Of a DNA stretch of 32,529 bases, positions 1 through 32,529 are shown piece by piece. A program made the position numbers and the translations under genes. Numbering within the stretch: position 1 is the first letter of the stretch; the number at the start of each line of letters is the position of its first letter. The DNA is taken from positions 1 through 32,529 of the forward strand of contig JAHBVH010000091.1 in the NCBI GenBank assembly GCA_019637645.1, in the 5' to 3' direction. This DNA comes from Caldilineaceae bacterium. Lineage in GTDB: Bacteria > Chloroflexota > Anaerolineae > Caldilineales > Caldilineaceae. The notes beneath the pieces are model-generated. The model was not told the origin of the DNA, made no database searches, and worked only from the letters and a program-made list of their open reading frames with translations.

Positions 1-1234
1 ATTGGGGCATGCTACGTGGCCACCGGTAGACTCGTTGCAGCCGCGGCGTGGCCGTAATGCCTTGCGTCTCTTGCACCTCTTGCTGCGCCATGGCGATCAA
101 CTCGGCATCGGTGCATTGCGTCACATCCCGCTGACCGTAGCGCCCTAAATAGACCCGCAACAGGAGGGCATCCGCTGGCGCACGCCCCTGCCACTTATTG
201 GAACTCCAGGTACAGGCCAGCACATCGGTATGGGCCACCCGCGGAATCACATAACCATATCCCGCATTCACACTGACTTGGGCTCGGTCATAGGCCAGGT
301 GGACAATCGCCGAGGAGGCATAGGGGATAGCGGCATGGGCATCCGCCAATACGGGGTCCAGATCCGCCACCAACGTCGCGGTAACAAAGGCGGGCGTGGT
401 GAGGATCAGCGCATCCGCCGCCAATATACGGCCATCGGCCAGGGTCACGGTATAGGTGCGTTCCTTGCCTGCCACATGGAGACCTACCTGGGTCGCGCCT
501 ACGCCGGTGATCAAGGTGGCGTTGGCTAGCGCGGCCACCAGCGTTTGAATCAAGGTGCCCATGCCACCGGGTAATGAGACAAAGGGCGGATAGGTCGTCG
601 CCGATGGAGCAGGCGGGCTGTCCGGATTCGTCAGTCCCTTAAGCAGACTGCCATGGTTGAGTTCCAGTTGGCGCAATTGGGGGAAAGTGGCCCCCAAGCT
701 CAAGAGATCACCATTCCCGGCATAGATGCCACTCATGAGCGGCTCGACCAGCTTTTCATAGACCTCGCGCCCCAAGCGCCGTGAGACAAAGCTACCGACA
801 CTTTCATCGCCATTGGGGGGCGCGGCCGGCAACGTCATCTCCTCCGCCAGCCGCTGCTTGCCTGCTGGCGAGATCAGGGGGTTATCGGCCAGTGCATCCA
901 AATTGGTGGGGATCATCCCGCTCAGGCCCGCAGGCAAGGGATAGAGTTCACCGGCATATTTAACAAAGGTCTTGGCATGGCGCGGGTCGCGGCCATAGAG
1001 GGTTGGCGCTAGGCCCAGCTCTTCGCAAAGCCCGACACCCCGCGGCTTGCGGGAAAGAAAGCTGTCCGCCGCACCTTCGATGACAAAGCCATCTATCTGC
1101 TCGGTGATGACTTTGCCGCCAAAGCGCTGGTCACGCTCGACCAGGGTAATCGCCACGGAAGGCATGAGCTTTTGCAAGCGGTAAGCCGCGGCCAAGCCTG
1201 TCAGGCCACCGCCTAGAATCACGACTTGGGTCAT
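1..1234 (-). CDS. hemY: Protoporphyrinogen/coproporphyrinogen oxidase HemY (CgoX), 3' end cut off
   Basis: FAD-dependent oxidase that aromatises the porphyrinogen ring late in heme synthesis. I translated it from the minus strand: it starts MTQVVILGGGLTGLAAAYRL, a dinucleotide-binding GxGxxG-type FAD motif at the N-terminus, continues with GGKVITEQIDGFVIEGAADS, and reaches WPRSMPQ at the window edge. That last motif is typical of the C-terminal part of HemY, so about 60 residues are missing of a usual ~470. The ATG overlaps the hemH stop codon (ATGA), which suggests translational coupling. With HemQ in the same cluster and no hemN or hemF in view, the substrate is more likely coproporphyrinogen III than protoporphyrinogen IX; this is inferred from context. 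Family assignment is firm. Confidence 0.93.
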   Translation of the reverse strand, partial: MTQVVILGGGLTGLAAAYRLQKLMPSVAITLVERDQRFGGKVITEQIDGFVIEGAADSFLSRKPRGVGLCEELGLAPTLYGRDPRHAKTFVKYAGELYPLPAGLSGMIPTNLDALADNPLISPAGKQRLAEEMTLPAAPPNGDESVGSFVSRRLGREVYEKLVEPLMSGIYAGNGDLLSLGATFPQLRQLELNHGSLLKGLTNPDSPPAPSATTYPPFVSLPGGMGTLIQTLVAALANATLITGVGATQVGLHVAGKERTYTVTLADGRILAADALILTTPAFVTATLVADLDPVLADAHAAIPYASSAIVHLAYDRAQVSVNAGYGYVIPRVAHTDVLACTWSSNKWQGRAPADALLLRVYLGRYGQRDVTQCTDAELIAMAQQEVQETQGITATPRLQRVYRWPRSMPQ

Positions 1235-2211
1235 GCACGGCCGCCTTGCTTCGTGGATGGGGGGTCAGTGGGCAGCCAGGGGGCCGCTTGGGCGTGGATC
1301 GCCTCGACCAGCGTCTGAATAAAGAGCGGGTCGTCATTGAGCGCCGGAGGACGCTCCAGGCGCATCCCGTGGGCTTGGGCCGCCGCCTTGGCTTCAATGT
1401 CAATATCAAAGAGGATTTCCACATGATCCGAGACAAAGCCGACGGGAATGCTGACTAAGTTTTTGACGCCGCGGGCCGCCAACGTGGGGATATACTCTTC
1501 CAACTGTGGCCCCAGCCAGGGCTCGGGACTGCGCCCCGCTGATTGGTAGCTCCACGACCATTGATCCTCCGCCAAGCCAGCCCGCGCGGCGACGAGTCGC
1601 GCCGTTTCATGGAGCTGCTGCTCATAGGGATCGCCCATTTTAAGCACGCGGGCAGGCAGGCTGTGGGCGCTAAAAATGACATGGACAGCCGCGCGCTCGG
1701 CAACCGGCCATTGGTCAAGCCCCATCTGCACCCGCTTCGTCAGCGCTTCGATATAGGGTGCGGCATTGTGGTAGCTGTTGATATGGGCAAATTCAAGCTG
1801 ACCACGGTACATAGCCAGCCCGTCGGCAATCTTTTCTTGGTATTTGGCAATGCTCAGTTTGCTATAGTGGGGAGCCAAGACCAGACTCACGGCATGGGTA
1901 ATGCCGTCGGCCACCATCTGCCCCACCACCTCTTCGATCCACGGGGACCAATGGCGCATCCCCAGATAACATCGAAAATACCGTGGATCGAGTTGCGCGG
2001 CTACTGCGGCCACTTGTTGTTGGGTAAAGGCCAACAGCGGCGATTTGCCCCCAATCTGGCGATAATTGTTGGTGATCTCGGCTAGTACTGCCGGTGTGGT
2101 TGGCCGACCACTGCGAATGTCGGCCAGATAGCCGGGAATTTCAGCCAAAGTATTGGGTCCGCCATAGGCCATGAGCAAGACCCCGATGGGATAATGGGCT
2201 GGCACGGTCAT
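1231..2211 (-). CDS. hemH: Ferrochelatase (coproporphyrin ferrochelatase, CpfC type)
   Basis: Inserts Fe2+ into a porphyrin. The 326-residue protein has the family N-terminus (VLLMAYGGPNTLAEIPGYL), the catalytic histidine in SAHSLPARV (His183) and the acidic metal site in PVGFVSDHVEILFD (Glu265). Both are spaced as in the short soluble ferrochelatases of Gram-positive bacteria, and there is no C-terminal Fe-S extension. ATG overlaps the hemE stop and its own stop overlaps the hemY start, so hemE-hemH-hemY are likely co-translated. With HemQ present the substrate is probably coproporphyrin III, giving coproheme; this is inference from gene content. Confidence 0.95.
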   Translation of the reverse strand: MTVPAHYPIGVLLMAYGGPNTLAEIPGYLADIRSGRPTTPAVLAEITNNYRQIGGKSPLLAFTQQQVAAVAAQLDPRYFRCYLGMRHWSPWIEEVVGQMVADGITHAVSLVLAPHYSKLSIAKYQEKIADGLAMYRGQLEFAHINSYHNAAPYIEALTKRVQMGLDQWPVAERAAVHVIFSAHSLPARVLKMGDPYEQQLHETARLVAARAGLAEDQWSWSYQSAGRSPEPWLGPQLEEYIPTLAARGVKNLVSIPVGFVSDHVEILFDIDIEAKAAAQAHGMRLERPPALNDDPLFIQTLVEAIHAQAAPWLPTDPPSTKQGGRA

Positions 2212-3329
2212 AGAGCAGCCTCCCGGGTTGGTTGTGTGGCCGCGGGCAGCGAACGCTGGCTCTTTTCATGGACATAGTCCACCAGCCGTTTCACCTGATC
2301 AACGGGTGTATCGGGCAAGATCCCATGGCCCAGATTGAAGATATGCCCAGGGCGTCCATCCGCCCGCGCCAGCAGGTCGTCAATGCGATATTGTAATTCG
2401 CGCCAAGGGGCCAGCAGCGAGATGGGGTCTAGATTGCCTTGAATGGCCTTATGATGGCCGATCTGCTGCCAACACCAATCCAGCGGCATATGCCAATCGA
2501 CGCCAATCACATCTCCACCACAAGCGACTACATCGGGTAGATAGCTGCTGGTGCCAGTGCTAAAGTTGATCAGGGGCACCGTGCTTGGCGACGCTTGCCC
2601 ACTGCTGAGCCCCTTTTGTACCAGATCAAAGAGCGACCGATTATAGGGCTGGACATAGCGTAGATAATCTGGTTGACTCAGGGCCTGCCCAGCCCAGGAG
2701 TCGAAGACTTGTAGCGCGGACGCGCCAGCCTTGGCTTGCTTGATCAGGTAGTCGGCCTGCACCGTCACCAGTTTGGTCATTAGCCGTTTCCAGGCGGCTG
2801 GCTCACGATACATCAACGCCTTGGTTTTGGCAAAGGTCTTACTGCTGCCGCCTTCGACCGCATAACTCGCTAAGGTAAAAGGCGCACCAGCAAAGCCAAT
2901 CAACGGAATTTGACGCGAAGCCAATTCGTTAGCGACGATTTCAATCGCCTTGAGTGTGCTGCCCATGCTCTCTTCCGCGGGCGGCGTTGCCAAGCAGTCG
3001 ATATCATAGGGGCGGGCCAAGGGGTTTTCAATGTGGGGACCTTCCCCTTTGATAAAGTCCAGTTGGAGCCCCATGCCAATCAACGGTGGCAAAATATCGG
3101 AGAAGATAATCGCTGCATCCAGGGCAAAAGCATTGAGTGGTTGCAGCGTCACTTGCGCAGAGAGCTCCGGCGTGCGAATTACTTCCAACATGGTATGTTT
3201 GGCCCGGATGGCGCGGTATTCTGCCATATAGCGCCCGGCTTGGCGCATGAGCCACACCGGTGTATAGGGGGTAGAAAGGCCCCGGCAGGCGCGCAAAAAG
3301 GGCGAGGTCGGTTCTTGCAATGTGGTCAT
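2208..3329 (-). CDS. hemE: Uroporphyrinogen decarboxylase
   Basis: Decarboxylates the four acetate side chains of uroporphyrinogen III to give coproporphyrinogen III. The 373-residue protein carries the family signature RQAGRYMAEYRAIR (residues 29-42) and the second signature GFAGAPFTLASYAVEGG. A conserved Asp lies in the FSDILPP segment and the C-terminal part has FNLGHGILPDTPVDQVK. Length is normal, with a short C-terminal tail. No strong Shine-Dalgarno precedes the ATG. A stem-loop separates it from hemQ upstream, so its expression may differ from that of the genes before it. Stop and hemH start overlap by 4 bases. Confidence 0.96.
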   Translation of the reverse strand: MTTLQEPTSPFLRACRGLSTPYTPVWLMRQAGRYMAEYRAIRAKHTMLEVIRTPELSAQVTLQPLNAFALDAAIIFSDILPPLIGMGLQLDFIKGEGPHIENPLARPYDIDCLATPPAEESMGSTLKAIEIVANELASRQIPLIGFAGAPFTLASYAVEGGSSKTFAKTKALMYREPAAWKRLMTKLVTVQADYLIKQAKAGASALQVFDSWAGQALSQPDYLRYVQPYNRSLFDLVQKGLSSGQASPSTVPLINFSTGTSSYLPDVVACGGDVIGVDWHMPLDWCWQQIGHHKAIQGNLDPISLLAPWRELQYRIDDLLARADGRPGHIFNLGHGILPDTPVDQVKRLVDYVHEKSQRSLPAATQPTREAAL

Positions 3330-3358
3330 AACGTACTCAGTTCTAGCTTGACATAAAC

Positions 3359-3393
3359 AGAGAGGCTGTGTCGCTACACGGCACAGCCTCTCT
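3359..3393 (-). terminator. Stem-loop between hemQ and hemE
   Basis: A perfect 12-bp inverted repeat, AGAGAGGCTGTG (3359-3370) and CACAGCCTCTCT (3382-3393), with an 11-base loop. It sits 12 bases after the hemQ stop. On the minus-strand transcript it is followed by GTTTATGT, a weak U-tract, so it may terminate only partly or act as a processing/stability element inside the hem operon. Confidence 0.6.
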
Positions 3394-3405
3394 TACGTTG
3401 CGAAA

Positions 3406-4221
3406 CTACGCCTCCAGCGCGCTCTGCCAGAGGACTTTGCCGATGAAAAAGGGGCCTAGGTGTTCCAGGTGGAGCGAAGTCTGCTTGGTCTTGCGCATCC
3501 GTTGGACAATGCTGGAGAGGGGATGGAGTTCTGGCCCCAGCAGCGCGACGACAAAGTCGTTATCATTTTTGTCCAAGCCATGACAGGCCAGGCGGATATC
3601 ATAGCCCAAGCCAACCCGCCCAAAGGCCCGGCCAATCCCACCGTGCTCCATGAGGACCCCATTTTGCTCTTGGGGCGACAGTTGCTCAAAAGAACCAGCC
3701 CGCCGTAGCGGATACCAGATCACCCAGGGCAATTTGGGATCGACCACGCGGCTGCGCGGTCGGCCAATGAGCGTCTCATAGAGATCTTGCTCATAGCCCA
3801 ACGCATAGGTGCGGCCCAGCATGGTATGCTCGGGCTTGGGCGTCAATTCGGCAAAGGGCGGCTGATTGAAAAAGTTCCGTAAATCGGTGAGAAAGTAGTC
3901 GGGCGTCTCGCTATAGGTCACCAGCCCAACCCCTTGGGGATCGTTAATGTCGGCATAGAGGGCGCCGTGAAGGCGCGCCGCCGCGAGCGCATCGATCAGG
4001 CGCTGCGTGTCTCGGCAGCCACCAAAGGCCATGAACTGCATATAGAGGCGGCGATCTAGGGAAATGACTTCACCAGTGGCGCTCCGCCCCTTCTCACTCA
4101 CATCAATCTCTTCCGTGGGGGCTGCCGCCGGGCGTCCACCGATGGCGGCCAATGATGCGCCCTCGCGCGGAGCGCCAGCGGGTTCGGATGCGTTCGGAAG
4201 CGAGGAAGTGGGTCTTGTCAT
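3406..4221 (-). CDS. hemQ: Coproheme decarboxylase HemQ (ChdC), chlorite-dismutase-like family
   Basis: Converts coproheme to heme b in the coproporphyrin-dependent pathway. From the chosen ATG at 4221 the protein has 271 residues. The first ~50 are low-complexity (Ala/Pro/Gly/Glu), then the ferredoxin-like chlorite-dismutase fold follows: LYMQFMAFGG, a YP motif (Tyr170) that probably corresponds to the reactive tyrosine, and MEHGGIGR with the likely proximal heme ligand His193. The NWY segment seen in Firmicutes homologues is not evident. An earlier in-frame ATG at 4278 would place 19 codons inside hemB; I prefer 4221, which has a GAAGG about 13 bases upstream. Its place between hemB and hemE supports the heme role over chlorite detoxification. 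Confidence 0.88.
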   Translation of the reverse strand: MTRPTSSLPNASEPAGAPREGASLAAIGGRPAAAPTEEIDVSEKGRSATGEVISLDRRLYMQFMAFGGCRDTQRLIDALAAARLHGALYADINDPQGVGLVTYSETPDYFLTDLRNFFNQPPFAELTPKPEHTMLGRTYALGYEQDLYETLIGRPRSRVVDPKLPWVIWYPLRRAGSFEQLSPQEQNGVLMEHGGIGRAFGRVGLGYDIRLACHGLDKNDNDFVVALLGPELHPLSSIVQRMRKTKQTSLHLEHLGPFFIGKVLWQSALEA

Positions 4222-4240
4222 AGTATAGGAATACCCTTCT

Positions 4241-5347
4241 TTAGGCGGCCCGCAGCCAAGCCGCGGCATCTTTAGCATGGTAGGTAATGATCAAATCGGC
4301 TCCGGCGCGTTTGATGCCGATTAATTTTTCTAGCACCGTCTTCTCCTCATCCAGCCAGCCATTGGCCGCTGCCGCTTTGATCATGGCATACTCGCCACTC
4401 ACATTGTAAGCAACCAAGGGCAATTCAGGATAGTGCGTGCGCAGCCGGTAGATGACATCTAAATAGGCCAACGCGGGCTTGACCATGAGGAAATCCGCGC
4501 CTTCGGCGACATCGAGCGCGGCTTCACGCAGGGCTTCGCGTGCATTGGCCGGGTCCATTTGGTGGGTCTTGCGATCCCCAAACTTGGGTGCGCCATCCGC
4601 CGCGTCACGGAAGGGGCCATAAAAAGCCGACGCGTACTTCACAGCATAGGACATAATGGGAATGTGGGCAAAATCTGCTTCATCCAGGGCTGTGCGGATC
4701 GCCGCGACCATGCCATCCAACATCCCACTGGGCGCGACAATGTCAGCACCCGCCGCGGCATGGGAAACCGCCACCTGGCCCAAAATCGCCAACGTTTCAT
4801 CGTTGAGCACATAACCCGCTTCCAAATGGGCATGGTTATGCTCCGGGTCGTTGAGCAGCCCACAGTGACCGTGATCGGTATATTCGCAGAGGCAAACATC
4901 CGTCACCACGATTAATGCGGGTGCGGCTTGTTTCAAGGCCCGAATCGCTTGCTGGATAATGCCGGTTTCGGCAAAGTTCTCCAGCCCAACCGGATCTTTG
5001 CTGGCCGGAATGCCAAAGAGAACCACGGCAGGCACCCCTAAGGCTAACAGCGCTTCCGCTTCTTGCGCCAGTTGATCAACCGAGAGTTGGGCCACACCAG
5101 GCATGGAAGCAATGGGGCGACGCACGCCCTGGCCGTGGGTGACAAAGAGCGGATAGATAAAATCGGCGGGGGAAAGTTCGGTTTCCCGTACCATAGCGCG
5201 CAAGGTGGCAGTACGGCGCAGGCGGCGAGGTCGGGCCGCTGTAGAGGGGCTGGCGACAGCGGTCACTTGATTTCCACCAGTACCATTCCCGCGGCCATTG
5301 GTCGTGGGGTCCGTGGTCGTGCGCAGGCTGGACGCGATGAGAGACAT
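4241..5347 (-). CDS. hemB: Porphobilinogen synthase (delta-aminolevulinic acid dehydratase), zinc type
   Basis: Condenses two 5-aminolevulinate molecules to porphobilinogen. The 368-residue protein has both active-site lysines, Lys237 in [18 protein letters not shown] and the Schiff-base Lys290 in [12 protein letters not shown]. The metal site reads [14 protein letters not shown], with Cys152, Cys154 and Cys162, the zinc-binding type rather than the Asp-rich Mg type. The first ~40 residues are a Thr/Gly/Asn-rich extension absent from most homologues. The ATG lies 2 bases after the hemC-hemD stop, and a strong AGAAGGAG ribosome site is inside the end of that gene. Confidence 0.96.
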
Positions 5348-5349
5348 GG

Positions 5350-7194
5350 TTACTCCTTCTGGCGGTGCATGGCACGAAGATGGGCGACCAGCGCATCGAC
5401 GAGGCCATCAATGGTATAGTCAGTGGCGACCACATCAACCTGGAGGCCAAGAGCTTGGGCAGTGGCGGCACTTTGGGGACCGATACAGGCGATAGTCGCT
5501 GAATCCAACAGCGTTGGGCTCAGATTGGCCGCGGTCAGCCCTTGGACAAGATTTTGGGCAGTAGAACCACTGGTCAACGTGATAACATCGACGCCCTGCT
5601 GTAATTCTGCAAGGGCCGCCGACGACAATGGTGCGGGCAGCGTTTGATAGATCGGAATCACATCGACCAGTGCGCCTTGGGCCGTCAGCGCCGCGGCAAA
5701 GGCTTGACGCGCAATCGCGGCCTGGGGCAAAAGAATGCGCAACCCCTGCAAATTCCCCACGGTGGCCTGTAATGCCGTGACAATGGCACTGGCCTCAAAT
5801 TGGGGCGGGACCAAAGCAGGGGTCAACCCATAGGTTGCTAGCGCCGTAGCCGTAACAGGGCCTACCACAGCAATGGGCAGTTGGGTCGCAACCTGATCAG
5901 CAAGCCCCAAGGCAATGAGTCGATTACCCACAATGGTCACACTATTGGCACTGGTCAGGATCAGCCAATCATAACGATCAAAAGTCAGGAGCGCAGCATC
6001 CAAGGCATTGAGATCGGCCAAGGGTTCAATCTGAATGGTGGGCATCAAGATAGGGGTTGCTCCCAAGGTGGTCAATTTTTCGAGCAAGCCCACTGATTGC
6101 TCTGCGGGTCGCGTCACCACGACCCGCTTGCCTTGTAGCGGTAAGGTTGGCGTAGCGACCAGGGGAGGAGCAAAAGCAGCGCGTTGAGCAACTAAAGCAG
6201 CTGCGCCTTGTTGAAGAGCTTCTGCAGCCAGTTGATTGCCCAGGCGAAAGGCTTGGCGGCGGCCACGATCGCCTGGCAGCGCGAGTTGACTTTCGCCGGT
6301 CACCCGAATTATCTGTTGTCCATCCGCGGCCGCGATCAATCCCTCGAGTTGCAACGAACATTGCCCGACATGGGTAACGACTTGGGCATACGCGGCCACG
6401 GGCGCCGAACAGCCACCGCCCAACCCGTGTAAGAAGGCCCGCTCGGCGGTCACCGCAGCGCGGACAGCTGCGTCATCAATGGCGGCTAACAAAGCCAGGG
6501 TCGTCGCATCATCGGCGCGACATTGGACCGCCAACGCGCCTTGGCCGGGGGCCGGCAACATGATCGATAAGGCCAGGCGCTCGGTAATCGCGTCGGTGAG
6601 ACCTAAGCGCTCTAGCCCTGCCAGGGCCAAGAGGGTCGCATCATAGTCACCATGCAAGACCTTGCGCAGGCGCGTGTCCACATTGCCCCGAATGGAACGG
6701 ATGGTGAGATCCGGGCGGAGGGCTTGTAATTGGGCCGCCCGCCGTGTGCTGCTGGTGCCTACGATCGCGCCCGGTGGCAAGGTTGCCAAAGTCCAGCCAT
6801 TGCGCGCCACCAAGGCATCGCGTACATCGGCGCGGCTTGTGATCGCACCGAGCGTCAGCCCATCGACCACATCGGTGACCGTCAGGCCATCGGTAGCCAG
6901 ATATTCTGTCACCGGCAGATCTTTGAGCGAATGCACAGCGATATCGATCTCCTTGGCGAGGAGGGCGCGCTCGAGTTCGGCAGTGAAGAGCCCTTTGCCA
7001 CCGATGACGGGCAAGGGCTTATCTAACGTTTTGTCGCCTTGGGTCACAAACCGTTGTAAGTGGCAGGTTACCCCCGGCCAAGCCGTTTGGAGCAATGCCA
7101 TAATATGTTCGGTCTGCCATAGGGCGAGAGCCGAGGTGCGCGTACCAATGGTCAGCGCTGTGGTCAGCGGGATCGTAGGAATCGTCACAGTCAA
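5350..7194 (-). CDS. hemCD: HemC-HemD fusion: hydroxymethylbilane synthase plus uroporphyrinogen-III synthase
   Basis: One 614-residue polypeptide joins two consecutive enzymes. Residues ~14-310 are porphobilinogen deaminase, with VHSLKDLPV (88-94) and the dipyrromethane-cofactor cysteine Cys262 in [14 protein letters not shown]. Residues ~355-610 are uroporphyrinogen-III synthase, starting [12 protein letters not shown] and containing [11 protein letters not shown] and [14 protein letters not shown]. They are linked by an Ala-rich stretch (~325-350). The fusion could pass the unstable hydroxymethylbilane directly to the cyclase. The start is a TTG overlapping the hemA stop (TTGA), with GGGAGGG about 7 bases upstream; a GTG at 7188 is the alternative. 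I see no frameshift or stop between domains. Confidence 0.95.
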
Positions 7195-8537
7195 GAGGCG
7201 GCCCTCCCAGGGGCTTCGGTGGCTTCTGGTTCCTTGTCAACTTCATGGTCAACTTCATCTTCAACGTGGGAAAGACCAAAGAGATCAGAGACTAAGGTCG
7301 CATAGAGATCCGCTTGTTGTTGGCCGGCTTTGCGCTTGAGTTGCAGGGTTGGCTCATGCAAGAGTTGGTTCACCAGCGCGCGCGACAGGTGGTTCAATTG
7401 GTCGCTGGTCTGATGATCCACATCACCCAAATGGCGGAGGGTGCGCGCCACCGCGCGTTGGCGGATCTGTTCGGCTTTCTGACGTAGCTCAACCACAACG
7501 GGACGGACCTGTAATTCTTGAAAGTGTTGACGCCATTCGAGCTGCACTTCAGTGATGATCTGCTCAACCGCGGGCATCTCCCGCTGACGAGCGGCCAAGG
7601 CACAGTCTACACTGTGGCGTAGGGCATCGACATCATAGAGCTGAATGCCGGGCAACGCCGCGACCGCCGGATCAATATCGCGTGGGACGGCCAGATCGAT
7701 GAGCAGGAGCGGGCGTTGGTCGCGCCGCGACATGACGGCGGTCAAGATGGTCAGGTCAATAATCGGCTCCGTGGCGCTGGTGGCGCTGATGACCACATCC
7801 GCCGCGGCCAACGCACTGGGCAGTTCAGCCAACGAATAGACTGAGCCACCCCATTGCTTGGCGAGGGCTTCAGCTCGTTGCCAGGTGCGGTTCGCCAAGG
7901 CCACTTGGGTAACGCCCCGGCCCCGTAGCCCCTTGAGCGTCAATTGACCAATTTCACCGAGGCCAATGACGAGAATTTGTTGCTGATGGAGGGAGCCGGT
8001 AATCTGGTGGGCCAACGTGAGGGCAGCCGAACCGACGCTAACGGCATTGGCGCTAATGTTGGTTTCGGTGCGGGCCCGTCGCCCCGCTTTGACACCGATC
8101 CGAAAGAGGAGATTCAGCGCCGGGCCAACCATGCGTGCCGTTTGGGCCTTTTGCCAAGCAGTGTTGACCTGGCCCAGAATTTGGGCTTCGCCAAGGACCA
8201 AGGAATCGAGCCCGGCGGCCACTCGGCAGAGGTGGTGAACCGCGGCCTCACCATAGTGGATGTAGAGATGATCCACAAAAGTGGCGATAGGGAGCGCCTG
8301 CGTCGCTGCGATCAACTGGATCAGCGGTTGTGCTAGCGTGGCGGCTTCTGCCGTGGCAGGCAGCGCATCGGCGACATAGGCATACAATTCCAAACGATTG
8401 CAGGTGCTGACAATGACAAGCTCGGCAATGTCGGCAGTGCGGAGATCGCCTTGTGGCCACTGGCTTAGTTGCTCGCGGAGCCCAATGGACGCACTTTGAT
8501 GATTTAGCCCAACACAGATCAGGCGATTGATATTCAT
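7191..8537 (-). CDS. hemA: Glutamyl-tRNA reductase
   Basis: First committed step of the C5 tetrapyrrole pathway: reduces glutamyl-tRNA to glutamate-1-semialdehyde with NADPH. The 448-residue protein starts MNINRLICVGLNHQSASI, has the catalytic cysteine in IVSTCNRLELYAY (Cys46), the substrate motif LVLGEAQILGQV and a Rossmann segment ILVIGLGEIGQLTLKGL. A C-terminal dimerisation helix region ends in a charged tail rich in Glu and Asp. The partner aminotransferase gene hemL is not in the window. It is the first gene of the heme unit and has its own promoter upstream; no clear Shine-Dalgarno is visible before the ATG. Confidence 0.96.
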   Translation of the reverse strand: MNINRLICVGLNHQSASIGLREQLSQWPQGDLRTADIAELVIVSTCNRLELYAYVADALPATAEAATLAQPLIQLIAATQALPIATFVDHLYIHYGEAAVHHLCRVAAGLDSLVLGEAQILGQVNTAWQKAQTARMVGPALNLLFRIGVKAGRRARTETNISANAVSVGSAALTLAHQITGSLHQQQILVIGLGEIGQLTLKGLRGRGVTQVALANRTWQRAEALAKQWGGSVYSLAELPSALAAADVVISATSATEPIIDLTILTAVMSRRDQRPLLLIDLAVPRDIDPAVAALPGIQLYDVDALRHSVDCALAARQREMPAVEQIITEVQLEWRQHFQELQVRPVVVELRQKAEQIRQRAVARTLRHLGDVDHQTSDQLNHLSRALVNQLLHEPTLQLKRKAGQQQADLYATLVSDLFGLSHVEDEVDHEVDKEPEATEAPGRAAS

Positions 8538-8569
8538 GGTAACGCAACCATCTGCTTGATCATGACAGA

Positions 8570-8597
8570 TTGCAACGATGCAATTAACTGTCGTTAA
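8570..8597. promoter_or_regulatory. Two adjacent short palindromes in the hemA leader
   Basis: TTGCAACGATGCAA (8570-8583) and TTAACTGTCGTTAA (8584-8597) each have 5-bp arms around 4 bases and abut exactly. They lie between the predicted hemA transcription start and its ATG. They could be operator half-sites or small RNA hairpins; I cannot assign a binding protein. Confidence 0.4.
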
Positions 8598-8600
8598 ATT

Positions 8601-8623
8601 CTATGTAAATCTATGTAAATCTA
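8601..8623. repeat. Tandem 10-bp repeat just after the hemA promoter
   Basis: CTATGTAAAT occurs twice in a row (8601-8620), followed by CTA of a third copy. It begins close to the predicted transcription start. The spacing of one helical turn is what a cooperatively bound regulator would need, but this is inference. Confidence 0.6.
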
Positions 8624-8627
8624 CCAC

Positions 8628-8656
8628 ATAGTACCTTTTCTATGAAAAGATGTCAA
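8628..8656 (-). promoter_or_regulatory. Sigma70-type promoter of hemA, inside the end of sirC
   Basis: On the minus strand TTGACA (8656-8651) and TACTAT (8633-8628) are separated by exactly 17 bases. The -35 box lies in the last codons of sirC and the -10 just after its stop. Predicted start is near 8621, giving an ~85-base leader with the repeats described nearby. Confidence 0.75.
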
Positions 8657-9155
8657 GATTTGTGATGAATTGCGCAATCTTATCACGTAGTTGCTTGACC
8701 AATTTGGGATTTTTACCCTGTTGACTGCCGACAGCAACAACAAAACCGCCCTGGCGATGCAGGGCGGGTACATGAAAATTTCCTTCGGCTGGGGCATCGG
8801 CAACGTTGCAAAGCGCACCTGCTTGTCGGGCGTCTTGTGCGATCAACCCATTGACCGCCCGGACATTGGTCGCCGCAAAGACAAGAAAGGCACCCGCTAA
8901 GTCCCCGGGCTGATAGGGCCTGGGCCACCATTCGATCTGTCCGGCTTCCCCCCACGCTTGGAGGATAGGTGTAGCGGTTGGACTGATCACGCGCACTTGA
9001 GCCTGAGCCTCGATCAACCCGCTTACCTTGCGCTCCCCTACTGGGCCTCCACCCACAACCACACACAATTGTTGGTGGAGACCAATCAGGAAAAGCGGGT
9101 AAACCGCACTGCGGCTCTGGTCATCTAAAGCGGGGCGGCTATTCGTGGCTGGCAC
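8640..9155 (-). CDS. sirC: Precorrin-2 dehydrogenase / siroheme synthase N-terminal type
   Basis: NAD-dependent oxidation of precorrin-2 to sirohydrochlorin. The 171-residue protein has an N-terminal strand YPLFLIGLHQQLCVVVGGGP with the Rossmann glycine motif VVVGGGPVGERKV, then FVFAATN-type (FLVFAATNVRAVN) and NVADAPAEGNFHVPA motifs shared with CysG, Met8 and SirC. It is shorter than full SirC or Met8 (~200 or more), lacking most of the C-terminal helical domain, so iron chelation is probably left to SirB. Start is GTG with AAGGTG upstream; it overlaps the end of cobA by 17 bases. Confidence 0.9.
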   Translation of the reverse strand: MPATNSRPALDDQSRSAVYPLFLIGLHQQLCVVVGGGPVGERKVSGLIEAQAQVRVISPTATPILQAWGEAGQIEWWPRPYQPGDLAGAFLVFAATNVRAVNGLIAQDARQAGALCNVADAPAEGNFHVPALHRQGGFVVAVGSQQGKNPKLVKQLRDKIAQFITNLDIFS

Positions 9156-10065
9156 CGGCGCTCACCTTCTCCAAAAGCAACCATTGCAACCGTGGCTGTG
9201 CCATCAAGACAGCCGCTTGGCTTGCCGTGGCTGGCGCAACCAAGTTCGGCAGAGGCACAGGAACCGTAGCTTCTGCTGTGGCCCACTGGGGATCAGCGGG
9301 TGCAGGCTGGAACCAGGCTAACTGATCATGGAGCGCGGCCACTTCGCCGATCACGATGGTTGCCGGCGCTTCAATGGTAGCCGCCGTGATGGCCGCGGCC
9401 AGGTCGGCTAAGGTGGCGCGGGCGACCCGCTGCTGGGCTGTGCTACCCCATTCAATGGCGGCGGCTGGGGTTGCTGGTGATCGCCCAACCTGCAACAGTT
9501 GCTTGACAATCTGCTCAATCTGGCCGACGCCCATGAGGATCACCAGGGTGGGAATCGCGGCCAAGGCTGCCCAGTCCGTCCCGCTGCTCTCCGTACAGCC
9601 ATGGCCGGTGATAACGGCAAAGCTCGTAGCAACGCCGCGGTGTGTTACAGGGATGCCAGCATAAGCAGGCGCGGCCAAGGCCGAGGAGATACCAGGCACA
9701 ATTTCAAAGGGTAAGTTGGCGGCTTGTAGGGCCAGCGCCTCTTCGCCGCCGCGGCCAAAGACAAAGGGGTCGCCCCCTTTTAGGCGCACAACTTGATAAC
9801 CGGCTTGAACCTTTTCGACCAACAACTGGTTGATTTCGGCTTGCGTAGCCACATGATAATGGGGCTGCTTCCCCACAAAAATACATTCAGCGTCGGCGCG
9901 TACTTCGTCGAGGAGCGCGGGTGCCACCAACCGATCATAGATAACCACATCGGCGCGCTGTAAGAGGCGGAGCCCGCGCACGGTAATCAACTCAGCGGAG
10001 CCCGGCCCAGCCCCCACCAAATAGGCTTTGCCTGGTTCGCGCACAACGTTTACCTGCAAATTCAT
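9139..10065 (-). CDS. cobA: Uroporphyrinogen-III C-methyltransferase (SUMT)
   Basis: Adds two methyl groups from SAM to uroporphyrinogen III, giving precorrin-2, the entry to siroheme and B12. Visible motifs are KAYLVGAGPGSAELITVRG near the N-terminus, LKGGDPFVFGRGGEEAL and GIPVTHRGVATSFAVITGH. I place the start at the ATG at 10065 (308 residues), because AGAAGGA lies 7 bases upstream; a TTG two codons earlier would sit almost on top of that site. After the catalytic domain (~250 residues) there is an Ala/Pro-rich tail of about 50 residues without a recognisable domain. It competes with HemE for the product of the HemC-HemD fusion downstream. Confidence 0.95.
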   Translation of the reverse strand: MNLQVNVVREPGKAYLVGAGPGSAELITVRGLRLLQRADVVIYDRLVAPALLDEVRADAECIFVGKQPHYHVATQAEINQLLVEKVQAGYQVVRLKGGDPFVFGRGGEEALALQAANLPFEIVPGISSALAAPAYAGIPVTHRGVATSFAVITGHGCTESSGTDWAALAAIPTLVILMGVGQIEQIVKQLLQVGRSPATPAAAIEWGSTAQQRVARATLADLAAAITAATIEAPATIVIGEVAALHDQLAWFQPAPADPQWATAEATVPVPLPNLVAPATASQAAVLMAQPRLQWLLLEKVSAGASHE

Positions 10066-10077
10066 AGACAATTCCTT

Positions 10078-10842
10078 CTAGCACATCATGGAGGACATAA
10101 TTCGTTCGGCGGCGGCCTGTGCCAACAGCGGATCATAGTCCAGATGATGGGCAAGCTGAATCTCGACGAAAGGATATTGCTGGCGTGCGCTAGCAAAGAG
10201 GCGGGGGAGGTCCGCGCACACATGGCGACCCACATGGAGAAAATAAGGCAGAACGGCGATCCGTTTGACCCCTGTCGCCACCAGTTGCGCAAACGCGGTG
10301 GGAATATCGGGCTGGTTACAGTCCAGATACCCAATCGCTGCTTGACCATAGCCAAAACGGGCGTGGACACGATCGAGAATCCGCAAAATCGGCGCATTCG
10401 CCTCGACCAGCGGTGTGCCATGGGCCACAAATAGCAAGGCTGTTTCGGCACGCTCCGCGGGGCTGCGCAGAGCTTCGACAACCTCTAGCCGTTTACAGGC
10501 TAGATTGTAGAGGGCAAAATGGTCACCGAATGCTTCGGCAATGGTAAAACGGATTCCCCGGTGGTTGGCGGCAATGGTGCGCACGGCGTCACGCAGGTCA
10601 TGGCGCACATATTGGCCTTCAATCAAAAAATAAGGTTGCACAATCACACTAGTCGCCGCTTGGGCAACCACATCGGCAACCGCATCGGTCAGCGTTGGCT
10701 GGCTAAAATTCAGAAAGCCTGCTTCAACTAAAGGCGCCACCCGTTGTTCGCGCATCAAGGCCGCCACCTGAAACATAGCGCGGCCACTATCACTCTGTAG
10801 ACTTCCATGTCCAACCACGATAGCAGCCGTTTTCTTCGCCAT
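10078..10842 (-). CDS. sirB: Sirohydrochlorin chelatase, CbiX/SirB family, two-domain form
   Basis: Inserts Fe2+ (or Co2+ in cobalamin synthesis) into sirohydrochlorin. The 254-residue protein is an internal duplication: domain 1 starts IVVGHGSLQSDSG with His12, domain 2 has LLFVAHGTPLVEAN with His141. A PYFL segment occurs in each half (QPYFLIEGQYVRHDL, LPYFLHVGRHVCADLP). Its place between cysH and cobA beside sulfite reductase argues for ferrochelation to siroheme. The ATG lacks a strong ribosome site. It is followed after 12 bases by cobA, whose ribosome site overlaps this stop codon. Confidence 0.9.
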   Translation of the reverse strand: MAKKTAAIVVGHGSLQSDSGRAMFQVAALMREQRVAPLVEAGFLNFSQPTLTDAVADVVAQAATSVIVQPYFLIEGQYVRHDLRDAVRTIAANHRGIRFTIAEAFGDHFALYNLACKRLEVVEALRSPAERAETALLFVAHGTPLVEANAPILRILDRVHARFGYGQAAIGYLDCNQPDIPTAFAQLVATGVKRIAVLPYFLHVGRHVCADLPRLFASARQQYPFVEIQLAHHLDYDPLLAQAAAERIMSSMMC

Positions 10843-10876
10843 AGTGCACTTTTCTCATCCTAATCACTGCGCAATA

Positions 10877-11629
10877 TTACCGGGTTACCAGCTCCCAATG
10901 GAGACCACATTCGACTTTGTTGGAACCACGCCAACGCCCCGAGCGGGGATCTTCGCCAGGCTGAACGGCATGGGTGCAAGGCCAGCAACCAATGCTGGGA
11001 TAATTGCGATCATGCAGTTCGTTATAGGGCAGCTCGTGCTCGTGAATATAATTCCAAATATCGGTTTCTTCCCAGTGAATCAATGGCGAAATTTTCACAA
11101 TATTATAGCGTTCATTCCATTGCACCATTGGCACTTCGCGGCGGGTCGAAGCTTGATCATGACGTAGCGCAGAGACCCAAGCTGTGCTGTCCGCTAAGGC
11201 TTGCTTCATGGGCGCGACTTTGCGCAGATGGCAGCAGAGATCCGGGTCATTTTGATAGAGTTTCGGACCATAGCGCTTGTCTTGTTCTTGAAAGGTCAAT
11301 TGGGTGGCAACCCGGCGGAACGGGCGCTGATAATGAGTTTCTAACCGCTCGATCAAGGACAAGGTTTCGGGAAAGAAATAGCCCGTATCAATGTAAAAAA
11401 TATCAACATCGGGCTGCATCTGCAAGGCCAAATCCATCAATACGATCCCGCTCGCGCCAAAGGATGTCCCAATGGTGAGCCCAGAGCCAAAGGTCTGTAT
11501 CGACCAACGCAACAGATCGGTGGTGGCAGCAGCGTCAAAGCGGTTGCTCAGCCGCGTAAAGACGAGCCGTGTCCAGTCCAGAAAGCCCGCGGGGGCAGCA
11601 GAGGCAGATGGCGTCAATGCTACGTTCAT
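10877..11629 (-). CDS. cysH: Thioredoxin-dependent adenylylsulfate (APS) reductase with [4Fe-4S] cluster
   Basis: Reduces APS to sulfite. From the ATG at 11629, which has GGAG 6 bases upstream, the protein has 250 residues. A PP-loop-type nucleotide region (TIGTSFGASGIVLMDLAL) is followed by YIDTGYFFPET. The cluster cysteines are paired as Cys132-Cys133 and Cys215-x2-Cys218, and the catalytic cysteine is Cys241 in KVECGLHWE. The extra cysteines identify the APS-type enzyme rather than the cluster-free PAPS reductase. An 18-bp hairpin fills the gap from sir. The ATP sulfurylase gene is not in the window. Confidence 0.93.
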   Translation of the reverse strand: MNVALTPSASAAPAGFLDWTRLVFTRLSNRFDAAATTDLLRWSIQTFGSGLTIGTSFGASGIVLMDLALQMQPDVDIFYIDTGYFFPETLSLIERLETHYQRPFRRVATQLTFQEQDKRYGPKLYQNDPDLCCHLRKVAPMKQALADSTAWVSALRHDQASTRREVPMVQWNERYNIVKISPLIHWEETDIWNYIHEHELPYNELHDRNYPSIGCWPCTHAVQPGEDPRSGRWRGSNKVECGLHWELVTR

Positions 11630-11650
11630 AACATACTCCGTTACTATGAA

Positions 11651-11692
11651 GTAGGTGGTATGACCCCTTACAACAAGGGCCACACCACCTAC
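11651..11692 (-). promoter_or_regulatory. 18-bp RNA hairpin in the sir-cysH intergenic gap
   Basis: In the minus-strand RNA the 42 bases fold into an unbroken 18-bp stem (15 Watson-Crick and 3 G-U pairs) with a 6-base loop. As DNA the three wobble positions are mismatches, which points to function in the minus-strand transcript. No U-tract follows, so it is more likely a processing or stability element, or a translational control of cysH, than a terminator. Confidence 0.6.
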
Positions 11693-11696
11693 AGAA

Positions 11697-13457
11697 TCAG
11701 GCTAAAGAATGGTCACTCGTTAATTCACGGATTGATTCAATGCCGACGCGTGCAGCCCAATCACCCACGCGTTCACCGGCTTGGCGCGTTTGGCGATAAA
11801 CTTGCAACACGTTGCGAATCGAACCTGCCACTTCATCAGCAGGCACAACGTCTTGATATAGGGTATTGAGGCGGGTTCCTTCCGGGTTGCCGCCCAGGTA
11901 GATGCTATACTTGCCCAAGGTCCGCCCAACCAAGCCAATATCGGCCACATAGGGGCGGGCACAGCCATTGGGGCAGCCGGTCATCCGCACGGTGAATAGT
12001 TCATCAGCCAAGCCCAAGGCGGCTACATCTTGCTCTACCTGATCAATCACATCGGGCAAGAAACGTTCGGCTTCGGTTAGGGCCAGGCCACAGGTGGGCA
12101 GGGCCGGGCAAGCCAACGAATTGCGGCGCACCAGGGTTAGGCTTTCCACCGTGGGAATGCCATATTCCGCCAAGAGTTGCTCGACTTCGGCTTTCTGTTC
12201 CGTTGTAAAGCCACTGAGGAGGATGTTTTGTTGCCCGGTGATGTAGACGCCCGGTTGGAAGCGTTGCACCAAGGCACGCAGACCACTACGCATGCGGAAA
12301 CCACCGTTATCGCGCACCCGGCCATTTTCCACATAAATCCCATAGAACCAATTGCCATCCACTTGCTCGTGCCACCCTAAGTGGTCGTCCACCTCGAGTT
12401 CTGGCATGGCTTGCAATGGGGCAACGGTATAGCCTAGATATTCCTCTACTTTGGCCCGGAACTGATCGATCCCCCACTCGTGAACCAAATATTTCATGCG
12501 AGCGTGTTTGCGATTCTCACGATCGCCATGGTCACGCTGGACAAGGACGATCTTCTCCACAACATCGATCACTTGCTCTACGGGGACATACCCCAGCGGT
12601 TGGGCCAACAACGGGAAGGTCTCGTCATTGTTATGGGTAGCGCCCAGCCCACCACCAACATAGAGATTAAAGCCATGGAGGCGAACCGGTTGGTCCTTGC
12701 GGGTCTGCTCATTCAGATGGGCTTGCCCCCCCTCGACACCATCAAAGAGACCGACCAAGCCGATATCGTTGCTGAAAATATCGGTGCAGTTATCGCCAGG
12801 GAAGGCCAAGGCAATCTTGAACTTGCGGGGCAGATAGGTTTTGCCATAAATCGGCTCATCCACCACAACCTGTTTAGCACCGTTACTGCCCGCGTTACTG
12901 TTCTCTGGGAAGCTCTGGAGCGTCTTCTTACCGTCCTCCCCTTCTAACCAGATCTCGTGATAGGCGGAGGTGTGAGGGGCAAGGTGCTGCGAGATCGCTT
13001 CGGCTGTTTCCTGTAACTGGGCCCGCACGGCATCCCCAAAGGGGGCTGGGCAGGACATGACATTGCGCGAGACATCCCCACAAGCGCCCAGGGTGGTGAT
13101 CAATGCCTCGTTTAACGAACGCAAGGTCCCTTGGAGATCGCCTTTGATGACCCCATGTAACTGGATGCCTTGGCGCGTGGTAAAGCGCAAGTCGCCTTTG
13201 CCAAATTGATCGGCCAGGGCATCTTGGAGCAAATATTGTTGGGGCGTTAATTTGCCACCAGGTAATTTGCTGCGGACCATGAAGCTATAGACGCGATTAT
13301 TGCGGCCACGCACATCACGGTCATGTTGCTGGTAGATGCCATGAAATTTCAAAATTTGCCAAACATCTTCTGAAAAGCTCGGGGTCGGCTCCTGTAGCTC
13401 AATGGCTACCGTGCTCCGTAAACCATGACTCTCAGCTTTGATTGTTTCAACAGACAT
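11697..13457 (-). CDS. sir: Assimilatory sulfite reductase, siroheme/[4Fe-4S] hemoprotein
   Basis: Six-electron reduction of sulfite to sulfide. From the ATG at 13457 (GGGAGGG 8 bases upstream) it has 586 residues with the duplicated nitrite/sulfite reductase fold: RFTTRQGIQLHGV (~91-103) and SCPAPFGDAVRAQ in the first half, and the cluster and siroheme cysteines ACPALPTCGLALTEAERF (Cys450, Cys456) and TGCPNGCARP (Cys495, Cys499). The CysI-like spacing and neighbouring cysH and siroheme genes favour sulfite over nitrite. No flavoprotein subunit (cysJ) is nearby, so ferredoxin is the likely electron donor; that is inference. Confidence 0.93.
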   Translation of the reverse strand: MSVETIKAESHGLRSTVAIELQEPTPSFSEDVWQILKFHGIYQQHDRDVRGRNNRVYSFMVRSKLPGGKLTPQQYLLQDALADQFGKGDLRFTTRQGIQLHGVIKGDLQGTLRSLNEALITTLGACGDVSRNVMSCPAPFGDAVRAQLQETAEAISQHLAPHTSAYHEIWLEGEDGKKTLQSFPENSNAGSNGAKQVVVDEPIYGKTYLPRKFKIALAFPGDNCTDIFSNDIGLVGLFDGVEGGQAHLNEQTRKDQPVRLHGFNLYVGGGLGATHNNDETFPLLAQPLGYVPVEQVIDVVEKIVLVQRDHGDRENRKHARMKYLVHEWGIDQFRAKVEEYLGYTVAPLQAMPELEVDDHLGWHEQVDGNWFYGIYVENGRVRDNGGFRMRSGLRALVQRFQPGVYITGQQNILLSGFTTEQKAEVEQLLAEYGIPTVESLTLVRRNSLACPALPTCGLALTEAERFLPDVIDQVEQDVAALGLADELFTVRMTGCPNGCARPYVADIGLVGRTLGKYSIYLGGNPEGTRLNTLYQDVVPADEVAGSIRNVLQVYRQTRQAGERVGDWAARVGIESIRELTSDHSLA

Positions 13458-13900
13458 TATTTGTTCCCTCCCAAGTAACAAACTCGAATGTGTGGTTTGA
13501 CTGTAAGTTCAGCAGTATAGCACAAGTCGGGTAAAGTAGCGGTACTGGTAGCGACACCTCTCGGCCCTTGTTTGCCACAGCAGTTTTCAGCGGATAGCGC
13601 CACTTTTGATTGATTGTGTCACAGCCCTTGATCCCTTGGATCGGACAAATTCCACCAGCAGTAACCTCTACAGTAGACACAAGGAACCCGATCTAGCCAG
13701 CGTTACTACAGCGCTTTGGGCCTAACGATACTTGGGTTTGGTCGCCGCAAGAACAATGCACAGACAGCATCAGACAAACACCTACGCGCATTTGCGGGTT
13801 GCGACACTGCAACTGACAAAGAGATAAGCTGCTTATCTCGCTTGCAAAAGTATGTGGTTGTTAGCCAGGAAAAGTGAAAGAAGGTGCAAGCAACGTTGCA
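13458..13900 (-). promoter_or_regulatory. Long untranslated leader between the poly-Cys ORF and sir
   Basis: These 443 bases hold no convincing gene. On the minus strand they contain, in order: a 6-bp hairpin starting at the leader stop codon (13884-13901) followed by a pyrimidine-rich stretch with TTCTTTCACTTTT; a 9-bp inverted repeat (13821-13839) followed by TTTGT; a 5-bp hairpin (13630-13642); and an extended -10 motif TGCTATACT (13514-13522), about 57 bases from the sir ATG, which may be a second promoter without a good -35. I recognised no known riboswitch. Confidence 0.45.
13821..13839 (-). terminator. Possible weak terminator or attenuator hairpin
   Basis: GAGATAAGCTGCTTATCTC is a perfect 9-1-9 inverted repeat (effectively a 7-bp stem with a 5-base loop). 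On the minus-strand transcript of the sir leader it is followed by TTTGTC. It lies 62 bases downstream of the poly-Cys ORF stop. Confidence 0.45.
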
Positions 13901-13901
13901 C
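13884..13901 (-). terminator. Hairpin beginning at the stop codon of the poly-Cys leader ORF
   Basis: On the minus strand GTGCAA and TTGCAC form a 6-bp stem around CGTTGC. An alternative fold uses the internal palindrome GCAACGTTGC. The following bases are pyrimidine-rich (CTTCTTTCACTTTTCC). A ribosome paused on the cysteine codons (13907-13933) would sit right against this hairpin. Confidence 0.4.
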
Positions 13902-14074
13902 TAAATACAGGAGCAACAACAGGGACAACAACAGGAAGCGGAGGTGGGGAGAGCAGAAGTAGCGTGGAGTGGGGAAACGCGGATAGCCGTCAACGAGGAC
14001 GGTTGTGAATCTTCTGCGTGTAACAGCAGCCGGTAAGAACGTCTAGCTAGACGTAACAGGCTTTGCGGTTGCAT
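13901..14074 (-). CDS. Poly-cysteine leader peptide ORF upstream of sir-cysH-sirB
   Basis: A 57-codon ORF starting MQPQSLLRLARRSYRLLL and ending CCCPCCCSCI. Seven of nine residues near the end are Cys (codons TGT TGT TGT CCC TGT TGT TGC TCC TGT). The ATG at 14074 has a strong GGAGGT ribosome site 5 bases upstream, and a consensus-like promoter lies about 70 bases before it. The middle is basic then Ser/Pro/Thr-rich, with no known domain. Poly-cysteine small ORFs act as cysteine-responsive attenuators before sulfur genes in mycobacteria; here the ORF precedes the same kind of operon on the same strand, so I infer a similar role. It could instead be a metal-binding peptide. An upstream start at 14119 lacks a ribosome site. 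Confidence 0.65.
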   Translation of the reverse strand: MQPQSLLRLARRSYRLLLHAEDSQPSSLTAIRVSPLHATSALPTSASCCCPCCCSCI

Positions 14075-14143
14075 AGTAACCTCCGATAGCGAATCATTAC
14101 GTAAATCATGGTCAGCCACAAGTGGGCTTTCACTTTACAAGTG

Positions 14144-14172
14144 AGTATAATGGGCTGTACACCGCTTGTCAA
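14144..14172 (-). promoter_or_regulatory. Sigma70-type promoter for the poly-Cys leader and sir operon
   Basis: On the minus strand TTGACA (14172-14167) and TATACT (14149-14144) are 17 bases apart, close to ideal. Predicted start near 14137, about 63 bases before the leader ATG. On the opposite strand TATAAT at 14146-14151 overlaps the -10 box and could serve thrH, but it has no good -35. Confidence 0.75.
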
Positions 14173-14242
14173 ATATAACAAAAGAGTACACTAAGAATCA
14201 TCCGCTCACAAGCTGATAAAACTATAAAGGAAAAAGCGCTTT

Positions 14243-14869
14243 ATGACTGTGAGTATACCGACACTTATCGCCTCTGATTTGGAAGGCGTTTTTTTACCTG
14301 AAATCTGGATTGCCGTAGCCGAACGGACCAAGATCCCCCAACTTTCCCTAACCACGCGCGACATTGCCGACTACAATGAACTGATGCAAATGCGCCTGCG
14401 CATCTTGGCCGAACATCAGCTGACCCTCCAAGATATTCACGCGGTCATCGGCGGCCTCGATCCACTCCCCGGCGCGCCCGAGATGATCCGTTGGATTCAA
14501 GAGCGTACGCGCTTAATTATCTTAACCGACAGTTACTATGAATTTGTGGCACCCCTGCTCGGCAAGTTGGGCTATCCTACCATCTTCGCCCATTCCTTGC
14601 AGACCGATGCCACCGGCACCGTTGTGGGCTATCAGTTGCGTACCCCCCACAGCAAAAAACGGGCCGTCCAAGCCTTTCGCGAATTAGGCTTTCGGACTAT
14701 GGCCTTTGGCGATTCGTACAATGATACTGCCATGTTAGCCGAAGCGGATCAAGGGGCGCTTTTTTGTCCACCGGTGAATGTGGTGGCAGAATTTCCGCAG
14801 TATCCAGCCTCCTATGACTACACGAATCTAAGAGGCTTAATCGAACAATTCTTGCAGACACCAGCCTAG
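14243..14869 (+). CDS. thrH: ThrH-type HAD phosphatase (phosphoserine phosphatase / homoserine phosphotransferase)
   Basis: HAD-superfamily enzyme; the Pseudomonas ThrH removes phosphate from phosphoserine and can pass it to homoserine. The 208-residue protein has the nucleophile motif [17 protein letters not shown] (Asp12), then [19 protein letters not shown], motif [10 protein letters not shown], and motif [19 protein letters not shown]. These follow the ThrH layout closely, including the DLEG variant and the C-terminal EFPQYPA segment. AAGGA lies 11 bases before the ATG. It points away from the sulfur operon; a link through serine and cysteine supply is plausible but unproven. Confidence 0.87.
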
Positions 14870-14947
14870 TACCTGCGGGTGGCATCATTGATCTTCTCCT
14901 ATTCATCAAGCGGTATTCATGCAGTATTCATTAAAGTGGAAAAATTC

Positions 14948-16495
14948 ATGAAGCGAATGACCGAACCTGTGCTGATTGTGGTCTTTGGGGCCTCAGGCGA
15001 CCTTGCCAAGCGCAAACTGATCCCAGCCATCTACCACTTGGCTGCGCAAAAACTGCTCCCCGCTGGCTTTACCGTGCTTGGCTATGCCCGCACGGCCTAT
15101 GAAGATGCAGAATTTCGCGCCCTAGCCGAAAACGGGCTGCGCGAGCACATGACTGTCGAGCATAGCAACCCCGGCATTGAGGAACAGCTTTGGCGCGACT
15201 TTGCGCAAAATCTCTTCTATCAGAGCGGCCAATATGACGAACGCGCTTCGTTTGACGCGCTTGCCACGCGCATTCGCGCCTTGCAACGGGAACGCAAGAC
15301 GCCCAACATTCTTTTCTACTTGGCGACTCCACCCGATGTCTTTGCGCCGATTACATCGTTACTACACGAAACAAACTTAGCCACGCCAGCCGAAGCCCCG
15401 CTGAATGGCTGGGTGCGCTTGATCATTGAAAAGCCCTTTGGCCGCGATCTCCAAAGCGCCCGTGCCCTCAATGAACACCTTCTTCAGCACTTCCAAGAGG
15501 ATCAGATCTATCGCATTGATCACTACTTGGGCAAAGAGACAGTGCAAAATATTCTGGTCTTCCGCTTTGGCAATGGCATCTTTGAGCCGATCTGGAATCG
15601 CAACTATATTGACCACGTTCAGATCACCGTCGCGGAAAGCTTAGGGGTCGGGGATCGGGGCGGCTACTACGACGAATCCGGCGCGATCCGCGATATGGTG
15701 CAAAATCACGTGATGCAGTTAGTGGCCCTGACGGCCATGGAACCGCCCGTGGCGTTTGATGCCCAAGCCGTGCGCGACCAAAAGGTCAATGTCATGCACT
15801 CGATCCGCCGCCTCGATCCTAGTGGCGTGCGCGACTATGTGGTCCGCGCCCAATATGAGGCGGGCTTGGTCAATGGCAATGCGGTGCGCGGGTATCTGGA
15901 AACTAAGGGCATTGCCGCCCATTCCACCACCGACACCTATGTGGCCTGGAAATTAGAGATCGATAACTGGCGCTGGAAGGGCGTCCCTTTCTATCTGCGC
16001 ACAGGCAAGGCCATGCCCACCAAATTGAGCGAGATCAACATCATCTTTCGCAAGCCACCGTTGTTGCTCTTCGAAAAGCTCTATGATCAATTTCATCTGC
16101 CCAGCAACGTCCTCACCCTGCGCATCCAACCGGATGAGAGCATTGTCCTCAGCTTTGATGCCAAGCGCCCTGGCCCGCTGGTCGAAGTCGATCCCGTCCA
16201 GATGAGCTTTAACTATAACGCTAGCTTTGGGCAAAAACCCGCCGACGCCTATGAGCGCCTTCTCCTCGATGCCCTCCTGGGTGACAGCACGCTCTTCATC
16301 CGCCGCGATGAAATTGAAGTGGCCTGGGATCGGGTCACCAACATCCTGGCAGGCTGGGAAGCCGAAGTCAGCGCGGCCCGCCAAGCAGGGAAATACCTCC
16401 GGCTTCCCCAATATCCCGCTGGCACATGGGGTCCCCCCGAAGCGGATCGCCTCATGGCGCGCGATGGCCGCTATTGGCGGAATGTTAAGCCGTAG
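14948..16495 (+). CDS. zwf: Glucose-6-phosphate 1-dehydrogenase
   Basis: Oxidises glucose 6-phosphate to 6-phosphogluconolactone, yielding NADPH for the oxidative pentose phosphate pathway. From the ATG at 14948 (GGA 7 bases upstream) it has 515 residues. The Rossmann motif [10 protein letters not shown] (14-23), the active-site signature RIDHYLGKE (~188-196) and the substrate segment [16 protein letters not shown] are all present. The open frame extends upstream to a GTG at 14879, but those residues do not resemble the family. It follows thrH after 78 bases and ends next to a purine-rich repeat and a convergent gene. Confidence 0.96.
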
Positions 16496-16549
16496 GGGAA
16501 AGAGAGGACAGAGGACAGAAGAGAGAGGACAGAAGAGAGAGGACAGAAT
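16496..16549. repeat. Purine-rich tandem repeat after zwf
   Basis: The 14-bp unit GAGAGAGGACAGAA occurs twice exactly (16521-16534 and 16535-16548), preceded by two shorter partial copies (GAGAGGACAGA, GAGGACAGAA). The stretch is nearly all purine on the plus strand and separates zwf from the convergent FRG gene. It has no clear terminator shape beyond a short GACAG/CTGTC pairing. Confidence 0.7.
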
Positions 16550-16563
16550 CTCTCCCCTGTCTT

Positions 16564-17373
16564 CTATCCATCCAAACGTGGGCCGGGGCTGTAGTAGCGG
16601 CGCAACCATTGGCTTAGCCCATCCAGACCAGGGAAGAGCACCCGTTCGGTAATATTGGCTTGGTCGAGCTTATCGCGCACTTCCCACTTGAGCGCGGCAG
16701 GGATGACAATGCGGCGAAAGAAGTGGGGGTGTTGTTGAATCCAGTCGTCGAGGCTCACGGTAGCGCGCGACATGAGCGAGAAGAGGGCATGTTGGTTGGT
16801 AATGCGATCATCCAAGGAGGGTGGCTCTAAAAAAGCAACAAAGGGCTCGGGGGCAAGGCGATCAAACTCGGCCAAGCTCTGTGCGCTGCGCCCTAGCATT
16901 TCCGCGGTAAAGACCGCCGCGGCTTCTTCGCGTAGGATGGTTTTGAGCCGATCGGGCAGAAATTGGGTTGCGCCCACATAGTCAATACATAGGATCACGC
17001 CATCCCGATCAAACGAGGTGACATTCTGGGTGGCAAAGTGGAGCGCGACCAGCGGGGAATAAGTCCAGTCCAGCAGGCGAGTCGGCAAGCCATGATGTTG
17101 GGCAACCGCTAGCCAATTCCAGACCGAGTCACCAGGCACAGCATCGCGCTGGGCATAGCGACGAAAGGTGCGCAAGAGCGGTCCTTCCAAGTTGGCATAA
17201 CTCCCGCCCAGCCGCATAAGGCTGGTCTGCATATCATAGGCCCGGTCACTTAGCCCACGATAGACATAGGTAGAGCGATAGCGACGAATGCGCTCTTGCC
17301 ACGCTTGGGCATACAACTGCTCATTGAGTTCATTCCAACTCGTCACCCGAATTTCGTCTACAGTGCCAGCCAT
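16564..17373 (-). CDS. FRG-domain protein of unknown function
   Basis: A 269-residue protein with the FRG domain: YRGLSD (38-43) carries the family arginine-glycine, and AQHHGLPTRLLDWT (91-104) followed by SPLVALHFAT is the central signature. Later parts have RITNQHALFSLMS and FFRRIVIPAALKWEVRDKL, also usual in this family. No signal peptide or membrane segment. The biochemical function of FRG proteins is not established; they are common in accessory and defence-rich regions, but no other defence gene is nearby. It stands alone between convergent zwf and the giant surface gene's 3' end. Confidence 0.88.
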   Translation of the reverse strand: MAGTVDEIRVTSWNELNEQLYAQAWQERIRRYRSTYVYRGLSDRAYDMQTSLMRLGGSYANLEGPLLRTFRRYAQRDAVPGDSVWNWLAVAQHHGLPTRLLDWTYSPLVALHFATQNVTSFDRDGVILCIDYVGATQFLPDRLKTILREEAAAVFTAEMLGRSAQSLAEFDRLAPEPFVAFLEPPSLDDRITNQHALFSLMSRATVSLDDWIQQHPHFFRRIVIPAALKWEVRDKLDQANITERVLFPGLDGLSQWLRRYYSPGPRLDG

Positions 17374-17394
17374 AACCCTTCACTTATACTTCGT

Positions 17395-17467
17395 AGTTAC
17401 GCACTATGATCAACCTATCCTCGCAAACCTGACCGGTTTGGAAAACCGGTCAGGTTTCTGATCATAG
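17395..17467. repeat. Cruciform palindrome after the giant surface-protein gene
   Basis: An inner 15-bp perfect stem, AAACCTGACCGGTTT (17425-17439) with AAACCGGTCAGGTTT (17443-17457), has a 3-base loop. It is enclosed by a 9-bp outer arm, CTATGATCA (17404-17412) with TGATCATAG (17459-17467). AGTTACGCA at 17395-17403, a motif that ends other copies of this repeat family, abuts the outer arm. It may terminate the giant gene, whose stop is at 17483. Confidence 0.8.
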
Positions 17468-17482
17468 CAATCAACTGACGTA

Positions 17483-20400
17483 TCACCAGCATCGTTGCCG
17501 CAAACGATAGCGATCAATCGCGCCCATGATTCCAAGCAGGAATAATACCCCAAACACGCCGCCGACACGATACCCATCGAGTTCGCCCAAAGCAACTCCT
17601 GTTTCCGGCAGTTGACCAGGGTTCACCTGTGGCGAGGCCGTTGCCATAGGTGCCATGGCTTGCGTTTGGGTGACAACGGCAATCATGCCATTGATCTGTT
17701 GGGCCATCGTTGTCAACGCCAATAATTGGGTATGAGCCACAGTCAGCGTCACTGGCAGGGCCGTTGTAAGCGCGGCGTTGTCGGTCACAGTCATGCTCGT
17801 TGTCACAGTCATGCTCGTTGTCATAGTCGCGGTATCGGTAACAGTGGCGACAGGGGTAACGGCAGCCGTGGCCGTCATTGTGGCCGTCGTAGTGACTATC
17901 GCTGTGGCCGTCACTGTTGACCGCTGACCACGGGTAGTGGTGCGCGTAGGTGCTACTGTCTTTGTAGCCGTCTTGATGGCCGTTTTGGTCGGAGTTGCGG
18001 ATTGTGTCTCGGTGGCCGTTGCGGTTTGGATCGGCACTAACGTAGCCGTGCGACTCGCCGTGGCCGTTTGGGTCGGCTCTAGAGTGGCGGCTACCGTCAT
18101 GGTTTCAGTCGCGGTTGCCGTTGGTGCAGGGGTTGCCGTCCGCGTCGCCGTCCGGGTTGGTTCTGGCGTCGCTGTTTCGGTGGGTGCCTCCGTTGCCGTC
18201 GCGGTAGCCGTTACCGTGGGCGTAGGCACGGGCGTCGCGGTATGCGTTGGCACGGGGGTATCGGTTGGTGTCGGCGTTGGTGCCAACACAATGAGATAGC
18301 CAGCCAAGCTGCCTTCGCCGCTCCTCCCCTGGGCGTCGATCACGGTGCAGGTAATATATTGCAGGCCAGCGCCGGAAAAGTGGACAAGGGCCTCAAAATG
18401 CCCCTTTGCATCCGCCACAACTTGAGCCACTGCGGTTCCGCCTGCCGCCACTTGGATCGTTGCATCCGGTCCGGCCTGGCCGGTGATCAATAGCGGCTCC
18501 CCCACCACAAGTTGGGTGGTTGCCAGCGTACATTGGGGGATAAACGGCGTATTTGTAACGGTAGCCATTGCTGTCCAAGTCGCAGTGACAGTGGTGGTTG
18601 GGATCGGTGTTGACGATGGCGTGCTGGTGGCCGTTGGGGTTGGGGTTGGGCTCGGTATCAACGTTGCGGTTGGCGTCGCGCTGGGCATCATGGTGGCCGT
18701 TGCCGTTGGGGTTGGGCTCGGTGTCAACGTCGCGGTTGGGCTAGGCGTCAGCGTAGCCGTGGAGGTGGGGATGGCAGTCGATGTGGGCGTTACCGTTGGC
18801 GTACTCGTGGGCTGGGGGCGCACAAAAATATAAGAGAGCAGGCGCGCGGGCTGGGTCTGGTCGACCGCCCGGCAAGTAATATATTGAATACCAGGGGTGG
18901 CAAAGGTCAAGGTATAGGTGAAGGTACCTTGGTCGTTAATGGTTGTTGTCGTCAACAAGTGTTCACCAACCAGAATTTCCACATTGGTCCCTGCCACACC
19001 GCTGCCTTCAATCAGAACAGGTTCACCGACCACTTGTTGTGGCTCTGCCACCAAACAGGCAGGGGGGATTGTGGTAGCGGTTGCTGTAACCGTCGCAGTA
19101 GGCGTCACGGTAGGCGTCACGGTAGACGTAGGTACAGGAGTAAATGTAGCGGTCACTGTCGCCGTTTGCGTAGCGCTCGGGATAGAAGTTGCCGTAGCGG
19201 ATGGTGTGGATGTCCATGTAGCGGTTGATGTGGCGGTTGATGTGGACGTTGGTGTCGCAGGTGGGGTGACAGTCGCGGTTGGGCTTGGCGCAGTGGTAGC
19301 TGTGGCTGTAGCTGTCGATGTACGGCTGGCGGTTGGCGTGGCCGTGGGAACAGGCGTGCTTGTAGGTGTCGGGGTTGCGGTCGCTGTGGCCGTTGGTGGT
19401 GCCGTCGCGGTGACTGTCACCGTGTGGGTGGCAGTTTGGGTTGGCACGGGCGTGGCGGTGGGTGCTGGATTGACAATCAGATAGCCCAACGTAGTACCCA
19501 TGACTGGCTGCCCCAGGGGATCCAAGGCCCGCACACTCAGGTATTGCACACCAGGAGTGGCAAATTTCAAGGCAAAGGTATAGATACCAGCGGCGTTCAC
19601 TGCGGTGGTTGTGATCGCCGTTCCTCCCACGATCAGTTCGATAGTTTCGCCTGGCAGCCCTTGACCAGTAACAGTCAGCGCTTCGCCCACTTGGAGAAGT
19701 GGCTTACTCAAGGTAAAGGAAGGAGCCACGCGGGTAGCCGTGGCGGTTGGGGGCACAGTCGCCGTGTTTGTCGCCGTATGTGTCGCCGTATGTGTCACGA
19801 TGGCCGTTGGCGGTTGGGTGGGTGCCACTGTGGCAGTCTCAGTGGCAGTCTCAGGGACAGTCTCAGTAGCCGTCGGCACAGGGGTCTCGGTTGGCGAATC
19901 GGTTGGCGAATGGGTGGGTGAAGCCGTGACGGTCACGGTCTGCGTATCGGTGGGTGCAGGGGTGTTCGTAGCGGTCGGTTGGGCAGTGTCCGTAGGTACG
20001 ACGGTAGCAGTGGCTGTTGATTCAGATGTATTCGTAGCGGTTGGCGCGGCTGAATTGGTGACGGTTGGGTCGGGCAAGGCCACACTCATCGTCACAACGG
20101 TGGCAGCCGTCACCGCGGTGGACGCCGTTACCGTAGCCGTTACACTGACAGGAACAGCTGCCGTCACGGGCACGGTCACAACGGTCACGGTCATGGTTAC
20201 CGGGGCTGTTGCGACGGTAGCCGACGCGGTTGGCCGGGCGGTTGCGGTATCGGTGGCCGTTGGTGCTGGCGTGGCTGTATTCGCTACGGTCGGCGTAGTC
20301 GTTATGGTTTCGGTCGCGGTTGATGTCGCGGTGTTGGTCTCTGTGGGTGTCGAAGTCGCCGTTTCGGTCGCGGTTTCAGTCGGTGTCGCGGTTGCTGTTT

Positions 20401-21910
20401 CGGTGGCCGTGGCGGTTACGGTGGGCGTGGCGGTTGGCAACGGATTGACGACCACATAGGCAAAGGTACGACCGACCACAACTGCGCCCGCCTCGTCAAC
20501 GGCGCGTACGCCAATGTACTGAATGCCAGGTGAGGCAAATTGTAGGGCGAAGCCATAACGGCCCGTGGACGGGACAACCGTACTGGTCATAACATTGCCA
20601 CCCACAATCAACTCAATCACTTCACCGGGTGTCCCTTGGCCGTGGAGCTGAACGGTCTCACCAACCAGGGGGGCGCTCTGCGAGAGGGTAAAGGCGGGTG
20701 GGATGCGCGTCGCCGTGGCTGTGACGGTTGGCGCGGGCAAGGCCGTAGCCGTTGGGATGATCGCCGGTACGGCGACCGCGACCTTCCAAGGGGCGAGGGC
20801 GGCAATGGTTGAGCCGTCGCTAACAATCGACTGGACATTGATCGTATAATTCCCTGGCTCGGCCAAGGCGGTGTTCACTTGCCAAGTTCCATCGGCTTTG
20901 ATCATGGTACTGGCAATCACTTGTTGATCCAGCAACACTTGTAAAAGCGCACCGGCTTGGCCGTTCCCGGTCAAGGTAACGGTGCCGGTTGGGGCCTCAC
21001 TGGCAAAGAGCAGATCCACCAAAGCCGGTGGGATCGGGGTTGGTGGATTCACGGGCAGCGGCGTTGCGGTCGGTGCAGCCGTCGGCAAGGGGGTTGGCGT
21101 AGGTAATGCCAAGACGACAGCATTCATCGGTATGGTTACCGCGGCTTGCTCACCAGTTGGCAATAAAGCATTTACCCCAATTTCATACGCAGTGGGGTCT
21201 TCCAACTGGGTTACCATCGACCAAGTCCCTGTACTATCGACCGTGGTTGTATTGATCACACTTTGGTTCGCCATTAGTTGGGCAACGACCGCGGGCTGCC
21301 CTACCCCCTTCATCCGCACAACACTGCGCTGGTCGGCAAAGTCAAAGACCAATGCCTCTACCACCAAAGGGGGAAGCGGCGTTGGCGTGGCGGTCAACGT
21401 CGGCCAGGGCGTATCGGTGGGCGTGGGCGTATCTGGTTCGACGAGCGTCGGCGTGGCCGTTGGCACGGTAATTGACAACGTGACAGGCTGGGCTGCGGCC
21501 AGCACATTGCCCGCGGCGTCCAGAGTTTGCACCAACAACGCATAGGTACCACTAGCCGGAAAGGTGATCTCCGTGCGCCACTGACCTTCAGGATCAGCGG
21601 TAACCGTGGCAATCGCTTCGCCATTGCGCAAGAGCTGAATCGGTGCATTGGGCGCGCCAGCCCCCACGACCATCAGCTGCTGGGCCACTAATGGTCGCGC
21701 GCCAAGGGGAGAGATGATCATTGGCCGTAGGACAGCCAGATCAAAGGTATAGGTGGGCACGGGCGTCACAATCGCGGCCAACCCATTGTCCAAATTTTGA
21801 CACCCACGTAGCGCCAGAAAAAAGATAAAGAAGAGCATTAGGGCAAGCAGTGTGATGAATTTCGCAAGATCAAACCGCTGGATTGCGTTGGGTGCTTTGG
21901 GACTGGGCAT
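17483..21910 (-). CDS. Giant surface protein with Ig-like modules, Pro/Thr-rich linkers and LPETG anchor
   Basis: 1475 residues. The N-terminus has a membrane/signal segment (~18-34) and a nearby cysteine (Cys37), which is not a good lipobox. Seven beta-rich Ig-like modules follow at about 57-150, 183-267, 297-380, 405-490, 728-808, 948-1027 and 1123-1205. Modules 4 to 7 share a VGE...GQG/GSG...LIVGG core and an ATPGIQYI segment. Between them are linkers of PTATPT type; those at ~491-728 and ~1206-1433 exceed 200 residues. The end has LPETG (1434-1438), a hydrophobic stretch and a basic tail, the layout of a sortase signal. Likely a cell-wall or envelope stalk; ligand unknown. AGGTGG lies 8 bases before the ATG, 3 bases after the upstream gene. 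Confidence 0.88.
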   Translation of the reverse strand: MPSPKAPNAIQRFDLAKFITLLALMLFFIFFLALRGCQNLDNGLAAIVTPVPTYTFDLAVLRPMIISPLGARPLVAQQLMVVGAGAPNAPIQLLRNGEAIATVTADPEGQWRTEITFPASGTYALLVQTLDAAGNVLAAAQPVTLSITVPTATPTLVEPDTPTPTDTPWPTLTATPTPLPPLVVEALVFDFADQRSVVRMKGVGQPAVVAQLMANQSVINTTTVDSTGTWSMVTQLEDPTAYEIGVNALLPTGEQAAVTIPMNAVVLALPTPTPLPTAAPTATPLPVNPPTPIPPALVDLLFASEAPTGTVTLTGNGQAGALLQVLLDQQVIASTMIKADGTWQVNTALAEPGNYTINVQSIVSDGSTIAALAPWKVAVAVPAIIPTATALPAPTVTATATRIPPAFTLSQSAPLVGETVQLHGQGTPGEVIELIVGGNVMTSTVVPSTGRYGFALQFASPGIQYIGVRAVDEAGAVVVGRTFAYVVVNPLPTATPTVTATATETATATPTETATETATSTPTETNTATSTATETITTTPTVANTATPAPTATDTATARPTASATVATAPVTMTVTVVTVPVTAAVPVSVTATVTASTAVTAATVVTMSVALPDPTVTNSAAPTATNTSESTATATVVPTDTAQPTATNTPAPTDTQTVTVTASPTHSPTDSPTETPVPTATETVPETATETATVAPTQPPTAIVTHTATHTATNTATVPPTATATRVAPSFTLSKPLLQVGEALTVTGQGLPGETIELIVGGTAITTTAVNAAGIYTFALKFATPGVQYLSVRALDPLGQPVMGTTLGYLIVNPAPTATPVPTQTATHTVTVTATAPPTATATATPTPTSTPVPTATPTASRTSTATATATTAPSPTATVTPPATPTSTSTATSTATWTSTPSATATSIPSATQTATVTATFTPVPTSTVTPTVTPTATVTATATTIPPACLVAEPQQVVGEPVLIEGSGVAGTNVEILVGEHLLTTTTINDQGTFTYTLTFATPGIQYITCRAVDQTQPARLLSYIFVRPQPTSTPTVTPTSTAIPTSTATLTPSPTATLTPSPTPTATATMMPSATPTATLIPSPTPTPTATSTPSSTPIPTTTVTATWTAMATVTNTPFIPQCTLATTQLVVGEPLLITGQAGPDATIQVAAGGTAVAQVVADAKGHFEALVHFSGAGLQYITCTVIDAQGRSGEGSLAGYLIVLAPTPTPTDTPVPTHTATPVPTPTVTATATATEAPTETATPEPTRTATRTATPAPTATATETMTVAATLEPTQTATASRTATLVPIQTATATETQSATPTKTAIKTATKTVAPTRTTTRGQRSTVTATAIVTTTATMTATAAVTPVATVTDTATMTTSMTVTTSMTVTDNAALTTALPVTLTVAHTQLLALTTMAQQINGMIAVVTQTQAMAPMATASPQVNPGQLPETGVALGELDGYRVGGVFGVLFLLGIMGAIDRYRLRQRCW

Positions 21911-21913
21911 AGA

Positions 21914-22327
21914 TCAGCCACCTTTTCGGGATTTCTGGGCTAGGGTACGCGCCTGATCAATCCAGGCGGCATAGTCCAGGGATTGCCATTCTTGGGGTTG
22001 GATGATTTCGTGTAAACGCTCGGTTGAGAGTTGGCTCAACTGCGCAAAGGTGTAGATGCCCGCTTCGTGGAGGCGCTTGGCAAAGACCTGACCAATCCCC
22101 TGAATATCTTGGAGATGATCGGTAGTTGTACTTGCGGGAGATGGGGTGGGAGCAAGCTGGGATTGGAGCCGGTTAATTTCTAGGCGGGCACTTTCTAATT
22201 CACGGCGTAGACGGCTTTCTTCATCCAGCGCGGGTTGTGCTTCGCTCCGCCAGAAACGCCAGTCGATCACCCACTCGACCACCCAGCCAATAATCAAGCC
22301 AGCAAAGAGACCAAGCCAAAAAATCAT
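21914..22327 (-). CDS. Small membrane protein with coiled coil and helix-hairpin-helix domain
   Basis: From the ATG at 22327 (GGGGG 5 bases upstream) it has 137 residues. Residues 2-22 form one membrane helix (FWLGLFAGLIIGWVV), 36-58 a charged coiled coil, 59-70 a Pro/Ser/Thr linker, and 71-110 a helix-hairpin-helix module (LQDIQGIGQVFAKRLHEAGI, then LSTERLHEII). Such modules are common as tethered protein or DNA-binding units in Chloroflexota and cyanobacteria. Only 3 bases separate it from the giant surface gene, so the two are probably co-expressed. Function not known. The open frame runs upstream to 22510 but that part is unlike protein. Confidence 0.8.
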   Translation of the reverse strand: MIFWLGLFAGLIIGWVVEWVIDWRFWRSEAQPALDEESRLRRELESARLEINRLQSQLAPTPSPASTTTDHLQDIQGIGQVFAKRLHEAGIYTFAQLSQLSTERLHEIIQPQEWQSLDYAAWIDQARTLAQKSRKGG

Positions 22328-22500
22328 GTGAACCCCCAATCCCCTAAAATGTAGATTCCTGAATAGCGTTGTGTTGAAGCGATGGTATACGCTGGCTGAT
22401 CGGTTATACTTTACGCAGAGCAGCCTGGATAAGCGGTTTCTGGAAAGTACTGGAAGAAGAACTAGGCTTGGGTTGCAAACCAATTTGCCCCTATGCTTAG

Positions 22501-22529
22501 GTTGTACCACAGACAGCTCGTTTGGTCAA
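22501..22529 (-). promoter_or_regulatory. Possible promoter for the HHH/giant surface protein unit
   Basis: On the minus strand TTGACC (22529-22524) and TACAAC (22506-22501) are 17 bases apart. The -10 is imperfect, and the predicted leader is about 165 bases. Confidence 0.4.
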
Positions 22530-22737
22530 TCTGCTTTTATCTGAAACAGCAATTCTATTTTTACGGATTGATCTATTGCGTTTACAATGAGCGGTGGTAG
22601 TGCAGCCGCATTGGTAGGCGCTACGCGATCCTAGCGTTGACAGGCTTTCAAAACCGGCCACGGCAGAGAAGCTGTTGCAAAAGGTGGTTGACTCGTCCAC
22701 ACCTGACCGGTTTTGATGAAGGGTAAAAATTCATAGA

Positions 22738-22812
22738 AGTTACGCAGTTGGTTGGGTAATAGAGACCTGACCGGTTTTCCAAACCTGTCAGGTCTAGCCC
22801 AAGTGCGTAACT
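22738..22812. repeat. MITE-like palindromic element, copy 1
   Basis: Ends are inverted AGTTACGCA (22738-22746) and TGCGTAACT (22804-22812). Inside is a 15-bp stem with one mismatch, AGACCTGACCGGTTT (22763-22777) against AAACCTGTCAGGTCT (22781-22795). It matches copy 2 at 24379-24454 at nearly every base, including the TTGGTTGGGTAAT between end and stem. No ORF. A small non-autonomous mobile element or REP-like sequence is likely. Confidence 0.8.
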
Positions 22813-22903
22813 CCTAATTCAATTTGGTAAAGGCTGAAGCGCCCCAAGCTGATTGACAGAGGAGTCCGCCCAAACGGGAACCCCAAGAGAAGAGGGAGAG
22901 GCG

Positions 22904-23311
22904 ATGACGACAGAGGAACCGGCAAAAACGCACATTTTCAAGTTTAGCGCCACTGGCGAAGCAGCAGTGGGCTTTTTGGGCGCGGACCAGGTGATCTACA
23001 AAGTGCGCTGGGGCGAAGGCGTCCCCGCTGGCCGCGTCGATGATGAGGGTTACATCTTTCGGAAAACGGCGTATGATGAACGCGAAGTAGGCCGGTTTAC
23101 CCCCACCGGGCAAGTCTACAGTCATGGCCTCTTGGAAGGAGGCGCACTCGGTTGGGTTGATCCCGATGGCGTGGTGGTTCAAGGGGGGCTGATTCTAGGC
23201 GAAGAGGAGGTGGGTCGGGTAGAAGGCCCTAGCCCCGCCGCCGCGGCCGCGGCACTCCTCTTGATCTTTCTCCCCGATGATGCCGAAGCCAATAAACGGA
23301 TGGCGCGCTAA
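22904..23311 (+). CDS. Small acidic protein with ~20-residue repeats
   Basis: From the ATG at 22904 (GGGAGAGG upstream) it has 135 residues. The core is about three and a half copies of a ~20-residue unit beginning [A/V/L]-G-R/W and containing a central Gly: AGRVDDEGYIFRK, VGRFTPTGQVYSH, LGWVDPDGVVVQG and VGRVEG. This looks like a small beta-propeller or 4-fold beta-flower type fold, but that is a guess from the pattern. A Pro/Ala tract (PSPAAAAAALLLIFL) follows, then a short basic end. No signal peptide. Flanked on both sides by palindromic repeats. Function unknown. Confidence 0.75.
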   Translation: MTTEEPAKTHIFKFSATGEAAVGFLGADQVIYKVRWGEGVPAGRVDDEGYIFRKTAYDEREVGRFTPTGQVYSHGLLEGGALGWVDPDGVVVQGGLILGEEEVGRVEGPSPAAAAAALLLIFLPDDAEANKRMAR

Positions 23312-23338
23312 GCGGCTGTTTAACAAACTATGCTATTC

Positions 23339-23385
23339 ACCTGACAGGTTTTTCAAACCTGTCAGGTCAGGTCTAACTGCGTAAC
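23339..23385. repeat. Palindrome of the CCTGACAGG family
   Basis: A perfect 13-bp stem, ACCTGACAGGTTT (23339-23351) with AAACCTGTCAGGT (23355-23367), and a 3-base loop. TGCGTAAC (from 23378) follows, the right end of the larger element; the left end is missing. It lies 28 bases after the small repeat protein and may terminate it. Confidence 0.75.
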
Positions 23386-23424
23386 CCCTAGACATTGAGA
23401 ACTTATGAAGAATGGAACCGACTG

Positions 23425-24288
23425 ATGCCGGTGATTGAAACACCCCGTTTACGCTTTCATTATCGCGAGCAAGGGGATGGGGATGGGTTGCCGCTCCTCT
23501 TGGTGCATGGCAGCTTTGGCAGTAGCCGTTGGTGGAAACCGCTCTTGGCGGTTCTGCCGCCAGAAATCCATGCCATCGCGCTGGACTTGCGCGGCTGCGG
23601 CCAAAGTGACAAGCCCGCCGCGGGCTACTCCATTGAGGAACAGGCCACGGATCTGGCCGCCTTTGTCGATGCGATTGGCTGGGATGATTTTGATTTGGTG
23701 GGCCATGCCAGCGGCGCGGCCATTGCCATTGAATTTACGCTCAACCGTCCGAATGTAGTGCATACCTTGGCCTTGGTCGATCCAGCACCGATCGAGGGTG
23801 TCTTTACCCCGTTGGAAGTTATTTTGGTCCTAGAACAGCTCAAGACCGATGCGGATCTACTACGCCAAGCGCTCGCTTCCCTGATGCCAACCTATCTAGG
23901 CGATGCGCCCAGCCAAGCAGCCTTTTTTGCCGCCCTGGTGGCCGATGCCCAGCAGATGGCCCCCGCGGCCTTTACCGCCGTAGCGGAAAGCCTGAACCAG
24001 TGGAATCGGTTTAGCGAGGCCAAGGCGCTCACGTTGCCAACCCTGCTTATTTGGGGTGATCAAGATCATCTGGTTTCGCGCGATGCCATGACGCGCAGCT
24101 TGATCGCCATCCCAGGGGCCAACAATCTAGAGGTCCTGCGCAATGTCGGTCATTCGCCTATGATCGAAGCCCCCGTCGCCTTGGCCGAACGCCTCATCGA
24201 CTTTATTACCGAAGATTATGCCGAGTTTGCCGAAGTGCGCGATCTAGCCGAAGAACAGGCTAGTAAGTTAGGTGAAACACCAATCTAG
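23425..24288 (+). CDS. Alpha/beta-hydrolase fold protein with altered nucleophile elbow
   Basis: From the ATG at 23425 (weak GGAA upstream) it has 287 residues. [14 protein letters not shown] (25-38) is the oxyanion-hole region, [11 protein letters not shown] the usual following loop. The nucleophile elbow, normally G-x-S-x-G, reads G93-H-A95-S-G97, so Ala replaces the expected Ser. The acid (Asp214 in GDQD) and histidine (His243 in [11 protein letters not shown]) are kept. Either Ser96 takes over or the protein is not a Ser hydrolase. A TTG at 23395 is an alternative start. Substrate unknown; it sits between two palindromic repeats, apart from the transporter operon. Confidence 0.88.
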
Positions 24289-24378
24289 CGTGGGCGCCTA
24301 GGGATTTACTACCTAGCCCCTTCTTCGCCTATAATAGTAAGAATAACCGATAATATTCACCCTCTCATCTTGAATAGA

Positions 24379-24454
24379 AGTTACGCAATTGGTTGGGTAA
24401 TTAGAGACCTGACAGGTTTTCCAAACCTGTCAGGTCTGGCCCAAATGCGTAACT
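24379..24454. repeat. MITE-like palindromic element, copy 2
   Basis: Inverted ends AGTTACGCA (24379-24387) and TGCGTAACT (24446-24454) enclose a perfect 15-bp stem, AGACCTGACAGGTTT (24405-24419) and AAACCTGTCAGGTCT (24423-24437), loop TCC. It is nearly identical to the copy at 22738-22812, including flanking TAGA before and CCTAA after. Confidence 0.85.
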
Positions 24455-24552
24455 CCTAACACAAGAACGATTGGGCGACTTGGCAGGGGTTTATCTATCG
24501 GTAGTTGTCTCATAATCATTCTTCTCGTTTTACCCTTCAGAAGGAGAACATT

Positions 24553-25863
24553 ATGTCTTACTCTAAGTTTTCGCGACGTCAGTTCTTGCAAAGTTCCGCA
24601 GCGCTCATGGGCGTTGCGACGTTAGCCGCCTGTGCGGTTCCCGGCGCGGCCCCAGGGGCCAGCAGTGGTGGAGAAGCAGCACCCTCCGCTGCCGGAGAAA
24701 CGGTTCTCTTCTGGAAGCCGCCCCACAGCCCACGTGAAGCCGAACTCTGGCAACCGTTGCTCGAAAAGTTCCAGACGGAAAACGCGGGCATTACGGTAGA
24801 GCATCAAGTTGTGCCTTGGGACAGTGTCGATCAACAGTTTACCGCCGCCTTTGCGGGTGGTTCTCCGCCGGATATCTTCTACCTCCCCGACGAATGGTAC
24901 CCCAAATATGTTAACCAGGATCAGATTGCCGATCTAACCGATCTTATCGGCGATTGGAAGGCCAATTACACCACAGCTGGCTGGACTGGTGCCACCTACA
25001 AAGGCAGCACTTGGGGTGCGCCCTTCCTCGGTGTGGCCCAAGGCTGGGTTTTGAACATGAACCTCTTTAACGAAAAAGGCGTCGCCATTCCCACCACTTG
25101 GGAAGAGTTCCGCGCCGCGGCCCAAGCCCTGACCGACACCGACGCCGGTGTCTATGGCATTGTGGTTGATTCTGGGGCAACCAACTGGACGACCATGATC
25201 CCCTTGCTGGCCGCTGGCGGCACCAAGTTGCTCAGTGACGACCTGCTTTCGGTCACGGCGGATAGCGAAGGCGGGATTGCGGCCTTTAACTTACTGCTCG
25301 AAGAGATCGCGTGGAATGACAAATCTAGCACGCCCGTCGGCTTTACCGACGATCAATTGCGCAGCTTGATGTTAGATGGCAAGATTGCCATGCGTTGGCA
25401 AGAGACCTCGAGCATCAAGGCGGTCTGGCGCACCGAAGCCCCAGACATTGAACTCGCCACGATCCCCATGTTGAAGCTAACCGACGATGGCACCAACGCC
25501 AGTTGGGCCAATATCGGCTTTATGTTCATGGCCGAGCAATCCAAGGATAAAGCCGGTGCATTCAAATTGTTGGAGTATCTCTCCACCGATGAGATCCAAG
25601 TCGAATATGTCCAAAAGGGAGTCGATCTGCTCCCGCTGAAGGCTGGCATTGCGCCGCTGCCGGATGTTGATCCCATTGTGGCCGAAATGGTCTCTTGGCT
25701 CGGCGAAGGCTGGGGGGTTGGTACCCAGATCAGCATCCACTGGCGTGAGGCAACTACCTCCTTGGTCCAAGAAGCGCAAGCCGTTCTGGCTGGCACGAAG
25801 ACAGCAGCCCAAGCCCTTGCCGATGTCAACGCCACTGTTGCCCCGGTTCTAGATGGGGAATAG
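24553..25863 (+). CDS. ABC transporter sugar-binding lipoprotein
   Basis: Extracellular solute-binding protein of family 1. From the ATG at 24553 (AAGGAG 7 bases upstream) it has 436 residues. The N-terminus has twin arginines (SRRQFLQSSAALMG, Arg8-Arg9) and a lipobox LAAC with Cys27, so Tat export and lipid anchoring are likely. A Gly/Ser/Ala linker follows, then ETVLFWKPPHSPREAELWQP, FAGGSPPDIFYLPDEW and later WGAPFLGVAQGWVLNMNLF and AFKLLEYLSTDE, typical of carbohydrate-binding members. First gene of a probable six-gene unit. The sugar cannot be told from sequence. Confidence 0.92.
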   Translation: MSYSKFSRRQFLQSSAALMGVATLAACAVPGAAPGASSGGEAAPSAAGETVLFWKPPHSPREAELWQPLLEKFQTENAGITVEHQVVPWDSVDQQFTAAFAGGSPPDIFYLPDEWYPKYVNQDQIADLTDLIGDWKANYTTAGWTGATYKGSTWGAPFLGVAQGWVLNMNLFNEKGVAIPTTWEEFRAAAQALTDTDAGVYGIVVDSGATNWTTMIPLLAAGGTKLLSDDLLSVTADSEGGIAAFNLLLEEIAWNDKSSTPVGFTDDQLRSLMLDGKIAMRWQETSSIKAVWRTEAPDIELATIPMLKLTDDGTNASWANIGFMFMAEQSKDKAGAFKLLEYLSTDEIQVEYVQKGVDLLPLKAGIAPLPDVDPIVAEMVSWLGEGWGVGTQISIHWREATTSLVQEAQAVLAGTKTAAQALADVNATVAPVLDGE

Positions 25864-25899
25864 GCAATCAGCCACCAACGCCTAGCCACGATTTAGAAA

Positions 25900-25932
25900 A
25901 GAGCTGTCAGGTTTTCAAACCCTGACAGCTCT
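25900..25932 (+). repeat. Palindrome between binding-protein and permease genes
   Basis: A 12-bp stem, AGAGCTGTCAGG (25900-25911) with CCTGACAGCTCT (25921-25932), loop of 9. It belongs to the CCTGACAGG family. At this position it could lower read-through so that the binding protein outnumbers the permeases. Confidence 0.75.
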
Positions 25933-25969
25933 GCTGATGCCGATTGGTTCTTTGGGAGGAGAAGTTGTT

Positions 25970-26908
25970 ATGAGTGTCACATCCACAGCGCAGCTTGCGT
26001 CACAGCCGGTGTCGGGCCAACCTGCACGACGGCAGACCCTGCGGAAAGTACGCGAGAGTCTGTTTTGGTATTTGCTCCTGTCGCCGAGTTTGGTCATTAT
26101 CTTTGGCTTTTCCATTGTTCCCATGCTGTGGAGCATCTACTATTCGTTTACCAAAGGTGGCATGCTGGGGAAACATCCCTTTGTCGGGGTGGAAAATTAT
26201 GTCAGAGCCTTTCAACACCCGATCTTTATTCAAACGCTCTGGAATACCACACAATACGCCCTCATGACCGTGCCACTGGTCATTGTGATCGCCCTAGTTG
26301 TCTCTATTATTATCTTTCAATTGCCCAAAATGCAGGGCTTTTTCCGAGGCACTGTCTATTTCCCCTTGATCACCCCCGTGGTGATTGCGGCTAACATTTG
26401 GGCCTATATGGTCAATCGCGATTTTGGCCCGCTCAATCATCTGCTGAGCGCGGTTGGCATCCCCCGGATCGACTGGTTGGGCGATCCCACTTGGGCGATT
26501 CCTGCGATTGTCATGATGGAGATCTGGCGGGGCTTTGGCTTCTATGTCATTATTCTCTTTGCCGCGCTCCAGTCGATCCCACGTGAATTATACGAAGCCG
26601 CCCGCATTGATGGGGCGCGCAGTTTACGCATCATCTGGAGCATTACCATTCCCCTCTTGCGCCCAGCGCTTGGCTTCTGCTTTATTATGGCGACGATCTT
26701 TAATTTTCAATTATTCGATGCAGTCTATGTCTTGACCAGTGGTGGCCCGGCCTGGAAGACCGCCACGGTGAGCTGGTATGTCTATCAGCAAGCCTTTCAA
26801 TCGGACAATGTCGGTTTTGCCAGCACCATGGGGGTTGTCCTGCTGTTGATTATTATGACCCTCTCGCTGGTCCAAATGCGCTTCTTCCGCAGTGATATTG
26901 AATATTAG
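25970..26908 (+). CDS. ABC transporter permease, MalF/UgpA type
   Basis: Inner-membrane permease of a carbohydrate importer. From the ATG at 25970 (GGGAGGAG 8 bases upstream) it has 312 residues with about six membrane helices; the first is FWYLLLSPSLVIIFGFSIVP. The cytoplasmic EAA loop reads ELYEAARIDGARSLRIIWSI followed by TIPLLRP, the contact site for the ATPase. An N-terminal ~30-residue basic, Ser/Gln-rich segment precedes the first helix. No ATP-binding gene is in the cluster, so a shared ATPase encoded elsewhere is expected. Confidence 0.93.
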   Translation: MSVTSTAQLASQPVSGQPARRQTLRKVRESLFWYLLLSPSLVIIFGFSIVPMLWSIYYSFTKGGMLGKHPFVGVENYVRAFQHPIFIQTLWNTTQYALMTVPLVIVIALVVSIIIFQLPKMQGFFRGTVYFPLITPVVIAANIWAYMVNRDFGPLNHLLSAVGIPRIDWLGDPTWAIPAIVMMEIWRGFGFYVIILFAALQSIPRELYEAARIDGARSLRIIWSITIPLLRPALGFCFIMATIFNFQLFDAVYVLTSGGPAWKTATVSWYVYQQAFQSDNVGFASTMGVVLLLIIMTLSLVQMRFFRSDIEY

Positions 26909-26969
26909 AGAGAATCCTAGCTTGGTTAGTCCTAAACCGCGTTTGATGCGCAGAAAGTAGAGTTAGAGT

Positions 26970-27830
26970 ATGGCTGCAACTTTGGGTGGAGTACAAAATC
27001 GTCGGCAGACTGCACTGTGGCAGGCACTTTGGTATCTCGTGATGATTGGTATTTCAGCCGTCACCGTAGTGCCCTTTTTGTTCATGGCTTCCACCTCGTT
27101 TACAAAATCCTTCACGATGATGAGCTATCCGCCCCAACTGATCCCCGAAAATCCCTCGCTGACCAATTACTACGAAATTATCTTCCAATTTCAAGGCGGC
27201 ATGTTTCCCCGATGGTTCTTCAACACCATCTTTACCACCGTGGCGATTACGGCGGGTAGCCTGCTCTTGAACACCTTGGCGGGCTATATCTTTGCCAAGA
27301 AAGAGTTCTATGGCAAGAACGTTGTCTTTTCACTACTCTTGGCAACGCTCATGGTACCCCGCGCGGTGACTTTGATTCCAGCGTTTCTCATCGTCAACCG
27401 GCTCGGGCTCTTCAACACCTACTGGGCCTTGATCCTACCCGAATTAGCCACCGCCTTTGGCATTTTTATGATGCGCCAGTTTATCTCTAGCTTGCCTTCG
27501 GAATTGATCGAATCCGCCAAGATGGATGGCGCCGGCGAACTGCGGACTTTCTGGTCGATTATTGTACCCCTTTCGACCCCCGCTATGGCCGCGCTAGGCA
27601 TTTTCACGGTGATCAACTCGTGGAACAACTTCCTTTGGCCGCTGATTGTGCTGCGTGCCAATACCATGCGCACCCTGGTGGTGGGCTTGGCAACCGTCCA
27701 GAGTGAGTTTAATGTGGACTATGGGTTGGTAATGGCAGGCTCAGTACTGACAGTCTTGCCTATGTTGGTGCTCTATATTTTATTCCAACCCTACTTTGTG
27801 GAAGGGTTGCGCATGGGGTATAGTAAATAA
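26970..27830 (+). CDS. ABC transporter permease, MalG/UgpE type
   Basis: Second permease of the importer, 286 residues, about six membrane helices, first ALWYLVMIGISAVTVVPFLF. The EAA loop is ELIESAKMDGAGELRTFWSI with VPLSTPAM after it. It starts 61 bases after the first permease without a clear Shine-Dalgarno, and the next gene begins 11 bases after its stop. Together with the preceding genes it forms a typical binding protein-permease-permease set. Confidence 0.93.
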   Translation: MAATLGGVQNRRQTALWQALWYLVMIGISAVTVVPFLFMASTSFTKSFTMMSYPPQLIPENPSLTNYYEIIFQFQGGMFPRWFFNTIFTTVAITAGSLLLNTLAGYIFAKKEFYGKNVVFSLLLATLMVPRAVTLIPAFLIVNRLGLFNTYWALILPELATAFGIFMMRQFISSLPSELIESAKMDGAGELRTFWSIIVPLSTPAMAALGIFTVINSWNNFLWPLIVLRANTMRTLVVGLATVQSEFNVDYGLVMAGSVLTVLPMLVLYILFQPYFVEGLRMGYSK

Positions 27831-27841
27831 AGGAGTTGAAC

Positions 27842-28591
27842 ATGGGCGCGGTGTTACCGACAACCGCCCGCATAAGCGTAAGGAAATCACCGATGGCACA
27901 ATCTGTTGATGAATCAGTTTTAACCGAAATGGCCGACTACTATCGGGCCCGCGCGCCTGAATATAACGAGTGGTGGCAGCGCCAAGGTCGCTATGATCGG
28001 GGGACGGAGCTAAATGGCCGGTGGTTTGCCGAGATGCAAGAGGTCTTTGCCGCGCTGGAGGATCTCTCCATCACGGGCGATGTATTGGAGCTGGCCCCTG
28101 GCACCGGTAATTGGACCCAACGCCTCTTGGCAACGGCAGCGACCATTACAGCCGTTGATGCTTCGGCAGAAATGATCGCGATCAACCGCGAACGCATTCA
28201 GAGTGAACGTGTCACCTATGTACTGGCGGATCTCTTTACTTGGCAGCCCGACCGCCAATACGATGCTCTCTTTTTCGGCTTTTGGCTTTCCCACGTGCCC
28301 CACGAACGCCTAGATGATTTCTTCCAGAAAGTCCGCCAAGCACTCCGGCCCGGTGGGAAACTCTTTTTTATCGATAGCCTCCGCGAATCAACAGCAACAT
28401 CCCCCGATCAACCCCTCCCTGCGGCAACGTCCCAAATTATGACGCGTAAACTGAATGATGGCCGCTCCTTTGCGATTGTCAAAAACTTTTTTGACCCGGT
28501 CGCTTTGGCCGCCCACTATCAGGCCGCAGGCTTGCCGATTACGATCCAAACCACCGCCAACTATTTTATTTATGGGTGGGGAACCGTATAG
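27842..28591 (+). CDS. Class I SAM-dependent methyltransferase
   Basis: From the ATG at 27842 (AAGGAG 6 bases upstream) it has 249 residues. Motif I is VLELAPGTGNWTQRL, the following acidic position is in ITAVDASAEMI, and ALFFGFWLSHVP and LRPGGKLFFIDSL match later methyltransferase motifs. N-terminal sequence before MAQSVDES looks non-conserved, so the ATG at 27893 is an alternative start. The substrate is unknown; the neighbours (sugar importer, aminotransferase, deacetylase) suggest an amino sugar or cyclitol derivative, which is only inference. Confidence 0.88.
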   Translation: MGAVLPTTARISVRKSPMAQSVDESVLTEMADYYRARAPEYNEWWQRQGRYDRGTELNGRWFAEMQEVFAALEDLSITGDVLELAPGTGNWTQRLLATAATITAVDASAEMIAINRERIQSERVTYVLADLFTWQPDRQYDALFFGFWLSHVPHERLDDFFQKVRQALRPGGKLFFIDSLRESTATSPDQPLPAATSQIMTRKLNDGRSFAIVKNFFDPVALAAHYQAAGLPITIQTTANYFIYGWGTV

Positions 28592-28671
28592 CTTCCTTGG
28601 TGATGGCTCGCTATACCTGTAGACCAGCGCATGGGCCAGAGCAAGAATGACTGGCGCATACGCTGGTCTAC
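28586..28671 (+). repeat. Two hairpins between methyltransferase and aminotransferase
   Basis: The first, GTATAGC (28586-28592) and GCTATAC (28610-28616), overlaps the methyltransferase stop codon. The second is a 53-base imperfect palindrome with arms GTAGACCAGCG (28619-28629) and CGCTGGTCTAC (28661-28671) and further inner pairing (CCAG with CTGG). It does not belong to the CCTGACAGG family. No T-tract follows, so it is not a standard terminator. Confidence 0.65.
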
Positions 28672-28710
28672 CTTTGTCTATCATCTGCCTATGTGAAAAA
28701 GAGAAGAACG

Positions 28711-30096
28711 ATGCTTGCAACAAAAACTGAAACTACCCTCGCGCTCCATGGTGGCCCCCAAGCCTACCCGGCCCGCGTCGGGCAGCCGCAACCGAAAATT
28801 GGCCCGGAAGAATTTATGTCCATTGCCGAGCGTTTTGGCTTTTCGGCCCCCACCTTGGCCCGAATCCAAGAAGCTCTCGCCGCGGAAGCCTGGGGAACCG
28901 GCCCCAATTTAGCCCGCTATGCCACCTCGTACCCGCCCCAAACCAAAGGCCGCGCCTTTGAGGCCCTAGCGCGTGAAAAATTTGGTTGCGCCTATGCGTT
29001 GGGGGTCAGCTCGGGCAGCGCCGCGCTCCATTGTGCCTTTATCGCCGCGGGGGTTGGCCCCGGCACCGAAGTCATTGTCCCGGCCATTGGCTTTTATGCC
29101 ACCGCGGGCATGGTCGTCGCGGCCAAAGGGGTGCCGATCTTCTGCGATGTGGATGAATCATTGGGGATCGACCCCACCAAGATCGAGCAATTGATCACCC
29201 CCCGGACCGTTGCCATTGCGCCAACCCATGTCATGGGCAGCGTGTGCGATATGACCGCGATCATGGCGATTGCGCGCAAATATAACCTAAAAGTCATCGA
29301 AGATTGCGCCCAATCTCCCGGTGGCAAAGTCCAAGGGCGCTATGTCGGCACCTGGGGTGATCTGGGCTGTTTTAGCATCTCGGCCTACAAGATCATTGGG
29401 GGTGGCGAAGGCGGCTTGGTCATTACCAACGATGAGCGGCTTTGGGAACGCGCCAATCAATTTGCCGAAGCGGGTGGCCTGTGGCGGCCCGATCGCTTTG
29501 CGCCACCCCGCTACGAAGGCGAACTCTTCAACGGCCTGAACTACCGCATGTCTGAATTAGAAGCCGCGGTCGATGTGGTGCAATTGGAAAAATTAGATGA
29601 TATTGTCACGCGCTACCATGCCGTCAAGCTGCGCATTCTCCAACAGTTGCGTACCTTCCGCGAAATCATACCCCAAAAGCTCAACGATGTGGCGGGCGAG
29701 ATCGGCTACCAACTGCGCTTCTTCCCCGCCGATCAGGCATTGGGGACACAGATCGTGGCCGCCCTCAACGCCGAAGGCATTCGCTGTGGCATCCGCGGCG
29801 GGACCCCACGGCCCGATTGGCATGTCTATGCCGAGATGTTCCCCATTACGCTCAAGGGGGGCACCATGGAAACGGATCGGCCCTTCGACCAGCCCATTTA
29901 CCAAGAGCGCGATGGCCATGTCGATTACAACCTGGGGCTCTGTCCGGTTGCCGACGATCTCTTCAACCGCACTGTTTCGATTGGGCTCGACCAATGGTAT
30001 GCGCCGGAAGATTGCGATCAGATCGCGGCGGGGATTAACAAAGTCTTGGCTGCCTATTGCACCGAAGACGCCCAAGCAACACCCTGGCTAGGGTAA
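28711..30096 (+). CDS. DegT/DnrJ/EryC1/StrS-family PLP aminotransferase
   Basis: From the ATG at 28711 the protein has 461 residues. The PLP-binding lysine is Lys227 in SISAYKIIGGGEGG; ALGVSSGSAALHCAFIAAGV is the cofactor-phosphate region, and VIEDCAQSPGG carries the conserved Asp that contacts the pyridine. It ends with a segment like those of sugar or cyclitol aminotransferases. It is longer than most members (~370-400), with extra residues near 90 and 330-400. The family transaminates keto-sugars or keto-inositols. A GTG six codons upstream is possible but has no better ribosome site. Confidence 0.92.
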   Translation: MLATKTETTLALHGGPQAYPARVGQPQPKIGPEEFMSIAERFGFSAPTLARIQEALAAEAWGTGPNLARYATSYPPQTKGRAFEALAREKFGCAYALGVSSGSAALHCAFIAAGVGPGTEVIVPAIGFYATAGMVVAAKGVPIFCDVDESLGIDPTKIEQLITPRTVAIAPTHVMGSVCDMTAIMAIARKYNLKVIEDCAQSPGGKVQGRYVGTWGDLGCFSISAYKIIGGGEGGLVITNDERLWERANQFAEAGGLWRPDRFAPPRYEGELFNGLNYRMSELEAAVDVVQLEKLDDIVTRYHAVKLRILQQLRTFREIIPQKLNDVAGEIGYQLRFFPADQALGTQIVAALNAEGIRCGIRGGTPRPDWHVYAEMFPITLKGGTMETDRPFDQPIYQERDGHVDYNLGLCPVADDLFNRTVSIGLDQWYAPEDCDQIAAGINKVLAAYCTEDAQATPWLG

Positions 30097-30115
30097 GGTC
30101 AGTACGTTGGCAGTT

Positions 30116-30148
30116 AACCCTGACAGGTTTTGAAAACCTGTCAGGGTT
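30116..30148 (+). repeat. Perfect 16-bp palindrome of the CCTGACAGG family
   Basis: AACCCTGACAGGTTTT (30116-30131) and AAAACCTGTCAGGGTT (30133-30148) around a single G. It lies 19 bases after the aminotransferase stop and 45 before the deacetylase ATG. Confidence 0.8.
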
Positions 30149-30193
30149 GGCCCGCTCCGCCTCACCCCTATCTACGGAAGAATAAGAACCTTT

Positions 30194-31033
30194 ATGACGC
30201 GTTATATTGCAGCGTATGATACCGAGAAACCACAAGATTGCTTAACGGCTTGCCAACAGATTCGCGCCGTACACGAACAATTTTCCTTTCCAGGCACCTT
30301 TTTCATTGTCGGCAAACGGCTCGAAGACGAAGGGGAAGGCTATCGCGCGGTCTTGGGGGATGTACCCGAATTTGAAATTGCCTCGCACACCTATTCCCAC
30401 AAGATGTTACGCGATCATCCTTTTTGTGGCCCGGCCCCCGCGCAGTTGACCCGCGACGAAGAACTACGCCTTGGCAAAGAGCGCATTGAACAGACCTTTC
30501 AACGCGCCTGTGTTGGGCTGCGCCCTGGCTGTGGCTTCGCCGAAGGGTTGCGCGGCGACACCTGGCTCACCGCTGCGGTGGCCGATACGGGCTTTCGCTA
30601 TGTTAGCTCGGTGCTTTGGGGGCCAGATTATACGGTGCCCGCGCTCTTTGAAACGCCCTATACCTATGCCGAGGATGGCCAGCCCGCGCTCTGGGAACTG
30701 CCCGGGCATGGCTGGCACGAAAATCTGCTCAAGGCCCACAATCTAACCGTCACGGCGCGGCGCATTGTCGCGTGGCCCTCGCCCTTCCCAGCCGGTGTGC
30801 CCCTGAGCCCCATTACCACACCGGAAGAGGAGTTTGCCGTGAACCGCCTGTTTATCGATCAAGCGGTTGCCTTGGGCTTGCCCTATATCTCTCTGATCTG
30901 GCACCCATGGTCACTGGCCCGGTTCGACCCAGCCATGACCATGCTAAAGCTCACCTTTGCCTATGTACAGGAATTAGGGCTGGAAGCCACCACCTATGCC
31001 GACGAATGGCAGCGGTTGGCGAATCCAGCCTAG
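30194..31033 (+). CDS. Polysaccharide deacetylase (NodB/CE4 fold), DxE variant
   Basis: 279 residues, no signal peptide, so probably cytoplasmic. The metal-binding H-x3-H motif is present in EIASHTYSHKML (His65, His69). The first motif, usually TFDDG, reads AYDTEKP (Asp9, Glu11), as in PuuE-like and similar NodB branches. GLRPGCGFAEG takes the place of the RxPxG loop, and LPYISLIWHPWSL gives the late histidine. The last gene of the transporter unit, it may act on a small imported amino sugar or amide rather than a wall polymer; that is inference from lack of export signal and from context. Confidence 0.87.
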   Translation: MTRYIAAYDTEKPQDCLTACQQIRAVHEQFSFPGTFFIVGKRLEDEGEGYRAVLGDVPEFEIASHTYSHKMLRDHPFCGPAPAQLTRDEELRLGKERIEQTFQRACVGLRPGCGFAEGLRGDTWLTAAVADTGFRYVSSVLWGPDYTVPALFETPYTYAEDGQPALWELPGHGWHENLLKAHNLTVTARRIVAWPSPFPAGVPLSPITTPEEEFAVNRLFIDQAVALGLPYISLIWHPWSLARFDPAMTMLKLTFAYVQELGLEATTYADEWQRLANPA

Positions 31034-31107
31034 ATGGATAGCAACCCAGCCGTGTGGCACAGATCGCACTACCGTGCCACGGCGACACCAACTAATAGAT
31101 AAAACTC

Positions 31108-31163
31108 ATAAAAGTCGCACAAGTAGATGGGTATGTCTCTGTGTACGCATGTGCGACTTTTAT
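31108..31163 (+). terminator. 14-bp terminator-like hairpin ending the transporter operon
   Basis: ATAAAAGTCGCACA (31108-31121) and TGTGCGACTTTTAT (31150-31163) form a perfect 14-bp stem with a 28-base loop. The right arm ends in TTTTAT, and the A-rich left arm would serve the other direction. A second, bulged hairpin with GTGCCACGG arms precedes it (~31050-31083). Confidence 0.65.
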
Positions 31164-31183
31164 ATGGTTTGTGTATAAGGATC

Positions 31184-31654
31184 ATGAAAAAATTGAATGT
31201 AACCCTGCTGATTGGCAATCCCTTGATGAAATGGCTCCTGCGCTCCCCATGGCATACGGTGGCTAGCCAAGAAGTCATGCTCATCACCTTTACTGGGCGC
31301 AAGACGGGCAAACGTTATACAACACCCGTCAACTATGTACAGGATGGCGAAGTGCTTTCCGTCTTGAGCCATGCTCGGCGCACTTGGTGGCGCAATTTAC
31401 GGGGCGGCGCGCCGGTGACCATTGTCTTGCGCGGCAAGCGGATCGAAACCATCGGCACGGCCTATGAAAAAGCCGAAGATGTCGAGGAACTCTTTCTGCA
31501 ACATTTAAAAATGGCACCGAAATATGCCACCATTTTTAGCGTGGAGATGGACAGCGAAGGTCAGCCGGTGCCAGCAGCCGCGGCGGCGGCCGCGGCGGGC
31601 AAGGTCATGATTGAAATTGAATTGCCAGAGGAAGAAGTGGCAGCAGTAGAATAG
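31184..31654 (+). CDS. DDN-type deazaflavin (F420)-dependent oxidoreductase
   Basis: From the ATG at 31184 (AAGGA 3 to 4 bases upstream) it has 156 residues. MLITFTGRKTGKRYTTPVNYV (first 20 residues from Met32) is the family's phosphate/F420-binding signature, and TWWRNLRGGAPVTIVLRGKR follows it. The family reduces quinones, nitro compounds or related substrates with F420H2. The last ~30 residues contain a run of eight alanines and an acidic end. The upstream terminator-like hairpin suggests its own transcription start; convergent with the Fur gene. Confidence 0.87.
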   Translation: MKKLNVTLLIGNPLMKWLLRSPWHTVASQEVMLITFTGRKTGKRYTTPVNYVQDGEVLSVLSHARRTWWRNLRGGAPVTIVLRGKRIETIGTAYEKAEDVEELFLQHLKMAPKYATIFSVEMDSEGQPVPAAAAAAAAGKVMIEIELPEEEVAAVE

Positions 31655-31669
31655 AGTTCGCAGCGCTTT

Positions 31670-31702
31670 AGCGTTGACAGGTTTGGCAAAGCTGTCAACG
31701 CT
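31670..31702. repeat. Palindrome between convergent DDN and Fur-family genes
   Basis: An 11-bp stem, AGCGTTGACAG (31670-31680) with CTGTCAACGCT (31692-31702), and an 11-base loop beginning GTTTGG. It shares TGACAGGTTT with the dispersed family, and its AGCGTTGACAGG left arm recurs at 22633-22644. Position suggests a bidirectional terminator, though T-tracts are absent. Confidence 0.7.
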
Positions 31703-31734
31703 GAGGTAACGGACGAACCTGTTGCCTTGTCTAT

Positions 31735-32163
31735 CTACGCTTGCTCTTTTTGACAGTCGGCGCAAATGCCATAAAATTCGAGCAGATGGCTTTGGATCTG
31801 AAAGCCAAAGCGGTCGGTTAATTCGCGCGTCATTTCCCCGGCCACGCATTGATCAAAATCAACGACAATCCCACAGGTCGAGCAGACCAAATGGTGATGC
31901 CCCCCTTCCGCGCGAATGTAGGTTGGCCCATGCTCCCCCACATAAATGGGCCGGACAATATTAAGCTGGGTTAGCAATTCTAAGGTGCGATAGACCGTGG
32001 CGCGGCCAATGGCAGGATGAATACTTTGGGCACGCCGCAAGATCTGCGCCGGGTCCAAATGCTCGCCCTCCTGCTCGATCACCTCGAGCACAGCCAAGCG
32101 CGGTGGTGTAATCTTATAACCCGCCTCACGGAGTCGATCAATAAAAGAATGGGTGGTGCTCAT
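31735..32163 (-). CDS. Fur-family metalloregulator
   Basis: 142 residues, a transcription repressor of the Fur/Zur/PerR group. The winged helix is residues ~5-75 (RLREAGYKITPPRLAVLEVI, then GRATVYRTLELL as recognition helix). The metal sites are GGHHHLVCSTCG (His89-His91, Cys94, Cys97) and the C-terminal YGICADC (Cys134, Cys137), a structural zinc site. Sequence alone does not decide between iron, zinc and peroxide sensing. The ATG has no Shine-Dalgarno, and a candidate -10 sits only 7 bases before it, so the mRNA may be leaderless. The heme cluster lies 17 kb away, and I saw no clear Fur box there. Confidence 0.92.
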   Translation of the reverse strand: MSTTHSFIDRLREAGYKITPPRLAVLEVIEQEGEHLDPAQILRRAQSIHPAIGRATVYRTLELLTQLNIVRPIYVGEHGPTYIRAEGGHHHLVCSTCGIVVDFDQCVAGEMTRELTDRFGFQIQSHLLEFYGICADCQKEQA

Positions 32164-32169
32164 AGGCTT

Positions 32170-32198
32170 AGTCTACACTAGCTTCCCGAAATATACAA
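32170..32198 (-). promoter_or_regulatory. Possible promoter giving a leaderless fur-family mRNA
   Basis: On the minus strand TTGTAT (32198-32193) and TAGACT (32175-32170) are 17 bases apart. A start 7 bases after the -10 falls on the ATG at 32163. Confidence 0.45.
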
Positions 32199-32249
32199 GC
32201 AGCCCCGCACCTTCAACCAGGGCAAGCGCACCTTCAAAAATATCAGCAT

Positions 32250-32258
32250 TGCGTAACT
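32250..32258. repeat. Remnant end of the AGTTACGCA element
   Basis: TGCGTAACT followed by TCTA equals the terminal motif of the two MITE-like copies, without a partner arm or inner palindrome. It is a likely relic, placed just before the aldo/keto reductase ribosome site. Confidence 0.4.
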
Positions 32259-32281
32259 TCTAGAAACAAAGGAGAAAAGGT

Positions 32282-32529
32282 ATGAATTACGTCAATTTTG
32301 GAGCCACTGGCCTCAAGGTCAGTCCCTTGGCCCTGGGCTTGGGGCTGCGCGGGCAATCTGATGCCGCGGCCGCCCAGCGCTTGATCGAACAGGCCATCGA
32401 CCAAGGCATCAACTTGATCGACTGTGCTAACGTCTATGGCACCATGGATGACCGCGCCCACATTGGCCAATCCGAAGTCGTGTTGGGGCGCGTCCTCCAA
32501 GGCAAGCGAGACGAGGTGGTGATCACCTC
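32282..32529 (+). CDS. Aldo/keto reductase, N-terminal part
   Basis: NAD(P)H-dependent reductase of the (beta/alpha)8 AKR family. The 82 visible codons begin MNYVNFGATGLKVSPLALGL and reach INLIDCANVYG, which contains the catalytic Asp and Tyr. AAAGGAG lies 8 bases before the ATG. The gene runs off the window after DEVVIT, so subfamily and substrate cannot be judged. Confidence 0.9.
   Translation, partial: MNYVNFGATGLKVSPLALGLGLRGQSDAAAAQRLIEQAIDQGINLIDCANVYGTMDDRAHIGQSEVVLGRVLQGKRDEVVIT

Follow-up and report, generated by a model that had tools for sequence, protein, structure and literature searches.

The 32.5-kb stretch of DNA analysed here (‘the window’) carries on its minus strand an operon that begins with sir, the gene for an assimilatory sulfite reductase hemoprotein, and runs on through cysH, a sirohydrochlorin chelatase gene, cobA and sirC, all five being named by NCBIfam (Table 1). 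The original prediction had this gene order right but not its extent, as the run continues past sirC with same-strand ORFs that we read, in a naming of our own, as hemA to hemH. Elsewhere in the window (17483-21910, minus strand) sits a gene for a 1475-residue repeat protein rich in Thr, Pro and Ala, with what we take to be an LPETG-like end.

Ahead of sir lie all of the elements that had been predicted there, their coordinates now rechecked: a sigma-70-type promoter, a Shine-Dalgarno site, a leader ORF (hereafter an upstream ORF, or uORF) of 57 codons that ends in CCCPCCCSCI, such that seven of its last ten codons are for Cys, and two hairpins within the 443 nt that separate its stop codon from the ATG of sir. 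Judged from the promoter’s position, transcription is predicted to start ~63 nt upstream of the leader ATG; a GTG at 14119 offers an alternative in-frame start, and hence a longer version of the ORF.

In 2000 dinucleotide-preserving shuffles of the 700-nt leader, ORFs with at least four Cys in ten codons arose in 14%, with at least five in 1.5% and with at least six in none, against seven in the window, where the leader ORF is also the sole place, in any of the six frames, to reach six. The promoter scan (2 sites in 1.6 kb, where shuffles give 1.3) and the fold of the 506-nt segment that runs from the uORF end into sir (equalled by 87 of 100 shuffles) both sit near shuffle level, and neither alone constitutes evidence. 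A protein search with the leader peptide returned no relative, and an Rfam search of the window gave no match at gathering score, T-boxes and other riboswitches included.

Table 1. Features of the sir operon and its leader, in window coordinates
Feature	Position	Strand	Basis or detail
sirC / CysG N-terminal-type precorrin-2 dehydrogenase	8640-9155	minus	TIGR01470, E 4.9e-30, above cut-off
cobA/sumT, uroporphyrinogen-III C-methyltransferase	9139-10071	minus	NF004790, E 7.4e-94, above cut-off
CbiX/SirB/CfbA-type sirohydrochlorin chelatase	10078-10842	minus	NF033198, E 1.7e-29, below curated cut-off
cysH, phosphoadenylyl-sulfate reductase	10877-11683	minus	NF002537, E 1.2e-77, above cut-off
sir, first operon gene (ATG 13457)	11697-13457	minus	NF010029, E 2.7e-215, above cut-off
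Proximal extended -10, TGCTATACT	13522-13514	minus	-65 relative to sir; good -35 absent
Second hairpin, GAGATAAG-CAG-CTTATCTC	13839-13821	minus	MFE fold
6-bp hairpin directly past uORF stop	13901-13884	minus	-6.5 kcal/mol; z -2.4
Cys codons 48-50, 52-54, 56 (TGT TGT TGT CCC TGT TGT TGC TCC TGT)	13933-13907	minus	sequence
Candidate Rho-utilisation (rut) site, C-rich, G-poor	14010-13933	minus	C minus G = 26 in 78 nt; ends at first Cys codon
Leader ORF, 57 codons, MQPQS...SASCCCPCCCSCI	14074-13901	minus	ATG 14074; stop 13903-13901
Shine-Dalgarno GGAGGT of leader ORF	14084-14079	minus	sequence; 4 nt 5' of ATG
Sigma-70-type promoter TTGACA-N17-TATACT	14172-14144	minus	11/12 consensus positions

Cysteine-rich uORFs before sir in related genomes

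Relatives were sought in a class sample of 396 genomes, drawn evenly from a larger group and reached via G001 (MAG Chloroflexi bacterium CFX10), of which 16 carry sir at E <= 1e-100. Among the matches listed in an earlier contig scan, the best sir relative was 52% identical. The order of the best match, G334, is represented by 46 genomes, five of them with a sir that is 55-70% identical; G334 itself has the gene order of the window (sir-cysH-cbiX-cobA-sirC-hemA-hemCD-hemB-hemQ-hemE) up to the end of its contig, and the two have in common a divergent thrH-like gene upstream of sir. From the sir match, the gene order and this neighbour, we infer that the window belongs to the same order.

Conservation in close relatives had been set beforehand as a check on the original prediction, and it is found: all five sir-bearing genomes among the 46 searched in this nearest order have a Cys-rich uORF before sir. 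The four nearest share a promoter, a Shine-Dalgarno-like site (picked out by eye 5' of the uORF start), a uORF of 49-52 codons (counted from starts picked by eye) and Cys codons clustered at its end. Four of the five relatives have, 5' of the uORF, a promoter with 10-11 of the 12 consensus positions, and the window’s proximal extended -10 recurs in none, so that transcription solely from the latter is not favoured. The same evidence bears on the idea that the uORF is a functionless chance ORF, with sir driven from the proximal element: this has in its favour that TGCTATACT does lie 65 nt before sir, but with no shuffle of 2000 reproducing the Cys run, and with the uORF rather than the -10 recurring in relatives, we regard it as so unlikely as to be nearly negligible.

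Across the class, 18 distinct sir loci were available (16 from the class search and two more from the order search). A script asking for at least four Cys in ten codons, with a start codon, within 700 nt of sir, returned a Cys-rich uORF at 11 of these 18 as against 4 of 50 other loci from a phylum sample (Fisher p 2e-5, kinship ignored). On inspection the class count became 13 of 18: L097 was dropped, its Cys run being judged part of another coding sequence, and L093, L094 and L095 were added by eye (three close Cys or a looser cluster, with a terminator after each), leaving five without (L089, L096, L097, L098, L099). The 50 comparison loci derive from a survey in which 55 of 400 genomes had sir, less three already seen and two partial matches (G605, G603); six have less than 700 nt upstream and some possibly belong to the same class, and for none of the four that pass the Cys threshold (L114, L120, L139, L144) is a terminator listed. 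A further uORF of the kind precedes sir at L085, in a genome (G005) whose class is not given, and seven Chloroflexota-type loci (L082, L083, L084, L027, L031, L065, L036) have none within 800 nt. Cys-rich short open frames are also seen before sir in a Gemmatimonadetes MAG (L015, -136) and a Chthoniobacteraceae MAG (L074, -263).

Beyond the Cys tract, the peptides of these relatives show no resemblance by eye, which is what would be expected of a cis-acting sensor. The uORF might instead encode a small functional protein, for instance one that handles metals or thiols: its translation signals are good, and CxC and CC motifs are potential metal ligands. Such a protein is, in our estimation, very unlikely, given that the search with the leader peptide found no relative, that the peptides look unrelated outside the tract, and that at other class loci a terminator follows the uORF.

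Two leader designs and a second sulfur gene

Two observations go beyond the original prediction: related genomes have leaders of this kind with intrinsic terminators, and a sulfurtransferase gene has the same kind of leader. In the first design, an intrinsic terminator starts 23-51 nt past the uORF stop, in 13 of 13 uORFs by definition, as the terminator is the grouping feature; these uORFs belong to ten loci (L081, L088, L091, L092, L093, L094, L095, L100, L085 and the upstream uORF of L090). At L081, L091 and L095 two uORF-plus-terminator units stand in tandem before one sir; L092 looks tandem-like by eye, its second uORF being below threshold. The second design, without a terminator, comprises at sir the leaders of the window, L086, L087, L101, L102 and the second uORF of L090, with 214-443 nt from uORF stop to sir, and with eight sulfurtransferase leaders (see below) amounts to 14, only one of which has a terminator under the common threshold, a weak candidate 198 nt off (L101). 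The 13 class loci with a uORF thus divide into eight of terminator type, four without, and L090, which has both; G341 is alone in offering the two designs within one genome, one after the other ahead of a single sir. Inspection of L090 (-440 to -300) by eye shows a long hairpin, made up of the second uORF and bases past its stop, with the Cys codons in its loop (GGCCAGCCAT...ATGGCTGGCC, CCGCTATCT...AGATAGCGG).

Classical transcription attenuation would require that one of the window’s two hairpins act as an intrinsic terminator. The terminators after the Cys uORFs of related genomes (13 uORFs, ten loci) lend this some weight, as does the post-stop hairpin, which fits a loose terminator pattern and whose 3' arm can alternatively pair with 13846-13840 in the MFE fold. 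However, at the stricter threshold passed by the terminator-type uORFs there is no terminator in the window leader, nor in 12 of the 13 other leaders of its design; the loose scan finds two in the window leader against 1.8 in shuffles; and equilibrium folding with a masked ribosome gave no switch even in nine terminator-type leaders, where P(terminator) is 0.85-0.97 in every state. We consider an intrinsic terminator in the window leader improbable. A possible antiterminator can be made out by eye at L081 and L091.

The second gene came from a search independent of sir, in 11 genomes, for the Cys-codon pattern TGTTGYTGYN{0,9}TGYTGY; 30 returned loci and 48 further regions were examined, leaving out out-of-frame matches and several in-frame ones (sister-genome copies, contig ends). 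A backward-read control is rich in matches too, so the pattern alone says little. In G341, a similar Cys uORF precedes the gene for a rhodanese-type protein (NF008557, 3-mercaptopyruvate sulfurtransferase, E 6.4e-38, below cut-off), and among the free short ORFs from the pattern, a C minus G of at least 20 occurs only before sir (G407) and this sulfurtransferase (G341). The protein is present in 45 of the 46 genomes of the order; among the 30 best-scoring order loci, eight have a Cys uORF before the gene and 22 do not. The uORFs typically end in CCxCLCS or CCTCSCI, near to the CCCSCI of the window.

A second pattern, built from these uORF ends and run over the 46 order genomes, gave 18 matches. 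uORFs with an 11/12 promoter stand before sir (G407) and sulfurtransferase (G175, G406, G407, G408); in G394, a sulfurtransferase leader lies at the end of its contig, and another contig holds an all but identical uORF and promoter with no gene visible downstream. Apart from this gene-less contig, uORFs of the kind occur only at sir and sulfurtransferase, the remaining matches resembling unrelated frames. A promoter matching 10-12 of 12 positions (TTGACA-17/18-TATAAT) precedes 12 of the 14 no-terminator leaders, a count that has no shuffle control; only L280, where the contig ends, and the second uORF of L090, itself preceded by another uORF, depart from this. At nine cysE loci (eight above cut-off) there is no 5-in-10 Cys run, and 4-of-10 matches occur in three only, as they do in three only of nine ATP-sulfurylase leaders. 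By eye, the sulfurtransferase leaders L277-L281 have in common a GCCGG..CCGGC-like hairpin at the uORF stop and a further GCCGGC-like stretch ~50 nt on, such that two alternative pairings are possible.

A C-rich, G-poor stretch and the output of the leader

The C-rich, G-poor stretch that runs up to the first Cys codon in the window scores higher than any other of the 2846 windows taken from both strands of the 1.5 kb before sir; in the whole 32.5 kb, C minus G reaches at least 24 in 12 other stretches, nine of them within the repetitive gene at 17483-21910. Cys codons (TGT, TGC) themselves give no C excess over G. Near the Cys codons, the 78-nt maximum of C minus G is 13-29 in the 14 no-terminator leaders versus -2 to 11 in the 13 terminator-type ones (Mann-Whitney p 1e-5), and in G341 it is -2 with the terminator and 22 without. 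Against a control taken from the same upstream region, on both strands and matched for the search band, the combined Fisher p is 2e-8 for the 14 and 0.48 for nine of the 13, although the no-terminator leaders all come from one order and so these tests are not independent.

A C>G stretch ending at the Cys codons, with no good terminator, is the anatomy expected of a ribosome-covered Rho site, and the stretch resembles a place where Rho would load unless stalled ribosomes kept it off. A rho gene was found in all 15 relatives searched, 13 above cut-off. Counting against a cysteine sensor with Rho as its output are the absence, by our count, of such a uORF from 5 of the 18 sir loci of the class and from 22 of the 30 sulfurtransferase loci, the equally C-rich stretches elsewhere in the window, and the modest C>G in sulfurtransferase leaders L278, L279, L280 and L283 (band-matched p 0.07-0.19). 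As a separate observation, eight of nine searched no-terminator genomes (G334, G341, G394, G403, G406, G407, G408, G175) have two rho-like genes, one above the family cut-off and a shorter one below it; the ninth, G410, has only the shorter, below-cut-off gene, and six terminator-type genomes (G323, G001, G112, G237, G005, G381) have one rho-like gene.

Nine of the 14 no-terminator leaders have a hairpin that starts within 3 nt of the uORF stop, where shuffles would give 3.9 (p 0.003, kinship ignored); one idea is that it may serve as a polymerase pause, ‘holding’ ribosome and polymerase together.

The main rival to Rho as the output is sequestration of the sir ribosome site: the CU-rich Cys tract would pair with the sir Shine-Dalgarno sequence ~450 nt downstream and block translation, and a stalled ribosome would free the site. 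In the predicted ensemble for the window, the pairing probability of the sir Shine-Dalgarno with the Cys tract, at -464 to -476, reaches 0.96, and the mean pairing of the site falls from 0.76 to 0.51 on removing the uORF; for L086 the pairing reaches 0.88, with means of 0.54 and 0.52. Ten of the 14 tracts contain CCTCC, where shuffles predict 5.5; an anti-Shine-Dalgarno partner, too, would be expected to be C-rich. Translational attenuation is the mode attributed to cysteine genes of M. smegmatis in an excerpt of PMC13236596. As a dedicated anti-Shine-Dalgarno, however, the tract fares less well: duplex energies are about those of shuffles (p 0.70 for the window, 0.54 for L086, 0.58 for L087), tracts pair equally with the ribosome sites of other genomes (five genomes), 7-49% of leader windows pair as well across 14 leaders (with the Shine-Dalgarno of L090 and L285 misplaced by the script), and the pairing is not predicted for L087. 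We think translational attenuation rather unlikely. The original prediction had offered ‘folding or Rho access’ as the output; the sequence comparisons lean to Rho, which we tentatively favour.

A proposed mechanism and its place among known leaders

Taken together, these comparisons bear out the earlier reading of a cysteine-sensing attenuator. The leader is a real and recurrent cysteine-codon leader, very probably with a regulatory role, and we hold it highly likely that it is a cysteine sensor in cis, a cysteine-responsive leader-peptide attenuator. As similar leaders stand before two kinds of sulfur gene in relatives, it is probably the ribosome itself that senses cysteine shortage and thereby turns the genes on.

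We suggest that the promoter would give rise to an RNA with a ~680 nt leader, from which the 57-codon ORF would be translated. With ample Cys-tRNA, ribosomes would read straight through all seven Cys codons and come off at the stop next to them; the C-rich, G-poor RNA on the 5' side of these codons would then lie bare, so that Rho could load and end transcription within the extended untranslated region that leads up to sir. Under cysteine shortage, a ribosome held up at the Cys codons, together with those queuing at its back, would cover the Rho site, and the operon would be transcribed. On this whole chain, from cysteine sensing to Rho as the output, we are evenly divided.

Polycysteine leaderless short ORFs of mycobacteria were reportedly described by Canestrari et al. 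in 2020 (doi 10.1111/mmi.14498). As excerpted, three papers mention mycobacterial cysteine attenuators (PMC13236596, PMC9031893, PMC9094748), and these resemble the leader of the window in having consecutive Cys codons in a short uORF before cysteine-metabolism or sulfur genes, and their response to cysteine through ribosome pausing is the one proposed here for the window; they are leaderless, are described as acting on translation and belong to another phylum. By its sequence the window leader is not leaderless, having a Shine-Dalgarno site and a predicted 63 nt 5' UTR, and it further differs in its 57-codon ORF, 443-nt spacer and C>G stretch. A 2005 study (PMC1262725) described, in the portion available, candidate Cys leader peptides in Mycobacterium, Propionibacterium and Bifidobacterium, which lie ahead of cys operons or cbs and have their Cys codons clustered close to the stop; its authors, who saw no terminators, weakly suggested Rho. 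Those leaders are of Actinobacteria and have unconserved pyrimidine motifs between uORF and gene, whereas in leaders of the window type the C>G stretch is recurrent and sits inside the uORF, ahead of the Cys codons. In Rhodobacterales, cysS is preceded by uORFC-8-2 (PMC8632094, as excerpted), which combines Cys codons with an intrinsic terminator and in this resembles the terminator-type leaders of the class, but has two Cys codons, a structured motif and a home in another phylum; the window leader precedes sir rather than cysS, and has no good terminator with a terminal U-run.

As in trp-type attenuation, the codons of the window leader match the product of the pathway (seven Cys codons before sir-cysH), though between leader ORF and gene there is only a loose match to an intrinsic terminator; as in leader ORFs that work through Rho, there is a C-rich, G-poor candidate rut site that stalled or queued ribosomes could cover. 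The tnaC leader of E. coli senses tryptophan excess through an arrest peptide. toiL of E. coli likewise links a uORF to Rho, sensing antibiotics and acting first via a ribosome site (PMC12121999, as excerpted). In both, uORF translation governs Rho-dependent termination downstream; here, starvation for an amino acid would be sensed at the codons for that amino acid.

Amino-acid leader peptides are recorded for Proteobacteria and Actinobacteria, with Firmicutes added, in the part of PMC2965389 available. Our search of open-licence papers found no Cys leaders in Chloroflexota, in keeping with the original prediction’s ‘undescribed’, and a term look-up in excerpts of two Chloroflexota sulfur papers (PMC11005417, PMC4959651) gave nothing of the kind. 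The first of these concerns strain ZRK33, one of the cultured Chloroflexota that have Sir and a thiosulfate sulfurtransferase. As far as this search extends, Cys-codon leaders are known from Actinobacteria and Rhodobacterales, and Chloroflexota is a third phylum.

More tentatively, and with somewhat more doubt than conviction, we propose a two-locus cysteine ‘ribulon’ in one order of Chloroflexota, in which each Cys leader ORF would contain a site for Rho loading that stalled and queued ribosomes would shield. These leaders would exist within the class beside, and perhaps in place of, attenuators with intrinsic terminators. The leaders form a natural series (one uORF with a terminator, two such in tandem, a terminator-type followed by a no-terminator uORF, and a C>G stretch but no terminator), a setting in which to study how attenuators can change output with the sensor preserved; and, in a group represented in this analysis mostly by unnamed or metagenome-derived genomes, Cys leaders predict how sulfur genes may be regulated.
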